DNA of 64,000 nt from Bdellovibrio bacteriovorus HD100 (GTDB lineage: Bacteria > Bdellovibrionota > Bdellovibrionia > Bdellovibrionales > Bdellovibrionaceae): NCBI RefSeq assembly GCF_000196175.1, contig NC_005363.1, positions 2,170,001 through 2,234,000 on the forward strand, in the 5' to 3' direction. Under the pieces are notes generated by a model. It saw only the letters and a program-made list of their open reading frames with translations. It was not told the origin of the DNA and ran no database searches. This document shows positions 1-64,000 of this stretch, in pieces. A program made the translations under genes and the position numbers. Position 1 is the first letter of the stretch, and every line of letters starts with the position of its first letter.

Positions 1-236
1 GCCGCCCCTTTGCCCCGATTCTCCTGCAGGCTGCAAAGACGAAGCAAGGGCCACTGGTCCCGGCCACTTTCAACAACCTCCCGCGTGCGATCGCGGGAGC
101 CATCGTCTATCACCAGAACTTCACAGATTTCAGCCTTCAGCTCCCCCCTATCAGACAGCTCACGCAGCCGCTGCAAGGTGCCCGGCAGGCGATCTTCTTC
201 GTTGTAAGCGGGAATGACCACTGAAACTTTCAGCAT
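1..236 (-). CDS. GT2 family glycosyltransferase, N-terminal part (gene runs off the window)
   Basis: The reverse strand encodes a start followed by the typical GT-A nucleotide-binding opening MLKVSVVIPAYNEEDRLPG and, about 45 residues on, a VLVIDDGSRDRT motif with the acidic residues that bind the sugar nucleotide. This pattern is characteristic of family 2 glycosyltransferases, especially the dolichyl-phosphate mannose or glucose synthase-like group. Only about 78 residues are inside the window, so donor and acceptor cannot be told. The ATG overlaps the TGA of the upstream gene as TGATG, which implies translational coupling and a shared operon. Confidence 0.85.
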   Translation of the reverse strand, partial: MLKVSVVIPAYNEEDRLPGTLQRLRELSDRGELKAEICEVLVIDDGSRDRTREVVESGRDQWPLLRLCSLQENRGKGA

Positions 237-2326
237 CAGTGGCCATGATTTCCATTGGAGGATTTTGGCACAGTCGAGCCCACGGGCAGGAAGAAACTTA
301 ATGGACTGCTGAAGAATCTTTTCATCACCGCCTGGCGAATGGCTTTACGCTGTGGCGGATTGATGCCACGGGCTTTGATCGCCACCCACAGTGCCATGCC
401 AAAGCTGACTAAAACGTTCAACGCCCCAATAAAGAAGATTCCAATCACGGCACGCCAGAAATCCCAGGTTTTCATAAAGTCCACACCCAGAACCGGCAAA
501 GCGCCCCCCAGAGTCCCCGAAGACAGAGTCACGTGGCGCACATCCAGATGCAGGCCGATGAATTTCATGATCTCCGGAGTCATCCCCAGCAAAATACCCA
601 AAGAGATATTCCCGACAAGACCGGAGATGTTGTTTTCAAAAAACACGGCAACGCTGCGGGCCCCACGCTTGCCAAAAACCGCTTTCAGCGTCGGACTGCG
701 TGCCAGGGTTTTGCGCAGGGAATTCAGCGCAAACCAATTGTCCGCCCAGCCGGCAAACAAACTTGAGAACCACAAAAGCACCCCGGTGAAGGCGGCGAAC
801 AACAGGGCCGGGCCAAATATATCGACAGACTTAAAGGCATACACAGCCTTTTCATGGGACATCAAATGCCCGCCAAACAGCACGAAGAAAAGAGCATCAA
901 TCAGGATCACACAGGGAACCACAAACATGACATTCCCCGCGATCGCCGCCACCTGTGAACGGATCAGATGAGTGATGTCCGTCACCAGATCATTCATCCC
1001 CTTTTCACTGTCCACATCCTGCATTTTTGCCGCCAGCGCCGGCGCCGTCATTGCTGGCTGCTTGGTCCCCAGGGTGAAACCGGCCAGATGGATGGCCACA
1101 AAACTCAGGGCATAGTTCATGGAGGCAAAAACCCCTTCCATGAAACTGGAAAGCCCCAGTGCCAGAATCCCGGTCTTAACATAAACCGTGATCGCCGTCA
1201 GCGCCCCGCCCCCGCCCGCAGCCTGAAGCATGCGGCGGTATTCATCCTTGGTGCGGGTGATGTAGTGTTCTCCCGTTTCCGCCGCACGTTCAACCACTTT
1301 ACGCGCCAACAAAGACACGTTCTGGGAAAGCAGCGACGAAATGCTGCGCAGATCCTGATTTTCCTCAATCAGCTTTGAAAGGAAGCTGGTGACTTTTTTG
1401 GAGTCCACGCGTTCATTCAGCAGAATTTCAAGCAGACTGTCGACCCGCTGTAAATAGGTGCGAAGACGCGCCATCTGGAACACCAGATTGACGCTGACGC
1501 CGTACTCATCCAGATGTTTGTGAACTTGCGCCATTTCACGACGACACTCCCAGATGATCATGCGGAAGCGCGACGCCTTTTCCAAAGCCAGATTGCGATC
1601 CCCGGCATGATAGGCATTCATAAATTCTTCCAGACCACGCACCAGCGCAAAAAACGCCGAATCGCGGAAGTTGGGTTTGTCCAGACGATAACGAATCGCC
1701 GGAGACAACCCGATCGCACGCACCTGAATGACCAGATAAACCAGGGCATCTTCCAGATCCATGCCGAAACGGTTCCAATCTTTTTCATCGGTGCCAACTT
1801 CATAATTGAAAAGCTCCACCAGACGTTCAAAGGTCGCCGGATCAATGGAAGCCACCCACAAGGGATCTTCTTTTTCCGGGAACAGAGCCCAGAACAAATA
1901 CCCCAGTTCATGATCCAACGGCGGGGTCGGCAGCATCTTCATCATCAGACGATCAGAAAGCTCACTCCACAGACCCAATTCCCTTGGCAGACCGGTTTCA
2001 GTGTACAACTCCAGCCCGCTGACTTCGTGAACCACGGTTCTTAATATCACCGCGACTGATTTTTTCCACAGCGGGTTGCGCTCCAGAACCATCAGCAGAT
2101 AGCGCAAACGCGCCACTGGCAGACGACCGGTTTCTTTTTCAATATGTGCATCCACAGCACCTTCATAGCGAACCCACTGCAGCAGCCGAACCAGCCACTG
2201 GAGCTGATCTTCCAACTGTTTTTGTTCTGCGGCCGAACCTAAAAGCACATCCAGGTCACTGTGAACCTTGCTGCTTCTTTTGTACTGAATGAAACGATTT
2301 CGGAAGGCTTTGATCTTTGTAAACAT
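236..2326 (-). CDS. SpecificRecomb-family (Gcr-like) inner membrane protein
   Basis: A 696-residue protein with a soluble helical N-terminal half of about 375 residues and a membrane half with five or six hydrophobic segments (from about residue 375 to 670). The C-terminal stretch around FFENNISGLVGN and GLHLDVRHVTLSSGTLGGA resembles the family annotated 'site-specific recombinase' after gonococcal Gcr. Nothing here looks like a recombinase: there is no tyrosine or serine recombinase active site, and the protein is plainly a multi-pass membrane protein. Function unknown. It is translationally coupled (TGATG) to the downstream glycosyltransferase, so an envelope role is a reasonable inference. 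Confidence 0.8.
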   Translation of the reverse strand: MFTKIKAFRNRFIQYKRSSKVHSDLDVLLGSAAEQKQLEDQLQWLVRLLQWVRYEGAVDAHIEKETGRLPVARLRYLLMVLERNPLWKKSVAVILRTVVHEVSGLELYTETGLPRELGLWSELSDRLMMKMLPTPPLDHELGYLFWALFPEKEDPLWVASIDPATFERLVELFNYEVGTDEKDWNRFGMDLEDALVYLVIQVRAIGLSPAIRYRLDKPNFRDSAFFALVRGLEEFMNAYHAGDRNLALEKASRFRMIIWECRREMAQVHKHLDEYGVSVNLVFQMARLRTYLQRVDSLLEILLNERVDSKKVTSFLSKLIEENQDLRSISSLLSQNVSLLARKVVERAAETGEHYITRTKDEYRRMLQAAGGGGALTAITVYVKTGILALGLSSFMEGVFASMNYALSFVAIHLAGFTLGTKQPAMTAPALAAKMQDVDSEKGMNDLVTDITHLIRSQVAAIAGNVMFVVPCVILIDALFFVLFGGHLMSHEKAVYAFKSVDIFGPALLFAAFTGVLLWFSSLFAGWADNWFALNSLRKTLARSPTLKAVFGKRGARSVAVFFENNISGLVGNISLGILLGMTPEIMKFIGLHLDVRHVTLSSGTLGGALPVLGVDFMKTWDFWRAVIGIFFIGALNVLVSFGMALWVAIKARGINPPQRKAIRQAVMKRFFSSPLSFFLPVGSTVPKSSNGNHGH

Positions 2327-2443
2327 GTAAAAAGTTTACAGAATACCCCCTCAAACGCACACGGGTTTCTGCCTGAAGCCGCATCGCATAACGCAACCTT
2401 TTGTGGCATTTCTCCCCCTACCTCACCGTGCTAAAAATTCGCC

Positions 2444-3001
2444 ATGCGAAGCAATTTGATTTTTGCCTTTTTTTTGTTGTTCTCTCAAATCTCCATAGGA
2501 GCTGAAAAGCTTACGAACCTGTCCGGAATTGATGTGCTCACAAACGAAACAAAGACCTTCACCATGGAAAACCACAAAGCCACCGTCATTGTGTTTCTTT
2601 CTGCGAAGTGCCCTTGTTCAGCCAGCCATGAAAACCTGCTGAAAGATCTGGCCCAGCAGTACAAAGACTTCCAGTTTGTAGGCATTCATTCCAACTCGGA
2701 CGAAACCCTGGAAGAAACACAAAAACATTTCCGCGAAGCCCACCTGCTGTTACCGGTGATTCGGGATTCCCGCAGCCAATGGGCCAACAAACTGGGAGCT
2801 CTGAAAACTCCCCACGCCTTTGTTCTGAGCCCCACTGGAGAAATGCTTTATCACGGTGGTGTGACGGACAGTCATGTGGGCCCCTCTGCAAAAAAGCACT
2901 TCCTGAAAGAAGTCCTTGAAGACCTGCACGCGGGGAAACCGCCTCGCCACAAAGAGGGTCGCGCCCTGGGGTGTTACATTCAGCGCGCGGATGAGACATG
3001 A
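2444..3001 (+). CDS. exported redoxin-like protein with CPC motif
   Basis: A 185-residue protein with an N-terminal signal peptide (about residues 1-20) and a thioredoxin-fold domain. The active-site position carries C56-P-C58 in AKCPCSAS rather than the usual CxxC. Later elements fit the AhpC/TSA-redoxin group: a strand giving VGIHSNSD, and a TPHAFVLSPTG segment with the cis-proline before the beta strand. CxC redoxins of this kind occur in thiol or metal handling in the periplasm; the substrate here is unknown. It is first in a tight operon: its TGA overlaps the next ATG (ATGA). No strong Shine-Dalgarno precedes the chosen ATG. Confidence 0.8.
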   Translation: MRSNLIFAFFLLFSQISIGAEKLTNLSGIDVLTNETKTFTMENHKATVIVFLSAKCPCSASHENLLKDLAQQYKDFQFVGIHSNSDETLEETQKHFREAHLLLPVIRDSRSQWANKLGALKTPHAFVLSPTGEMLYHGGVTDSHVGPSAKKHFLKEVLEDLHAGKPPRHKEGRALGCYIQRADET

Positions 3002-3420
3002 AACATCTGATGGTACTGCTAGCACTGACCCTTTGCGCGTGCGCCCGTCCCGATTATCTGCCAGAAACACCGGTTGTGAACAACGAACAGAACGACCCGC
3101 AGTCGATGTGCCCGATCTTTTTCAGCAAAGAAAATATCTGCGCTGAACTGACCTGGAAACAAAGCCCCACCAGCACGGACTTTTCCGAGTTTGAACTTCG
3201 CTTCAACCGCGCTGTGGCAGCGGAAAATCTTTCGGTGATTTTATGGATGCCATCCATGGGGCATGGCTCGTCACCAGTGAAAATTGAATCGCTGGGTGAT
3301 GGAAAGTTCCGCGTCTTCAAGGTCTTTTTCATCATGCCTGGCGACTGGGAAATTCGCATCGTTCTGAAAGACACCCAGACAACTCTGGATCAGGCCTTTG
3401 TGCCGCTGGTGGTGCCTTAA
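2998..3420 (+). CDS. FixH/YtkA-like lipoprotein (paralogue 1)
   Basis: A 140-residue protein with a short signal peptide and a lipobox ending at Cys15 (TLCAC), so a predicted lipoprotein. The mature domain is a small beta-sandwich of the FixH/YtkA type, with conserved blocks WMPSMGHGSSPVKIE and FFIMPGDWEIRI. The Met-x-Gly-His-Gly group could bind metal, but this is inference. A paralogue with the same blocks lies two genes downstream. It overlaps the redoxin gene by 4 nt, and the next ATG follows its stop directly, so the three genes are very probably co-transcribed. Confidence 0.8.
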   Translation: MKHLMVLLALTLCACARPDYLPETPVVNNEQNDPQSMCPIFFSKENICAELTWKQSPTSTDFSEFELRFNRAVAAENLSVILWMPSMGHGSSPVKIESLGDGKFRVFKVFFIMPGDWEIRIVLKDTQTTLDQAFVPLVVP

Positions 3421-4314
3421 ATGAAACTGTTGGCAGCACTTTTATTTCTTTCAGGATCTCCGACCTTGGCAGCCAGCTGCTGTGGCGGCAGCTTCTCATT
3501 TCCGGCTTTGATTCTGGGGGATGACAGGGCTCAGATCACCGGCACCCTAAGTCAGTCTGAAATCACCGATGATGTCCTGGCCAGCGGCAAGTGGATCCGC
3601 CGTAAAGATGACAATCGTGCGCAGATGATAAAACTGGAAGGGGCCGTGCTTTTCAGTGACAGTCTTCAAGGGGGCTTTTCGCTGCCGATGCATTCAAAAA
3701 ACAGCAGCACCTCAAACACCAGTTCCGGCCTGGGTGATGTGTCTTTATATTTGGGCCATGAAACCTTCCCCGAGCTGACTTACTCGGTCTGGAAACCACG
3801 CGGGGTGACCTTTCTGCAAATGACGGCACCCACAAGTCCGTCTATTTATGACAGTGCTTTGAACGCCTCGGACATACGTGGCCGCGGCTTTTATTCTTTA
3901 GGGGCTGGACTTGCTCTGATCAAAGCGTGGAAAGTGTGGGACTTTAACTTCAGTTCTGAGATTCACAAATCTTTTGCAAGAACCGCTTCGGGCGAGGCCT
4001 ATAACGGCGAAGCCACCATCCGTCCGGGCTGGGGCACGACACAAAGCCTGGGGTTGGGCTGGAACCGAGGGGACTTCCGTTTGGGAAGTTCATTGGCCTT
4101 TTTGTATGAAGAGCCCATTGTCATCAGCGGTTCAACCAGTTCCGATGGCCATGCACAGAAGAATTTCACATTGAGCATTGCTGGAAGTTACATGATCAAT
4201 CTGGAATCCGCCGTGACGGTCAGTTACGCCGATCAAAGCCTGATTGGAAATCCTGTTAATTCAAGTTTATCAAACACCATTAATCTGAGCTACCAACAGC
4301 GGTGGCCCCGTTAG
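3421..4314 (+). CDS. predicted outer-membrane beta-barrel protein
   Basis: A 297-residue protein with a signal peptide (cleavage after about residue 17, AA-SCCGG), then alternating amphipathic beta strands to the C-terminus, which ends in a strand NLSYQQRWPR. This is the look of a small outer-membrane beta-barrel. The mature N-terminus starts with a Cys-Cys-Gly-Gly group that could be disulfide-bonded or bind metal. It begins at the nucleotide after the stop of the FixH-like lipoprotein, and its 3' end is 8 nt from the ATG of the second FixH-like protein. No specific family was recognised. Confidence 0.65.
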   Translation: MKLLAALLFLSGSPTLAASCCGGSFSFPALILGDDRAQITGTLSQSEITDDVLASGKWIRRKDDNRAQMIKLEGAVLFSDSLQGGFSLPMHSKNSSTSNTSSGLGDVSLYLGHETFPELTYSVWKPRGVTFLQMTAPTSPSIYDSALNASDIRGRGFYSLGAGLALIKAWKVWDFNFSSEIHKSFARTASGEAYNGEATIRPGWGTTQSLGLGWNRGDFRLGSSLAFLYEEPIVISGSTSSDGHAQKNFTLSIAGSYMINLESAVTVSYADQSLIGNPVNSSLSNTINLSYQQRWPR

Positions 4315-4322
4315 GAGATTTT

Positions 4323-4730
4323 ATGTTTAAGAGTTTCTTGCTTGCTGCAGGCCTTGTACTGGCATCTGCAACCGCTTCCGCCCAACAACCTGCGGACTGC
4401 CCGCTGTACTTCCCAGGCAGTGAACTTTGCGCCTCTGTGAAATTTGCGCAAGCTCCGACCGAAAGCGCAGACTCTCCGTTTGTTCTGAAGGTTTATGACC
4501 ACACCAGCACGGCGTCTGCACCGGCACTGGTGGATCCAGCTCAAATGAAAGTGGACTTGTGGATGAACATGGGTCACCACGGACACGGAACTTCCCCGGT
4601 AAAAATTGAAAAACAGGAAGTGGGAACTTTCCTGATTTCTGAAGCTTACTTTGTAATGCCGGGTCAATGGCTGATCCGTGTTTGGATCAATGGTGAAAAA
4701 AGCGAAATGACAGTTGTGGTGAAGCCTTAG
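4323..4730 (+). CDS. FixH/YtkA-like exported protein (paralogue 2)
   Basis: The ATG at 4323 is preceded by AGGAG (spacing 6) and opens a clean signal peptide ending ATASA, so it is preferred over a GTG 21 nt earlier. The 135-residue product shares the blocks of the lipoprotein at 2998: CPLYF near the mature N-terminus, MGHHGHGTSPVKIE and YFVMPGQWLIRV. It has no lipobox, so it is probably soluble in the periplasm. The extra histidines in MGHHGHG strengthen a metal-binding guess. It is the last gene of the operon; its stop overlaps the convergent khpA stop by 4 nt. Confidence 0.8.
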   Translation: MFKSFLLAAGLVLASATASAQQPADCPLYFPGSELCASVKFAQAPTESADSPFVLKVYDHTSTASAPALVDPAQMKVDLWMNMGHHGHGTSPVKIEKQEVGTFLISEAYFVMPGQWLIRVWINGEKSEMTVVVKP

Positions 4731-5050
4731 GCTTCAACCACAAAGTAAGGAATTTCCACGATGGCCCGGATGCCTTTGCGGGCCAATGTTGCCGAGATCA
4801 CAGCGCGAATGCCACTGATGTTCTTGCCTTTGCAGCCGATCACCTGCCCCAGGCACTTCTGATCGCACTCCACTTTATAAACGGTGGTCTTGTCGCCAAC
4901 CATGTAGCTCACAGAAACCGTCTCCGGATAATCGACCAATCCTCGGATCAAAGTCTCCAGCAGGCTTCGGCCACTTTCTCGATCTTGGTCTTGGTTAGGA
5001 CTGATCTCAGGTCTTTTACGAATGACTTTGATCTCTTTGAGGCCAGACAT
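4727..5050 (-). CDS. khpA: KH-domain RNA-binding protein (KhpA-like)
   Basis: A 107-residue protein from an ATG with GGAG 8 nt upstream (a longer reading from 5083 lacks such a site). The C-terminal half is a type II KH domain with the RNA-binding GxxG loop in VIGCKGKNISGIR. KhpA proteins are small RNA chaperones, often about 80 residues and frequently encoded near rpsP, which is absent here. This copy has a roughly 30-residue charged N-terminal extension. It faces the FixH-like gene tail to tail. Confidence 0.85.
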   Translation of the reverse strand: MSGLKEIKVIRKRPEISPNQDQDRESGRSLLETLIRGLVDYPETVSVSYMVGDKTTVYKVECDQKCLGQVIGCKGKNISGIRAVISATLARKGIRAIVEIPYFVVEA

Positions 5051-5349
5051 TTGTTTCACTCCAATTATATCAACAAGAAACATTTCGGTTTTGTAATATT
5101 CAAACTAAAGGGTGAATCACCAAATGTAATTCAAATTCTTTCAAGACCCCCACCAAGTGTTAGGCACTTTCTAGAATTTTCTCAAAGCGGATCAATGTTA
5201 CCGAGAAATGCGGGTTTGCTTAGCGCCAAGTAGAATGGTTCGCGAAATTCTTCTCGAGTTTTTATCGCAGTGTTCAATCCACACAATCTGTGTAATTTAA
5301 ATCGCGAGTTTTCTTGGACATCTTGAGAGAAGTTTTTTTTAATGAAGTG
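5051..5349. other. AT-rich divergent intergenic region
   Basis: About 300 bases between the divergent starts of khpA and the HutD-family gene. A perfect 5-bp inverted repeat ACACA-ATC-TGTGT lies near 5271-5283, upstream of the HutD start. A TATAAT on the minus strand (5064-5069) is too close to the khpA ribosome-binding site to be its -10 box. No convincing gene or known riboswitch is seen. Confidence 0.4.
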
Positions 5350-5913
5350 ATGATTCAACTTCTCAGAAGCTCCACCTATCAGCGCATGCCTTGGAAGAAC
5401 GGACTTGGAGTCACCGATCAGATCGATCTGGCCTTGTCCGAGATTAAAAGCAGTCAGCCCTATTCCTGGCGCCTGAGTTCTGCCTTGGTGACAGCTTCCA
5501 ATCCATTTTCAATCTTTGAAGGGTACCATCGGTTGTTGAGCGTGGTGCAAGGCGATGGCCTGGTTTTGAATCAAAGGCCGCTTCTGCCCTTTCAGGTGTG
5601 TGAGTTTTCAGGTGATGACCACACAGATTGTCAGCTGATCGGGTCCGCAGTCAGGGACCTGGGCTTGATCTTCAATCCCAAGACCCACCAGGCCCGCATG
5701 CAGTTTCACTCACTGCCCGCCATGAGCGAAACCGTGTTGTCACTGCCAGAGGAAACCCAGTTCTTCTATTTAGCGAAAGGAAGAATGCGTATCGCTGACC
5801 AGACGGCAGCAGCGCAGGACTGTTTCAAGCTGACCCACGAAACCCAGGTCAAAATCCAGAATACAGAAAGCGAGACGCTGGCCTATTACCAGATCTCGCT
5901 TTCCCCGCTTTAA
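5350..5913 (+). CDS. HutD/Ves family cupin protein
   Basis: A 187-residue protein opening MIQLLRSSTYQRMPWKNG, the characteristic N-terminus of the HutD/Ves family (compare the WKNGxGxT block), followed by WRLSSA and FSIFEGYHRLLSVVQG. The fold is a bicupin and the biochemical role is not settled. HutD is often linked to histidine utilisation, but no hut genes are near. The ATG at 5350 is chosen over an upstream TTG because the family motif begins right there. Its stop overlaps the stop of the convergent glucosidase gene by 4 nt. Confidence 0.85.
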   Translation: MIQLLRSSTYQRMPWKNGLGVTDQIDLALSEIKSSQPYSWRLSSALVTASNPFSIFEGYHRLLSVVQGDGLVLNQRPLLPFQVCEFSGDDHTDCQLIGSAVRDLGLIFNPKTHQARMQFHSLPAMSETVLSLPEETQFFYLAKGRMRIADQTAAAQDCFKLTHETQVKIQNTESETLAYYQISLSPL

Positions 5914-7583
5914 TTAATTTTGTAAATGCGGCTTTCAAACGGACGAAGCTCCCCGCCCGTGATTGAGCTGTGATCAGCCACGGCATAGTTGGCCATTAAA
6001 AGATTCGCAGAAGACAAACTGAATCCCGGCAGGTCAAACTTCGCAGGCTTGCCGGTCATGTTGGCCATCACCAGCATTTTTTCATTTCCGTCGGTGCGGG
6101 TGTAAGCATAGATCTGATCGTGCTTACTTAGAACCTCGTCATAGACACCATATATAAACACTGAATGGGCTTTGCGTAAGCGAATCAGATTGCGATAAAA
6201 ATTCAGAACAGAAGTTGGATCCTTGTCCTGGGCCGCCACGTTGATGTTCTTGTAGTTTGGATTCACCTTCAACCAAGGACGACCCGTGGTGAAACCACCC
6301 TGTTCAGAGGAGTCCCATTGCATAGGAGTTCGGGCATTGTCACGAGAGGCACTGGCAAGGTCAGCCGTGATCTCGGCATCTGTGGCCCCTTGCTTGCGGC
6401 GGATCGTGAAGATGTTTTTCGCAGAAACATCGTTAAAGTCCTCAGGACCATTAAACACCGTATTGGTCATGCCAATTTCCTGGCCCTGATAAATAAACGG
6501 TGTCCCCTGCATCATAAAGTACATGGTCGCAATAGAGGTGGTGCTTTCGCGCCAGAAATTCTGAATATCACCCCATTTGGAGGTGATGCGAGGCACGTCG
6601 TGGTTTTCCACGAACAGTGCGTTCCAACCACGGCCCTCAAGACCTTTTTGCCAGCGACCCAGGACAGATTTTAGCTTCGCCAGATCCACCCGGCGCTCAG
6701 GATTCGCATCCCACAGACCCACGTGTTCGAACTGAATGATCATGTTGAATTTCTTCTGCTCTCTGCCCACCCACTCTTCTGCATTTTCCGCCGACACGCC
6801 GTTGGCTTCAGCCACGGTCATGATGTCATATTTGTTGAAGGTGTTGGTGCAAAGATCTTTCAGATATTCCTGAATGCCATTCACGTTCATGTGTTTATCA
6901 TAGGACGGCACATACTCTAGATTGTTCGGGTTGGGCATGTCAGCCAGGCCTGGTTCTTTGCGGGCATGGCTGATGGCATCCACACGGAATCCATCAATGC
7001 CCTTATCCAGCCACCAGTTGATCATGTCATAGACGGCCTTGCGCATGTCCAGATTTTCCCAGTTCAAGTCGGGCTGTTTGCTTGAAAAAATATGCATGAA
7101 GTACTGCTGGGTCAGTTCGTCATACTTCCACGCCGATCCGCTGAAAATACTTTCCCAGTTGTTGGGCTCTTTACCGTTTTTACCATCCCGCCAGATGTAC
7201 CAGTCGCGCTTGGGATTGTTTCTGGAGCTGCGGGACTCGATAAACCAAGGATGTTCGTCGCTGGTGTGATTCACGACCAGATCGATGATCAGCTTCATGC
7301 CGCGAGCATGAACCTGCTGCAAAAGCTGGTCAAAGTCCTTCATCGTGCCAAACTCGTGGTGAATATCCTGGTAATCGCTGATGTCATAGCCGTTGTCATC
7401 CTGCGGGGATTTGTACATCGGACAGATCCAGATGACATTGATACCCAGTTCTTTCAGGTAATCCAGCTTGGAAATCAGACCTTGCAGGTCCCCCATACCA
7501 TCGCCGTTGGAATCCTTAAAGCTGCGAGGATAGACCTGATAAACGACTGCTTCTTTCCACCAATTCTTCTGAACTTCGGACAC
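5910..7583 (-). CDS. GH13 oligo-1,6-glucosidase/alpha-glucosidase
   Basis: A 557-residue cytoplasmic enzyme (no signal peptide) from a GTG with AAGGGG 8 nt upstream. It has the full family GH13 set: a calcium-type loop DSNGDGMGDLQG (24-35), DLVVNH (101-106), GFRVDA with nucleophile Asp202, acid/base Glu259 in TVAEANG, and Asp329 in FVENHDVPR. Length and motifs fit the GH13_31 group, which cleaves alpha-1,6 or alpha-1,4 bonds in short glucosaccharides, including trehalose-6-phosphate hydrolases. Exact specificity cannot be read. It lies 27 nt after mrpG on the same strand and may share its transcript. Confidence 0.9.
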   Translation of the reverse strand: MSEVQKNWWKEAVVYQVYPRSFKDSNGDGMGDLQGLISKLDYLKELGINVIWICPMYKSPQDDNGYDISDYQDIHHEFGTMKDFDQLLQQVHARGMKLIIDLVVNHTSDEHPWFIESRSSRNNPKRDWYIWRDGKNGKEPNNWESIFSGSAWKYDELTQQYFMHIFSSKQPDLNWENLDMRKAVYDMINWWLDKGIDGFRVDAISHARKEPGLADMPNPNNLEYVPSYDKHMNVNGIQEYLKDLCTNTFNKYDIMTVAEANGVSAENAEEWVGREQKKFNMIIQFEHVGLWDANPERRVDLAKLKSVLGRWQKGLEGRGWNALFVENHDVPRITSKWGDIQNFWRESTTSIATMYFMMQGTPFIYQGQEIGMTNTVFNGPEDFNDVSAKNIFTIRRKQGATDAEITADLASASRDNARTPMQWDSSEQGGFTTGRPWLKVNPNYKNINVAAQDKDPTSVLNFYRNLIRLRKAHSVFIYGVYDEVLSKHDQIYAYTRTDGNEKMLVMANMTGKPAKFDLPGFSLSSANLLMANYAVADHSSITGGELRPFESRIYKIN

Positions 7584-7610
7584 GGCTAAGACCCCTTGTG
7601 AGTCTCGAAT

Positions 7611-7940
7611 TTAAACTGACGGCTCGTCGGACTGCAAATCATTTCTCTTCAGCTGAAGCGGGATAATCCGGGAGTTGCGCACCCGCACTCGCGCCATCAG
7701 GTACGAAGATACCGGAATGCCCAGGAACAGCACCAAGGCCGCCAGCAACAGCAAGCCCCCCATCAAGACATCACCAAAATGCACGGCGGCGCCCGCACAT
7801 AGCAGAACCACACCCAATGTCGAAGATTTGGAAACGGCCGCCATCCGCGTCAGCGTGTCAGGGAATTTCACTGCTCCGACAGAGGCCAACAAAATCAAAA
7901 GGCATCCCAACAATAACAGCACCTGCACAATGACGCTCAT
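7611..7940 (-). CDS. mrpG: Mrp Na+/H+ antiporter subunit G
   Basis: A 109-residue protein with three hydrophobic segments. The sequence FPDTLTRMAAVSKSSTLGVV is the hallmark of MnhG/MrpG/PhaG. It is the last subunit gene of the six-gene operon, overlapping mrpF by 4 nt. MrpG is a small membrane subunit needed for assembly and activity of the cation/proton antiporter complex in the inner membrane. The C-terminus after residue 85 is a short hydrophilic tail. Confidence 0.92.
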   Translation of the reverse strand: MSVIVQVLLLLGCLLILLASVGAVKFPDTLTRMAAVSKSSTLGVVLLCAGAAVHFGDVLMGGLLLLAALVLFLGIPVSSYLMARVRVRNSRIIPLQLKRNDLQSDEPSV

Positions 7941-8194
7941 AACAGATCCTTTTTCCGTTCCAGTAAAAACACAAAGAACGTATTTGAAAGAAAAGACAGC
8001 GGAGCCAGCACCAAAATCAGGGAAACCGCGTCCTCGCTATTGCTGAAAACCGCAAACAACACCGCCGAAGCAATAGCAATGTTGTTCAAAAGATCAAAAA
8101 TCATCACCCGGTCCATCCAGTCCGGCCCCTTGATACAGCGGTACATGGCCAGCCCGGCCGACATAATCAAAGCCGAGATCATTATATAAATCAT
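7937..8194 (-). CDS. mrpF: Mrp Na+/H+ antiporter subunit F
   Basis: An 85-residue protein with three transmembrane segments and the family core YRCIKGPDWMDRVMIFDLL, where family members usually read RxxRGPtxxDRvva. The charged GPDxxDRV block between the first two helices is diagnostic of MrpF. It overlaps mrpE and mrpG by 4 nt each. Confidence 0.92.
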   Translation of the reverse strand: MIYIMISALIMSAGLAMYRCIKGPDWMDRVMIFDLLNNIAIASAVLFAVFSNSEDAVSLILVLAPLSFLSNTFFVFLLERKKDLL

Positions 8195-8529
8195 GACTTC
8201 ACCTCCCCCAGAATCAAACGCAGCTTGTGTTCAAAGCGGGATTTTAAAGTTTGTATATCCTTGTCGGCGTCATGGGTGTGCAGCAGGTGCACATACAACA
8301 ACCCCAGATCCTGCCTCACTCGAACCACCATGGAACCGGGAATCAGAAATATAATCAGCGAAAGCCACCAGATGCCCCATTCACTTTTGATATCCAACGG
8401 CAGACGCACGATCGCAGGCTTCATATAACGATTGGGACGAAACACCCAGGACACCACCTGCAGCACAGCCACACAGAAGTCCCACACAAACTTCAACAGC
8501 ACTTCCAAGATCCACACAACACGCATCAT
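8191..8529 (-). CDS. mrpE: Mrp Na+/H+ antiporter subunit E
   Basis: A 112-residue protein, shorter than many MrpE proteins (about 160), with hydrophobic segments in the first 30 residues and near residues 50-70. The block ITxTPGT of MrpE appears here as IFLIPGSMVVRV, followed by LLYVHLLHTHD, matching the usual hydrophilic C-terminal domain. It sits in the expected slot between mrpD and mrpF with 4-nt overlaps on both sides. The truncated N-terminal membrane part is the one unusual feature. Confidence 0.88.
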   Translation of the reverse strand: MMRVVWILEVLLKFVWDFCVAVLQVVSWVFRPNRYMKPAIVRLPLDIKSEWGIWWLSLIIFLIPGSMVVRVRQDLGLLYVHLLHTHDADKDIQTLKSRFEHKLRLILGEVKS

Positions 8530-9986
8530 CCACGGCCTCCGTCCAAAAGTTCCTGGGCTATTCTTTCAGTCAGGTTCACCAAGGGTTGAAAGCCCAACCC
8601 CACACCTAAAATCAGCAGGGTCATCGTCAACAGCGGCACCCCCAGCCAGCGCACGCGGCCCTGCCGGTCGTTCTCTGGCAGTGACGACACCGCGGGCTTC
8701 CAGAACACACCATTCCAGATCTTAAGCATCGACATCAGGGTCAGAAGACTGACCACCAACGCCATGGCCACCGCAAGCCACCGCTCTTCAATCAAGGCGG
8801 CCTCCAAAGTCAGAACCTTCGCCCAAAAACCTGACAACGGCGGAACACCGACCAGCGACAACGCCGAAAAAGCAAAAACCAACCCCAACAGCGGACGAGC
8901 CTTCCATAACCCGCCGGACTCTGAAACAAAACTTGTGCCGGTGACTTTTTCCATTGCGGCCACGGTGAAGAACAAATTCGTTTTCACCAGCATGTGATGA
9001 ATCATATAAAACACACAGGCCGCGATCCCTGCCGATGTTTCCATCGAAAGACCCAGGACCATGTAACCGATTTGTGAAGTGCTGTGAAAAGCCAAAATGC
9101 CTTTCATGTTGTCACGAGAAAGTGCCCCCAACACCCCCAGGATCATCGAAATCAACGCCAGGACATATAAAAGCGGCAGCAGTCTTTCACTTCCGGGCAG
9201 GGTCGACACGGGGACCAGGATGCGCATCAGGGAATAAACTCCCACCTTGGTCAGAAAGCCGGCGAAAACTCCGGCCACGGCGGTCAACGTCACCGGATAT
9301 GCCGCCGGCATCCAGAAAAAGAACGGAAACAGCGCCGACTTCACTGAAAACGCCATCACCAGACAACACAGCCCGACGACCACTCCCAGATTCTGGCCAT
9401 AGGTGCGCTGGTACTGAATCAGATCCCCGATATCGAGGCTGCCCGCGGTGTTGTAAATAAAGGCAATGCCGATCAAAAATGCCACAGAGGAAAGAATGCT
9501 TAAAACCGCGTACTTGTAAGCTCCGGTGACGGAAGTGCGATAACGACTCATCGCCACCAGAAAAAACGAGGCCGCCAGCATCACTTCGTACCACACATAC
9601 AAATTAAAAAGATCTCCGGTGGAAAAGGCGCCAAACACACCCATCATCATAAAGTGAAACAAAGTATAGTATCCACGCAGTTCCCACTGACGATTTAACA
9701 GCGCCTGCATGCACAGATTCCCCACCAAGGCCACCAGCGAACTTCCCACCAGCATCAGCGACGAAAACAAACCCACGGCAAATGAAATACCAAAGGGTGA
9801 CTGCCAGTTCCCGATCTGCACAGTTTGCCCACCGCCCTCATCCACCAGCAAAAATAAATGCACAGCCACTGCCAGGGCCGCCACTGAGCCCGCCAAAGAC
9901 ACGCCTCGCAACAAAAGGGAATTTTTTCTGCACAAATAAGTCAGCAAAGCCGTAATAAAGCTGATAAGCACCGGAGCCACAATCAT
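8526..9986 (-). CDS. mrpD: Mrp Na+/H+ antiporter subunit D
   Basis: A 486-residue polytopic membrane protein of the complex I NuoL/M/N-like transporter family, about 14 helices. Recognisable blocks are YVWYEVMLAASFFLVA (glutamate in helix 5), FPFFFWMPAAYPVTLTAVAG and the lysine-bearing FAGFLTKVGVYSLMRI. MrpD is one of the two large proton- or cation-translocating subunits of the Mrp complex. Operon position is canonical; it overlaps mrpC and mrpE by 4 nt each. Confidence 0.94.
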   Translation of the reverse strand: MIVAPVLISFITALLTYLCRKNSLLLRGVSLAGSVAALAVAVHLFLLVDEGGGQTVQIGNWQSPFGISFAVGLFSSLMLVGSSLVALVGNLCMQALLNRQWELRGYYTLFHFMMMGVFGAFSTGDLFNLYVWYEVMLAASFFLVAMSRYRTSVTGAYKYAVLSILSSVAFLIGIAFIYNTAGSLDIGDLIQYQRTYGQNLGVVVGLCCLVMAFSVKSALFPFFFWMPAAYPVTLTAVAGVFAGFLTKVGVYSLMRILVPVSTLPGSERLLPLLYVLALISMILGVLGALSRDNMKGILAFHSTSQIGYMVLGLSMETSAGIAACVFYMIHHMLVKTNLFFTVAAMEKVTGTSFVSESGGLWKARPLLGLVFAFSALSLVGVPPLSGFWAKVLTLEAALIEERWLAVAMALVVSLLTLMSMLKIWNGVFWKPAVSSLPENDRQGRVRWLGVPLLTMTLLILGVGLGFQPLVNLTERIAQELLDGGRG

Positions 9987-10279
9987 TCCGAGTCCTCCGG
10001 CAAGAAGTCCGCATCCCGGGACTTGGAATACTTAAGCCCCTGACTGGCCAGCACCAACAGCACCGCCATCATCCCCAGGCCGATCACAATCGCCGTCAGA
10101 ATCAGGGCCTGACTTAAATGATCATCCCCTTGCAGGCCTCCACTTTTCAGAATCAGCAAATTCACCGCGTGCCCCAGAACACTCAGTCCTAAAATCAGAG
10201 TCAGCCAATCCCGGGACAAGACCAACCAGACCCCGGCGGCAAAAAGCAGGGCAATGCTCAGAGAAAGAAAATCAATCAT
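9983..10279 (-). CDS. mrpC: Mrp Na+/H+ antiporter subunit C
   Basis: A 98-residue protein with three membrane helices, related to complex I subunit NuoK. Typical blocks are LGLSVLGHAVNLLIL and LSQALILTAIVIGLGMMAV, which contains the conserved DPxxQALVLTAIVI-type motif with an HLSQ substitution at its start. It overlaps mrpA and mrpD by 4 nt each. Confidence 0.94.
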   Translation of the reverse strand: MIDFLSLSIALLFAAGVWLVLSRDWLTLILGLSVLGHAVNLLILKSGGLQGDDHLSQALILTAIVIGLGMMAVLLVLASQGLKYSKSRDADFLPEDSE

Positions 10280-12894
10280 ACATCCCTCCTCAAGAAAGCA
10301 AAGAACAAGCTTGTGCCCATTCCCAACACCAGCAGATAAACACCCACATCAAACAACAAGGGCGTCCCTAGAAACGCCAACGAGCCTGGCAACCACACCG
10401 CCGTCAAAAAGGGTTTTCCCAGCAGCACGGGCACCCATCCGGCGACAAAAGCCACAACCAGTCCGGTGCACACCCAGCTTAAGGGTTTCAGGACCAGCAC
10501 CCTGCGCGCCCACTGTTCCCCAAAAACCAGACCGTAAAACGTAAATGAAATTGCCAGCACCAAACCTGCGATAAAGCCACCACCCGGCGCATTGTGCCCG
10601 CGCAAAAGAAGGATCAGAGAAATTAATGTGAACAAAGGCGCCATCACCCGAACCGAAGTGTGCAAAATAGTGGACGGCCGCAAAGTCAGGTTCAGACGTC
10701 GCCTTCTTAACAGCATGAATTGAACACCCATGGCAACAATTCCCAGAACCGTGATTTCACCAAAGGTGTCCATCGCGCGGAAGTCGACCAAAATCACATT
10801 CACGACATTCAGACCTTTTCCCAGAGGATGGGCGTTCTCCCGATAATAATCAGCCACTCGGGAAGAAAGTTTTCCGTCGGCCATAACTCCGCACAAAAGC
10901 AATGCGCCGACAAAGGCCCCCGCCGTCACAATCCCACGTACACTTCGGTACACCACACTGAATCCAGACGGATTCGGCCTGAGAAAAACCAGAGACAGAG
11001 TCAACACAACAACAGAAAGCGTTTCGACCGCCATCTGAGTCATGGCCAGATCCGCGGCGCCCACACTCAGGTAAAACAGACTGATGCCGATCCCGACGAC
11101 GCCCAAGCCCACCACTTTTAGTAGCGGTTTCACACTTAATAGCATCGGGAGCAGGCCCAGCACCACCAGCACAAACGGAATCATCTGAAAAAGAATCAGT
11201 TCATCTGTTTTTAGAGATGGCACATATTCCTGCAAAGGCAGAACCCACGGCAGGATCAGACAAGGCACCATCAGCATCCACAGAATATAAAAACTCAATC
11301 GCCCGCTTTGCAGCCGGTCCATGATCTTTTTTGCCAGTGTTCCCATATAGCCGACTCGTGGAGACGGCTTGTACAATCCCTTCAACCATACAGCCGCTTT
11401 CGTGACCACCCCGGCATACCGGGCGGCCAGAAAAGTTCCCAGCCCCAGGGAAATCAGACTGAGAATCAAAGCCAGATTCACCCCCGTCCACATTTCAAGA
11501 TTCAACTCCACGTTTCTCAGTACGATGGAAGACACCACCGGGTTCAGAAAATATTTGTTGATATCCGCCAGAAAAAAACCGGCCATCCAGCCACAAGAAG
11601 CCAGCAGCAGAGGTGGCCCCCACATGGTTGTGGGCACCTCACGCAGGACCTGCCGGTCTTCCTGGCGCGCAAAAATCACGACAATAAGCCGATAACCCAC
11701 GACGATCGACATGATACTGGCCCCCAAAAGTGCCAGCACCAGAAACGAGCCCGGGAACTTTAACGCCAGAGCGGATTTAAACAGATACTCTTTGCTTAAA
11801 AAACCCATGCTGAATGGAAGACCCATCATAGAACCCAACGCCATCAACAGTGCCAGCGAAGTCAGGGGCATGCGACGATAAAGACCCGAAACATGGTCCA
11901 GACTGCGCCCGCCCATTTGTTTGTCGATGTTACCAACACACATAAACAGACTGGCCTTGTAAAGAGAGTGCGCCAGAATGTAGGAAAAAAAGGCCTTCCA
12001 GGAATAGGCTTCATGCAATCCCACCAGCATGCACATCCCACCCAAGGAACTGACCGTGGTCCATGCAAAAAGCTGTTTCAGGTCGGTCTTGGTCAACGAC
12101 ACAATCATACCCCAAATCAGTGTCGCCGCCCCGACAAGACCCAACGTCATAAGCCAATCCAGATTCTGATCAAACAAAGGACTGAACCTTGCCAGTAAAA
12201 ACACCCCCAGCTTCACCATCGTGGCGGAGTGCAAATAACAACTGGCTGGAGTGGGAGCCACCATGGCCCCAGGCAACCAGAAATGAAAGGGAAACTGGGC
12301 TGACTTGATCATGGCGGCAATCATGATCATCAGCATCGTCAACTGACTGTGTTGGTATTCAGTGCGACCATAAAGAATATCCAGCAACGAGTTGCTGCCC
12401 GAGGCCTGGGACAGCATCAGCAAGGCCAAAAGCAGACAGAGCCCCCCGGCTATATTCAGGACCAGCGCCTGCTTGGCACCTTTGCGCACGTCTGGATCCG
12501 CGAATTTGAATCCAATCAAAAGAAAAGAACACAGACCTGTGGCTTCCCAAAAACCGTAAAACACGAAAATATTGTCAGCCCAGAGGACCCCGAGCATGCA
12601 CCCGGTGAAAGCAAAAAAGAGCGGAAAAAACCGGCGCCTTTCCACAGTTTTAAAGTAAGTTCCGGCATACACACAAACACAGGCCCCGATCCCACTGACG
12701 ATACAGGCAAAAAAGTCTGTCAAACCATCACGGGGAAAAGGCCAGGATTGTTCGATGAAGGGTTTTAAACTTTCCCCAAAGGCCCCCAGATACGGCAGCA
12801 AAAAAATCACTCGCCAGATCACAGCCGGCAGACGCAAGCACAAAGAAGCCGTGAGTGCCAAAAGAAAGAAAAAAATCACCCAGTACATCAGCAT
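10276..12894 (-). CDS. mrpA: Mrp Na+/H+ antiporter fused subunit A-B
   Basis: An 872-residue membrane protein. ATG 12894 has AGAGG about 5 nt upstream; a GTG two codons earlier is also possible. The N-terminal two thirds is NuoL-like: FPFHFWLPGAMVAPTPASCY and the following SATMVKLGVFLL carry the translocation residues. The MrpA C-terminal extension follows, including a PLLKVVG segment. The last 140 or so residues, from about LRPSTILHTSVRVMAPLFTL with HNAPGGGFIAGL, are a MrpB domain. An A-B fusion is known in group 2 Mrp/Pha systems. First gene of the operon; it provides sodium/proton exchange for pH and salt homeostasis. Confidence 0.93.
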   Translation of the reverse strand: MLMYWVIFFFLLALTASLCLRLPAVIWRVIFLLPYLGAFGESLKPFIEQSWPFPRDGLTDFFACIVSGIGACVCVYAGTYFKTVERRRFFPLFFAFTGCMLGVLWADNIFVFYGFWEATGLCSFLLIGFKFADPDVRKGAKQALVLNIAGGLCLLLALLMLSQASGSNSLLDILYGRTEYQHSQLTMLMIMIAAMIKSAQFPFHFWLPGAMVAPTPASCYLHSATMVKLGVFLLARFSPLFDQNLDWLMTLGLVGAATLIWGMIVSLTKTDLKQLFAWTTVSSLGGMCMLVGLHEAYSWKAFFSYILAHSLYKASLFMCVGNIDKQMGGRSLDHVSGLYRRMPLTSLALLMALGSMMGLPFSMGFLSKEYLFKSALALKFPGSFLVLALLGASIMSIVVGYRLIVVIFARQEDRQVLREVPTTMWGPPLLLASCGWMAGFFLADINKYFLNPVVSSIVLRNVELNLEMWTGVNLALILSLISLGLGTFLAARYAGVVTKAAVWLKGLYKPSPRVGYMGTLAKKIMDRLQSGRLSFYILWMLMVPCLILPWVLPLQEYVPSLKTDELILFQMIPFVLVVLGLLPMLLSVKPLLKVVGLGVVGIGISLFYLSVGAADLAMTQMAVETLSVVVLTLSLVFLRPNPSGFSVVYRSVRGIVTAGAFVGALLLCGVMADGKLSSRVADYYRENAHPLGKGLNVVNVILVDFRAMDTFGEITVLGIVAMGVQFMLLRRRRLNLTLRPSTILHTSVRVMAPLFTLISLILLLRGHNAPGGGFIAGLVLAISFTFYGLVFGEQWARRVLVLKPLSWVCTGLVVAFVAGWVPVLLGKPFLTAVWLPGSLAFLGTPLLFDVGVYLLVLGMGTSLFFAFLRRDV

Positions 12895-13069
12895 CCGCAC
12901 CTCTTATGTTTACTGTCTAAAGTGTTCCTAAGATGCGGGTTTTGAACAACTTTGAATGGAAATTCCGGGATAAAATCAAAGGCATTTTTAGGGACCCGAA
13001 ACTGTTCCTCTGGCCCCCCTTTTGCTCTATGAAAACTTTGAACTTTTCGGTCTCTGGAAGTGAGGTCCC

Positions 13070-14170
13070 ATGCACCCTCTAATGCGATATATGGCATTTG
13101 GGCTGGTCCTTTTGCAGTTGCAAGGCGCCAGCGCCAGCAATTTTCGTAACTCTGCCAGCGGCTTAACACCAGAGCCCTTTTATCAGTCCATCCCCCAGGC
13201 AAAAGATCCTGTGGCAGAACTCATTGAAAATCCTTATCACAAGTATTTTACCAGTGCAGACATTGAACGCATCAGTCAACAGATGCGCGAAGAAGAGCGC
13301 CACAAGCAGCGTCTGATCAAAGGGCAACTGATCATGGTCGACACCCGTGATCAGGAGGCCTGCCTTAAAATTCAGGATCAACTCTACAACAACAGGAACA
13401 TGAAGGCTGTCAACGACATCAGAGGCCTTTGTGTGCAGGACAACACTAAACCTATTGCCAGCGTGATGGTGCTGCGTGAATCCAACGAAATTGAGTGGCA
13501 ACGCGAAGTGGACATCAGCGGTCTGACCTCGGATCAATCCAATCTTTACACCAGCACCCGCAACGTGGCCTTGGGGGCCGTGGGCGTGGCAGGTTTGCTG
13601 TACATGATGCCCGAGAGTGTGACCAAGTGGGACAAAGAGAAAATGAAAGATCTGGGCAAGAACTGGCAGGAAAACGTCAAGGAAGGTCCGGTGATGGACA
13701 AAGATGACTGGGCCATCAACTATATCGGCCACCCCTATTCCGGCGCAATTTACTATCAGGTGGCCCGTCATGCCGGTGTGGGCCCCATGGGATCTTTCGG
13801 TTACTCAGTTCTGATGTCGACGTTCTTCTGGGAATATGGTGTTGAAGCCTTTGCGGAAAAGCCCTCCATTCAGGATCTGTTCATCACACCGATTATTGGA
13901 TCCATCATGGGTGAATTGTTCTATCGTGCAGAAATGAAAATTCAGAAAAATGGCGGTAAAGTCTGGGGCTCTAAAAAAATCGGCTCGGTGCTGATTGTTC
14001 TGATGAACCCCATGGGGGCCTTCAGCGACCAGATGAACAAACTCTTTGGCAGCAAGGTCATCAAAAGCGCCAGCGCCCGCTGGGTCGTGCGACGCCACAC
14101 CAATTCTGGCGGGCATCCTTCCGTCGAACGCGCCCCCATCTGGGGCTTTGAACTGCAGTTTAAGTTCTAA
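13070..14170 (+). CDS. DUF3943-like exported protein
   Basis: A 366-residue protein with a signal peptide (about 1-22, ending GASA). The central region has DDWAINYIGHPYSGAIYYQ, then GVGPMGSFGYSVLMSTFFWEYG and IQDLFITPIIGSIMGELFY. These are the hallmarks of the DUF3943 family, thought to be envelope-associated. A hydrophilic N-terminal domain of about 150 residues precedes it. Function unknown. The start has GTGAGG upstream. The stop overlaps the convergent HAD gene by 4 nt. Confidence 0.7.
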   Translation: MHPLMRYMAFGLVLLQLQGASASNFRNSASGLTPEPFYQSIPQAKDPVAELIENPYHKYFTSADIERISQQMREEERHKQRLIKGQLIMVDTRDQEACLKIQDQLYNNRNMKAVNDIRGLCVQDNTKPIASVMVLRESNEIEWQREVDISGLTSDQSNLYTSTRNVALGAVGVAGLLYMMPESVTKWDKEKMKDLGKNWQENVKEGPVMDKDDWAINYIGHPYSGAIYYQVARHAGVGPMGSFGYSVLMSTFFWEYGVEAFAEKPSIQDLFITPIIGSIMGELFYRAEMKIQKNGGKVWGSKKIGSVLIVLMNPMGAFSDQMNKLFGSKVIKSASARWVVRRHTNSGGHPSVERAPIWGFELQFKF

Positions 14171-14772
14171 TTTGAAAAATGCCGCTGAAGGATTTCCAAG
14201 GTGGCCGAAACTGAATTGACCGAATGAAACGATCTAAACCCCAAACGCCCGGCCGCATCCACATTGGCTGGGCTGTCATCGATAAATACAATTTCTGACG
14301 GCGACAATCCCACTTCAGTGGCGGCGGCCATATAGATTTCAGAATCAGGTTTTCTGTGCCCCAGTTCAAAGCTGGTCAGGATCCGGTCGAATCGTTTCAT
14401 GACTGGGAACTGTTTCATAAAATAATCATAGTGAGGACGATTGGTGTTTGAAAGCGCATACAGCGGAACTCTCCCGGCGTATCGATCAAAAATCTGATCC
14501 ACTTGCGGAAGCGGCCCCAAGATCAACTGATTCCAGGCTTCTTCCAGAGGAGCCTCGGGCGAAAGCTTTAATTCACTTCTGACGAAGGCAAAGAACTCTT
14601 GCGGAGTTGCATTTCCCCGCTCCAGCTCCAGATGAATCTTGGCACTTCCCAGCACGGACCATATCTGGTCCTGCTGGGATCTATCGAAAACCCCCAAGGC
14701 TTCAACTGTCTTTCGCCAGTTGATTTCCAAAACAATACCGCCAATATCCAAAAAAATCGCTTTTGCCAGCAT
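14167..14772 (-). CDS. HAD-IA family phosphatase (YihX-like)
   Basis: A 201-residue cytoplasmic haloacid dehalogenase-like hydrolase. Motif I is FLDIGGIVLEI, motif II is ALSNTNR, motif III is the lysine in LGHRKPDSEIY and motif IV is VFIDDSPANVDAA. Length and the LDxGG variant resemble YihX-type sugar phosphatases (alpha-glucose-1-phosphatase) or related epoxide hydrolase N-terminal-like phosphatases. The substrate cannot be predicted safely. Confidence 0.88.
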   Translation of the reverse strand: MLAKAIFLDIGGIVLEINWRKTVEALGVFDRSQQDQIWSVLGSAKIHLELERGNATPQEFFAFVRSELKLSPEAPLEEAWNQLILGPLPQVDQIFDRYAGRVPLYALSNTNRPHYDYFMKQFPVMKRFDRILTSFELGHRKPDSEIYMAAATEVGLSPSEIVFIDDSPANVDAAGRLGFRSFHSVNSVSATLEILQRHFSN

Positions 14773-14871
14773 ACACTGACAGTACCATCATTGGCCGAAA
14801 AAATACTACTGTTCACAGGTTGCATTAGAAGGTTTTGACAGCGAATCCAGGACGATCCCAGACTCTAAGCT

Positions 14872-15471
14872 GTGGAACCAACTGCGGAAACCCTTCAACC
14901 TGAAGCCCCTCAAAGCCCCCAGCAAGCACTGCTGCAGGCTGATGCCACCGCTTTCCCGGCTTTCTGGCAGAATCTGCAAAATCAGAATGTTCTTCTGGTG
15001 GGCTGGGGCACCGGCAAACTGGCAGAAAGCCTGCTGGACAAAGGCAACACCGTCACGTGCATTGAAGCCTCAGCGGATCTGATTTCAAAGGCGAGGGAGT
15101 TTACAGACACTCACCCCATTCACATGATTCATGCGGACCTTGCAAATGCCGCAGAGGAATCCGGACATGCAAAATTTCCGGTGGTGATCACAAGTCTTGT
15201 GGCAGAACCGGTGCGGGACCTTGCCCGTTTTTTCAAACAGGTGACGAGCCTGCTGAGCTTGCATGGCACCTTCTATATCTCAGAAATTCATCCAGAATCA
15301 GCTCCTCCCGCCAATCACATTCACCATGAAGAAACCGTCAACCTCACCGCCCAACAAACAGGACTTGATCTGGAGCGCACAGAAATTTTCTATGGTTCCT
15401 CGGATCTCAGAGCGCTGACCCAAATGTGGGAGTATCACCTTGAGACAGAATTCCCCCCTGCGGAACACTAA
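14872..15471 (+). CDS. class I SAM-dependent methyltransferase-like protein
   Basis: A 199-residue protein. The GTG at 14872 is the first possible start after an in-frame TAA at 14866. A Rossmann-type SAM-binding motif is seen in VLLVGWGTGKLAESLL (residues about 42-57), with the acidic residue at the end of strand 2 in TCIEASADLI and a third motif IHMIHADLANA. The later strand (VVITSLVAEPVRDLARFF) replaces the usual catalytic-loop sequence, so the acceptor is unknown. Shine-Dalgarno is not evident. Confidence 0.65.
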   Translation: MEPTAETLQPEAPQSPQQALLQADATAFPAFWQNLQNQNVLLVGWGTGKLAESLLDKGNTVTCIEASADLISKAREFTDTHPIHMIHADLANAAEESGHAKFPVVITSLVAEPVRDLARFFKQVTSLLSLHGTFYISEIHPESAPPANHIHHEETVNLTAQQTGLDLERTEIFYGSSDLRALTQMWEYHLETEFPPAEH

Positions 15472-15496
15472 TGTTCAGCGTGCCTAAGGATTGTTC

Positions 15497-15523
15497 TTAA
15501 AATTCAAAGCCGGGCACCGATAA
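15497..15523 (+). promoter_or_regulatory. sigma-28 (FliA)-type promoter candidate
   Basis: A -10 element ACCGATAA (15516-15523) with a -35-like TTAAAATT 11 nt upstream closely follows the flagellar sigma-28 pattern TAAAGTTT-N11-GCCGATAA. The -10 box ends only 8 nt before the ATG at 15532, so transcription would begin at or very near the start codon. Confidence 0.6.
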
Positions 15524-15531
15524 GAACTAAG

Positions 15532-18500
15532 ATGTTTAAAGGCACGTATTTCCTAAAGAAATTATCATATTTAAGATCCGCCTCATTGCAGGCCGGATTT
15601 TTATTTTTTGTTATGTTTCTTTCAGCGTGCACGGCGGAACTCGAGATTTCTGACATCCAATCTTCAATGCCGCTCTTCACGCAAAAACCCACGGCGTTTT
15701 CTTCCTCCACTTCAGCAACCTTTCATTTCAAAGCTGCCAACAGTGTGATCAAGTCCTACAAATGTTCTTTGGATCAAAGTGATTGGTATGATTGCACCAG
15801 TCCCCACACCTTGAGCGGTTTGGCACATGGTACACATGAATTCAAGGTGCAGTCGTTGGAGGCAGAAGGCACCCTTGCCGGGGAATCGTCCTTCCAATGG
15901 ACCGTCGACACGGATCAGCCGACTTTGAATGTCACACAAACACCGACGGCCCTGAATAATTCAAGCACCGCCGTCTTTAACTTCGCAGCCGGCGATGCGA
16001 CTTCACCGATTGCGGGTTATCAGTGCAAACACACCAGTGGCAGCCAGCCCACAGGAAACTTTGAAACCTGCAGTCCTCTGGTGCCATTGGTGGGCCTGAT
16101 TGAAGACGTGCACACCTATTCAATCAAGGCGGTGGATGAGGCCGGCAACCTTTCGGCTGAATACACCTACAGCTGGACAGTGGATTTGACGGCACCGGCA
16201 GTGCAAATCACGGCCAAGCCCGCGACAGCGACAACCAGCGACTCGGCCACTTTCAACTTTACCAACACCGAAATCGGCGGCGCTGTTTTTGATGGTTATC
16301 AGTGCAAGATAGACACTGAAGACTACGTCGATTGCGTGACGGGACAATCCTATCCATCCCTTTCGCAAGGGGCGCATAGTTTTTCAATCCGCGCCAAAGA
16401 CACAGCCGGAAACACCAGCGTGCCCCTGACCTACAACTGGATCGTGGATTCAGGAGCGGTGACCCTGTCGGCCTTCACCATTGCCAACAATGCTCCAACC
16501 ATTGGACTTGCTTACACAACAACGCAACTGACCGCTTCTTCGGCCTTTGCTGCCATCACCAGCATGAGGTTTTCAGAGCTGGCGGATTTCTCTGACGCCG
16601 CGTGGGTTCCGTATTCAGCCGCGGGGACAACCACTTTGAAAAATCCCGGCGGCTTCAAAACAATCCATGCCCAGGTCAGAAATGCTGCGGGAACAGTCAG
16701 CAACACACTAAGTGACTCGGTGACATTGGATTTGGGGAACCCTCCGTTGGTTTACCTCACGTCCCCTGTCGGCGGTCAAACTTATGCACCTGGTGCCACC
16801 ATCAACATCGAGTGGTCCTGCAGTCCGGGGGCCGGGCCGATTCCTCTGGCGGCAAACCCGATCAGCTTGATCGAATACACCGTGGATGACGGCATCAGCT
16901 ATCACACCATTGCAACAAATCGCCCGAACAACCTCAGCGCCACCACCGGAAATCATTCTTGGGTGGTGCCATCGCTGACCCCGGCGGGCCAGACCATCAG
17001 CGCCACGACCCCGTTAAAGTTTCTGATTTCCTGCGTATCGGATGCCGGAGTCGTCACCAGTGCTATTTCAAATGCAGTGAATTCGCAGTGGACCGTTCTA
17101 ATAGGTGAACCCGGAAACCTAAGCAACGGCGTGCATATGAACGCCGCAGACCTGACGGCCAATGCCACAACGGGAATGTACGGTTTTTTTGCGGATTCCT
17201 TAAATCGAATTTATTACACCAAGTTCAACAGTATTTCGACAGTGAATTCGGAAACCGGTTTGGTTTCAACTTGGCTGGGGGAACCCTTCAACCCGCTTTG
17301 CGATATTGGAAGTGGAAAATTCACAAGCCCCATGATTCTGGATATCAACGAATCCGATGAAATGCTGGTTCTAAGCCTGCCGTGTTCCCAGTTGGCACGC
17401 ATTCGTATTTCCGACAAAACAGTTCTGTGGAGCAAAACCCTTCCCACAATCACCATCAACAGCAATGTCCTGAACAAAGAACAGGCTTCCAGCATCCGAT
17501 ACGTAAAAACAGGGCATCTGTTCTATTTCTCAAATGAAGCGTTCTGGATGGTGGACGTAAACTCAACCGCGAAAAATCCAGTACTGGTCATGGGCACTCC
17601 GGGCACCTGCGGAACCATGGGGGCTGTTGATACCATGGCGGATGTTTCTCCGATCCCCTGCCCAACCTCAGACTTGTACCTGACACTTGTCAGACCGGAC
17701 CTGAACAAAATCTGGATTCAAATCAACGGTTCAACTTTTGAACTGCAACAACAAGGCACCTACGGAAAGTACAAGATCGCCCAGGTGGGGATGACCACCG
17801 GCACCTGGAACACCTTCTTCAATCGCTGCACTCAAGTTTCAGGATTGCCAGGGAAGCTTTATTGCCTGCGCGCTCAGTATGAGGGCAACAAGATCGCTTA
17901 CTTCGACCTGGCGACAGAAACCTGGTCCGCAAGCTTCAATCTGGACAAGCACTATAAAAACATGTCGACCATCTTTTACATGGGCGCCGCCAAAGACTTT
18001 ATCTATGCTTTTTCCACCACCACCAACGAGCTCTTCAAAGTCGTGGATGACAGTGGCTCGTTCACCAGCACGATGGTGGCCGGAGTCCCGTTCTTCACCT
18101 TTGGCAACGGCACAGATCCTTCCAAAACGGCGTTCACACAAATTTCCAGCATCGCCTATGAGCCGGCTTCGCAATATCTGTATGTGCGCGGTCCGCGCCA
18201 TCTAAGACGTCTGCACGTCAACACGACTGTGCCCGGCTCTGAGACCATCGATCACATCGCCACGGGCTACCATGCCTCTGCAGGCAACAGTTCTGCCTAT
18301 GCCTCGCTGACTATTTCAGGTACGGGCATTGCCGCTTTCTCGCAAATCGCAGGCACTCCGGCCAATCTGTGGAGTTCTTATGGCATGAGCACCTGGGATG
18401 CGAGCACTTTGGAATACAGCCTGACTGTCGGGCCTTATTATTATCAGGCCACCTCTGCGGCCAGTGCCTACCCCGCGGTGGACGTCGGGCAATTCAACAC

Positions 18501-19140
18501 CATGAACACCGGCTATAACCTGCATTCATACCGCAAGATCGCAACGTTCCTTCCCAACAACAAACTGTATTTCTATGGCTCCTCAGGCCTGCTCGACGAA
18601 GCCAATCTTTGGATCTTTGAATCCGACAAAGACACCGGGAAAATCACGCCTGTGGTTGGTGGCGCGGGGGCGGCAAACTATGTGGGAACTGATCATGGCC
18701 AGAATGCCTGGGGGGCATACTTAAGCGATATCTCTGGCCTGCAAGCCAATGCCGACGGTGATCTTTTGATCTTTGACGGCTGGAGATTGCGTAAAGTCAC
18801 CATTGCCACCGAATCCGGCAGCCCTAAAATTTACGATGTCACCAACTTCGCGGCTTTGCCGAACAAGCCCACCATCGCCTCTTGGACCCACGCCGTTCAC
18901 GACAATGCCACGGGCTGGAGCTATTTCGTCACTCAAACCGAAGGCACCACTCAAGGCCAAGTGTGGGCCGCACATCCGGATGAAGGCTTTGTGCAGATTC
19001 CGACCGCGGGCTGGGTTTTGCCATCTCGTCTAACCACATTCCGCCCTATCACTCTGCAAGTGACTCCACTGGGGTTGCTGCTGCTGGATACCACTAAAAA
19101 GCGAATTCTTAAAACCGCTCTTTTCCCGACACCTCTGTAA
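15532..19140 (+). CDS. giant Ig-repeat and beta-propeller-like lipoprotein
   Basis: A 1202-residue predicted lipoprotein: signal peptide with lipobox ending at Cys33 (FLSAC). Residues about 45-305 hold three related Ig-like units of about 85-95 residues; each has a paired-cysteine core (YKCSLD...YDC, YQCKH, YQCKID...VDC) and a closing strand of the type YSWTVD. A further strand-rich unit follows, then a segment starting YLTSPVGGQTYAPG. The last 680 or so residues are repeated Gly/Trp-containing beta motifs such as GLVSTWLGEP and GKITPVVGGAG, suggesting an NHL-type propeller (inference). Probably surface-exposed; ligand unknown. It has a sigma-28-like -10 box adjoining its ATG. Confidence 0.75.
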   Translation: MFKGTYFLKKLSYLRSASLQAGFLFFVMFLSACTAELEISDIQSSMPLFTQKPTAFSSSTSATFHFKAANSVIKSYKCSLDQSDWYDCTSPHTLSGLAHGTHEFKVQSLEAEGTLAGESSFQWTVDTDQPTLNVTQTPTALNNSSTAVFNFAAGDATSPIAGYQCKHTSGSQPTGNFETCSPLVPLVGLIEDVHTYSIKAVDEAGNLSAEYTYSWTVDLTAPAVQITAKPATATTSDSATFNFTNTEIGGAVFDGYQCKIDTEDYVDCVTGQSYPSLSQGAHSFSIRAKDTAGNTSVPLTYNWIVDSGAVTLSAFTIANNAPTIGLAYTTTQLTASSAFAAITSMRFSELADFSDAAWVPYSAAGTTTLKNPGGFKTIHAQVRNAAGTVSNTLSDSVTLDLGNPPLVYLTSPVGGQTYAPGATINIEWSCSPGAGPIPLAANPISLIEYTVDDGISYHTIATNRPNNLSATTGNHSWVVPSLTPAGQTISATTPLKFLISCVSDAGVVTSAISNAVNSQWTVLIGEPGNLSNGVHMNAADLTANATTGMYGFFADSLNRIYYTKFNSISTVNSETGLVSTWLGEPFNPLCDIGSGKFTSPMILDINESDEMLVLSLPCSQLARIRISDKTVLWSKTLPTITINSNVLNKEQASSIRYVKTGHLFYFSNEAFWMVDVNSTAKNPVLVMGTPGTCGTMGAVDTMADVSPIPCPTSDLYLTLVRPDLNKIWIQINGSTFELQQQGTYGKYKIAQVGMTTGTWNTFFNRCTQVSGLPGKLYCLRAQYEGNKIAYFDLATETWSASFNLDKHYKNMSTIFYMGAAKDFIYAFSTTTNELFKVVDDSGSFTSTMVAGVPFFTFGNGTDPSKTAFTQISSIAYEPASQYLYVRGPRHLRRLHVNTTVPGSETIDHIATGYHASAGNSSAYASLTISGTGIAAFSQIAGTPANLWSSYGMSTWDASTLEYSLTVGPYYYQATSAASAYPAVDVGQFNTMNTGYNLHSYRKIATFLPNNKLYFYGSSGLLDEANLWIFESDKDTGKITPVVGGAGAANYVGTDHGQNAWGAYLSDISGLQANADGDLLIFDGWRLRKVTIATESGSPKIYDVTNFAALPNKPTIASWTHAVHDNATGWSYFVTQTEGTTQGQVWAAHPDEGFVQIPTAGWVLPSRLTTFRPITLQVTPLGLLLLDTTKKRILKTALFPTPL

Positions 19141-19177
19141 TACTCGTGTCTCAATTTAATAAGTTCACTCTAAAACA

Positions 19178-19204
19178 TAAATTAATTTAGTTTATTTCCG
19201 ATAA
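19178..19204 (+). promoter_or_regulatory. sigma-28 (FliA)-type promoter
   Basis: TAAA (19178-19181), exactly 15 nt, then TCCGATAA (19197-19204): the best sigma-28 match in the window. A start site about 7 nt on would leave a 12-nt leader containing the GGAGG that serves the ATG at 19223. Confidence 0.7.
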
Positions 19205-19222
19205 GAACAGTCGGAGGACTTT

Positions 19223-19648
19223 ATGGAGCAGAAGCGCAAGCCCCCCACATTGTTCTGGCCAGAAATCAACGATCGCATTGACGCCGAAGCCCTGGTCCGC
19301 CGTGCCGTCGGCATCTGCATCTTTATCGCTGCTATGGGTATCACCCTAAGCCTTTTATACAAGTACCAAGTCATTGATATACCTATGGCCAAAGACGCCT
19401 GGGGCAGTGCCTTGATTTACGGAGTCTTGGCCTACTTTATCTCGGAGCACTCCAAAGCGGCCGGCTGGATGGCCCTGATTGTTTATCTGGGCGATCGTGT
19501 ATACACCATCAAGTACACGGGTGTCGGCGGCCTGGCGATCGCCGTCATCTTCACCTGCAGCTTCATCGCCTGCATCCGCGCGCTGGACTACATTAAGAAG
19601 AATCCGACGGACAAACCCGAACAAGAAAACATCCCGAAAGCGAGCTAA
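19223..19648 (+). CDS. small multi-pass membrane protein
   Basis: A 141-residue protein with GGAGG 5 nt upstream of its ATG. After a charged N-terminus of about 30 residues there are four probable membrane segments (around 33-50, 63-78, 82-95, 100-120), then a hydrophilic C-terminal tail. No family recognised. Its sigma-28-type promoter suggests attack-phase expression. The next membrane protein starts 9 nt downstream and is probably in the same operon. Confidence 0.75.
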   Translation: MEQKRKPPTLFWPEINDRIDAEALVRRAVGICIFIAAMGITLSLLYKYQVIDIPMAKDAWGSALIYGVLAYFISEHSKAAGWMALIVYLGDRVYTIKYTGVGGLAIAVIFTCSFIACIRALDYIKKNPTDKPEQENIPKAS

Positions 19649-19657
19649 AGGACATCC

Positions 19658-19972
19658 ATGCAAACCACCGAAGTCACCCTTGAAAGAGCCGTTAAAATTC
19701 TTGTCAGTTGGTCGTGGAGAATGATGGTGCTGATGCTGCCGGTAATGATCATCACCGGTGTTCTGATGTTCTTCATTATGCCCACCCCAGAACCCGGCGC
19801 CACGCCGGAAGAAATTCAAAAGAACATGCCCTTGGGTCCGTTCTTTATCATGTGGTTCCTGATGATGTTTGGTGGGATCCTTGCCCATGCCATTTCCATC
19901 CAATGGCTGATGAAAGTGCGCTGGTCGGACTTTCATTTGGTGGCAGTGGAGTCTTCCCGAAAAACAGAATAG
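19658..19972 (+). CDS. small two-helix membrane protein
   Basis: A 104-residue protein whose ATG follows AAAGGA with a short spacer. Two strongly hydrophobic, Met-rich segments (about 17-38 and 60-82) are separated by a polar loop with PTPEPGATPEE. No domain recognised. It follows the gene at 19223 by 9 nt, so both probably respond to the same promoter and may form one membrane assembly (inference). Confidence 0.7.
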   Translation: MQTTEVTLERAVKILVSWSWRMMVLMLPVMIITGVLMFFIMPTPEPGATPEEIQKNMPLGPFFIMWFLMMFGGILAHAISIQWLMKVRWSDFHLVAVESSRKTE

Positions 19973-20017
19973 ACAAGGGAAGTCTCTCACTGCAACCAAC
20001 TACCATAACAAGGCGCC

Positions 20018-20314
20018 TTACTTCTTTTGTTTTTTGGGAGCAGGTCCTGCTTTCATCATCTTTTCACACTCCCCATGTGCCATCTTGGCTTTGCACTCTT
20101 CCATTGTTTGGTGGCCGCACATCTTTTCATCATTATGCATTTTCATACACTGACTCATCATCTCATGCATATCCATCATCCCGGAACCTTTTGCCTTCAT
20201 AGGCATCCCCTTTTCGTCAGGATGATGCTCCTTATGCTGCTGATCAGCCGCAATAGAGGTTTCAAAACTCAGGCAGGCCAAAACAACAATAAAGCTTCCT
20301 ATAAACGCTTTCAT
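20018..20314 (-). CDS. Met/His/Cys-rich exported protein, probable copper binder
   Basis: A 98-residue protein with a signal peptide (about 1-22, ending IAA). The mature part is almost wholly low-complexity and metal-ligand rich: HKEHH, then a run of methionines in MMDMHEMMSQCMKMH, and four cysteines in CMKMH, MCGHQ, ECKAKM and ECEKMM. Such sequences are typical of periplasmic copper or silver chaperones and scavengers, although no named family is assigned. It lies 22 nt downstream of a CopB-type ATPase gene on the same strand, which supports a role in copper handling. Confidence 0.75.
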   Translation of the reverse strand: MKAFIGSFIVVLACLSFETSIAADQQHKEHHPDEKGMPMKAKGSGMMDMHEMMSQCMKMHNDEKMCGHQTMEECKAKMAHGECEKMMKAGPAPKKQKK

Positions 20315-20336
20315 ATGATGATCCTTTCAAATTAGG

Positions 20337-22415
20337 TTATGAACTTTTGTTTTCAGATGAAATTCCTAATGATCTGGCATTAACGGCAACAATAACAGTA
20401 CTCACCGACATAAGCACTGCCCCCACCGCCGGATTCAGAACGACTCCCATTTTATAAAGAGCACCTGCTGCCAAAGGAATCGCGATAATATTGTATCCCG
20501 TGGCCCACCACAGGTTCTGAATCATCTTCCTGTAGGTTGCCTTGGCCAAAGTGATAATCGCGACGATGTCCTTTGGATTGCTTTTAACCAGAATGATGTC
20601 CGCCGTCTCTATAGCAACGTCAGTTCCAGCACCCACCGCAATTCCAATATCCGCTTGTGCCAACGCCGGAGCATCGTTGACGCCATCTCCGGTCATTGCC
20701 ACAATCAGCCCTCGCTTCTGAACCTCGGAAATCTTTTCAGACTTCTGATGAGGCAAAACCTCCGCAAAGTATTCGTCAAGACCAATCTCGTCGGCGACCC
20801 ACTTGGCAACCAGTCCGCTGTCTCCAGTCAGCATCATGCACTTTATGCCCTGATTCCGAAGAATACCAATCGCCTCCTTCGACTCAGATCTGATTATGTC
20901 AGCCAATGCGATCGCTCCGATCAGCTCTTTATTGCATATAACAAAGATGACAGTCTTTCCCTGCACAGAAAGTTGGTCTAGATCCTTTTGAGCTGACTTT
21001 GGAATCTGCATCTGATTTTCGCGAAGATACCCAGGACTCACCACAAGAATATTTTTCCCGTCAACATCTCCCATGGCCCCCTTGCCCGGAACCGCCCTGA
21101 AGGAAGACACTGGCCGGGTGCCGTCCACCGCAGCAACAATCCCTTTGGCGATGGGGTGTTCAGAATGGGCCTCAATCGCCGCCGCAAAAGAAAGCACCTC
21201 GCCTTTTGAAAACTTCTCTCCAAATGAAATTATATCTGTAACTCCAAATCGCCCTTCGGTGAGTGTTCCCGTTTTATCAAAGACTATGGCGTTCACATTG
21301 CGCGACCGTTCAAATGCCGCCCGATCCCTGATCAGCAAACCGCTTGTCGCAGCAATGGATGTCGACGCTGCCACGACTAAAGGGACCGCCAAACCCAAAG
21401 CATGAGGGCATGCAATCACCATCACGGTGACCGCCCGTTCGATTGCGAATGCCAAGCTTTGATCTGATAAAGCCAACCAAGCCACCAATGTCAGCACCCC
21501 ACCCACCAACGCGACAAAAGTCAAAACAGACGCCGCCCTGTTGGCCAGATCCTGCGTCTTTGACTTGCTTTCCTGGGCTTGCCGAACAAGTTCAATGACC
21601 TGATTAAGGTATGAATCGGCCCCGGCCTTATGGATCCGAAGCGTCAGCGAGCCTTCCCCATTGATGGCCGCACCAATAACCTCATCACCTTCCTCTTTGG
21701 GAACCGGCTTGGATTCGCCTGTCAGAGCGGATTCATCCACCGATGATATTCCGTCCACCACAATGCCGTCGGAGGGTATTTTTTCACCGGGCTTCACCAA
21801 AATGAGATCGCCCGGAACCAACTCCTCTATCGGCACCTCCAGAGTCGATCCATCTTTCACGACCTTATGAGCACTTGAAGGCATCAACTTTGCCAATTCT
21901 TCCAAAGATCTGGAGGCACCCAAGATGGATTTCATCTCAATCCAATGCCCGAGCAGCATGATATCAATCAGAGTCGCCAATTCCCAAAAGAACTCCATTC
22001 CCGCCAGTCCCAGAACGACTGCGGTCGAGTACACATAGGCCGTACTAATAGCAATAGCAATCAGGGTCATCATCCCCGCAGCTCTTGCCTTTAGTTCACT
22101 GATAAATCCTTTTAAAAACGGATACCCACCATAGAAAAAGACAACAGACGAAAGAGCCCAGCTGACGTACAAATCCCCACGAAACCGAAGCGCACCACCA
22201 AGCCCCGCGAAATGTTGTATCATTGGAGAAAGAACTAGAATTGGGAGAGTTAAAAAAAGACAAATCCAGAATCTGATACGAAAATCATCAACCATTTCCG
22301 AACGGGAATCATGACTGTGAGCAGGTTGCAAAGACTTGCCAGCAGATTTTTTGTCTATCGCGGAAGTCACCTGCCTCTGTCCGCCGGAATGGTGGTCGTG
22401 ATGATGTTCCATCAT
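20337..22415 (-). CDS. copB: CopB-type copper-exporting P1B ATPase
   Basis: A 692-residue P-type ATPase. It lacks an N-terminal CxxC metal domain and instead opens with a histidine-rich stretch MMEHHHDHH, as in CopB proteins. The membrane metal site is CPH (336-338), the P1B-3 signature. Other motifs: TGES (232-235), phosphorylated Asp380 in DKTGTLT, SEHP, and [18 protein letters not shown]1B-3 pumps export Cu(II), Cu(I) or Ag(I) from the cytoplasm. Codon use looks more AT-rich than neighbouring housekeeping genes (by eye), consistent with acquisition. A GGGGGG tract precedes the ATG. Confidence 0.92.
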
Positions 22416-22432
22416 TTATATACCCCCCGAAA

Positions 22433-22479
22433 ATAGTTCCTTACGTGCGGGGACTGCGCAATCTGTTAGTTTGCAGATT
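22433..22479 (-). promoter_or_regulatory. copB promoter and overlapping inverted repeat
   Basis: On the minus strand a -35-like TTGCGC (22456-22461) and -10-like AACTAT (22433-22438) are spaced by 17 nt. A 6-bp inverted repeat AATCTG-N8-CAGATT (22460-22479) abuts the -35 box and could be an operator for a copper-responsive regulator. No regulator gene is nearby. Confidence 0.4.
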
Positions 22480-22564
22480 CGTGAGCAGACATCTTGTCTT
22501 TTTCCGGAGCCGTGCTGCGCACTCTTGGACCAAAGCTCTAGGCAGAGTATTTTTAATTGAACCC

Positions 22565-22600
22565 TAAAATGCAAAAACCCGCTATTAAGCGGGTTTTGTG
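22565..22600 (-). terminator. rho-independent terminator downstream of the Cys-rich gene
   Basis: A perfect 9-bp stem AAAACCCGC/GCGGGTTTT around a TATTAA loop, with T-runs on either strand, lies 19 nt after the stop of the minus-strand gene at 22619. A near-identical copy follows tRNA-Cys at 23843. Confidence 0.85.
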
Positions 22601-22618
22601 CTTCTGTCCTGGTTCAGG

Positions 22619-22900
22619 CTATTGGCAAGATCTACTTTTCTCAAGACAGTCACTTACACACTGTCCAAACTGCTCATCTGCAGCACCATACTGGACCAAC
22701 AAATCACAGTGATTTGCACAGGTCATTTGTTCGTCGATTGAATAAGAAATATCAGCAAGACATTTGTTGTATTCAGTCTGGCGATATTCTTCAGTTACCT
22801 CGGGAATACTCAGTATCAATTCACAATCAGCCTTTGTCAGATTTGCTGCAGAGGAGATTTGTGCGAAAAGAATGGCAGAAACAACGATCACAGTTTTCAT
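22619..22900 (-). CDS. small Cys-rich exported protein
   Basis: A 93-residue product read from the ATG at 22900, which has AAGGA upstream and opens a clear signal peptide ending ISSAA. The mature part is acidic and has eight cysteines, including CANHCDLL and CVSDCLEKSRSC, with CxxxC-type spacing that suggests a disulfide-stabilised helical hairpin. No family recognised. It is followed by a strong terminator and preceded by two small membrane-protein genes on the same strand. Confidence 0.7.
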   Translation of the reverse strand: MKTVIVVSAILFAQISSAANLTKADCELILSIPEVTEEYRQTEYNKCLADISYSIDEQMTCANHCDLLVQYGAADEQFGQCVSDCLEKSRSCQ

Positions 22901-23023
22901 AATAATCCTTTTTTGAATGTAGGCCATCATGTAACTGCTTTTACATCTCATCGCAAATACAATTCTATTTATAGTAAAAACGAAAGGAGAATTACCGAAC
23001 AGCAATGGAGGCGAGATCCACTC

Positions 23024-23326
23024 TTAAAGAACGTATTTTAACGTTGGAATTAATAAAACACTGAGAATAATCAGAAGATAACCGACGAAATATCTGTGCT
23101 TTTCCCGAGGAAGCATTCTCTGAGGTCCCCATTCAATCAGAAGTCGACTTCTAAGCTTTGAATTTACTTTTGCGGAGATCACAAACCAGCCGCCGAGAAA
23201 GAGCAGTAGAGCCGGAACGAATCCTTCTAACCCAAAATACGGAATGAATAATGCCGGTATGCCAAAAATAACTGGCATACCCAAAAACCAAGCTTGAACT
23301 TTAGCTTCTTTTTCAAAGTTGACCAT
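23024..23326 (-). CDS. small membrane protein
   Basis: A 100-residue protein with three hydrophobic segments (about 14-30, 34-50, 78-97) and a basic loop between the second and third. No family recognised. It overlaps the preceding gene at 23313 by 14 nt, so the two are translationally linked and probably work together. Confidence 0.6.
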   Translation of the reverse strand: MVNFEKEAKVQAWFLGMPVIFGIPALFIPYFGLEGFVPALLLFLGGWFVISAKVNSKLRSRLLIEWGPQRMLPREKHRYFVGYLLIILSVLLIPTLKYVL

Positions 23327-23762
23327 ATTGTGCAGCTCCCCTACGCGGGTTATCGACTTTATGTGCGTATAGGGGGCTAACTTGCTCCTCCAAATGCTCT
23401 TTCAACTTGTCCTTATAGGCCCAGGCAACAATGAATACTCCTGCGGCAATCAACAGAATCAGAGCAAAGATGACCTTAACAATTTGAGGTTGTACCGGAC
23501 AATCCATGCGATCTTTTAGCAAAGTTCGGACTTCACTTTCTAATGGAGCAAATTCCAATACTTGGTTCCGGAATCTTTGATATTGGGATGGCATCAACGG
23601 CACCCACATTGATACAACCATCCCTTTTCGACGTAGCACCAGACGATCGCCTTTTATAGCGACAGACCGAATATCGTCCCACTTTACAAAATCATTTCGA
23701 AATTTTACTCCGGCAATTCCCGCCGCGGGCATATCCAATAAGTACTTGGGAACCATCGTCAT
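23313..23762 (-). CDS. membrane-anchored protein with PH-like N-terminal domain
   Basis: A 149-residue protein. The first 90 or so residues form a beta-rich domain with FVKWDDIRSVAIKGDRLVLRRKG-like alternation, reminiscent of bacterial PH/YcxB-type domains, followed by one membrane helix (about 100-120) and a charged tail. The PH-like call is tentative. It overlaps the small membrane protein gene downstream by 14 nt. Confidence 0.55.
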   Translation of the reverse strand: MTMVPKYLLDMPAAGIAGVKFRNDFVKWDDIRSVAIKGDRLVLRRKGMVVSMWVPLMPSQYQRFRNQVLEFAPLESEVRTLLKDRMDCPVQPQIVKVIFALILLIAAGVFIVAWAYKDKLKEHLEEQVSPLYAHKVDNPRRGAAQYGQL

Positions 23763-23842
23763 ATGATTGAGGATATCGACCTGTTTAGAACATTCCCAAC
23801 CAAGTTTCAGTCAATGGACCATTCTGAGATCGGAAAGGGGCT

Positions 23843-23876
23843 TAAAACGCAAAAACCCGCTGTTAAGCGGGTTTAA
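23843..23876 (-). terminator. terminator of tRNA-Cys
   Basis: Stem CCCGC/GCGGG with a TTAACA loop and a following T-run on the minus strand, directly after the tRNA 3' end. Over 32 nt it differs from the terminator at 22565 in two positions only. Confidence 0.85.
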
Positions 23877-23879
23877 AGT

Positions 23880-23953
23880 TGGAGGTGACGAGCGGATTTG
23901 AACCGCTGTAGCAGCTTTTGCAGAGCTGAGCCTAACCCCTCGGCCACATCACC
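23880..23953 (-). tRNA. tRNA-Cys (anticodon GCA)
   Basis: A full cloverleaf can be drawn on the minus strand: acceptor stem GGTGATG pairs with CGTCACC (one G-T pair). The anticodon arm is CAGCT-CTGCAAA-AGCTG with anticodon GCA, and the T arm contains GGTTCAAATCC. The discriminator base is T, as expected for tRNA-Cys, and the CCA end is encoded. The small island of accessory genes lies immediately on its 3' side. Confidence 0.96.
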
Positions 23954-23983
23954 ATGTGCATTTTCTTATGCGAAGGAAGGACC

Positions 23984-24012
23984 AAATTAATCCCTCCCCC
24001 CGTTTAAGTCAA
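23984..24012 (-). promoter_or_regulatory. sigma-70 promoter of tRNA-Cys
   Basis: TTGACT (24007-24012) and TAATTT (23984-23989) on the minus strand are separated by exactly 17 nt, placing a start site about 25 nt ahead of the tRNA. The spacer is a G-rich tract and the promoter lies at the 3' end of the comM-like gene. Confidence 0.7.
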
Positions 24013-24015
24013 TAT

Positions 24016-25467
24016 TTATCCCCCAAGTCGTTTTAAAGCTTCAAACGGAAGGTGGGTGATCTTTAAGGCTTCCTCAACATGAAGCGGATGAAGCTTTTCA
24101 GCCTTCATCAGGTCGGCCAAACTCCTCGCGACCCGGAGCGTCGCAAGCTCCCGACGCCGAGAGGACAGCTCTTTCGGGAACAGCTCGCGCATATAAAACC
24201 CCGGCAAATCCTGGGTCAGCTCTTCCCAGCTCCAGCGGGCGGCCACCCTTAAAAACCGAGGATCTTTTCCGGCCATGGCGGCCCGAAATGCCCGAACCTC
24301 TTCCAGCTCTTTTAAAAGACTGATCCCGGTGACCGTCCCGCCCTCTTCCCGCTTGCGGGTGAAAAAGGTGATCTGAAAGCGATCCACCAAAGGCCCCGAC
24401 AGGCGCTCCATATAGGAATGGCATTTCTTAATCGAACGCCCGCAGATGACCTTGGCCTGCGGCACCCAATCCCCGCAGGGACACAGGTTCGTGGTCGCGA
24501 CCACCAGGGTGTCGGCCGGATGCTCTTCCACGTACCTTCCGCGACGAATGCGGATGCGGAAGTCTTCCATGGGTTCTCGCAACGCCTCTTGCGCGCGCGG
24601 GTTGAACTCCAACAATTCATCTAAAACCATCATCCCCTTGTGCGCACGGGTGATGTCGCCTTTAAACGGCGGCACTCCCCCGCCGATCAATCCCAGCGGC
24701 GAAGTCGAATGGTGAGGATGCACCAGCGGGCGCCAAGACAAAGGCGCCTCGGCACCGCCTTTGTTGTTCTGACGGATTTCATGCATCTCTTTTTGCGTGG
24801 GAGCCGCCAGCAAGGCGTGCAGCGCTTTGGCGATCGTGCTTTTTCCCGAACCCGCAGGGCCAGCCAGCAGTACGGAATGCTCGCCAATGGCGGCAAGTTT
24901 TAAAAGCTTTGCCTGACGTTCTGGGAACTCCAGATCAAGACCAAACGACGGACGTTCAATTGAATACTCGCGCGGAGCATGGGCCACGATCTCGGGCGCT
25001 GTCACGGATTTTAACTCCCGCAAACACGAACGCGCAAAGGGTGATGAGCGCCCGTCCCCGTCTCCGGTCCACACGGTCAATGGAACTTCGGGATCAAAGT
25101 CTTCATGCAGATCCCCCGGTTCAAACACCTCCCCTCCAAGGGAAAGCTCTCCATACACCAAGGCTTCCCCATCCAAGGGCTTTGGCACTTGTTCTGTTTC
25201 CCACAAAATGCCCAAAGCCACGGCCAGCTCCAACCCCCGCGAAGTTTTCTTTAAGTGCGAAGGTCGCAGGTTCACCAAAATCTGCTGCGCTTTCGGGAAT
25301 TCATAGCCCTGATTGCGGATGGCGCTTTTAATACGATGGATGCTTTCTTTGATCGCCTGATCCGGCAAGCCTAAGAATTGAATTTGCGGCAACCCTGGGA
25401 CGAAGCTCAGCTCCACTTCCACAGGCACCAGACGGTCGTTGTTTCGAATAAGTGATTGGATTTTCAT
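24016..25467 (-). CDS. comM: ComM/YifB family AAA+ ATPase (Mg-chelatase-like)
   Basis: A 483-residue protein from ATG 25467 (MKIQSLIRNN), preferred over a TTG upstream. The N-terminal Lon-protease-like domain carries VEVELSFVPGLPQIQFLGLPD and ILVNLRPSHLKK. The AAA+ core has Walker A GPAGSGKST, DELLEFNPRAQEALREPMED, and the cysteine cluster CPCGDW...CGRSIKKCHSYMERLSGPL. ComM is a hexameric helicase that promotes branch migration of homologous recombination during natural transformation. No other competence gene is in view. Confidence 0.92.
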   Translation of the reverse strand: MKIQSLIRNNDRLVPVEVELSFVPGLPQIQFLGLPDQAIKESIHRIKSAIRNQGYEFPKAQQILVNLRPSHLKKTSRGLELAVALGILWETEQVPKPLDGEALVYGELSLGGEVFEPGDLHEDFDPEVPLTVWTGDGDGRSSPFARSCLRELKSVTAPEIVAHAPREYSIERPSFGLDLEFPERQAKLLKLAAIGEHSVLLAGPAGSGKSTIAKALHALLAAPTQKEMHEIRQNNKGGAEAPLSWRPLVHPHHSTSPLGLIGGGVPPFKGDITRAHKGMMVLDELLEFNPRAQEALREPMEDFRIRIRRGRYVEEHPADTLVVATTNLCPCGDWVPQAKVICGRSIKKCHSYMERLSGPLVDRFQITFFTRKREEGGTVTGISLLKELEEVRAFRAAMAGKDPRFLRVAARWSWEELTQDLPGFYMRELFPKELSSRRRELATLRVARSLADLMKAEKLHPLHVEEALKITHLPFEALKRLGG

Positions 25468-25510
25468 GACAGGGCCCAGAAGCAAGTTCAGGCCCGCTAT
25501 AGAACAAATA

Positions 25511-25537
25511 AAAAAGGCCCCTCAGAGAGGAGCCTTT
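25511..25537 (-). terminator. terminator after the Xer recombinase gene
   Basis: Minus-strand stem AAGGCTCCTC/GAGGGGCCTT with a short loop and a six-base T-run, 13 nt beyond the stop of the xer gene. It separates that gene from comM. Confidence 0.85.
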
Positions 25538-25549
25538 TCGAAAGCCGGA

Positions 25550-26428
25550 CTATTTATCCGCATCCACCATCTGTGACAGCGGATGGTGTTCTTCGATGGT
25601 TTTGGTCATCGTGTTGGTGGTGACGTTGGTGTAAATCTGCGTTGTCTGGATGCTAGCATGTCCCAGCAGCATCTGAATGGATCGCAGATCCGCTCCGCTT
25701 TCCAGCAAAGCCGTTGCACAACCATGACGGAATCGGTGCGGATTCACCGGCTCAGCAAAGCCTGCACGCGCCGACCACGCCGCCAGCCATCTCCACACAT
25801 CCACGCGGGACGGACGATGACCACGGTCGTTGATCAAAATAGACGGGCTATTTTCTTTCACCAGAGCCATTCGGTGTTCTTTCAAATAAACTGTCAGATT
25901 TTCTGCCAGCTTTTCAGTCAAAGGCACCAGGCGTTCTTTATTGCCCTTACCCAAAACCTTGATCCAACGGTCCGTCTGATTGAAATCAACCACATTCAGA
26001 CCGATCAGTTCAGACACACGGCAGCCCAAACCGTACAGGAACAACAACGTCAGCTGGTTGCGTGCGGTTTTCACGGCATCCGGCACTTCTGCCGCATCAA
26101 AAAGTTGCTGGAACTCTTGCGGAGTCAGAACCTTTGGCAAGCCCACTTTCACTTTGGGTGGACGAAGCTCACGCAGCTCCGGGCATTTCATCCCGCGGGT
26201 TTCACAGAATTTGAAGTAAGTGCGCAAAGAAGAGATCACACGGGCCTGAGAGCGTGTGGAGAGCTTATTTTTCTTCATAAACTCATAAAAGCCCGGCACC
26301 GTTTTACCGGTTTTACGGTACTCAAGATAGAGTTCCAAATCGCGGCGATATGCCATCACCGTATTCTGGGAGCGTCCTCGTACATTTTGCAGTTCATCAA
26401 AGAAGTCGATCCAAAGAGGTAGTTCCAT
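25550..26428 (-). CDS. XerC/XerD-type tyrosine recombinase
   Basis: A 292-residue tyrosine recombinase. The N-terminal SAM-like core-binding domain (about 1-90) has the SQNTVMAYRRDLELY motif. The catalytic domain keeps all active-site residues: Arg in GCRVSELIGL, Lys in LGKGNKERLVPL, His-x-x-Arg in NPHRFRHGCAT, His in MLLGHASIQTTQ and the nucleophile Tyr in TQIYTNV. Length and motifs fit chromosomal XerC/D, which resolve chromosome dimers at dif with FtsK, rather than a phage integrase. Which of XerC or XerD cannot be decided. It lies alone between two terminators. Confidence 0.88.
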   Translation of the reverse strand: MELPLWIDFFDELQNVRGRSQNTVMAYRRDLELYLEYRKTGKTVPGFYEFMKKNKLSTRSQARVISSLRTYFKFCETRGMKCPELRELRPPKVKVGLPKVLTPQEFQQLFDAAEVPDAVKTARNQLTLLFLYGLGCRVSELIGLNVVDFNQTDRWIKVLGKGNKERLVPLTEKLAENLTVYLKEHRMALVKENSPSILINDRGHRPSRVDVWRWLAAWSARAGFAEPVNPHRFRHGCATALLESGADLRSIQMLLGHASIQTTQIYTNVTTNTMTKTIEEHHPLSQMVDADK

Positions 26429-26463
26429 ACCCTTATTAGACCCAGACTTTCATCCATACGCAA

Positions 26464-26491
26464 GAAAAAACCCCAGGTTTCCCCGGGGCTT
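26464..26491 (-). terminator. terminator after the lipoprotein gene at 26522
   Basis: Minus-strand GC-rich hairpin built from CCCCGGGG and CCTGGGG followed by a six-base T-run, about 30 nt after the stop of the gene at 26522. Confidence 0.75.
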
Positions 26492-26521
26492 GGTGATTCG
26501 TTTGTTTGGATTTGGTGAGGA

Positions 26522-27148
26522 TTAGTAGAAGGAACCGAAGAATCTGCCAGAGCAAGCGTAACCATTGACTCTGGTCACAGAAACTTTAGCGAACAGACGG
26601 GTTCCGGAAGTGAACAACTGACCGTTTTCGATCTTCACTTCGATGTTACCCACGTTGCTCAGCATTGCCGGCACATTCACATCGCCGCCAGCCAAGCCCA
26701 TAGTTCCAGTCGTCAAAGTCTGCAAATTGTAAGTCCCTGCTGGCAAAACACAAGGAGTCAACTGAGCCCCCGTGATTGTATCCACATCCAGCATCTGCTT
26801 GGTCACAACCATCTGACCCTGAATCGCGATTGGCCCCTGGTAGTTGTTGTAGTTGTTACCGGAGGCATTTTGCTGAATCAGGTTCGCTGACACGATGATC
26901 TGCATGTTCTGCAAAATGATCTCTGGATTGCTTGTCGAAGACTGCGATTGGAAAGTCGTCAGCACAACCGGTGCTGTGATATTTCCACAAGCTTGCGACA
27001 GACAGTTCAAACCCACATTGGTGTTTGTCCCGCCGCCACCACCGCCTTTTCCGCAGGCGGCCAAAGCCAGTACCATACCCAGCGCTGCGAAAGCTCGTGT
27101 GAACATCTTTGCTGGAAAACTTAAAGTTTTGTTGTTAAGTCCTTCCAT
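26522..27148 (-). CDS. predicted lipoprotein of unknown function
   Basis: A 208-residue protein from an ATG with AGGAG 8 nt upstream. The signal peptide ends in a lipobox LAAC with Cys32, followed by a glycine-rich linker GKGGGGGG. The mature part has five cysteines and beta-type sequence, including PCVLPAGTYNLQTLTTG and VEVKIENGQLFTSG-like alternation, with a terminal YACSGRFFGSFY. No family recognised. An AT-rich leader and a GC-rich hairpin separate it from the lipoprotein gene upstream. Confidence 0.7.
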   Translation of the reverse strand: MEGLNNKTLSFPAKMFTRAFAALGMVLALAACGKGGGGGGTNTNVGLNCLSQACGNITAPVVLTTFQSQSSTSNPEIILQNMQIIVSANLIQQNASGNNYNNYQGPIAIQGQMVVTKQMLDVDTITGAQLTPCVLPAGTYNLQTLTTGTMGLAGGDVNVPAMLSNVGNIEVKIENGQLFTSGTRLFAKVSVTRVNGYACSGRFFGSFY

Positions 27149-27223
27149 TTTTTCTCTCCTGGTTAATTAATAAATTCTTTTTTTAAAATTCTTAAACTGC
27201 TTCAGCCTGCGCGCCCGTCCACA

Positions 27224-27240
27224 CTCCGGCTTCGCCGGAG
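27224..27240. repeat. GC-rich hairpin between two lipoprotein genes
   Basis: Perfect 7-bp inverted repeat CTCCGGC/GCCGGAG around TTC, in a GC-rich intergenic block (27200-27270) that also holds GCCGGCCGG. It has no T-run. It may stabilise the mRNA 3' end or be a REP-like element. Confidence 0.5.
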
Positions 27241-27273
27241 TAGCTGCGCTTCGGCACTGCCGGCCGGGGCCGA

Positions 27274-28044
27274 CTATTTAAACGCTGCGGATTTCGCCAA
27301 GCCAGAGAATGTTCCAAGCTTTTTGAATCCGTCTGCCGGGTACAGGCTGGTCTTGTCAATCACCGCGGAAGCGCGGCAGTTGTATGGACCAGAGCGGATG
27401 TACCAGCACTTTCTGTAAGGAGACTGTTGTACGTAGGACTGTGCGAAGTTCTTGTAGTAGACAGAACCTGTTACATATCCGCCGCCTTGACCGTCACCTT
27501 GATTCACAACGTTATCCACGATCAGGACAATGGCACCTTGAGCATCCTGGAAGTAAGCGCTGAACACTGTCTTGCTGCCGTATTTGAACCAGTAGTTATA
27601 GTTATACTCCAGCATGTTGTTGTCCTGCAGACCGCTCAGTTTCTGATTGGTGCCAGAACCGGACTCAAACACACCTTGATACTGATAACCTGTATCCACA
27701 TAAGAGATCTTCACAGAACCGGCATAACGGCCGCTCTCAAGCTTTTGCAGATCCACGGTCAACTTATAGTTGGATGGATTGTTCAGCGGGTGAGATGCCA
27801 CATAGTTACTGAACTCAGTAAATGATGTCGGTACGAAATCAACCGTGTTGCTGCCAGAAGTGGATCCGGAAGAAGATGAACCAGAACCATCTGGGGAAGT
27901 TGGTACGCTGCCATCAACTCCACCATCAACAACTGGAGTGTTGGTGTTGGATCCAGTCTGGAACTGATTGCTCTTACCACAACCAACGCCCATCAAAGAG
28001 AACGCCGCCAGCAGGAAGATCAGTTTAGAGTTGAATGTTTTCAT
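27274..28044 (-). CDS. predicted lipoprotein with Ser/Gly linker
   Basis: The ATG at 28044 has GAGG 7 nt upstream and opens a signal peptide with lipobox MGVGC; a longer reading frame upstream lacks these. The 256-residue product has a low-complexity Gly/Ser/Thr linker (about 25-75), then a domain rich in Tyr and Gly with NYNYWFKYGSKTVFSAYFQDAQGA-type beta strands and two cysteines near CWYIRSGPYNC. No family recognised. A sigma-54-like element lies 56-71 nt upstream. Confidence 0.7.
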   Translation of the reverse strand: MKTFNSKLIFLLAAFSLMGVGCGKSNQFQTGSNTNTPVVDGGVDGSVPTSPDGSGSSSSGSTSGSNTVDFVPTSFTEFSNYVASHPLNNPSNYKLTVDLQKLESGRYAGSVKISYVDTGYQYQGVFESGSGTNQKLSGLQDNNMLEYNYNYWFKYGSKTVFSAYFQDAQGAIVLIVDNVVNQGDGQGGGYVTGSVYYKNFAQSYVQQSPYRKCWYIRSGPYNCRASAVIDKTSLYPADGFKKLGTFSGLAKSAAFK

Positions 28045-28099
28045 ATCAGCCTCACTTAAAAGGTCCGGTTGATTGATGGACCTCTCACCAAGACTCTGT

Positions 28100-28115
28100 T
28101 GCGATGCTTGTGCCA
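28100..28115 (-). promoter_or_regulatory. sigma-54-type promoter candidate
   Basis: The minus strand reads TGGCAC-AAGCA-TCGCA, one mismatch from TGGCAC-N5-TTGCA, with the essential GG and GC exactly 10 nt apart. It would drive the lipoprotein gene starting at 28044. Confidence 0.4.
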
Positions 28116-28278
28116 ACCCTGCCAAAAGGGCCTAACTCCATGATCTAACTGGGATTTTACAGCTAATCTCAGGGTGGTACAAACACCAGTAATCGTCTAA
28201 TCCTTGAGGAAGGTGCGCAAAAGGGGCACCACTGTCACATCCTGAGCCGCCTAAAACTTCGACGAAAAAAGAAATATT

Positions 28279-28305
28279 TAAGATTTTCCCTCATCTTACC
28301 GAAAT
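28279..28305 (+). promoter_or_regulatory. sigma-28-like promoter candidate for the 25-residue peptide gene
   Basis: TAAGATTT (28279-28286), 11 nt, then ACCGAAAT (28298-28305). Spacing is ideal and the CCGA core is kept, but the -10 deviates in its last bases. A start near 28312 would leave a 25-nt leader with AAGGAA. Confidence 0.45.
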
Positions 28306-28336
28306 GGGATGTATCAATTTAAACAAGGAATTATAG

Positions 28337-28414
28337 ATGACTGTTACAGCAACAAACGCATTGATCCTGGGCGCAGTATTCATGTTTGCTGCCCGCGTTT
28401 TCTTGGCATTCTAA
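28337..28414 (+). CDS. 25-residue single-span membrane peptide
   Basis: A short reading frame of 25 codons with a good Shine-Dalgarno (AAGGAA, about 7 nt before ATG) and a TAA stop. The peptide begins MTVTATNALILGAVFMFAAR and ends VFLAF: one hydrophobic helix of about 18 residues with a single arginine near the C-terminus. A terminator follows 43 nt on and a sigma-28-like promoter precedes it, so it has every element of an independent gene. It falls below usual annotation length limits. Function unknown; compare small membrane-complex regulators or holin-like peptides. Confidence 0.6.
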   Translation: MTVTATNALILGAVFMFAARVFLAF

Positions 28415-28457
28415 GAATAGAACTTCCAAAAAAACTTTATCCGCGAACTCTTGAAAT

Positions 28458-28478
28458 GGGCTTACAGGCCCTTTTTTT
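28458..28478 (+). terminator. terminator after the 25-residue peptide gene
   Basis: Stem GGGC-TTACAG-GCCC followed by seven T residues (28472-28478). The stem is short, but the T-run is strong. It overlaps the stop codon of the convergent SpoIID-domain gene. Confidence 0.65.
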
Positions 28479-29664
28479 ATTTCTGAACAGTCTCTTGCGC
28501 GACCAGCGTCGCACCACTCAAACCCGCCAATGGATAATAGTGTTTTAAAATCTGACGGAAGGAATATCCCTTCTGCCCCAGAGCGCGACTGCCCCACTGA
28601 CAAAGACCCACGCCATGACCAAAACCCCGGCCCTCGAACAGGAACCGATCCCCGGTTTTCTTCATATCGAACAAAGCACTGCGCAGATCCTGAAAACCCA
28701 GCGCCTGACGGAATTCATTGGCTGAAATCACCTTGTCCGGCAGGCCATTGAATGCCACACGCACAGACTTGATCCTTTGATCCGCCGGGTTTCGTTCAAG
28801 CTTCAGTTCACTGAAGTCCTCAACCTTCAAACGCTTTTGCAAATCCATTTTCGTCAGTGCCAACTTCCAGTGCCCCCGCGGGTTCGTGGGACAAGAGCTG
28901 TCCACCACCACACCGGTGTTCACACCATAGTTCCAGACATTCTTGGACGTCGTGGTTTTGCCACCGCAGTCGGAATGATAGAAGGCCTTCAGCACGCGGT
29001 CCTTATTCCCCAAAAGCTTGATTCCTTTGGTCGACTCCACGGCCTGCAGCGCTTTTTGAATCAAAGGGCTTTGGCGGTCTTCCGCCACCACATGACGAAA
29101 CACCTGATCCAGCACACTGCTTTCAAGATGATAGGCTTTGTCTTTGCGTTCATTGATCACCGCCAGGGCATAGGATCTTGCCGCCACAGCCTGAGCCTTC
29201 AAGGTTTCCAGAGGCCAGGACAAGGGCATTTCGCTGGCCAGAACCCCGGTGATGTATTCATCCAGTGGCATCACGCCGATGACATCAATATGTCTTTCAG
29301 AGTTCAAACTCAGCAAAACCCGGCCCGGCAGAGCCTGCGATCCGGCTCGCAGATTGTGCCCCTGGATCATCAGGTACTTGTCGGTAAAAAGGTGTTCAGG
29401 GTCTTTGTTGTTGATACGAAGGGCCCAGATTTTTTTGGAGCCTTTGGAAAGAACTCGAACTTCGGCAGAAGATGAATTGGGAATCGCCACCGGACGGAAA
29501 TTCTGGGTCAGGTTCTGAAACTGCAAACCCGTCCCGCTAAAGGCAATTTTACCCGCCAATGAGCTTAAGCGCACACGCACAATTTCTTTATCTTCCGCGC
29601 GGGCCTCTGATGTGAAACTGACCAAACCAATGCTGAAGATCAACGCTGCAAAAACGAGCTTCAC
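28477..29664 (-). CDS. SpoIID/LytB-domain exported protein
   Basis: A 395-residue protein from a GTG start with GGAG 9 nt upstream and a signal peptide ending ARA. The SpoIID domain is plain: VIGVMPLDEYITGVLASEMP with its key glutamate, SWPLETLKAQAVAARSYAL, the HSDCGGKTTTS block and the end motif GRGFGHGVGLCQWG. SpoIID is a lytic transglycosylase cleaving peptidoglycan stripped of stem peptides; LytB homologues enhance amidases. In a non-sporulating predator, a role in remodelling its own or prey wall is plausible (inference). Confidence 0.9.
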   Translation of the reverse strand: MKLVFAALIFSIGLVSFTSEARAEDKEIVRVRLSSLAGKIAFSGTGLQFQNLTQNFRPVAIPNSSSAEVRVLSKGSKKIWALRINNKDPEHLFTDKYLMIQGHNLRAGSQALPGRVLLSLNSERHIDVIGVMPLDEYITGVLASEMPLSWPLETLKAQAVAARSYALAVINERKDKAYHLESSVLDQVFRHVVAEDRQSPLIQKALQAVESTKGIKLLGNKDRVLKAFYHSDCGGKTTTSKNVWNYGVNTGVVVDSSCPTNPRGHWKLALTKMDLQKRLKVEDFSELKLERNPADQRIKSVRVAFNGLPDKVISANEFRQALGFQDLRSALFDMKKTGDRFLFEGRGFGHGVGLCQWGSRALGQKGYSFRQILKHYYPLAGLSGATLVAQETVQK

Positions 29665-29686
29665 TGTTGTTACTCCATCCGTAGAG

Positions 29687-29721
29687 CAAAAAAATAGGGA
29701 TAAAGCGTCTTGCTTTACCCC
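29687..29721 (-). terminator. terminator of the slipin/NfeD operon
   Basis: Minus-strand stem GGGGTAAAGC/GCTTTATCCC with an AAGAC loop followed by TATTTTTTT, 36 nt past the slipin stop and just ahead of the SpoIID-domain gene. Confidence 0.85.
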
Positions 29722-29756
29722 CTCTATTAAACCAACAGTGGTCCAGCGATGAAAGT

Positions 29757-30509
29757 CTAGTTTTCCTTTTTCGTCATCTCCATGAACGGTTTAATCATGT
29801 CTAGAGGCAACGGGAACAGGATCGTGTTGGATTTATCACCAGCAATTTCCGTCAAAGTCTGCAAATAAGCCAATTGCAGGGCTGATGGAGATCCCGCCAG
29901 AGTGTTGGAAGCTTCCTGAAGCTTCTGCGCACGCTGTACTTCCCCTTCCGCGCTGATGACTTTTGCACGACGCTCACGCTCAGCTTCCGCTTCGCGGGCC
30001 ATGGCTCTTTGCATTTCTTTTGGAAGGTCGATTTGTTTCACTTCAACCATCGTCACTTTGATTCCCCAGGATTCAGTCGCCTTATCCAGGATCACCTGCA
30101 AAGCGGCATTGATCTTGTCACGATGCTCCAGCACGTCATCAAGATGGTACTGACCCATCACAGAACGCAAAGTGGTCTGCGCCAGCTGACTGGTTGCAAA
30201 GTAGTAGTCTTCGATTTTAGTGATCGCTTCCATCGGAGAAATCACTTTGAAATAAACAACCGCATTCACCTGCATGGACACGTTGTCTTTTGTGATCACG
30301 TCCTGAGGCTGAACGTCCATGGTGATAGTACGGGTGTCGATCTTGATCATGCGCTCAACGAACGGAATCAACAGAATCAAGCCCGGACCACGCACGCCCA
30401 CAGCCTTACCCAGACGCAAAACCACGCCGCGTTCCCAGTCATTCAAGATCTTGATCATCGAGCTGCCAATAATGCCGCCGATGACGATTAAACCAATTAT
30501 AAATTCCAT
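29757..30509 (-). CDS. slipin (SPFH/stomatin family protein)
   Basis: A 250-residue membrane protein: an N-terminal hydrophobic hairpin (about 1-20), then an SPFH/Band 7 domain with [47 protein letters not shown] and the coiled-coil segment [21 protein letters not shown]. The order matches bacterial p-stomatin, which forms membrane-bound oligomers and partners with NfeD proteases. AAGGAG precedes the ATG. It is 12 nt downstream of the NfeD gene, the usual pairing. Confidence 0.93.
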
Positions 30510-30521
30510 GCTGCTATCTCC

Positions 30522-31796
30522 TTATTTGTTTTTTTTCACATTCAACGTCAGACCCTGGCGCCCGGTGATGTGCACGCGGTCCCCGGGGGCTAGTGAGTCT
30601 TCAGACACAAACTTCCAGATCTCTCCGATGATCTCAACTTGACCGCTGTGTCCGTTGCCTTCCACCGTCATCACGATGCCATCACGGCTTTGCATCTGCG
30701 CATCCGTATCCTGGGTGCGCAAGCGAATCGTCTTCACTGCAAGATACCCCAAACCCAGGAAGAAGATCCCCAGAACCCCCACCACAGAAACAATCAAAGA
30801 AATTGGCAATGTATACCCCGTTGTCTGCGCATCAAATAAAAACACACTCCCGACAAACACGGCAATCAGTCCGCCAATACCCAATGCACCAAAACTAGGG
30901 ATGAACATCTCCGCAATCAGGAAGGCCACGCCCAACAAAATCAAAGCCAGTCCTCCCCATGCGACATCCAGTTTATGGAAAGCCACCATGGAAAGCACCA
31001 GACCGATCCCCCCGATCACACCCGGCGCAATCAAGCCCGGATTGGTGACTTCGACATACAACAAAGCCAAACTTCCCATAAACAGCAGGTAAGCAAACTC
31101 GGGATCCGCAATAAAACTCAGGACTTTGTAACGAAGATCCGGCACAAATTCGCGCAGGTCATGAACCGCCACAACAGAGGGCTCTTTCTTTTCTCCCACC
31201 ACAACTTTGCGCCCCTGCGCCTGTTGCAGAAACTCCAGTTCCGTGGCGGCCAGAATATCCAAAGCCCCTTCCGCGTGCGCGACTTCGCTGGAAAGTGATT
31301 TGGCCTCGGTGATAATTTCTTTAGAGAACTTCAAACTGCGGCCGCGAAGTTTCGTCACACCTTCCATCCAGCTGACGGTGTCGTTGATCAGTTTCTTGCG
31401 CAGATCTTCCGGCGTCTTTTCACCCGTTCCCAGAATCGGTGTTGCAGCCCCAATATTGGTGGCAGTCATTCCACCATTCACATGACAGGCCTGCAGAATA
31501 ATGGCCCCCGCACTGCCAGCATGCCCCCCGCGAGGAGCAATCAGACACAAGTACGGAACTGGTGAAGCCAGAATGCGTTCAACAATCAAACGCGTGCTTT
31601 GCAGACTGCCCCCCGGAGTATTGATACGCAGATAAAGAGAGCTGCATTTATCCTCAACGGCCCGCTTTTCTGCGCGCTCCAGATAATCAGAGGTGCTGGC
31701 CGAAATGGCCTCGTTGATGGTGATCGCCGTCGTACAGTCCGCTTTGGCAACCACCGACAGCAAAGACACAAACAGGATCAGCATCAAAGACTTCAT
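30522..31796 (-). CDS. NfeD-type membrane serine protease
   Basis: A 424-residue protein with a signal peptide, then a ClpP-like protease domain: PGGSLQSTR (61-69), nucleophile Ser95 in GHAGSAGAI, and a candidate general-base lysine at 132-133. Four or five membrane helices follow (about 235-360), and then an OB-fold NfeD domain ends the protein, with DGIVMTVEGNGHSGQVEI and LAPGDRVHITGRQGL. This full-length form cleaves hydrophobic C-termini of membrane proteins such as stomatin. It overlaps the UDG-like gene upstream by 4 nt. Confidence 0.92.
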   Translation of the reverse strand: MKSLMLILFVSLLSVVAKADCTTAITINEAISASTSDYLERAEKRAVEDKCSSLYLRINTPGGSLQSTRLIVERILASPVPYLCLIAPRGGHAGSAGAIILQACHVNGGMTATNIGAATPILGTGEKTPEDLRKKLINDTVSWMEGVTKLRGRSLKFSKEIITEAKSLSSEVAHAEGALDILAATELEFLQQAQGRKVVVGEKKEPSVVAVHDLREFVPDLRYKVLSFIADPEFAYLLFMGSLALLYVEVTNPGLIAPGVIGGIGLVLSMVAFHKLDVAWGGLALILLGVAFLIAEMFIPSFGALGIGGLIAVFVGSVFLFDAQTTGYTLPISLIVSVVGVLGIFFLGLGYLAVKTIRLRTQDTDAQMQSRDGIVMTVEGNGHSGQVEIIGEIWKFVSEDSLAPGDRVHITGRQGLTLNVKKNK

Positions 31797-32290
31797 ACTC
31801 CGAGCTCCTTCATTACTTTTTGCAGGTCATTCCACACGACTTTTTTGGCGGCCGGGTCTTCCAGCAGATAGGCCGGGCTGTAAGTTTCAAGCCACTTGCC
31901 CGGACCCTTAAAGATCAGCTCACCGATGTCTTTCGGGAACGAGCTATAGACAACCACCACTTTGCTTTCACAGATTTTCGCCAGTTCTGAGGGCAGTTGC
32001 GAACGGTCTTCCACCGTGCAATCCAGCTCAAGCACCTGCAGATTGCGCAGCTTCATCGCCGCCTTCATCTTGGAGTAAAGATCATTCACTTCCGGCAGGA
32101 ACAGGCTTTCTTTACTCTGCGTCAGGATATTTAAAAACACCAACTCATAATGGCGAAGTTCCGAGACCGTGAACGGCCCCTTGGCAGTGAAAAACTGCGT
32201 CTTGGCAGCCTCAGCCCCGGCTTGTTCCGGAGCGAGCATGACATTTTGCAGACCAAGAACGTCTTGAAGATACTGGATGTAGTCTTTCAT
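31793..32290 (-). CDS. divergent uracil-DNA-glycosylase-like protein
   Basis: A 165-residue protein. Its C-terminal block, with WLETYSPAYLL followed by a DPAAKKVVWNDLQKVMK-type helix, closely follows the end of family 4 uracil-DNA glycosylases, which read HPAYLL, but the catalytic-loop histidine is replaced by serine. The N-terminal glycosylase motif and the four cysteines of the iron-sulfur cluster are missing. It may be a non-enzymatic UDG-fold protein. It is the first gene of the NfeD-slipin operon (4-nt overlap), which is unexpected. Confidence 0.6.
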   Translation of the reverse strand: MKDYIQYLQDVLGLQNVMLAPEQAGAEAAKTQFFTAKGPFTVSELRHYELVFLNILTQSKESLFLPEVNDLYSKMKAAMKLRNLQVLELDCTVEDRSQLPSELAKICESKVVVVYSSFPKDIGELIFKGPGKWLETYSPAYLLEDPAAKKVVWNDLQKVMKELGV

Positions 32291-32376
32291 GGCGCCGATT
32301 GTATCTGGACCTTAGTTCGGAGACACCAAAAACCGGGGTTAATGCACTGCCAAAGGGAGCCAAAACCCGCTTTTTT

Positions 32377-32406
32377 GTCTCAAGTTGAGACAAACTTTAC
32401 CGATAA
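32377..32406 (+). promoter_or_regulatory. sigma-28 promoter with 15-nt palindrome over the -35 box
   Basis: TCAAGTTG (32380-32387), 11 nt, ACCGATAA (32399-32406): a strong sigma-28-type promoter for the zinc-ribbon gene. The -35 lies inside a perfect 7-bp inverted repeat GTCTCAA-G-TTGAGAC (32377-32391), a possible repressor or activator site. Confidence 0.65.
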
Positions 32407-32438
32407 GAAAGATATCACGCACAAACAGGAGGCATCAC

Positions 32439-32642
32439 ATGGAAGTATTCAAATTCAACATCATCCCGACTGAAGAATTCATGAAGCGCGAAGCCTTCCG
32501 CAAAGCCATCAACAACTGTGAAGCCTGCGGCACAGCTCTGGAATTCAGCTATAAACAATTGAATGAATTCGCAGTGCTTTCCGAAGAAGCATCCTGCCCG
32601 TGCTGTGCTTTGATCAAAGAAGAAAATCATCGCGTGCACTAA
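32439..32642 (+). CDS. small zinc-ribbon-like protein
   Basis: A 67-residue protein with a strong AGGAGG 8 nt ahead of the ATG at 32439. It has two cysteine pairs: CEACG (about 25-28) and CPCC (about 51-54), the layout of a small zinc ribbon; the rest is charged. No family assigned. A sigma-28-type promoter about 33 nt upstream suggests attack-phase expression. Its stop overlaps that of the convergent MFS gene by 4 nt. Confidence 0.75.
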   Translation: MEVFKFNIIPTEEFMKREAFRKAINNCEACGTALEFSYKQLNEFAVLSEEASCPCCALIKEENHRVH

Positions 32643-33835
32643 CCGCGCGCGAAGTCTTTAAGCCCTTTGTAAAATCCGATCAGCCCCAATCCCACGGAAG
32701 CCATGACCAGGGCCACGGATGTGGAACCCACACGCGCCACGGCTCCCCAGGAAATCGCTCCCAGTGCCATACCGGCATAGAACACCGCCAAGAACACCCC
32801 CAGCATTGTCGCTTTCAATTGCGAGGTGCCGGTGATCTGCCTGGAGCTCATGTTCATCAAAGTCGAAAGAACCAGCCAGCCGACTCCGCCACAGAACATC
32901 GCTGCACACATCAGCATGTAACCGGGCGCAAGGCCCAGCAATAAAATCCCCACCGCATAAATCACATACGATCCAGCCAAAGACCTTTGCGTGCGATCCG
33001 GATGCATGATCTTTCCCGACAAGAAGGCACTGACACAGGCACCAAGCCCCAGGAATCCCAGAAGCGATCCGTATTGCAATGAACTCAGTTGCAGCTCAAT
33101 ACGCCCGCGCGTAGGGTAAAGCGCCCACAGGGAAGACGCAAAAAAGGTGACAAGAAAAATCTCCACCCACAGTTTCATGTTGTGCAAAGAAAGAAGCGGT
33201 TTCCAGTCACTGTCTTGAATGCGAACCTTTTGCTTCTGTGACTCCACTGTCTGCGGCACCGGCCACTTCCAGAAAAACAGAATCAACCCCAGAAAGGAAA
33301 TACTGTTCACCATAAACGCACTGCTGGGACCAAAACCACTTAAGATACCACCGCCCAGCGTAGGCCCCAGAACCCGGGTGATATTAATCCCCATATAGTA
33401 CACCAGCACCGCTTGCGCCTGCATGGTGTTGGGAACAAGGTCGGTCAGCACCGACTGAAATGCCGGGTTTGCCAGGGCAAAACCCACACCCATGATCAAC
33501 GACAGCCCCAGCAGGCTGACTTCGGTGACTTGCTCTGTCCAAACCAAGTACGCCAAAAGACCCGCGGCAAAACACATCAGACATTGCGCGAACAAAAGCA
33601 ATTTTCGACGATGCCCCAGATCCGACAAATAACCAGAAGGGATGCTGAAGAACAGCACCGGCAAGCTTCCGGTAAAGGAAAGCAAAGAAATAATCAGAGG
33701 TGATGTCGACAAATGTGTCATCACCCAACTGGCTGCCACATCCTGAATCCAGGTCCCCAGATTCGACAAAAAGGCACAGATCCAGAAGGATCGATAGATT
33801 GAAATTTTCATCGGTGACCAGACTGATTCGTTCAT
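32639..33835 (-). CDS. MFS exporter, EntS/MFS_3-like
   Basis: A 398-residue transporter with twelve hydrophobic segments and no signal peptide. The N-terminal helix 1 block SFWICAFLSNLGTWIQDVAASWVMT and the loop 2-3 motif SGYLSDLGHRRKLLL are typical of the MFS_3 group that includes the enterobactin exporter EntS. The helix 4-5 region has ALANPAFQSVLTDLVP and NITRVLGPTLGG. The substrate is unknown and no siderophore gene is adjacent. Confidence 0.85.
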   Translation of the reverse strand: MNESVWSPMKISIYRSFWICAFLSNLGTWIQDVAASWVMTHLSTSPLIISLLSFTGSLPVLFFSIPSGYLSDLGHRRKLLLFAQCLMCFAAGLLAYLVWTEQVTEVSLLGLSLIMGVGFALANPAFQSVLTDLVPNTMQAQAVLVYYMGINITRVLGPTLGGGILSGFGPSSAFMVNSISFLGLILFFWKWPVPQTVESQKQKVRIQDSDWKPLLSLHNMKLWVEIFLVTFFASSLWALYPTRGRIELQLSSLQYGSLLGFLGLGACVSAFLSGKIMHPDRTQRSLAGSYVIYAVGILLLGLAPGYMLMCAAMFCGGVGWLVLSTLMNMSSRQITGTSQLKATMLGVFLAVFYAGMALGAISWGAVARVGSTSVALVMASVGLGLIGFYKGLKDFARG

Positions 33836-33912
33836 GACAAGAACAGCATACTCCTGAAAAACTTTGCGACCAATCTCTTCTTGGGAAAAAATAGAGGTGT
33901 CAGGAGGTGCTT

Positions 33913-34317
33913 ATGAAGCTTCTACTAAGTATTTTCCTTGCCGCAAGTCTTAGCCTGCCGCTGAGCGCTGGGGCCGAACCGATGGAAGTGACGGTCACTC
34001 CATCCACGATAGAGACACAATCGCATCAATACTACTACTACAACTTTGGCAGCGTGCGTGTGAATTGGAGTCAATACGCTGATATCTATCTGCGCAACAC
34101 AGGACATGAGCCTTTGTATGTTCGTGGGGTCTATATCAGCGGTGCCGCGTTCTGGGCCTGGAGCCAATGTCCGAACTATCTGTATCCGGGCCAAAGCTGT
34201 TTGACCCGTGTCGAGTTCCGCCCTTGGTATGAAGGCTATTTCAACGGTGCACTCAGATTCGCATTCCCGAACGGCAGCATTGTCGTCGAGCTTTATGGCT
34301 GGGGTGTGCGCTGGTGA
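33913..34317 (+). CDS. exported ASH/HYDIN-like beta-sandwich protein
   Basis: The ATG at 33913 has CAGGAGG upstream and opens a signal peptide ending SAGA. The 134-residue product has the alternating pattern of an Ig-like ASPM-SPD-2-Hydin domain: FGSVRVNWSQYADIYLRNTG, then a cysteine pair in SQCPNYLYPGQSCLTRVEF and a closing ALRFAFPNGSIVVELYGWG. Such domains mediate protein binding. It sits alone and ends one nucleotide before the convergent murJ stop. Confidence 0.7.
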   Translation: MKLLLSIFLAASLSLPLSAGAEPMEVTVTPSTIETQSHQYYYYNFGSVRVNWSQYADIYLRNTGHEPLYVRGVYISGAAFWAWSQCPNYLYPGQSCLTRVEFRPWYEGYFNGALRFAFPNGSIVVELYGWGVRW

Positions 34318-35880
34318 TTAACGAATACGGCGCAGAACTTTCTGCAACAAACTGTGAGCTTGCTCTACTTTCAAAACAAAACCCAACGTGAAGTAGAGCA
34401 GGCCATAGACGGACAGTGCCACTGCGGCACGCGCAATCACGTGAATGGAAGCATCCAACAACCCTTTGGCAACCAGGGCTCCGGCGCCAGCACCCAGCAA
34501 CGCCATCAGCCACACTTTACCCTGGAACTTTAAAGACAATCCGGTGCGCCCAATGCGTTTGTTCAAAGACTTGCGCAAAAGATAGAACTCAATCCAGCCC
34601 GCCATCCCGGCGGCCGCAGTCAAACCCACCGTGCCCCACTGAGAATCAAACCCCAAAGCCTGAGGCACATAGAACCCCAGCATCGCACCCAAAAGCGTCG
34701 CAAAGATCACCCGCACAATCGCAAACTGCAGCGGTGTCCTGGTGTCCTTCAAAGAAAAGAAAGTCGATGAATAAAGACGGCCCAATGTGGAAGCCAAAAG
34801 CCCGACCGTGTACCCCACCAGGACCATCCACACATAGTGGGTGTTTTGCGCCGTGAATTCACCGGTCTGGAAAACCGCACCGACAATCAGGTCCCCCAAA
34901 ATCAGGAACCCCGCCACCGATGGAATAATAAAGAACGCAATCTGTTCAAGGCCCTTGTTCAAGCGTCCTTGCAGGTAGTGGCGGATTTCTTCGTCAGAAC
35001 CCGTCGCCTGGGACATCGCCGGCAGCTCGGCCGCTGACACACTCATGCCAAACAAACTGACTGGCAAAAGGTATAAAGTCTGTGCGTAAGCCAAGGCGGA
35101 CACAGCTCCGGTTGGCAGCAAACTGGCCAGCACGTTATCGATGTAGGCACTGACCTGAACCACACCGCGAGAAAACACCACGGGCACAAAGTTTCTCACC
35201 ACCAAACGAACGGAAGAAAGCTTTAAATCCAAAGACGGAGAAATCTTTTTCCCCAAACGCAAAGCCGAAGGCAACTGCACCGCAAACTGCAGGAAGCTTC
35301 CCGCCACCAGGCCCCAGGCCACAGTCACGGCCAGATCAAACTGCCCTTGCTTCCCACCCCACATCACCAAAGCTGCGATGATGGCCAGATTCCAGATCAC
35401 TGGCGCCACATAGGACAGGAAAAACTTGCGATGAGAATTTAAAATACCCAGGCACCACGCCGACATCACCAAAAAACCCGTACCCGGGAACAGGATCTGT
35501 ACGATTTGAACAGTCAGGTCCCGCTTTTCACCGGTGAACCCCGGCGCAATCACATCAATCAAAAACGGTGTCGCCAGAACACCCAACAGCACCAGCCCTG
35601 ACGTCATCAGGAACAGCAAACTGCCGATGACCGAGGCTACCTTGGCGGCGTCTTCATCGTGTTTTTTTGCCAGTAACTGGGCATAGACGGGAATGAAGCT
35701 TGCCGACAGCACGCCTTCACCGAAAAGATTTTGCAGGAAGTTGGGGATTTTCAAAGCGGCTTTAAAGGCATCCCCGGCATCCGAGTTACCGAAGTAGTGG
35801 GCAAAAACCCTTTCGCGGATCAAACCCGCGATACGGCTTAAAAATATCCCCAGTCCCACCAAGAGCGCATGACTCTTCAC
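34318..35880 (-). CDS. murJ: lipid II flippase MurJ
   Basis: A 520-residue protein with 14 membrane helices and the MurJ/MviN signature at the N-terminus (SRIAGLIRERVFAHYFG, then AFKAALKIPNFLQNLFGEGVLSASFIPVYA). The GEG and arginine residues of the central cavity are present. MurJ flips lipid II across the inner membrane for wall synthesis. The GTG start overlaps the uvrC TGA as GTGA, so expression follows uvrB and uvrC. Confidence 0.95.
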   Translation of the reverse strand: MKSHALLVGLGIFLSRIAGLIRERVFAHYFGNSDAGDAFKAALKIPNFLQNLFGEGVLSASFIPVYAQLLAKKHDEDAAKVASVIGSLLFLMTSGLVLLGVLATPFLIDVIAPGFTGEKRDLTVQIVQILFPGTGFLVMSAWCLGILNSHRKFFLSYVAPVIWNLAIIAALVMWGGKQGQFDLAVTVAWGLVAGSFLQFAVQLPSALRLGKKISPSLDLKLSSVRLVVRNFVPVVFSRGVVQVSAYIDNVLASLLPTGAVSALAYAQTLYLLPVSLFGMSVSAAELPAMSQATGSDEEIRHYLQGRLNKGLEQIAFFIIPSVAGFLILGDLIVGAVFQTGEFTAQNTHYVWMVLVGYTVGLLASTLGRLYSSTFFSLKDTRTPLQFAIVRVIFATLLGAMLGFYVPQALGFDSQWGTVGLTAAAGMAGWIEFYLLRKSLNKRIGRTGLSLKFQGKVWLMALLGAGAGALVAKGLLDASIHVIARAAVALSVYGLLYFTLGFVLKVEQAHSLLQKVLRRIR

Positions 35881-37769
35881 TCTTCAACCTCAGTTTCTTC
35901 TTCTTCACTTTCATTAAGCTGCAGCAAAATACGTTCTGCCAGGACCCGGTTAAAGCCCTTCAGTTTTGCAATTTCCTCTGGATCAGCCATTTTGATTTCA
36001 TCAATAGAGTTGAACTGAGTCAAAAGAACTTTCTTTCTTTTTTCCCCCAAGCCGACGACGTAATCCAACTCACTTTCAAGCGACGTGCCTTCGCGCAGCT
36101 TGCGGTGATAAGTGATGGCAAAACGATGGGCTTCATCGCGGATGCCCGACAGAATATATAATGCCTCGGCATTGTGCTTAAAGATCACCGGATTGGAACG
36201 ACCCGGCAGGAAGAAGCGCTCTTCGGTCGACTCCACTTCCTGCTTTTGGAAATCACTTTCTGTGCGCGCCTTGGCCAGACCCACCACCGGGATGTCCTTG
36301 CGCCCGATCTCTTCCAGTATCTTCATGGCCTGGGACAACTGCCCTTTGCCACCATCAATCACGATCAGCTGCGGATCATCATATTCTGTGTGTTTGAATC
36401 GACGGCTTAAAACCTCGTACATCGAGGCAAAGTCATTGATCCCCTGAACAGTTTTGATCTTGTAACGACGATAATGCTCTTTGGCGGGAACTCCGTCCTC
36501 AAACACCACCTGAGAGGCCACGGTTTCAGCCCCCTGGAAGGTGGAGATATCATAACACTCAATACGACGCGGACGTTCCGGCAGATTGAAACGCTCTTTG
36601 ATCTCCTCCAAGCCCCGCAGCTTTTCTTCGGATTTCGAGACATACTTCAGGAAGTGAGACTTGGCGTTTTCATGGGCCATGTCGACCAGATTGCGCCCCC
36701 GCTCATCGGTGGCAAATCGAACCGTGGTTTTACTGCCGGAACGTTCCTTCAGGACTTCTTCCATCAGCTTGGTCAAATCGTTGCCAATATCCAATGGCAG
36801 CAGAACCTCGTCCGGGATGAAGTTGTCTTCATAGTACTGATTCAGGAAGTCCACCAGCCACTCACGCGGATCTTCGACGGCGTCGTTCGGGTCAAAGTGA
36901 GGCAGATAGTGTGGTCTAGTGCCGATCACTCGTCCGGCACGGATGTGAACGGTTTCAATCAGACAACCCCGTTCATCGCCATAGTAACCCAAAGCATCCT
37001 GATCTTTCTCGGAGGTGTCGTTGATGACCGCCTGCTTCTGCAAGATGGCTTTGATGGCCTCAATGGAGTCACGCAAACGGGCGGCGACCTCGAACTTTTC
37101 CTCGTCCGCTGCGCCCATCATCTTTTCAGTCATCGACTTGATGACCTTCTTGTTTTGCCCCTTCAGGAACAGCTTCGCCCCTTCGACTTCGTTGCGATAA
37201 TCTTCCATAGTGATGTACTTCACACAAGGGGCTGTACAACGGCCGATCTGATAGGTCATGCAAGGACGTGTGCGGGATTTAAAGACCGCATCGGTGCAAT
37301 CGCGGATTTTGAAGGTCCTGTTCAGAAACTTGATCGTGCCATGCACGGCCAAACCCGAAGTGTAGGGACCGAAATACAAAGACCCGTCTTTTTTCACCTT
37401 GCGCGCCAGATAAAGTCTTGGCGCCTGATCACCCCAGCTAAAACGAATGTAAGGATAGGCCTTATCATCGCGCAATCGGATATTGTATTTGGGGCGGTGT
37501 TTTTTGATCAGCGAGGCTTCCAGCAAAAATGCTTCAACCTCGGTTTTAGTCAGAATGTATTCAACTTCGCAGATGTTCGAAACCAGCAAACGCGTCTTGG
37601 GACTGTGGTCCTTACTGTCGTTAAAGTAGCTGCGCACACGGTTTCTAAGATTCTTCGCTTTCCCGATATAGATGATCTTGTCGGCGGTGTTTTTCATCAG
37701 ATAAACACCACTTTGCGTCGGAAACTCTTTTACCTTGTCGCGAACTTCCTCGAACTTACTTGAGGCCAT
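35877..37769 (-). CDS. uvrC: excinuclease ABC subunit C
   Basis: A 630-residue protein. The N-terminal GIY-YIG nuclease reads SGVYLMKN...[18 protein letters not shown]; the UVR domain lies near residues 205-240; the RNase H-like C-terminal nuclease has [12 protein letters not shown] and VIDGGKGQL; and helix-hairpin-helix motifs end it ([16 protein letters not shown] and [14 protein letters not shown]). UvrC makes both incisions in nucleotide excision repair. The ATG at 37769 has GGAGG 9 nt upstream, inside the end of uvrB, with a 14-nt overlap. Confidence 0.96.
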
Positions 37770-39831
37770 CCTTGACGACCTCCGCACTTTCCTGTTCGAT
37801 CTCCCCGCTGCGCACGTTCAGCTCCACAATCTGCAGTCGTTTGATTTCGTCGCGGATCTTCGCGGCTTCCTCAAACTCGAGATTCGCAGAAAGCTCTTTC
37901 ATGCGGGCGCGAAGTTTGGTGATCTCCTGCTGGATTTTCTCGGGCTGTTGCGCAAACTTCTGCATAATGGCGGCGGACTTGTTTTCACCACCCAATGGTG
38001 TGGAAACTGTTCCATCAAACATTTCGCCCAGACCATCACGGATGCGTTTTTTCACAGACTGAGGCGTAATACCATGGGCCTCGTTGTATTCACTCTGGAT
38101 ACGACGGCGGCGTTCGGTTTCATTGATGGCTTTTTCCATACTTTCAGTGACGGTGTCTCCGTACAGAATCACCCGGCCATTCAGGTTGCGGGCCGCACGA
38201 CCGATGGTTTGCACCAGGGATCTTTCTGAACGCAGGAAGCCCTCTTTATCGGCATCGGTAATTCCCACAAGGCTGACCTCAGGGATATCCAGGCCCTCTC
38301 GCAACAAGTTGATCCCCACCAAAACGTCGAAAACCCCCAGACGCAAATCGCGCAGGATTTCCATTCGCTCCATGGTGTCGATCTCGCTGTGCAGGTATTT
38401 GACCTTGATGCCCAGATTTTCATAGTACTCGGTCAGATCTTCGGCCGAGCGTTTGGTCAGGGTTGTGATCAGGACACGCTCTTGCTTGCTGACGCGGATG
38501 CGGATTTCCTTCAGCAGATCATCGACCTGATGTTTTACCGGACGAACTTCCACGATCGGGTCAATCAAACCGGTCGGTCGGATGATCTGCTCAACAATAA
38601 CCCCTTCGGATTTTTGCAGCTCATAAGTGCCCGGCGTCGCCGACACATAGACAACCTTGTCCATCATGGCTTCGAACTCCTGGAAGTTCAAAGGACGGTT
38701 GTCCAGCGCTGACGGCAGACGGAAGCCGTGTTCGACCAGATTCATTTTGCGCGCACGGTCCCCGCGATACATCCCCCCGATCTGGGGCACAGTGACGTGG
38801 GACTCGTCGATAAAAGTAACAAAATCTTTCGGGAAATATTCAAGCAGCGTCGGAGGAGGCTCCCCCGGCCCCCGCCCCGTCATGTGGCGGGAATAGTTTT
38901 CAATCCCCTGGCAGAAACCCATTTGTTCCATCATCTCGATGTCGTAATAAGTTCTTTGTTCCAGTCGCTGGGCTTCAAGCAGTTTCATTTCCTGATTCAA
39001 CTGCACCAGACGATCGCGCAGTTCATCCTGAATGGTTTTAATGGCGCGTTTTAATGAATCATCACTGGTGACGTGGTGACTTCCCGGATAAATACCAATC
39101 TGGTCAAGTTCTTCCAGAATCTGCCCGGTCAAAGGATCAATCCAGGAAAGGCGCTCGATATAGTCGCCGAAGAATTCAACACGCACGGCGCGCTCTTCTT
39201 CATACGGAGGGAAGATTTCGACATTGTCGCCGCGCACTCGCACTGTTCCGCGCGAGAAGTCCACGTTGTTGCGCTGATACTGAATACGGATCAACTCACG
39301 CAGCAGGTGATCGCGCTTCATCGAGGTGTTGGAGACGATTTGGATCATCATGCCTTCATAGGCCTCGGGCGAACCCAAACCATAAATGCATGACACCGAG
39401 CTGACGATGATCACATCACGACGATCAAACAATGAACGTGTCGCCGAGTGGCGCATGCGATCGATTTGTTCATTAATAGCCGAATCTTTTTCGATATAGG
39501 TGTCAGTGGAAGGAATATAAGCTTCCGGCTGATAGTAATCGTAATAGCTGACAAAGTATTCCACGGCATTGTGCGGGAACAGTTCTTTAAACTCCGCATA
39601 CAATTGCGCTGCCAAAGTTTTATTCGGAGCCAGCACCAGCGCGGGCTGATTCAAGTTTGCAATGGTGTGCGCCATCGTGAAGGTCTTGCCCGACCCGGTC
39701 ACACCCAGCAGTGTCTGGTGCTTCAAACCTGCGTTGAAGTTTTCAGCAATCTGCTCAATTGCTTTCGGCTGATCACCGGAAGGTTTAAACTCGGACACCA
39801 ATTGAAAGTTCTTTTTATATGCAGAGGCCAT
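37756..39831 (-). CDS. uvrB: excinuclease ABC subunit B
   Basis: A 691-residue DNA helicase of nucleotide excision repair. The ATG at 39831 is chosen because family homology ([19 protein letters not shown]) begins there; a GGAGG sits unusually close to it. Walker [11 protein letters not shown], the beta-hairpin region [16 protein letters not shown], motif [17 protein letters not shown], motif [11 protein letters not shown] and the C-terminal UVR motif binding UvrC are all present. Co-transcription with uvrC and murJ is implied by the overlaps. Confidence 0.96.
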
Positions 39832-39955
39832 CCCTCCAAGGATAGCACGATCGTAAAAAAGTACCCGCCATTTTTTGGCCCTACTCTGCGTTATATGCGA
39901 GGTGGCAATTAAAGGTTTTCTTGCCTCCCCACCGGACCCCGCCGACAGTTGAGGG

Positions 39956-42262
39956 ATGAAAACACTCAAACGAAGCCTTCTCGTATTCTTCATCCTGGTT
40001 ACCGTCTTCTGCTTGGGGGTTTACTTCTTCATGCGTCAGTCCCTGCCTCCTATGGAAGGCACCTTGCCTCTTAAAGGGCTGACGAAGCCCGTGACCGTAA
40101 TTCGGGATCAATACGGCATTCCTCACATCAAGGCGTCCACCAAAAAAGATGCCCTGAAAGCACTGGGCTTTGTCATGGCCAGTGAAAGACTTTTCCAAAT
40201 GGAGCTGTCCCGTCGCATGACCCAAGGGACGCTGGCCGAGGTCTTTGGTGAACTGGCCCTTCCCAGCGACAAACTGTACCGCAGCCTGATGCTTCGCCGC
40301 TCTGTTGAGCGCATGCTTGAAAAGGAAAAAGCCGAAGGCCGCTTTGATCAGACCATGTGGGACGAGATGGAGGCTTACTTTGAAGGGGTGAATCAGTACA
40401 TCAGCACTCAAAAGGCCCCTTATGAAATGGCTTTGGTCGGAATAAAACCCCAGCCCTTCTCACCATTGGATGCCTATATCATGACCGGTCACATGGCCTA
40501 TAGCTTTGGTATTGCCTTGAAAGCCGATCCCCTGATGACCGAACTTGCCGGAAAGCTGTCTCCGGAATCCTTCCAGGGCCTTCGCAATGTGCCATTGAAA
40601 GCACCTCTAAAAATATCCGGTCTTCAGGGGGGATTCACGCCATTTGAACTGCTGACCGAAAATCTTTTCACGGCTTCCTTTGAAGGCAGCAACGCGTGGC
40701 TGATCGGACCAGGCCGCTCGCAGTCTGGCAAAAGTATCTTCGCCAATGATCCTCACATTGGTTTTTCTCACCCCGCAACCTGGGTTGAAGCGCATATTCA
40801 GACTCCAGAATTTGAACTTTACGGCCACTATCTGCCCTTGGTGCCGTTTGCAATCCTGGGCCACAGCCGGCAGCACGCCTGGGGCTTCACCATGTCGCTT
40901 TCTGACGATATGGATTTGTACGCTGAAACTCTGAACAAAGAAAAAAAGACCGCCGTCTTTATGGGTAAGGAAGTTCCTTATCAGGAATGGACTGAAACCA
41001 TCAAAATCAAGGATGCGGACGATCTGGTGCTGAACATGATCGAGACAAATCACGGTCCCATCATGGATGAAACCCTGAAGCGCAAAGGTCTGGCGTTGAA
41101 ATGGGCTTATCATCGCCCGGAAAACAATCCGATGAAAGCCCTTTTTGAAATGGGCAAAGCGCCGAACATGGCGGACTTTGAAAAGGCTCTGCAATACGGA
41201 ACGGCCCCCGGCTTGAATGTCATGTATGCGGATGCGAAAAATATCGCGTGGTGGATCTTTGGTGATATTGCGATTAAGAAAAACCCGAACTCGGATATGA
41301 TTTTGGATGGAGCTTCGGGCCTGGATGAATACGAGCGTGTGCTCGCATGGGCTGACAAACCCCACATGGTGAACCCTGAAAACGGTATCATCGTCACGGC
41401 CAATTCCCGCCCCGAAGGAATCGCTGAAAACATTCGCGGCGACTGGCAGTCCGACGACCGCTATCAAACCCTGGTGCGCGCCTTGGGCGAAAAAGACCTG
41501 TGGAGTGCTGATGACGTGCGCACCCTGCAAACAGATAACTTCAACTACAAAACCCGCGAGCTCCTGGACAAACTGAACGATCATCTGCAACTGGATGAAG
41601 CGCAGAATCTGAAATACGAAAATGAACTCAATGCCCTGAAAAACTGGAATTTGCGTTCAGACACCCAATCCGTGGAAGCCAGCCTTTACCACCAGTGGAA
41701 CAACGAACTGGTATTGCTGCTGCTCAAAGATGTGCCGGAAGAGATGAAGGCCACCTATCTGACCACTCCCTATGCCTGGGCCTTTTATGAGCGCGCCGTT
41801 TTGGATGATAGCTCGCCTTGGTGGAAAGACCGCAATCAGGATCAACTGATCACGCAAGCCTTCCTGAACGCGATTGAAAAGGTGCAGGACATCCCCTGGG
41901 GGGAACTGCACACGGTGGAATACAAACATCCGCTGGGTCGCAGCTTCCCACTGGATCATTTTTTCAACCTGGGACCTTACCCGATGCCGGGTGCTTACAA
42001 TGAAATCAACAACAACAAGATGCGCGGGCTTGGTGGTGACTTCCAAGTGGTGGCCGGCCCATCCACTCGTCGTGTGATTGACTTTGCCCGCCCACAAACC
42101 AGCTGGGGCATTAACCCTATTGGCATCTCCGGACATATGCTGTCACCATTCTACAAAGACCAGGTGCAGATGTTCCTGGATGGAAAATACCGCCCGCAAT
42201 ACATGGCGGCCGAAGACATTGAAAAAAACAAAAAGTACGAACTGACACTGACACCCCAATAA
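39956..42262 (+). CDS. penicillin acylase-family Ntn hydrolase
   Basis: A 768-residue protein with a single N-terminal membrane anchor or signal (about 9-26). The opening [39 protein letters not shown] is the alpha-chain hallmark of the penicillin G acylase/AHL acylase family. The autocatalytic cleavage site is before Ser245 in [17 protein letters not shown], which would become the N-terminal nucleophile of the beta chain; NDPHIGF follows. Members hydrolyse amides, including acyl-homoserine lactones and cell-wall or lipid precursors; the substrate here is unknown. Confidence 0.9.
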
Positions 42263-42273
42263 CCGGAGGATCC

Positions 42274-42789
42274 ATGAAGTTTTTGATTTTGCTCACCGCA
42301 CTTTGCACAGCTTCCACAACATTTGCAGCCTTTGATATCAAACCAGGCCTTTGGGAAGTGAAAATGCAGATGACTTTGGACGGAAAGGCCTTTGATCCCA
42401 TGGCTGAAATGAATAAAGCCCTGGAACAACTGCCACCGGAGCAAAGAAAAAAGATGGAAGCCATGCTGGCAGGATCTGACAAAATCCCCGTCACAAAAAA
42501 CGGTTATCGCATCTGCTACACAGCTGACATGCTGAAAAATCCCAACAAAGTGATGGAAGGCACCAAGGCCTGCACCACCAAGATCACCACCCAAACAGCA
42601 AAAAAACTGGCGGGAACTTTTGACTGTCCTAAAGACGACGCCAAGGGTGACTTTGAGTGGAATGCCAAATCCAGCAATGAATACGAAGGGCTGATGAACG
42701 GCAAAACCAGCAAAGGCGGCAACACTCAAGTCCGCTATCAGGGTAAATTTATTTCTGCTGATTGCGGCAAAGTGAAGCCTGTACTTTAG
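42274..42789 (+). CDS. DUF3617-like exported protein
   Basis: A 171-residue protein with GGAGG before its ATG and a signal peptide ending FAA. The mature start FDIKPGLWEVKMQMTLDGK matches the DUF3617 pattern (xxPGLWExxxxx), with later YRICYTADMLKNP and TFDCPKDDAKGDFEW carrying four cysteines. Function unknown. It begins 11 nt after the acylase gene and is probably in its operon. Confidence 0.78.
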   Translation: MKFLILLTALCTASTTFAAFDIKPGLWEVKMQMTLDGKAFDPMAEMNKALEQLPPEQRKKMEAMLAGSDKIPVTKNGYRICYTADMLKNPNKVMEGTKACTTKITTQTAKKLAGTFDCPKDDAKGDFEWNAKSSNEYEGLMNGKTSKGGNTQVRYQGKFISADCGKVKPVL

Positions 42790-42826
42790 CACCTGATTCG
42801 GTCTTGGACTTTCAGCCTTTTTCTTT

Positions 42827-42849
42827 GGATGCCATGCTAGTGGCATTCC
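42827..42849 (+). promoter_or_regulatory. stem-loop in the leader of the gene at 42865
   Basis: GGATGCCA-TGCTAG-TGGCATTCC forms an 8-bp stem with one bulged base, 6 nt upstream of the GGAGG. No T-run follows, so it is more likely an mRNA structure or operator than a terminator. Confidence 0.45.
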
Positions 42850-42864
42850 ATTGAAGGAGGCTAT

Positions 42865-43356
42865 ATGTTTACCAAATCTTTACTGGCAACTTTTACAACT
42901 GTCTTTGCCAGCGCCGCTCTGGCCTATCCCAATGTCGGCGACAAAGTTTCCTGGACAGGCACCCTAAGCACCGTCAACGGCGAAACCAACGCCGTTAAAA
43001 TCACTAAAGAAGTCATCGGCCACGACGAGAAAAAGAACTCCTGGAAAATCAAAATAGAAGCCGTCGTCGGAACTGACACATCCAGCGAAACGATTGAGAT
43101 CTCAGACCTCTACTCCCCTGAAAAATACAAAGCCCTGATCGCTGATTGCGAGAAAAACGGCGGAACCCTGGAAAAACTAAGCGCCCCGGCGGGCACCTAT
43201 GATACCTGCAAGATGAGCATGACCATGGCCGATGGAACATTGGTCGAACGCTGGTGGGGCGACATCCCCTTTGGAGTTGTCAGCAAAAACACCCGCGACA
43301 GCGGCAAAATGCCGATCTCAAAACCGGATTTGAATTCGATTATCGCGGGGCTTTAA
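42865..43356 (+). CDS. exported protein of unknown function
   Basis: A 163-residue protein with GGAGG 6 nt before the ATG and a signal peptide ending ALA. The mature domain is a predicted beta-barrel-like fold with VSWTGTLSTVNGETNAVKI, ADCEKNGGTLEKLSAPAGT and CKMSMTMADGTLVERWWGD; the two cysteines (about 95 and 112) may be bonded. The pattern resembles small periplasmic proteins that follow DUF3617 genes in this group of bacteria. Function not recognised. Confidence 0.7.
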   Translation: MFTKSLLATFTTVFASAALAYPNVGDKVSWTGTLSTVNGETNAVKITKEVIGHDEKKNSWKIKIEAVVGTDTSSETIEISDLYSPEKYKALIADCEKNGGTLEKLSAPAGTYDTCKMSMTMADGTLVERWWGDIPFGVVSKNTRDSGKMPISKPDLNSIIAGL

Positions 43357-43437
43357 ACTCATGACAGCGTCCGCCATCGTAGCGGCGGCGGATCGCATCA
43401 GAGCTTTCATACCGGTGGCGAATAATCAAAGAGCTGA

Positions 43438-44886
43438 TTACTTCGTCACTTCCCAGAAGCTGCCTTCCGGAGTGTCGCTGACAGAAATACCCAATGCCGT
43501 GATTTTCGCGCGCAATTCATCAGACTTCGCAAAGTCCTTCGCTGCGCGAGCCTCACCCCGTTCTGCAACCAAAGCATCCACTGCAGATCTTTCCAGGTTC
43601 ATTTTCTTCAGCAACATATCATCAAGCTTGATCAGGAACGCGTGAGCCGGCTCCTGGAACAAGCTCATCATCGATCCCATTTTACGAACGAAGTTATGGA
43701 AGGCCAGCGCTTTGCCTTGAATCGCAGGATTCGCTTTCATGCCACGGCGAACCTGGGCATTGAACTGACGAACCACTTCAAACATCGCCGCAAACGCGTC
43801 CGGAGTTCCGAAGTCATGATTCATGGCTTCTTCCACTTTCTTCCAGGCGTCTTGCGTGATTTTCGCAAAAGCAGCATCTTCCTGAGTCACTTCCGGAGTC
43901 AGATAGCTTTCAGCCATGGAAAGCGCAGAGTACACACGGGACAACCCGCCGACGGCGCGCTCAACGGCTTCATCACCAAAGTCACTCAAGGTGCGATAGT
44001 GCGCAGACAGGATCATCCATTTGTAGATCTCGGCGTTATACATCTCCAGGAATTCTCGCATGGTCACGATGTTCCCCAAGGACTTGGACATTTTCTGTCC
44101 GCCGAAGTTCAGCATGTTATTGTGCATCCAGTATTTTACGAAGGCTTTGCCGGTGCAGCCTTCACTTTGCGCGATTTCATTTTCGTGGTGCGGGAAGATC
44201 AAGTCCATGCCGCCCCCGTGAATATCGATTTGATCGCCGAAAAGATTTTTGATCATCGCCGAGCACTCAATGTGCCAGCCCGGACGACCCGGGCCCCAAG
44301 GAGATGGCCAGGACACTTCACCCGGTTTTGCCGCTTTCCACAGAGCAAAGTCCATTGGGTTGCGCTTTTTTTCGTCGACTTCCACTCGCGCTCCCGCCAG
44401 CAAGTCGTCGGTGTTACGACCACTCAGTTTGCCGTAGTCCTTGAAGGATTCGATGGAGTAAAGAACATCGCCTTGCGCTTCGTAGGCTTTTTTCTGACTG
44501 ACCAGACTTTCCACCATGGAGCGGATGTCGTCCATGTGCTCAGTCACTTTCGGATTCATGTCGTGCGGGCGAAGGCCCAGGCTCGCAAAATCCTTTTTGT
44601 ATTCAGCGATGTATTTTTCAGACAATTCCGTCGGACTCATACCCAGCTCGTTCGCACGGTTGATGATCTTGTCATCAACGTCCGTGAAGTTCAGGGCGTA
44701 GGTCACTTTGTAACCCAGATGTTCCAGCCAGTTGCGAACCATGTTAAAGACTACCGGCCCGCGGAAGTTCCCCACGTGCAGGAAGTTATACACCGTCGGA
44801 CCACACACATACATTTTCACCTGTCCCGGCGTCAGTGGTGTGAAATCTTCAAGCTGCTTGCTTTGGGAATTGTGAATCTTCAACAT
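43438..44886 (-). CDS. cysS: cysteinyl-tRNA synthetase
   Basis: A 482-residue class I synthetase. The zinc ligands and HIGH region are in [17 protein letters not shown], with the second zinc site in WHIECSAM and [11 protein letters not shown], and the KMSKS loop in [12 protein letters not shown]. The C-terminal DALR and anticodon-binding domains follow. It attaches cysteine to tRNA-Cys, whose gene is also in this window. It starts 12 nt after gltX, so the two synthetases share an operon. Confidence 0.96.
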
Positions 44887-44898
44887 AGTTTTTTATAC

Positions 44899-46371
44899 CT
44901 ACACTTTTGCCAGGGCCTGCTCTGCGCGAGCCACCAGCGAGGATTTTTTCATCAAAGGAACCAGAGTCTTCAATTCAGCTCCGTGAGGCTTCCCGATCAC
45001 CGCCACACGAATTGGCATGAACAGGTGTTTGCCTTTGGAACCGGTCTGGTTTTTCACTTCGTCCTGCATCTTCAGGAATTCTTCCTCTGTCATATAGTCA
45101 GAAGGATGCGCCTGCAGCAGATTTTTCCAGGAAGTCAGAACCGCTTTCGTGGATTCCCACTTCAGGGTTTCATCGGCTTCCGGCAAGATCACATAAGACT
45201 TGTCATTCAATGGACGATAAAGCTCGATCGCATCAGCCAGGATTTCCATGTAGGGCTTGAACAAATCCAAAGACTTGCTTTGCCATGCCGGATCCGTTGG
45301 CAGATCCATGTTTTCACGAGCCAGGAATGGCGCGACTGCTTGCCACAACTCTGCATTTGGCAAAGCACGCAAGTGCTGCGCATTCATCCATTTGAACTTC
45401 ACACGGTCAAAGATCGCACCCGACGGATTCAAACGGGAAATATCAAACACTTCCAGCATGTCTTTCACAGACAGGATTTCGCGCCCCTGAGGATCAGACC
45501 AGCCCAGCAACGCGATAAAGTTCAATACGGCACTGGCCAGATAACCTTCGTCTTTCAACTGACCGCAAGCCACCGCGCCTTTGCGCTTGGAAAGTTTTTG
45601 GCGGTCTTCATCCAGAATCAAAGCCATGTGACCGAACTCTGGTGTTGGCCAGTTCATTGCCTCATAGATCATCAACTGTCTGAGGGTGTTTGGCAGATGT
45701 TCTTCCGCGCGGAAGACATGAGTCATCTTCATCAGGTGGTCATCGACCACGCAGCAGAAGTTGTAAACCGGCATGCCGTCAGAACGAAGCAGAACAAAGT
45801 CCCCCACCATGTCGGATGGGAATTTGACTTCACCACGCACAAGGTCAGTGAAGATATAATCTTTCACCAGATTTTTGGTTTTAAAGCGAACCACGGCTTT
45901 GTCGCCGGTTTTCAGTCTTTCCAGGGCTTGATCCAAAGTCCAATCCTGGTAAGGCGACACCAAGTGCGCGAAGCTTCCGGCTGCGGCTTTTTGCTTTTCA
46001 ATGTCCTCTTCGGTCATGAAGCAATAGTAGGCTTTGCCTTCTTTCAAAAGCTGATCGGCGATTTCTTTGTAGATGTGCAGACGCTCACTTTGACGGTAAG
46101 GACCATTCGGGCCCACGTCTTTCAACGTCACCGGGTCCACGCCTTCGTCCCATTTCAAACCCAGCCAAACCAGGTCATCCACCACCCCACGCAGAGATTC
46201 TTGAGTGGAACGGGCTTCGTCCGTGTCTTCGATGCGCAGGATGAACTCGCCGCCATTTTTCTTGGCAAAAAGATAGTTATAAAGAGCGGTTCTTGCGCCC
46301 CCCACGTGCAGATAACCCGTTGGGGATGGGGCAAAACGAACACGAACATGCGGAGAGATTTTCGAGGACAT
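44899..46371 (-). CDS. gltX: glutamyl-tRNA synthetase
   Basis: A 490-residue class I synthetase from the ATG at 46371 (GGAG 7 nt upstream; a longer reading adds non-homologous residues). Family motifs: RVRFAPSPTGYLHVGGART (HIGH region), EDTDEARST and the KMSKS loop KLSKRKGAV. The C-terminal half is the alpha-helical anticodon-binding domain of bacterial GluRS. A terminator-like hairpin lies 38-62 nt before its start, so it may be partly attenuated when read through from carD. Confidence 0.95.
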   Translation of the reverse strand: MSSKISPHVRVRFAPSPTGYLHVGGARTALYNYLFAKKNGGEFILRIEDTDEARSTQESLRGVVDDLVWLGLKWDEGVDPVTLKDVGPNGPYRQSERLHIYKEIADQLLKEGKAYYCFMTEEDIEKQKAAAGSFAHLVSPYQDWTLDQALERLKTGDKAVVRFKTKNLVKDYIFTDLVRGEVKFPSDMVGDFVLLRSDGMPVYNFCCVVDDHLMKMTHVFRAEEHLPNTLRQLMIYEAMNWPTPEFGHMALILDEDRQKLSKRKGAVACGQLKDEGYLASAVLNFIALLGWSDPQGREILSVKDMLEVFDISRLNPSGAIFDRVKFKWMNAQHLRALPNAELWQAVAPFLARENMDLPTDPAWQSKSLDLFKPYMEILADAIELYRPLNDKSYVILPEADETLKWESTKAVLTSWKNLLQAHPSDYMTEEEFLKMQDEVKNQTGSKGKHLFMPIRVAVIGKPHGAELKTLVPLMKKSSLVARAEQALAKV

Positions 46372-46403
46372 ACGGAAACTCCAAAGCTGGGAAAGGCCCA
46401 AAA

Positions 46404-46433
46404 TAAAAAAGGCCTGGTCTAAGAACCAAGCCT
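46404..46433 (-). terminator. terminator or attenuator between carD and gltX
   Basis: Minus-strand stem AGGCTTGGTT/GACCAGGCCT with a short loop and a TTTTTTATTTT tail. It lies 85 nt after the carD stop and 33 nt before the gltX ATG. Confidence 0.8.
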
Positions 46434-46517
46434 CGAATTTATTATGTTTTTCTGAAATCGTCCAGCCCACTTAACATTTACTAGGCTGGTCAAAAAGGTT
46501 CAGCCGCAAGGCGACTG

Positions 46518-47012
46518 TTAACCCGTGATGCCGAAGATCGCTTTTACTTCTTCTTCTTTGAACAGCTCTTCCTGGCTGGTCGCCAAAGTCAGCTCTTTCA
46601 GAAGCAGACTGCGCGCAGAATCAAGCATCTTGCGCTCACCGAAGGAAAGCTCTTTGTCCGCTTTCAAAAGGAACAAATCGCGTAAAACTTCAGCAATCTC
46701 GAATACGGAACCCGTTTTGATCTTCTCCATGTACTCGCGATAACGGCGATTCCATGTCTGATTGTCGATCTTGATGTCTTTTTCTTTAAGGATTCCAACA
46801 ACTCGGGATGCTTCGGATTTGGAGATGATAGGACGCAAACCCGCGGACTTTACGTTCGTGGTAGGGATCATGATCTTCAGACCCGTGTCCACCAACTGCA
46901 TGTTGTAGAACGTCGTCTTAGTACCAAGCATCTCTTTGGTTTCAATAGAAACCACTTTAACAACGCCGTATCCAGGATAAACTGCATTATCACCGACATC
47001 AAACGTCTGCAT
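46518..47012 (-). CDS. carD: CarD/CdnL-type transcription regulator
   Basis: A 164-residue protein. The N-terminal RNA polymerase-interaction domain (CarD_TRCF) begins MQTFDVGDNAVYPGYGVVKV and includes YNMQLVDTGLKIMIPTTN. The C-terminal helical DNA-contacting domain has NRRYREYMEKIKTGSVFEIAEVLRDL and LSFGERKMLDSARSLLLKE. CarD/CdnL binds the RNA polymerase beta subunit and stabilises open complexes at rRNA and other promoters. GGGGAGG precedes the ATG. Confidence 0.94.
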   Translation of the reverse strand: MQTFDVGDNAVYPGYGVVKVVSIETKEMLGTKTTFYNMQLVDTGLKIMIPTTNVKSAGLRPIISKSEASRVVGILKEKDIKIDNQTWNRRYREYMEKIKTGSVFEIAEVLRDLFLLKADKELSFGERKMLDSARSLLLKELTLATSQEELFKEEEVKAIFGITG

Positions 47013-47156
47013 TCACGAACCTCCCCAAGGGAAAAGGGACACGTCCTAGGGCCTAGACCTTTGGACAGACTTGCAACCTCGACTGTTCTATCAAATTTGA
47101 CACGAGTTATCAAACGGGAGCAGCGCATTGGAAATAATTTCAGAGCCCAACTCAAA

Positions 47157-47207
47157 ACAAAAAAGGCCCGGAATTACCCGAGCCTTTTGCTAGTATTTAC
47201 AAATACT
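47157..47207 (-). terminator. terminator and adjacent palindrome after the subtilase gene
   Basis: Minus-strand stem AAGGCTCGGG/CCGGGCCTT with a TAATT loop and TTTTTTG tail (47157-47186). Between it and the stop is a perfect AGTATTT-AC-AAATACT palindrome (47192-47207) of unknown purpose. Confidence 0.8.
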
Positions 47208-47225
47208 TAGATGGCCTATTTCGAC

Positions 47226-49361
47226 CTATTTAGCCGTATAAACTAGAGCGTAAGCTTGAGCCCCGTTCTTCCCTTGCGGAACTTTAAAGCCTTTTACAGT
47301 CAACTTGTAAGTGCCCGCCGGCAGGCCGGACTTTTCGATCATCTCAAGATTGTTGATGTGATCGTTCATGCTCAGGGTCTGACCATTTGGCAAAGTCAGA
47401 ACCAAATCCAAGTCGTTCACCAGAGCTTGGGCCGCATTCGCAGAACCCGGAGCATCCGTCCAAACAAGGTTCGCATACAGGCTGCCTGGCGCATTCAAAG
47501 TGAATTCGTAAGAAACCTCAGCTCCTTGAGCCACACCCTGACGGTTGTCGACAAACTGAGTAGCACCGCCCAAGTTGGCGATGTTAGCCACATCCACGCG
47601 ACCGTAACCTTCATCCGAGTTCGGGCGACGAGTCAGGATCTCTTGACCGCGAGCCGCGCCGATTTCACCGAACTGACCTGGGTACATATCAACAGCCGTG
47701 TGAAGCATGGTGGCTTTCATCAAAGCCGCCGATGGGTTTTTCATGCCCAATTTTTCAACAAGCACCTGACGAGCAATCGCCGCCGCCCCCGCAGCCAGCG
47801 GAGTCGCCATGGACGTACCACCAGACCAAACATAGTCTTTGTTGTAAGCGCCCCAAAGCGGAGAAGCGTCTTTTTCCTGAGAGAACACACTCAAAACGTT
47901 AGTCCCCGGAGCCACGATATCAGGCTTCGTACGACCATCTGTTGTCGGGCCACGGGACGAGAACATCGCCAAACCGTTGCCGTTATCAGAGATATAAGAG
48001 CTGTAGATCGGCTCTGAAGGCCATTCATCCTTGGCTGCGCGAAGTTTGCTGATAGGAACCTGAATACCACCGGATTTGGTGACGTTTTCAGAAGCGCCCA
48101 CAGTCAAAACGTTCTTTGCCGTGCCTGGAGAAGCCATGGAGTTGGAATCAATACGGCCGTCTTTGTTCTTGTCTGCGCCGCTGTTACCAGCCGCAAACAG
48201 AATCAACATGTCCGGGTTCGCGTATGACCATTCATCCACTTGAACTGCGAAGTTGTCATAAGCACCGAAGGTACGAGCACCACCCCAGGAATTGGTGTGG
48301 ATACGAGCGCCATCGGCGAAGGCTTTTTCAAACAAATCCCCTAGTTTGGATGGAACACTCAAGTTCTTCATCATTGGGGACCACATGCCTTCAGCAACCA
48401 TGTTCGCCTCGTAAGCGCCGCCTTTCAGCAAACCTTTGGAAGCGGTCCCACGACCCATCACAGATCCGGCAACGTGAGTTCCGTGACCCATTGGATCAGA
48501 CCATGATTTAGACCACAAACCAAAAGGATAACCCGAGATCACGCCGCCTGCGAAATCCTGATGGATCGCGCCGGTGTTACCGGAATCAAGACCCGTATCC
48601 GCCATGGAAACAGTCTGACCTTTACCTGCGTAGCCCATGGCCCAAGCTGCATCAAAGTTCATCAAACGAGTGCCGGACTCATCGCCCGTCAGGTCTGAAT
48701 AATCACCCGCTGCAGTTGCAGAAACCTGATCTGCCAGATCTTCATCCATCGCAAAGTGCAGGGATTCAATCACTGGAGCCGGCTGAACGTGCTCAACACC
48801 TGTCAAAGCAGCCACCGCCGGAACAAGTCCGCGAGGAATCAAAGCAGTGATGTGCTTTCCATCAACAACTTGAACCGCTACTTTAACATCCATTTTTTCA
48901 ATTTTAGAGGCGATCACTTCCACTTCGTGGGATTTGAAAGTGTTCACAAGGACTGCAACCATGTTGTCTTTAGTAAAGACGCTGGCTGGAGCAAAGGAGT
49001 TGCTGACTTTATAATTGCCAGCGTATTTCACCACAGCCTGAACACCAGGGTGGTTGGTTTTGAAAGTCACAAGATCAGAGTAGATCCCACGAACAACCAA
49101 AGCATCATCCGGAAGATAGCCGAACACTTCAAACTGAGCCTTCAAAGCTGCTTTGTCTTTTTCAGTAACCGCTTTTTTGAACTGAACGATGTATTCAGTG
49201 GCTTTGGCTTCCATCATCCAGGAAGCAGCGTAGTTGCTGGTAAGTTTGTTGGTGTCGATAGCGCCAGCATTGAATTTCAATACCGTGCCTGCTTGTGCCG
49301 CGCTGACAGAAAGAACTGCCGCGACCGTAGAGACCGTGATGCCCTTCACAAGATGATTCAT
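47226..49361 (-). CDS. secreted subtilisin-like protease, KP-43 type
   Basis: A 711-residue S8 serine protease. Signal peptide 1-24 (AQA); residues about 25-200 form a propeptide-like region with YIVQFKKAVTEKDKAALKA. The catalytic triad is Asp255 (SMADTGLD), His293 (GHGTHVAG) and Ser517 (GGTSMATP), with oxyanion Asn393 (AAGNSG). A C-terminal beta-barrel from about 600 holds NDLDLVLTLPNGQ and DHINNLEMIE, as in KP-43-type oxidation-stable subtilases. Probably exported for digestion of prey or surface proteins (inference). Confidence 0.93.
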   Translation of the reverse strand: MNHLVKGITVSTVAAVLSVSAAQAGTVLKFNAGAIDTNKLTSNYAASWMMEAKATEYIVQFKKAVTEKDKAALKAQFEVFGYLPDDALVVRGIYSDLVTFKTNHPGVQAVVKYAGNYKVSNSFAPASVFTKDNMVAVLVNTFKSHEVEVIASKIEKMDVKVAVQVVDGKHITALIPRGLVPAVAALTGVEHVQPAPVIESLHFAMDEDLADQVSATAAGDYSDLTGDESGTRLMNFDAAWAMGYAGKGQTVSMADTGLDSGNTGAIHQDFAGGVISGYPFGLWSKSWSDPMGHGTHVAGSVMGRGTASKGLLKGGAYEANMVAEGMWSPMMKNLSVPSKLGDLFEKAFADGARIHTNSWGGARTFGAYDNFAVQVDEWSYANPDMLILFAAGNSGADKNKDGRIDSNSMASPGTAKNVLTVGASENVTKSGGIQVPISKLRAAKDEWPSEPIYSSYISDNGNGLAMFSSRGPTTDGRTKPDIVAPGTNVLSVFSQEKDASPLWGAYNKDYVWSGGTSMATPLAAGAAAIARQVLVEKLGMKNPSAALMKATMLHTAVDMYPGQFGEIGAARGQEILTRRPNSDEGYGRVDVANIANLGGATQFVDNRQGVAQGAEVSYEFTLNAPGSLYANLVWTDAPGSANAAQALVNDLDLVLTLPNGQTLSMNDHINNLEMIEKSGLPAGTYKLTVKGFKVPQGKNGAQAYALVYTAK

Positions 49362-49446
49362 AATACCCCCTCTGAGTACAAAATCAGATCACGACCGAAG
49401 TCCAGTCGCAAGGGGTACTTAGTATATTGATGCGCTGAGTGATTTT

Positions 49447-49851
49447 TTAAAGACGATGAGCCATCACAGCCAGAGATAGATTCCCTGCCGTGCGACCTTT
49501 GGAGTTCATGCCAAATTCCATCTCTTGATTGTCAGGAGCAAAAATCTGAGCGCGTTCCGCGAGTTTCTTTTGCCCACGAACACGTTTGGTCACGGTCACA
49601 TCCATATAGAGACCGTCTTTTTTATTCACTTGGGATTTGCGCGCAAACACTTCCACCAGTGTTTCGCTTTGTCCATCGTCAGAGATTTCGCTGATAAAGC
49701 TTTTTTTGCCGGATTTAGCAACCGTATTGATTGAAATAGGAGAAGCCCCCTTCAAACCGACACGCATGTTCACCTTATAAGAAGGTGCCGCCGCCAATGA
49801 CTGAAGAGAGAATAAAACTGTTGCCGTAACTACGCTGAAGATCAATTTCAT
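49447..49851 (-). CDS. small exported protein of unknown function
   Basis: The ATG at 49851 has AAGGA about 10 nt upstream and opens a signal peptide ending LAAA. The 134-residue product has a beta-rich mature domain with YKVNMRVGLKGASPISINT, a Lys/Arg-rich segment TKRVRGQKKLAER and a C-terminal AGNLSLAVMAHRL. No cysteine and no recognised family. It lies between the subtilase and the RCC1-like lipoprotein on the same strand. Confidence 0.65.
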   Translation of the reverse strand: MKLIFSVVTATVLFSLQSLAAAPSYKVNMRVGLKGASPISINTVAKSGKKSFISEISDDGQSETLVEVFARKSQVNKKDGLYMDVTVTKRVRGQKKLAERAQIFAPDNQEMEFGMNSKGRTAGNLSLAVMAHRL

Positions 49852-49969
49852 AAGAGCACATCCTTGTGATCTGTGAAAAGGATGACAAACAAAATTCACG
49901 GATGCAACAGCAAAATGTTCCGTATTTTTTTGCCAACTGACGAAGCTTCCCACTTTCGGATGAACCTCG

Positions 49970-52900
49970 TTAGTCCATGAATACAACTCCGGCCGAATCC
50001 CCACCCACAGCGGCGTCTCCCCAGGTGACGACACTGCCGTTGTCCTTCAGCGCGGCAAAAGCCCCTTCGGTGGCATAGACGACCTTCACTCCTGAAGTGA
50101 GCTTACCAGCTTGAGCACCGGGACTGCCCCCGTGAGCCCCATCACCCCAAACAACAACAGCACCGTTGGATCGAAGAGCGGCAAACGCCCGGCCGGAAGC
50201 AACCACCTCTTTAACATAGCTGAGAGAAGAACTGACAGCTGAAACATCTGCACCGGCGGCAGCATCACCAGCTGTCTGGATCGTTCCATCATCCAACAAG
50301 AATGCGGTGGCGGCCAGGTTTGTAAAGGCACGAATGAAGCGATTTGAAAAATTCGCATTTAAAGTTCCATTGCCGGCCCCTGTCGAGCTTTCTCCCCAGC
50401 TGACCATGACACCGTCAGCCTTGTTGGCAAAATATCCTTTACCTGTCGAAGTGACTCTTAAAACATTCGATGACAACGAAGCACTCACCGAAGAGCTGTT
50501 GCCGCCAAAAAGAGAATCTCCCCAAGTAACAACCGCTCCCAATGGCTTCAAAGCCGCAAACGCTCTATCTGAAGGGATCACATCCACAATCCCACTTGCA
50601 AGGGAAGCGGACACAGACGAAGAGTCCCCGCCTGCGGCAGAATCACCCCAGGTCACAAGGCTGCCATCATCTTGCAGAGCCGCAAACGCTCTTTTGTTGG
50701 AATAAATCTGAACTGTTTTTGATGTCAACGCCCCAAGCACGGAGGCACCATCGCCCCCGGCGGCCGCTTCACCCCAGGTCACAACACTTCCATTGTCTTT
50801 TAATGCCGCAAAGGCCGTGTCGGTTGAATAAATCCGAACAACCCCCACCAATTGGGCTGCGACCGCGGAACTGTCACCCCCAGACGGCGAGTGCCCCCAG
50901 GTCACAACAGTCCCATTCGCTTTTAAGGCGGCAAAACTGCGACTGTTCGCATGGATCGTCTTCACTCCGGAAGCCAGCAAAGCACCTGCGGTATCGACGT
51001 TCCCACCGTAGTCACTGGCTCCCCACGCAACCACCGAACCATTTGACTTCAGCGCCGCAAACGCACGCTCTGTAGAGAACAGATCTTTTACCCCAGCCGC
51101 CACCGCCGCACTTGAGAAATTAGCAATGTCGCCTCCCCAACTGACAACGGAACCATCAGACCTCAAAGCGGCAAAGGCCTTTTTGGATGCGATAACCTTC
51201 TTGGTCGACTTAAAGGGCCCACTCAATGACGATGAGATCGCACTGGTGTCGCTATCCAAACCCCACGACACGATGGTTCCATCATCTTTTAAGACAGTAA
51301 ATGTACCGTAGTTGGAAGTGAGTTTGACGACTCCAGCCCCAAGAGAAGAGCTGACCGTTGAGGTATCGCCGCCATAACTCGCATTGCCGGACGCCACCAC
51401 TGAACCGTCGGATTTAAGAACCGCATAGGCGCCCGCGGTCGTGGTTTCCAATCCCACGCCATCGGCTGCCGCCAACTCTGTGGCCGCTCCAGTACCGCTA
51501 GAGATGCTGTAAACCGCCCCGTTGCTTTTATAGGCAAAGACCCGGTTTCTGGCCACGAAAATGTCCGAGACACCCGATGCCAGCTCTGGAGGTGATGCGG
51601 AGAATGGCGTGTAGCCTCCCCAAACAAAAACAGCACCACTGGAGCTTAAAGTGACAAAAATACTGCCAGCGCAAACAATTTTGCGATTCTTTTGCAGCTG
51701 AGCCAAAAACGCTGACGGGTCGCCACCGGCCGTCGCCTTACCCCATGTGATCACCGAGCCATCTGCCTTCCGCCCGGCAAATCCACCTTCATTATTGGCA
51801 CAGATCAGCTCGATAACACCTGGAGGAGCCACTGCATCTGCTCCATAGGCCGTGCTGCCCCAATGATATATAGATCCATCCACACGCATGGCCGACCAGG
51901 CATTTCTCTTACCAGCGGCGGCAATAACTCCGGAGCCCGGAGAAGAAATAGCAACCGGAACCGAACTCTCGTCACTATATCCACCCCAAACGGCAGCTGT
52001 TCCATTGGCCTTTAATGCCAAAACACTATCCCTTGCCGCTATAAGTTTGTGCACACCACTATTGGCTGACGTTACTGAAGTCGGAGGATTTCCTCCAGAG
52101 TGAAAGTAGCCCCAACCAAACACAGTTCCATTGCTTCTTAGACCGGAAAAGGCCTCTTCATTTGATACCATCGAAACCATGTGCTGCGCTGACGTGACAT
52201 CCGAAACCGCTCGCGAGCTTCCCCAGTTCACCAGAGTTCCGCTGGATTTTAATACGGTAAATGCATCTTCATAGTTCGGCGCGAGCACCGCACTGATTCC
52301 TGACTTTACCGCATTCTGAGTTGCCACACTCATATTCGTCACAGCGGCATTCCAGCCCCACGGAACAAAAGAACCATCCCCAAGCAAAACCCCGGAAGTC
52401 CGTCTGGAGTTGAAAATATCCACCACTTTATAAACCTTCACAGGAATGACGAATGAACGCGCATCACTCACAAAGTTTCCGGCACTGTCTTCGTAATAGA
52501 CGCTGACGCTAATATTTCCGGCGCCTGAGCTGGCAACCACAAGATCCGCGCTCCAAACTCCCCCGCTGCAGGCAACCGTGTTATTTGTCGGATAGTTAAG
52601 GTAAATATCTGTCCCGGTCTCGTCACAAGAACCACTGACAATAAAGCTGTTTGCATCAGCAACCGAGCTGCCGGCCACAGGACTGGTGATTTCGATCACC
52701 GGTGCGATGTTGTCGACTGTAATCAAAAACGGAGACGTTGTTTGAACACTCGACTTTCCATCGTTGCTTCGCGCAACCCCCGGTGCCACACCAACACTTA
52801 CAACTCCATTGCCCGTGCAGTTATAAAGTTCGACGTAATAGCCTTCAGAGTCGTCAAAATACACCTCGCAGGTCGCCGCCCCACCATTGACCACGATATC

Positions 52901-53161
52901 AGACTGGTCAATCTCGATGATGTCTGCATTTTCAAACTGCAGCTCCATCCCGACATAATTGTCTACGTTCACAGTTAATCTTGAAGGAGTGTCAAAGGTG
53001 ACCGTAGGAAATATCTCAGTCCCACTATCGGGCGTTAAGTTTTCAATTAATTGAGAAGCCTTCTCTGCAACCAGAGATGCATCCAAAGAGCACCCCACTG
53101 ACAACAGGAAGAAAAAAGATAGAATCAGAATCCGAGACGTTCTAAATAAAACATGATCCAT
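49970..53161 (-). CDS. 20-repeat RCC1-like lipoprotein
   Basis: A 1063-residue lipoprotein: signal peptide with lipobox SVGC (Cys24); residues about 45-245 hold two Ig-like units (IAPVIEITSPVAGSSV opens the second). From about 255 to the end there are 20 tandem repeats of about 38-40 residues with the RCC1 core AFAALKxNGSVVTWGxxxxGGD. Twenty units would fill three seven-bladed propellers almost exactly; the last repeat is cut short. Surface location is likely, ligand unknown. A perfect sigma-28 -10 box lies 7 nt upstream of the ATG, and no Shine-Dalgarno is present. Confidence 0.85.
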   Translation of the reverse strand: MDHVLFRTSRILILSFFFLLSVGCSLDASLVAEKASQLIENLTPDSGTEIFPTVTFDTPSRLTVNVDNYVGMELQFENADIIEIDQSDIVVNGGAATCEVYFDDSEGYYVELYNCTGNGVVSVGVAPGVARSNDGKSSVQTTSPFLITVDNIAPVIEITSPVAGSSVADANSFIVSGSCDETGTDIYLNYPTNNTVACSGGVWSADLVVASSGAGNISVSVYYEDSAGNFVSDARSFVIPVKVYKVVDIFNSRRTSGVLLGDGSFVPWGWNAAVTNMSVATQNAVKSGISAVLAPNYEDAFTVLKSSGTLVNWGSSRAVSDVTSAQHMVSMVSNEEAFSGLRSNGTVFGWGYFHSGGNPPTSVTSANSGVHKLIAARDSVLALKANGTAAVWGGYSDESSVPVAISSPGSGVIAAAGKRNAWSAMRVDGSIYHWGSTAYGADAVAPPGVIELICANNEGGFAGRKADGSVITWGKATAGGDPSAFLAQLQKNRKIVCAGSIFVTLSSSGAVFVWGGYTPFSASPPELASGVSDIFVARNRVFAYKSNGAVYSISSGTGAATELAAADGVGLETTTAGAYAVLKSDGSVVASGNASYGGDTSTVSSSLGAGVVKLTSNYGTFTVLKDDGTIVSWGLDSDTSAISSSLSGPFKSTKKVIASKKAFAALRSDGSVVSWGGDIANFSSAAVAAGVKDLFSTERAFAALKSNGSVVAWGASDYGGNVDTAGALLASGVKTIHANSRSFAALKANGTVVTWGHSPSGGDSSAVAAQLVGVVRIYSTDTAFAALKDNGSVVTWGEAAAGGDGASVLGALTSKTVQIYSNKRAFAALQDDGSLVTWGDSAAGGDSSSVSASLASGIVDVIPSDRAFAALKPLGAVVTWGDSLFGGNSSSVSASLSSNVLRVTSTGKGYFANKADGVMVSWGESSTGAGNGTLNANFSNRFIRAFTNLAATAFLLDDGTIQTAGDAAAGADVSAVSSSLSYVKEVVASGRAFAALRSNGAVVVWGDGAHGGSPGAQAGKLTSGVKVVYATEGAFAALKDNGSVVTWGDAAVGGDSAGVVFMD

Positions 53162-53168
53162 AGATCAC

Positions 53169-53176
53169 TTATCGGC
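53169..53176 (-). promoter_or_regulatory. sigma-28-type -10 box at the RCC1-like lipoprotein gene
   Basis: GCCGATAA on the minus strand is a perfect sigma-28 -10, ending 7 nt before the ATG at 53161, which implies a leaderless mRNA. The expected -35 position reads TGTT, a poor match, so an activator may be needed. Confidence 0.5.
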
Positions 53177-53246
53177 ACATCACGGAACAATAACAGTGGT
53201 TTAAACCAATAATACCAGGTCCCTGTGTTTCAGAACGAGACTCTGG

Positions 53247-55334
53247 CTATGCAATGCCGGCTAGGGCCGCAGGGCCGTGCTCACGCAACAGCTCTGCCTT
53301 CAGACCCTGGTTTTCAACGTAGGAAAGTCTTGGATCTTTTCTTAGAACCTCGAAAGCGGCTTCACGGGCTTCCTGTAAAATCGCCATATCCCGCACCAGG
53401 TTCGCAAGCTTAAACCCGGAAAGACCCGACTGTTTGGTCCCCATGAATTCACCAGGGCCGCGCATTTCAAGATCGAATTCGGCGATCTTGAATCCGTCGG
53501 TGGTTTTTTCCATCATCTCAGTGCGGGCTTTGCCTTCTTCGGAAACGGCGTAACCCATGATCAGAATACAGAAGCTTTTATGCTCGCCCCGTCCCACCCG
53601 GCCGCGCAACTGGTGCAGCTGCGAAAGCCCAAAGCGTTCGGCGTGTTCGATGATCATGATATTGGCATTGGGCACGTCGACGCCGACTTCAATGACGGTG
53701 GTTGAGACCAGCACTTGAATTTCATTTTTACGGAACTGATCCATGACCTGATCTTTTTCGTCAGGCTTCATCTTCCCGTGTAACAGACCGATCTTCAGCT
53801 GCGGATAAAGCTCTTTCAGCTTTTCGTATTCTGACACTGCATCTTTCAAATCAATCTTTTCGCTTTCCTCCACCAGAGGATACACGATATAGGCCTGACG
53901 GCCTTTTTGGATTTGCTCCAGCATGAACTGCAGGGCTTGAGGGCGCTTGCTTTCAAAGGTCGCGCGCGTCTGAATAGGACTGCGGCCCGCCGGCATTTCA
54001 TCAATAATGGAAACGTCCAAGTCCCCATACACGGTCATCGCCAGCGTTCTGGGAATGGGTGTCGCGGTCATCACCAGGAAGTGCGGCGAGTTGCCTTTGT
54101 TTTTCAAAACCCCGCGTTGTTCAACCCCGAACCTGTGTTGTTCGTCGATAATCACAAGGCCCAGATTCGCGAATTGCACTTCGTCTTCAATCAATGCATG
54201 GGTGCCGATGATCAAATCAATTTCCCCCGCACCCAGGGCCGCCAGCAGCTGCTTTCGCTCCGAGGCTTTGGATTTACCCACCAGCAATCCCAGACGGATG
54301 CCCAACGGCTCTAAGACCTTTCGGGCGTTTTTGAAATGCTGTTCGGCTAAAATTTCAGTCGGCGCCATCAAACAGGATTGGTAGCCGCTTTCGGCGGCAT
54401 AGATGGCAGCCATAAAGCTCACAAGCGTCTTTCCGCTTCCCACGTCCCCCTGAACCATTCGGTGCATGGGATGACCTTTTTCCAGATCCGCTTTGATTTC
54501 GGTGAAGACGCGCTTTTGTGCACCTGTCATTTCAAATGGCAATGACTGAAGCAAAGCCCGCATCTTTTCACCGGAGTTTCTGATTTGCGGAGCCCCTTCT
54601 TTTTGGAAGCCCGCTTTTTTGGAAGCCAGATAAAGCTCCAGCCAGAAGAACTCATCAAAGATGATGCGTTTTTGAGCTGCTGTTTTAAACTCGGAATATT
54701 GCTTGGCCTTATTGGGATCCGGGAAGTGGATGTCCTTCAGGGCGTCTTTGCGCGGGATCAGGTTGTACTTTTCACGCATCCACTTCGGGAACGCCTCTTC
54801 CGGCCATTCTTCGATTTGCGCAAAGGCCGAACGCACCAGCTTCATGATCTTGGCTGTGGCAAGGCCTTCAATTTCAGTGTACAGCGGAATCAGCGCATCC
54901 TGGGTTTCTTCGTCAGGTTCCACATCCTTGATGTCAGGATGATGGAATTCCAAACGGCCGCGGTATTCGGTGACTTTTCCCACCACACGAACTTCGGTGA
55001 AGGGCTTAAAACGTTCAAAGTAACCTTTGTAAGGCACACGGAAGTACTTGCAGTGAATCTGACCGGAAGCATCCCTGACCAGAACGTCATACATCTTGCG
55101 CGCCGAGCGCCCCATGTTCACGCTGTGAACGGCAACGACCGTGGCCTTGATGCTGACAATGTCATCCGGGCGCAGGCTTGAAATGTTTCTGGCCGCGCGC
55201 TGATCCTCGTAGGCTCTTGGATAGAATTCAAAAAGGTCCCCCAAGGTTTTTAAACCTTTACGGGAAAACAGATCCCCCAACTTGGGACCCACACCTTTTA
55301 GAAACTGAATTTGCGTATCCAGACGAAGAGCCAT
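53247..55334 (-). CDS. recG: ATP-dependent DNA helicase RecG
   Basis: A 695-residue helicase (a start six codons earlier is possible). The N-terminal wedge/OB domain begins IQFLKGVGPKLGDLFSRKGL, a RecG hallmark. Helicase motifs: RMVQGDVGSGKTLVSFMAA (Walker A), IIDEQHRFGVEQR (DEQH), VMTATPIPRTLAMT, STTVIEVGVDVPNA and QLRGRVGRG; the TRG-type C-terminus is present. RecG remodels stalled replication forks and Holliday junctions. Confidence 0.95.
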   Translation of the reverse strand: MALRLDTQIQFLKGVGPKLGDLFSRKGLKTLGDLFEFYPRAYEDQRAARNISSLRPDDIVSIKATVVAVHSVNMGRSARKMYDVLVRDASGQIHCKYFRVPYKGYFERFKPFTEVRVVGKVTEYRGRLEFHHPDIKDVEPDEETQDALIPLYTEIEGLATAKIMKLVRSAFAQIEEWPEEAFPKWMREKYNLIPRKDALKDIHFPDPNKAKQYSEFKTAAQKRIIFDEFFWLELYLASKKAGFQKEGAPQIRNSGEKMRALLQSLPFEMTGAQKRVFTEIKADLEKGHPMHRMVQGDVGSGKTLVSFMAAIYAAESGYQSCLMAPTEILAEQHFKNARKVLEPLGIRLGLLVGKSKASERKQLLAALGAGEIDLIIGTHALIEDEVQFANLGLVIIDEQHRFGVEQRGVLKNKGNSPHFLVMTATPIPRTLAMTVYGDLDVSIIDEMPAGRSPIQTRATFESKRPQALQFMLEQIQKGRQAYIVYPLVEESEKIDLKDAVSEYEKLKELYPQLKIGLLHGKMKPDEKDQVMDQFRKNEIQVLVSTTVIEVGVDVPNANIMIIEHAERFGLSQLHQLRGRVGRGEHKSFCILIMGYAVSEEGKARTEMMEKTTDGFKIAEFDLEMRGPGEFMGTKQSGLSGFKLANLVRDMAILQEAREAAFEVLRKDPRLSYVENQGLKAELLREHGPAALAGIA

Positions 55335-55576
55335 GCAGGGATTATGAACCATTCACCGGGATTTCGGCAACTGCCGAACCCCCGGCAACGCAGCCTGCCG
55401 GGAACCCGGCGGGAGCTGTTTCACCTCGTGCCCCGGAGCGCGAGTTTCACTATTGCTCGTCCCGCATTGAAACGTTGTGAGGGGCATTCGCCCCTCTGAC
55501 TCTAGACCAAGGACCGAGGTGTTTGTTTATTGCGGATTTAGTTCCTTCAAATCCCCTTCCGTGGCAGAATTTTCCT
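55335..55576 (+). other. structured intergenic leader of the HD-GYP gene
   Basis: This 240-base stretch between recG and the HD-GYP gene holds no gene but several hairpins: CCCGGCA/TGCCGGG (55381-55402), the alternative GCCGGG-AA-CCCGGC (55397-55410), and GAGGGGC-ATTC-GCCCCTC (55479-55496) without a T-run. The leader is long enough to be regulatory. It does not match the GEMM c-di-GMP riboswitch core. Confidence 0.45.
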
Positions 55577-56521
55577 ATGGATTCCACGACTTACTTCCGC
55601 ATTCGTCTGAGCACAATTCGCCCTGATAAAGTCACCAGTTTTGACATTTACATCCTTGTGGATGGTAAACATATTCTTTACTTACGTGCGGGTGACAAGC
55701 TGGCTTCCGGTAAAATCAAAACTTTGCACGGACGTGACACGGGCGATTCCTTCTTCGTGCGCATAGAAGACAAACAGACTTATCGCGACTGGGTGAAGGA
55801 AGAAATGAACTCGGACCTTCTGAACCCGTTTGATAAAGCCAAGATCCTGCGGGAATCCTCGGTTGCGTTGATGGAAGATCTCTTTGAAAATCCGGATGTG
55901 AACAAGGCGCTGGATGAATCCCGCCCGATTATCACCGATTTCATTGACCTGATGGAAAACGCACCGGAAGCCATGGGCTTTATGATCTCGTTGTCCGGAC
56001 ATGACTTCTATACCTACAATCATTCTTTGGACGTCAGCATTTATTCTTTGGGTTTGGGTAAAGCTCTTGGCTATGATGCAAAAACTTTGGAAGAGTTGGG
56101 TGTAGGTGCCCTTTTCCACGATATTGGTAAACGCAGCGTCAGTCTGGACATCCTTTGCAAAAAAGGCGGCTTAACAGATGCCGAGTGGGAGCAAATGAAA
56201 ATGCACCCGCAGTACGGTTTGGTTATCATGAACAACCACCCGAACATCAGTGATGCAATCAAGGCCGCCTGTTTTGAGCACCACGAATCCTGGGCTGGGA
56301 ACGGTTATCCTCAGCAACTGGTGGCGGAAGAAATCCACCCGTTTGCAAGGATCGTCGCCATCACCGACACCTATGACGCCATGACCACACAAAGATCCTA
56401 CAACGTGCCGATGACACCGATGGATGCTGTCGCCATGATGAAGGAAAAACTGGCCGGTCGTTATGATCCCGACATGCTGAAAGCCATGTATTCAGTACTT
56501 TTCAAAATAAAGGTCGCTTAG
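55577..56521 (+). CDS. HD-GYP c-di-GMP phosphodiesterase
   Basis: A 314-residue protein from ATG 55577. The N-terminal 125 or so residues form a small regulatory domain. The HD-GYP catalytic domain is complete: FHDIGK (His181-Asp182), HHE (235-237), GNGYP (241-245) and ITDTYDAMT (Asp264). These residues bind the bi- or trinuclear metal centre that hydrolyses c-di-GMP to pGpG or GMP. No membrane segment, so cytoplasmic. The next gene starts directly after its stop. Confidence 0.92.
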   Translation: MDSTTYFRIRLSTIRPDKVTSFDIYILVDGKHILYLRAGDKLASGKIKTLHGRDTGDSFFVRIEDKQTYRDWVKEEMNSDLLNPFDKAKILRESSVALMEDLFENPDVNKALDESRPIITDFIDLMENAPEAMGFMISLSGHDFYTYNHSLDVSIYSLGLGKALGYDAKTLEELGVGALFHDIGKRSVSLDILCKKGGLTDAEWEQMKMHPQYGLVIMNNHPNISDAIKAACFEHHESWAGNGYPQQLVAEEIHPFARIVAITDTYDAMTTQRSYNVPMTPMDAVAMMKEKLAGRYDPDMLKAMYSVLFKIKVA

Positions 56522-56899
56522 ATGAAGCTCGTTTTACATTCCCTGGTTCTTATTGCCTGCGTCCCGCTGATTGCCATTGCCCTTGAACCCACGAATCCCG
56601 CTGGCTTTTGTGAACGCTTCATCGGCGAAAAAGAAATCAACGAATGCCACGAGCGCACCAAATCCGAAAACGTCGACTGGTATGCCGCGACGGTCTGCCA
56701 CCTGCAACAAGACGACAAAGCCTTCTGGGCATGCTGGGACAGCATCCAAGGGCAAACCTACAACCCGGCTGAGCTTTCTAAATGTGGAGAGAACACCGAA
56801 GCCAGCGACACCCAACGCCAAAGCTGTATTGATGCCGCCCGTGGGGGTCGTAAGCCTGCGTCCGTGGCTCCGTTTCAGCCTTTAAAACTTAAAAAATAG
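56522..56899 (+). CDS. small Cys-rich exported protein
   Basis: A 125-residue protein whose ATG follows the HD-GYP stop with no gap. Signal peptide about 1-20. The mature part has six cysteines (CERF, CHER, VCHLQQ, FWACWDS, KCGEN, SCIDAA), probably forming disulfides, and a basic C-terminal tail. No family recognised. It is the last gene of a two-gene operon with the HD-GYP enzyme, followed by a strong terminator. Confidence 0.7.
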   Translation: MKLVLHSLVLIACVPLIAIALEPTNPAGFCERFIGEKEINECHERTKSENVDWYAATVCHLQQDDKAFWACWDSIQGQTYNPAELSKCGENTEASDTQRQSCIDAARGGRKPASVAPFQPLKLKK

Positions 56900-56912
56900 G
56901 ACCCCACATTCT

Positions 56913-56948
56913 GGGGCTGTCGAAAAAACTGACAGCCCCTTGTATTTT
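56913..56948 (+). terminator. terminator of the HD-GYP operon
   Basis: Perfect 9-bp stem GGGGCTGTC/GACAGCCCC with a GAAAAAACT loop, followed by TTGTATTTT. It begins 14 nt after the stop at 56899. Confidence 0.85.
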
Positions 56949-57009
56949 ATTCTTCGGCACTGAATCAAATCCCCCGTCTTCAGCAAAATTTGATAGAACC
57001 TTTGCCACT

Positions 57010-57741
57010 ATGAAAAAGCACTTCGTTTTCTTGGCAATTTTGGGACTTTCTTTGGTGGGCTGCAGCTACCCAATGGAAGAATTGGGTCTGTTCAAAACCG
57101 GCGGTCTTGAGGTTAAAGGTTTCAGCAAATTCCAAAACGAAAAAGTCAGCTTCGATGTGGTTAAATCCACCGCCCTAAGCACATGCCTTGAGTGCCACAC
57201 TTCCGGTGGTCGCAGCATGAACACGGCCGAAAAGGTACTGGCGCAAAAAGATGCTATTTTGGGTGCGATCAACAAAGGCTCTATGCCGCCTCGTTCAGCG
57301 GGTTACAAGCCGCTGACAGCCTGTGAAAAACAAATCCTTGAAACCTGGATCGACGATCAGGTGCGCAGCCGTTCTGACGTTCAGAAGGTCGGCGAACTTT
57401 CCAACTGTGGTGATGCCGAAGCTCCAGTTCAGAAACCTGAAACAGATCTGGCGACGCTGGAATTAAGTTTTGAAAACCTGAAAAAAGAAATCCTGGGTCC
57501 GAAGTGCATGGTCTGCCATAGCACTGAGACCGCAAAACGCACGATCCTTGAAACGGTAGCGGACCTTCACAAGCATAAGCTACTGGCGGCTACAGCCGAA
57601 GAAAGTGTCTTGTATCAAGTGACGGTGCCGGGGATGAATAAACGCTTCATGCCTCCGCAAAGAGGCAACACGATGCTGGCTCCGCTAACGGAGGCTGAGC
57701 TGAGTTACCTGAAAAGATGGATTGAGGCTGGGGCGAATTAA
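57010..57741 (+). CDS. di-heme c-type cytochrome lipoprotein
   Basis: A 243-residue lipoprotein (lipobox LVGC, Cys18) with two c-type heme sites: C59-LE-CH63 and C166-MV-CH170. Each is followed by a matching Met-Pro-Pro motif (Met92 in GSMPPR and Met213 in RFMPPQ), probably the sixth ligand, so the protein is a tandem duplication of a cytochrome domain of the PSCyt type. It would carry electrons at the periplasmic face of a membrane; partners are not evident. Confidence 0.88.
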   Translation: MKKHFVFLAILGLSLVGCSYPMEELGLFKTGGLEVKGFSKFQNEKVSFDVVKSTALSTCLECHTSGGRSMNTAEKVLAQKDAILGAINKGSMPPRSAGYKPLTACEKQILETWIDDQVRSRSDVQKVGELSNCGDAEAPVQKPETDLATLELSFENLKKEILGPKCMVCHSTETAKRTILETVADLHKHKLLAATAEESVLYQVTVPGMNKRFMPPQRGNTMLAPLTEAELSYLKRWIEAGAN

Positions 57742-57754
57742 TCGCCTCCAGGCT

Positions 57755-57775
57755 CCACCCGGCGGGTTGGTTTTT
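57755..57775 (+). terminator. terminator after the di-heme cytochrome gene
   Basis: CCACCC-GGC-GGGTTGG (one bulged T) followed by five T residues, 13 nt after the stop. Confidence 0.6.
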
Positions 57776-57807
57776 CGGCCGCCTCTTGAACTCCTGCCCG
57801 GTTCCTC

Positions 57808-57831
57808 CTAAAAGTACGAAATTACTTTTAG
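57808..57831 (+). promoter_or_regulatory. perfect 9-bp inverted repeat ahead of the U32 gene
   Basis: CTAAAAGTA-CGAAAT-TACTTTTAG, a perfect palindrome that ends 3 nt before the GGAG of the U32 gene. It could be a repressor operator or an RNA hairpin masking the ribosome-binding site. Confidence 0.6.
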
Positions 57832-57846
57832 TGATGGAGAACAAAG

Positions 57847-59106
57847 ATGAGTCCCGAACTCTTGATGCCGGCAGGCTCCCTGGAAAAACTTAAATACGCT
57901 TACCGCTATGGCGCCGATGCCGTCTATGTTGGCGTCCCCCTTTTCAGTCTGCGCGCCCGCGAAAACGAAATGACCATCGAAGACCTTCAGGCAGGAATTG
58001 CCTTTGCGCGCGAACACGGCAAGCAGATCTACGTCACGGCCAACATCTTTGCCCGCAATCTAAAACTCAAATCCTTCCGTGAAAACTTTAAAAAATGGGT
58101 GGACCTGAAGCCCGACGCCTTCATCATGAGTGATCCAGGCTTGATGATGATCGCCAAGGAAGTCGACCCAAACGTCAATATCCACCTGAGCGTGCAATCC
58201 AACTGCATGAACTGGCAAAGCGTGAAATTCTGGCAGCAACAAGGCGCCACACGCATTATCCTCAGTCGCGAGCTGCGCTTGGAAGAAATCCGAGAGATTC
58301 ACGAACGTGTTCCTGGCATCGAACTTGAGGCCTTCGTGCACGGATCCATTTGCATTGCTTACTCCGGCCGCTGCCTGTTGTCCCACTACATGAGCTATCG
58401 CGATGCCAATCAAGGGGTCTGCGACAACAGTTGCCGCTACGGCTATAACATTCACAAGGCCGAAGGCAGTAAAGACGACGAATTCTATCTGGAGGACCTG
58501 CGCGACAAGGGGCAATTCTATCAAATTGACGAAGACGAACACGGCACCTATATCATGAACGCGAAGGACCTTTGTGTCATTGAGCACCTGAAAGAGCTGC
58601 GCGATGCGGGGATCTGCTCATTCAAAGTGGAAGGACGCACTAAATCTCTTTATTACGCTTCAATGATTTCCAGAGTTTACCGCAAGGCGATCGATGACAT
58701 GATGGCGGGACGTGAATTCGACCCAAATCTTTTGAAGGAACTGTCCAAGGTCCCGAATCGCGGCTATCACACGGGTTTTGTTACTGGCAATCTGAGCCAT
58801 AATTCCCAGGAGTACCGCCATTCGACCTCCCGCAACTTCACGCAAAGATTTGCAGGCGTCGTTTTAGGACAATCAGAAAATCCAGAATTTGTAAAAGTCG
58901 AAGCAAGACACCGTGTGCGCACGGGGGACACAGTCGAAGTCATTTCCCCCCAAGGAACACAAACAGCCACGGTCGGCCGTATTTTGAATTCAAACTACGA
59001 AGTCGTTCCGCAGGCAGGCGGCGGAGGCTTAACTTTCCATTTGGAACTTCCTGTCCCTGCTACTCCTGATTCTCTCATCAGCTTGATTGAATCTGGGGGG
59101 TTCTAA
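57847..59106 (+). CDS. U32 peptidase-family protein (TrhP/YegQ-like)
   Basis: A 419-residue cytoplasmic protein. The family signature runs from EAFVHGSICIAYSGRCLLS to DANQGVCDNSCRYGY and supplies cysteines for an iron-sulfur cluster. The N-terminal TIM-barrel part opens PELLMPAGSLEKLKYAYRYGADAVYVG. E. coli TrhP of this family hydroxylates uridine-34 of tRNAs using prephenate-derived chemistry; other U32 proteins act in ubiquinone or RNA modification. GGAG precedes the ATG, with a palindrome just upstream. Confidence 0.88.
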   Translation: MSPELLMPAGSLEKLKYAYRYGADAVYVGVPLFSLRARENEMTIEDLQAGIAFAREHGKQIYVTANIFARNLKLKSFRENFKKWVDLKPDAFIMSDPGLMMIAKEVDPNVNIHLSVQSNCMNWQSVKFWQQQGATRIILSRELRLEEIREIHERVPGIELEAFVHGSICIAYSGRCLLSHYMSYRDANQGVCDNSCRYGYNIHKAEGSKDDEFYLEDLRDKGQFYQIDEDEHGTYIMNAKDLCVIEHLKELRDAGICSFKVEGRTKSLYYASMISRVYRKAIDDMMAGREFDPNLLKELSKVPNRGYHTGFVTGNLSHNSQEYRHSTSRNFTQRFAGVVLGQSENPEFVKVEARHRVRTGDTVEVISPQGTQTATVGRILNSNYEVVPQAGGGGLTFHLELPVPATPDSLISLIESGGF

Positions 59107-59137
59107 GCCCCAGGAAACTTATTCCCGGCCGAAACGA

Positions 59138-59632
59138 CTACTCCAGCTCACCCAGCAGGAACTTCATCTGCTGATAGTCTTGAGCGGTGCCCAGAAGGCC
59201 TTGGGATTTGATAGTTGCGGTTTTCTTGATTTCAGAGGACTTGGGTGCCTTGGGTGTTGCCTTCTTCGCCTTGGGCACGGCAGAGGCCTTTACAGTCGTG
59301 GCAGGGTCCCACTTTTCAGAGATGGCGCCGCCAGCTAGCGCCGTCTTTTCTGCTGTGGACAGCAGTTCGGCTCCGGCCGAGATCAGAAGGAATCGGTACT
59401 TGATCTGCTCATTTTGATTCAACCAAAGCTCGGCACTGTGGCGCACGGATTTTTTCGTCGCCACAGTTTTAAGAGCAAACTTTTGCTGCACCCCGAAGCT
59501 GTCTGTCACTTCAAGATACAACGATTCCCCTGGCGCCAGACTCGCATCCAATAGCTCCACGTTGGTGATCAGTTTATCACCAACGGGCTGGGTTGAATCT
59601 AGAAACAAGGGGTTGTGCTTTTTCAATTCCAC
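59138..59632 (-). CDS. hypothetical protein coupled to ParA
   Basis: A 164-residue protein with no signal peptide. Residues about 15-105 look beta-rich; then comes a Lys/Ala/Pro-rich linker KASAVPKAKKATPKAPKS and a short C-terminal helix QDYQQMKFLLGELE. Basic linkers of this sort can contact DNA or the cell pole, but there is no ParB-like domain. Its ATG overlaps the end of the parA-like gene by 10 nt, so it is the likely partner of that ATPase. Confidence 0.65.
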   Translation of the reverse strand: MELKKHNPLFLDSTQPVGDKLITNVELLDASLAPGESLYLEVTDSFGVQQKFALKTVATKKSVRHSAELWLNQNEQIKYRFLLISAGAELLSTAEKTALAGGAISEKWDPATTVKASAVPKAKKATPKAPKSSEIKKTATIKSQGLLGTAQDYQQMKFLLGELE

Positions 59633-60372
59633 ATTTCCTGAGCAAGACTTGCCAAAGCAAGGCCCGCCGGGTTCTTCGGAGAGAAGTCATTCACTGGCAA
59701 ATGCTTGTGGTGAGCTTCTTCAACCGCGATGGATTCAGGAATAAAGTTGTTAAACACCGGGATGGAATAGTTGGTGCGAAGATCCTGGATGACCTTTTCC
59801 ACAATACGGCGGTTGCGGTACTTGGAGATGATGATCCCACGCACGTTGATGGTGTGACCAAGACCGTTCTTGATGCTTTTCAAAGTCTCAAGGATCAGAT
59901 CAATGCCCATCAACGAGAAGTACTCTGGACAGATCGGAATCACGATGTCCTTGGAGGCAATCAACGCATTCACGGTCAAAAGACCCAAAGACGGAGAACA
60001 GTCGATCACAACGATGTCGTATTCTTCTTTGATTTCTGCCAAGGCTCTTTTCAGGATGCTTTCACGGCCAAACTTCGTGGACATGGAGATTTCAATACCG
60101 CTCAGCATGATTTCAGACGGAATCACATCAATGCCGAAGGATTCAGAAAATACCACCGCGTCCTGCGCCTGCACTTCACCGGTGATAACGTCATAGATTG
60201 TGTCTTCGAAGTCTTCATCGCCAAAGATCGCGCGAGTGGCGGAAGATTGAGGGTCCAGGTCGACCAGAAGAACTTTTTTGCCTTCTTTCGCCCACTGAGA
60301 TGCCACGTTGATTGCGGTGGTGGTTTTTGCCACGCCACCTTTTTGATTGATGAATGATACGATGCTGCCCAT
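59623..60372 (-). CDS. ParA/Soj-family ATPase
   Basis: A 249-residue deviant Walker A ATPase: INQKGGVAKTTTAINVA (signature and catalytic lysines), VLLVDLDPQSSATRAIFG, and VVIDCSPSLGLLTVNAL. ParA proteins form dynamic gradients on nucleoid DNA to position chromosomes or protein clusters. No parB or parS is nearby; the downstream partner is a novel protein, so this ParA may position something other than a chromosome (inference). Confidence 0.92.
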   Translation of the reverse strand: MGSIVSFINQKGGVAKTTTAINVASQWAKEGKKVLLVDLDPQSSATRAIFGDEDFEDTIYDVITGEVQAQDAVVFSESFGIDVIPSEIMLSGIEISMSTKFGRESILKRALAEIKEEYDIVVIDCSPSLGLLTVNALIASKDIVIPICPEYFSLMGIDLILETLKSIKNGLGHTINVRGIIISKYRNRRIVEKVIQDLRTNYSIPVFNNFIPESIAVEEAHHKHLPVNDFSPKNPAGLALASLAQEMWN

Positions 60373-60469
60373 ACACGATTCCCTTCGTGGTAGATAAAAT
60401 TCAACACCTAAGTCTAGCTGTTTTATTTGGGCAATGTGAAGCGCGATTTCGATTTCACGACGCGGCTGC

Positions 60470-61282
60470 TTAACGATCCTTCAACAACAACTCGGAGGTC
60501 TTTTTGATCCAAGGAAGGTAAGCATCCACACGCGAGTAAACGGAATAGTCATAACACTTTGGCGAAAGCGGCGTTGCCGCTGTGTCACCCCGGCTGGTGA
60601 CCCCCATCAATTGAAGTTCGCCATTTTTCTCGATGTAAGCCGGGCCACCCGAGTCCCCACTGCACACACCTTTTTTCGCGGACTGATCGATCAGAATCTC
60701 ATTTTGTCCATACTGGGCCACACCGACTTTCAATTTTGTGGTGCGAAGAATTCCTGATCCTTTTTTTACCCCCAGAGTCCAACTCAGTCCATAACCGGCC
60801 ACCACAACTTCGGCGCCCGCCTTCAGGTCTTTGAAGTCGGCAAACAACGGTGCCGGAGCATAGCCGACCGGAAGATATTCACCCCTGATTCGGACCAGTG
60901 CGATGTCAGCCGTGTCATGCTTGCGGCCACGATTTCGTTCGTAGTCTTCATGACGGAGGGACTTAATGGCGTAGCGCGAATTGTGCGCATTCATTTTCTT
61001 GATGTCATCTGTAAAGAACACCAGCTGATGCATGGACCCTGGAATTACACAATGAGCCGCCGTCAAAATCAGATCTTTTGTGATCAAAGTTCCGGTGCAC
61101 AGCACACCAGTACCTTCATTATAAAGCCCCACCGTGGAGCGCATGATCCGGCTGCCTGGCTCAACTTTTTCCCCGCCCACGACGCCGAGAGAGTCATCCG
61201 CCAGCACTTCCGCGGTGTTCTGCTGCCCACAGGCCGCAAGCATCGTCACTGCCAATACAGTCAAAGAAAGTTTCTTCAGCAT
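60470..61282 (-). CDS. trypsin-like serine protease lipoprotein
   Basis: A 270-residue S1 protease from ATG 61282 (CGAGGTG upstream). Lipobox LAAC (Cys18). Short pro-segment, then VVGGEKVEPGS as the activation N-terminus. Catalytic triad His77 (TAAHC), Asp126 (DIALV) and Ser211 (GDSGGP), with cysteines bracketing His and Ser as in trypsins. Anchored by lipid at the envelope. Such proteases are numerous in Bdellovibrio; the target is unknown. Confidence 0.92.
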   Translation of the reverse strand: MLKKLSLTVLAVTMLAACGQQNTAEVLADDSLGVVGGEKVEPGSRIMRSTVGLYNEGTGVLCTGTLITKDLILTAAHCVIPGSMHQLVFFTDDIKKMNAHNSRYAIKSLRHEDYERNRGRKHDTADIALVRIRGEYLPVGYAPAPLFADFKDLKAGAEVVVAGYGLSWTLGVKKGSGILRTTKLKVGVAQYGQNEILIDQSAKKGVCSGDSGGPAYIEKNGELQLMGVTSRGDTAATPLSPKCYDYSVYSRVDAYLPWIKKTSELLLKDR

Positions 61283-61481
61283 CACACACCTCGCGGTTTT
61301 GGTACCCTGTTTTACCAGATTTTCAGAGGGAAAAGTGAAGAAATCCACAGAGTGACGTTTATTGTTTTTCGCCCAAAAGTTCACCAGCAAAAACGGCCAA
61401 ACTTTAGACACCGCCTGAAAGCTTTTCCAGAGGGGAAATGGTCATCAGAACGTCCCCAAAATCCTGTTATATTCAGCACCT

Positions 61482-61964
61482 ATGAAATCGCTTATTTTCT
61501 TTCTTGTTATGATCTCGTGTTCGGCATTTGCGGGCGATCGCATTCCTCAATGTTTCGATCGCAAAGACCGTATGGAATTTAACGAAAGTCAGGTACTGAC
61601 CTGGCGCGAGTTCATGGAAAACAAGTTCACCGCCCGCGCCTTTGTGGACGGCACCCTGGTGCGCCTGATGGAAGACCGTCAGGGCCATGTGCACTTTGAA
61701 GTGGACCTGGATGAAAACCTGAACACCGACGATGACCGCGTTGAGGTGATCTATAACGTGAAATACGGCAAACTTCCTGAATACCAACCTGGGGACCGTA
61801 TCATCGCCTGCGGTGACTTTGTCGTCGACAAATACTCTCCACACAAGGCCGTGATCCATTGGCTGCATATCAATCCGAAAAAAGGCGGTCCTCACGAGGA
61901 CGGCTTTATCGCCATCAACGGACAAGTGGCCGGCCTGACCAACACCAAAGGATCTAAAAAATGA
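61482..61964 (+). CDS. DUF3465-like exported protein
   Basis: A 160-residue protein with a signal peptide ending AFA. The mature region includes TARAFVDGTLVRLMEDRQG, HFEVDLDENLNT, GDRIIACGDFVVDKYSP and AVIHWLHINPKKGG, the pattern of DUF3465 (a small OB-like exported domain). Function unknown. It overlaps the next protease gene by 4 nt, so they form an operon. Confidence 0.72.
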   Translation: MKSLIFFLVMISCSAFAGDRIPQCFDRKDRMEFNESQVLTWREFMENKFTARAFVDGTLVRLMEDRQGHVHFEVDLDENLNTDDDRVEVIYNVKYGKLPEYQPGDRIIACGDFVVDKYSPHKAVIHWLHINPKKGGPHEDGFIAINGQVAGLTNTKGSKK

Positions 61965-62848
61965 GATCCCTTGTCTGCGCCCTTCTTGCACTGACCTTGG
62001 CCGCCTGCACGGGCTCGGCTCCTGAATCTTTATCCAAGACAGAAGCTCCCGGCGCAATCTATAACGGGGACACCCGTGAAGACGTCAGCACGTCCTCTTC
62101 CCCGGAAAAAGAACTGGTCAAGGCCACGGCCGTGTTGGTTCATTCTTACCGACTGGCGCAGGCGCAAAATTCAGTTGTTAAACTGAACTCAACACCGCTG
62201 GAACAGCTGTACCCCTTGTGCCCGGATGAAAAATTTCTGACTCAGCCGACCTTGGGGTTTTGTTCAGGAACTTTGATTGCCCCCAATCTGGTACTGACGG
62301 CTGGTCACTGCGTGGAAAACCAGAAAGACTGCAACGACAGTCACTTTATTTTTGGTTGGACCGAAGAGAAATCCCGCCAAGGGATGCTGCCTTCTTCTGA
62401 AATTTACAACTGCAAAAGCATCGTGAAGTTTGATTTAAACATCAGAAAGAACATCGACTATGCCATCCTGGAACTGGATCGCCCCGTTCCCGGCGTGCGC
62501 CCGGCAAAAATCGCCAAAGAGGTTTTGCTGAAAGCCGATCAAACTCTTTTAAGCCTGTCCCACCCCCTGGGACTGCCGGTGAAGAAGGACTACGCACGCG
62601 TGCTTTCTGACATTCCAGAAATGCACACTTTCAAAGTCCAGGTGGACACGTTCTCTGGCAGTTCAGGGTCTCCGCTGTACAATGCTCAAGGCGAAATTGT
62701 CGGAATTCTTTCTCGCGGCATGGATGACATTCTTGAAGATGACATCTATCGTGTGCAAAAAGAAGGTGGCTGCATCAACTTTAACGCCTGTGCCGTGGGC
62801 CTGTGCTTTGGTCAAACATACTATAAAGCACCCCGTATTGACCTTTAG
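61961..62848 (+). CDS. V8/trypsin-like serine protease lipoprotein
   Basis: A 295-residue S1-fold protease with lipobox LAAC (Cys16). The triad is His116 (TAGHC), Asp166 (DYAIL) and Ser235 (SGSSGSP). The serine motif is GSSGSP, as in glutamyl endopeptidase-like enzymes, rather than GDSGGP. Four extra cysteines lie near the C-terminus. It starts within the end of the DUF3465 gene (ATGA). A second protease lipoprotein lies on the opposite strand 500 bases away. Confidence 0.9.
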   Translation: MRSLVCALLALTLAACTGSAPESLSKTEAPGAIYNGDTREDVSTSSSPEKELVKATAVLVHSYRLAQAQNSVVKLNSTPLEQLYPLCPDEKFLTQPTLGFCSGTLIAPNLVLTAGHCVENQKDCNDSHFIFGWTEEKSRQGMLPSSEIYNCKSIVKFDLNIRKNIDYAILELDRPVPGVRPAKIAKEVLLKADQTLLSLSHPLGLPVKKDYARVLSDIPEMHTFKVQVDTFSGSSGSPLYNAQGEIVGILSRGMDDILEDDIYRVQKEGGCINFNACAVGLCFGQTYYKAPRIDL

Positions 62849-62902
62849 CATTTTCAGTCTTCCCTTTTAGCCACCATCCACCTTTGCACCTAAACTGTTT
62901 GC

Positions 62903-64000
62903 ATGAACCAAAAGCAACTGCCGTGGTGGACCTGGGTCTTACCGTTTATCATTTTACTGGGAGGCACTTTCGTAAGCCTCACCTTCAAGGTGTCGCAGGG
63001 GATTTATTGGATCTACTTCCCCATCAACCTTGGCGTGATCATGGCGCTGTGGTGGGGTCCCCGCGTTTTTGCTGCGGTGTTTTTAAATGCCTTGGTTGCC
63101 ATTTCACTGTTTGAACTGCCCCGCCCGATGCTCTATCCCCTTTATGCCCTGCCGGAAACTTTAGAGGTGATTTTCTCCTGGGTGCTGGTGCGAGAGCGTT
63201 TTAAAGACGTCAGCGCCTGGAAACCCAGCCCAAAAAATATCAGTCTCTATTTTGTGTACGGGCTGCTGATCCCGTCGTTGATCTGCTCCGTGGCCATTCA
63301 AGGGCTCTTTGTTTTAACTGGCATCCAGGACAAGTCTTTGTTCGGCTGGAGCACCCTGATCACGACGGTCGGAGACCTGACCGGTGCCATCTTTCTCACC
63401 ATCCCGGCATTGATCCTGATTTCCCCATGGCTGCGCAAGCGCAACCTTTCATTGTTCGCCGTCAAGCCTCTTCCTCCCACGCATTGGGAAGTAGTCACTC
63501 GCAAAGAAAAAGCCCTTTTTGCCGTGGTGCTTGGAGGCATGCTGGTGCTGGCCCTTTCATTTCACATACCCCAAACCTGGTATGTCTATGGCATCCTGAT
63601 GCTGTTATCAGCAGCCTGGTACGGCATGTATGCAGCGTTGGTGGTCAACACCTGGGTGGTATTTCTGAATATCATTCTGCCCAAGATAGCCAACCTGCCC
63701 TGGTCCAACAGCTTTCTGGAAGTGCAAACTCCAGCTACGCTGCTGACCCTTTGTTTCTGCTCTCTGATCACGGGGTCGGCGGTGACTTCACTGACCGGAA
63801 AAATCCGCGAACTGAATGAAACACAAGGACAACTGAAGTCCGCCAAAGACCAGGCCGAAGAGGCTTCTCGCGCCAAATCCGAGTTCCTGGCACGCATGAG
63901 CCATGAAATCCGAACTCCGCTGAATTCTGTTCTGGGAATGCTCGAGCTGCTGCGGGAAACACAGCTTTCCAAGGACCAGGAACGGTATTTGACCTTGTTT
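62903..64000 (+). CDS. MASE1-type sensor histidine kinase (3' truncated by window)
   Basis: The first 366 residues of a sensor kinase. Residues about 8-285 hold eight to ten membrane helices of a MASE1-like sensory domain ([21 protein letters not shown]). A coiled coil follows ([21 protein letters not shown]), then the HisKA dimerisation box [18 protein letters not shown] with phospho-acceptor His334. The ATPase domain and any receiver domain lie beyond the window. The ligand is unknown. Confidence 0.88.

Follow-up and report, generated by a model that had tools for sequence, protein, structure and literature searches.

Small membrane proteins and attack-phase transcripts

Small single-pass membrane proteins with regulatory function are found in bacteria at lengths of about 25–50 residues, and examples include CydX, AcrZ, KdpF, and MgtS. 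TisB, Ibs, and ShoB are small hydrophobic type I toxins. In Bdellovibrio, the Flp (type IVb) pilins are short and hydrophobic proteins, and flp1 is described as being controlled by FliA in the attack phase (PMC5430801). The attack-phase sRNAs of Bdellovibrio bacteriovorus stem from short intergenic units, some of which carry FliA promoters; herein, FliA is presented as the main attack-phase sigma factor, and the consensus TTAAG-N16-CCGATA is given for 92 of 140 attack-phase promoters (PMC3627812). A Bdellovibrio promoter was activated by FliA in E. coli (PMC5430801), and among five promoters with FliA motifs, three are reported with robust and two with moderate attack-phase reporter activity (PMC12622784).

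The locus described here lies in a stretch of 64,000 nucleotides of B. bacteriovorus HD100 (contig NC_005363.1, positions 2,170,001–2,234,000 of the forward strand), which is called the window and to which all coordinates refer unless a genome is named. It encodes a peptide of 25 residues. Like CydX, AcrZ, KdpF, and MgtS, the peptide has one predicted transmembrane helix and no catalytic residues and likely binds a larger membrane protein. Unlike them, it has no sequence relation to this kind of protein in Pfam, NCBIfam, or PDB sequences, its transcription unit in the window is not continued by a larger membrane protein, and its promoter is of the sigma-28 type. With the Flp pilins it shares small size, hydrophobicity, and a FliA-type promoter; identity with them was rejected, as the prepilin peptidase site followed by E-Y, the motif as given in PMC5430801, occurs in none of the 54 members accepted below. 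Unlike the attack-phase sRNAs, which it resembles as a short intergenic unit, the locus encodes a conserved peptide, and it is not one of the eight sRNAs in Table 2 of PMC3627812, a list from which short mRNAs may have been removed or missed. As a whole, the locus is best explained, with good confidence, as a gene for an attack-phase inner-membrane microprotein that would serve as an accessory or regulatory subunit.

Architecture of the locus

The ORF (28337..28414, plus strand) consists of 25 codons and a TAA stop and encodes the peptide MTVTATNALILGAVFMFAARVFLAF. It is preceded by the ribosome-binding site AAGGAA (28325..28330, plus strand), which ends 6 nt 5′ of the ATG; in genus relatives, AGG-containing purine-rich stretches are located shortly 5′ of the start. 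Further upstream is the FliA (sigma-28)-type promoter TTAAG-N16-CCGAAA (28278..28304, plus strand), which is assigned by consensus match and conservation and in which the −35 element TTAAG (28278–28282) and the −10 element CCGAAA (28299–28304) are separated by 16 nt. A candidate intrinsic terminator (28458..28478, plus strand) consists of a 5-bp stem with a 4-nt loop (28458–28471), followed by a T-run. The mRNA would span from about 28310 to this terminator near 28475, approximately 165 nt. The ORF is oriented tail-to-tail with a gene for a SpoIID/LytB-domain protein of 395 residues with a probable signal peptide (28477..29664, minus strand; PF08486 with E 7.6e-23, TIGR02669 above cut-off) and head-to-head with a gene for a probable lipoprotein of 256 residues without a Pfam family (27274..28044, minus strand). 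The original prediction had named the promoter, the AAGGAA site, the 25-codon ORF, and the terminator; all four are found in place, and its claim that a small gene, complete in itself, encodes a hydrophobic single-pass peptide is borne out by the comparison within the genus and the order.

Conservation of the coding frame

The peptide is present in all 24 genomes of the genus Bdellovibrio at 64–100% identity, with ATG, 25 codons, and stop intact throughout. The synonymous-site bias for which the original prediction had called is found: the variable sites number 13, 4, and 24 of 25 at the first, second, and third codon positions, the third being the most variable, and pN/pS is 0.127. Across the 23 relatives, 75 amino-acid differences from the window peptide are counted, as opposed to 211 (sd 7) when the base changes are placed randomly. 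Frame-breaking changes were sought in the same close relatives, and none of the 23 ORFs is broken, as opposed to 16.6 expected under random placement. Four of the other five frames have stops; the fifth, a reverse frame that shares third positions, is stop-free with a pN/pS of 0.27. Judged by these substitution patterns, the small ORF is under purifying selection, and together with the 30 diverged members elsewhere in the order, they make it nearly certain that the ORF is a real coding gene. The gene is kept even where its surroundings are altered: SpoIID lies 0.8–2.0 kb off in 13 of the 24 genus genomes, and in one genome both neighbors are absent nearby. That the peptide stays while its neighbors change argues for a gene of its own.

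Promoter and predicted link to the attack phase

Of the 11 positions in the published attack-phase consensus, the window promoter agrees at 10, and it is the sole match of this quality at N16 on either strand of the window, in which 12 others reach 9/11. In the genome, TTAAG-N13..18-CCGATA occurs at 14 sites, eight of them with N16 spacing, and a reversed control pattern occurs at 8 sites over all spacings; the looser pattern TTAAG-N16-CCGA has 40 occurrences vs 27 for its reversed control. Because of this latter ratio, a single genome is not proof of a promoter, and the proof lies in conservation. All but one of the 24 genus genomes carry a FliA-type site of at least 9/10 no further than 90 nt from the start (23, vs 0.26 expected from shuffles), and the best site of the remaining genome scores 8. 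The sigma-28-like promoter of the original prediction is thereby supported. Outside the genus, such a site (≥9/10) is found in 9 of 18 members (0.08 expected) and in 4 of 12 members added later, that is, in 13 of 30; none is found in genus g19 (G058, G059, G060, and G062) or in 13 other outside members. The promoter score of G100 is uninformative, as it was taken from an ATG at which the gene probably does not begin. The spacing is N16 in 23 of the 24 genus members and N15 in most others. FliA itself (TIGR02479) scores above cut-off in 64 of 66 genomes of the family.

The microprotein gene is thus very probably driven by FliA. Attack-phase expression is a strong prediction, because a conserved FliA-type promoter coincides with the published FliA data.

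The −10 box ends 31–60 nt 5′ of the ATG in the genus and only 8–9 nt 5′ of it in G027, G101, G028, G035, and G039 (L073, L134, L071, L069, and L072, respectively); hence, the messages of these five genomes would have almost no leader or none at all. The region upstream of the promoter (28207–28277 in the window) holds two further blocks: most genus genomes contain a second conserved block, GCGCAAAA.GGGCACC..CTGTC, on the side of the lipoprotein gene, and a palindrome-like block, TTCGACGAA, is located immediately 5′ of the −35 box. Both blocks are possibly sites for a regulator or for the promoter of the lipoprotein gene.

Features of the peptide and relatives in databases

The peptide consists of a short polar N terminus, a hydrophobic core of approximately 13 residues, an Arg or Lys, and about five mostly hydrophobic residues up to the C terminus. 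The length of the members ranges from 22 to 30 residues and equals 25 in 32 of 54. From the Arg/Lys to the C terminus there are five residues in 40 members, six in 7, seven in 5, and four in 2. A Phe precedes the Arg/Lys by three residues in all 54 members; it was no criterion of the strict-motif screen described below but was favored by the later profile. The window peptide forms one predicted hydrophobic helix, and its Arg20 is followed by five further residues; no charged side chain precedes Arg20 in 22 of the 24 genus members (exceptions, G011 and G022). The Kyte–Doolittle mean of the best 17 residues amounts to 1.9–2.7 among the 33 distinct peptides encoded by the 42 earlier of the 54 genomes; on this scale, the predicted helix is long enough to span a membrane. 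According to the positive-inside rule, positive residues are placed at the cytoplasmic side. A bitopic helix with the N terminus outside, the C terminus inside, and the Arg/Lys at the cytoplasmic side is, therefore, the most likely topology, in which the Arg/Lys three residues after the invariant Phe would be intramembrane or interfacial.

No family of Pfam, Rfam, or (for the window peptide) NCBIfam is matched at threshold. The best weak matches have an E of 0.094 in Pfam and 0.015 in PHROGs, each for 1 of 22 members, and phrog_23739, of unknown function, is matched by 4 of 22 members with an E of 0.026. An Rfam match to the rimP leader was dismissed (E 0.77; 20.9 bits vs a gathering score of 47). 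A profile search yielded no sequence relative in the PDB, the one match (E 1.8) being taken as chance. No description of the peptide, and no paper joining SpoIID with B. bacteriovorus, was found in the open-access papers that were searched. The peptide seems to represent a new family among the small single-pass membrane proteins, a kind already known, and is unusually conserved for so short a sequence.

In several genus genomes, the peptide weakly resembles (E 0.06–3) a transmembrane segment from an antiporter, Kef-like and approximately 750 residues long; this is probably chance. In the genome of the window, this segment, LNAVVVVAVFLTMARVFLPF, lies at G000:C1:2166076-2166135 (L157), approximately 32 kb from the locus.

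Distribution across the order

Members were accepted in 54 genomes of five families (f1, 37; f3, 1; f5, 2; f7, 2; f9, 12). A family-wide profile search yielded G034 and G036 outside the genus, an order-wide one G136 from another family, and a search of the phylum (368 genomes) no match outside the order at E ≤ 0.01. Since the members of G034, G036, and G136 sit between the same two neighbors as the window gene, the flanks of SpoIID were searched in other genomes. Among 73 genomes, 53 have a SpoIID match, and diverged members with either Arg or Lys were found beside it. The strict motif occurs at 10 of 46 loci beside SpoIID, vs 0.01 expected from shuffles; when this criterion was fixed, 8 of these loci were already known, and G067 and G098 were added by it. 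This count is a lower bound, as the strict motif missed members with Lys, which were later picked by eye after a hydrophobicity filter; three further loci ran off their contigs.

A profile that includes the diverged members and is blind to neighbors was run on 138 genomes of the order. It gave matches with E ≤ 0.05 in 59 genomes, of which 54 were accepted, and none at this threshold in 79. Herein, 17 genomes go beyond the 42 accepted earlier, and 12 of them were accepted. Of the 14 inspected, 11 adjoin SpoIID, G108 adjoins the lipoprotein gene only (on a contig of 4.2 kb), and G031 and G070 adjoin neither. Left out of the 59 were G031 and G070, being away from the usual neighbors, and the weak matches of G044, G050, and G080 with uninspected flanks, as were secondary matches within accepted genomes, one of which (G000 at 1158706) was inspected; further weak matches are uncounted. 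As adjacency was used in accepting or refusing weak matches, adjacency counts are partly circular. In G031 (L173), an ORF of 57 residues without the usual neighbors starts like a family member (MTLEYILLLVCVFMFALKVFIS) and continues with a polar tail; it is possibly a C-terminally extended relative and is uncounted.

Proposed role

The locus is best read as a free-standing gene with its own FliA (sigma-28) promoter. Its predicted product, a 25-residue microprotein that Bdellovibrio shares with its order, would cross the inner membrane once. Given this promoter, the product, if translated as predicted, would appear chiefly in the free-swimming attack phase. Because the F-x-x-R/K spacing is strict and no residue is obviously enzymatic, the peptide may bind a single partner in the membrane. 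Most likely, the F-x-x-[R/K] face would contact a larger envelope complex of the attack phase at its transmembrane part, and the peptide would belong to this complex as an accessory or regulatory subunit. That it acts in this way, as a small subunit or a regulator of a membrane complex, we put at about even chances. The usual neighbors, SpoIID and the lipoprotein, look exported and offer no obvious partner helix; slipin and NfeD do but are not always near. A more far-reaching version is doubtful: in it, the peptide would be a core attack-phase microprotein of the whole order, a FliA-made helix that uses its F-x-x-R/K face to control a complex of the envelope or of motility needed for hunting or entry, and its transcription, which in many genomes runs tail-to-tail with spoIID, would set the expression of the cell-wall enzyme against the attack phase.

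The hunting program could lack, in its present description, a gene of 25 residues that is spread across an order with an attack-phase type of promoter. In Bdellovibrio, both genetic screens and proteomes depend for the most part on annotated genes. One transposon screen is described as having taken intergenic insertions as neutral controls (PMC6561027), and small proteins are described as under-represented in a 2025 proteome (PMC12546842). At 25 residues, the gene is simple to delete and to tag.

Neighboring genes

In 52 of 54 members, SpoIID/LytB lies convergently downstream and no more than 2.1 kb away, at a distance of up to 250 nt in 39, 0.8–1.0 kb in 6, and 1.9–2.0 kb in 7; all 13 members at the larger distances belong to the genus. 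In the 40 members that were not found via SpoIID (14 others were), it is downstream in 38, or in 38 of 42 when G031 and G070 are counted. An accepted member is present in 18 of 53 SpoIID-positive and in 0 of 20 SpoIID-negative genomes, a contrast weakened by ascertainment and shared ancestry. The lipoprotein homologue is located divergently upstream in 42 of 54 members; among the rest, G028, G087, G099, and G101 have short flanks. In G021 it is 4.4 kb off, and in G022 both neighbors are absent within about 9 kb.

In 13 of the 24 genus genomes, other coding sequence of at least three kinds lies between the microprotein gene and SpoIID (L148–L154 as well as G007, G010, G013, G015, G016, and G020, i.e., L034, L046, L049, L048, L045, and L051). 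Six genomes have an ORF of approximately 600–620 residues on the SpoIID strand, G003 one of 601 residues on the opposite strand, five an ORF of 268–285 residues on the microprotein strand, and G007 smaller ORFs. The 268–285-residue ORF could be cotranscribed with the microprotein gene in those five genomes.

These neighbors might themselves be the partners, with the peptide assisting the SpoIID/LytB enzyme or the slipin–NfeD membrane pair located beyond it in envelope remodeling around prey entry. The association with SpoIID, both in the members found independently of it and in the contrast between SpoIID-positive and SpoIID-negative genomes, speaks for this reading, which is nevertheless rather unlikely: SpoIID is on the opposite strand with a separate promoter, the two genes need not be direct neighbors (they are so in 39 of 54), and SpoIID has, by eye, a signal peptide that looks cleavable and no obvious membrane partner helix. 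As for the second pair, no slipin match is found near the locus in G036 and G037, where a p165 homologue follows SpoIID instead.

Candidate terminator and predicted transcript

A structure of hairpin plus T-run is found once in the window locus vs 0.5 expected from shuffles of the stretch and is weak evidence alone. Within 110 nt after the stop, such structures of differing sequence are found in 13 of 24 genus genomes, vs 0.6 expected from mononucleotide shuffles; in the other 11, no terminator was found after the ORF. Within the genus, neither the interval from promoter to ORF nor the region downstream of the ORF is constant in length or sequence. Transcript structure as a conserved feature is unsupported, the fold of the window transcript having a z of −0.46 relative to shuffles.

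The 3′ ends of the microprotein and SpoIID ORFs overlap antisense by 4–69 nt in 16 members, all of which are outside the genus. The product that matters could be the RNA, an attack-phase transcript antisense to the 3′ end of spoIID that lowers SpoIID, with the ORF being secondary. The convergent arrangement in 52 of 54 members, the closeness in 39, and the lack of a found terminator in 11 genus genomes fit this reading. It is nonetheless clearly improbable, as selection acts on codons (pN/pS and the random-placement test), the transcript folds no better than shuffles, terminator-like structures are found at the window locus and at 12 other genus loci, and the peptide is kept where SpoIID is 0.8–2.0 kb off and, in one genome, where both neighbors are absent. 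The antisense overlap outside the genus and the separation within it pull in opposite directions for an RNA regulator.

Unlikely alternatives: toxin and chance ORF

Of the three remaining contrasts with a membrane microprotein, namely an RNA regulator, a toxin, and a chance ORF, each is less likely than the microprotein itself. By its size and hydrophobicity, the peptide fits the class of TisB, Ibs, and ShoB and might be the membrane-acting toxin of a type I toxin–antitoxin pair. This is very improbable: a simple consensus scan, which leaves room for other promoter types, detects no sigma-70-like promoter on either strand of 28045–28560, inheritance through an order in a mostly conserved neighborhood is unlike such modules, and a specific partner is indicated by the invariable F-x-x-R/K motif. 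A chance ORF within a conserved intergenic regulatory region is favored by the promoter DNA, of which the conservation equals that of the ORF (mean majority fraction, 0.87 for the promoter vs 0.84 for the ORF). Its probability is close to negligible, as the codon-position pattern, the similarity at the protein level in other families, and the unbroken frames in all 23 relatives stand against it.
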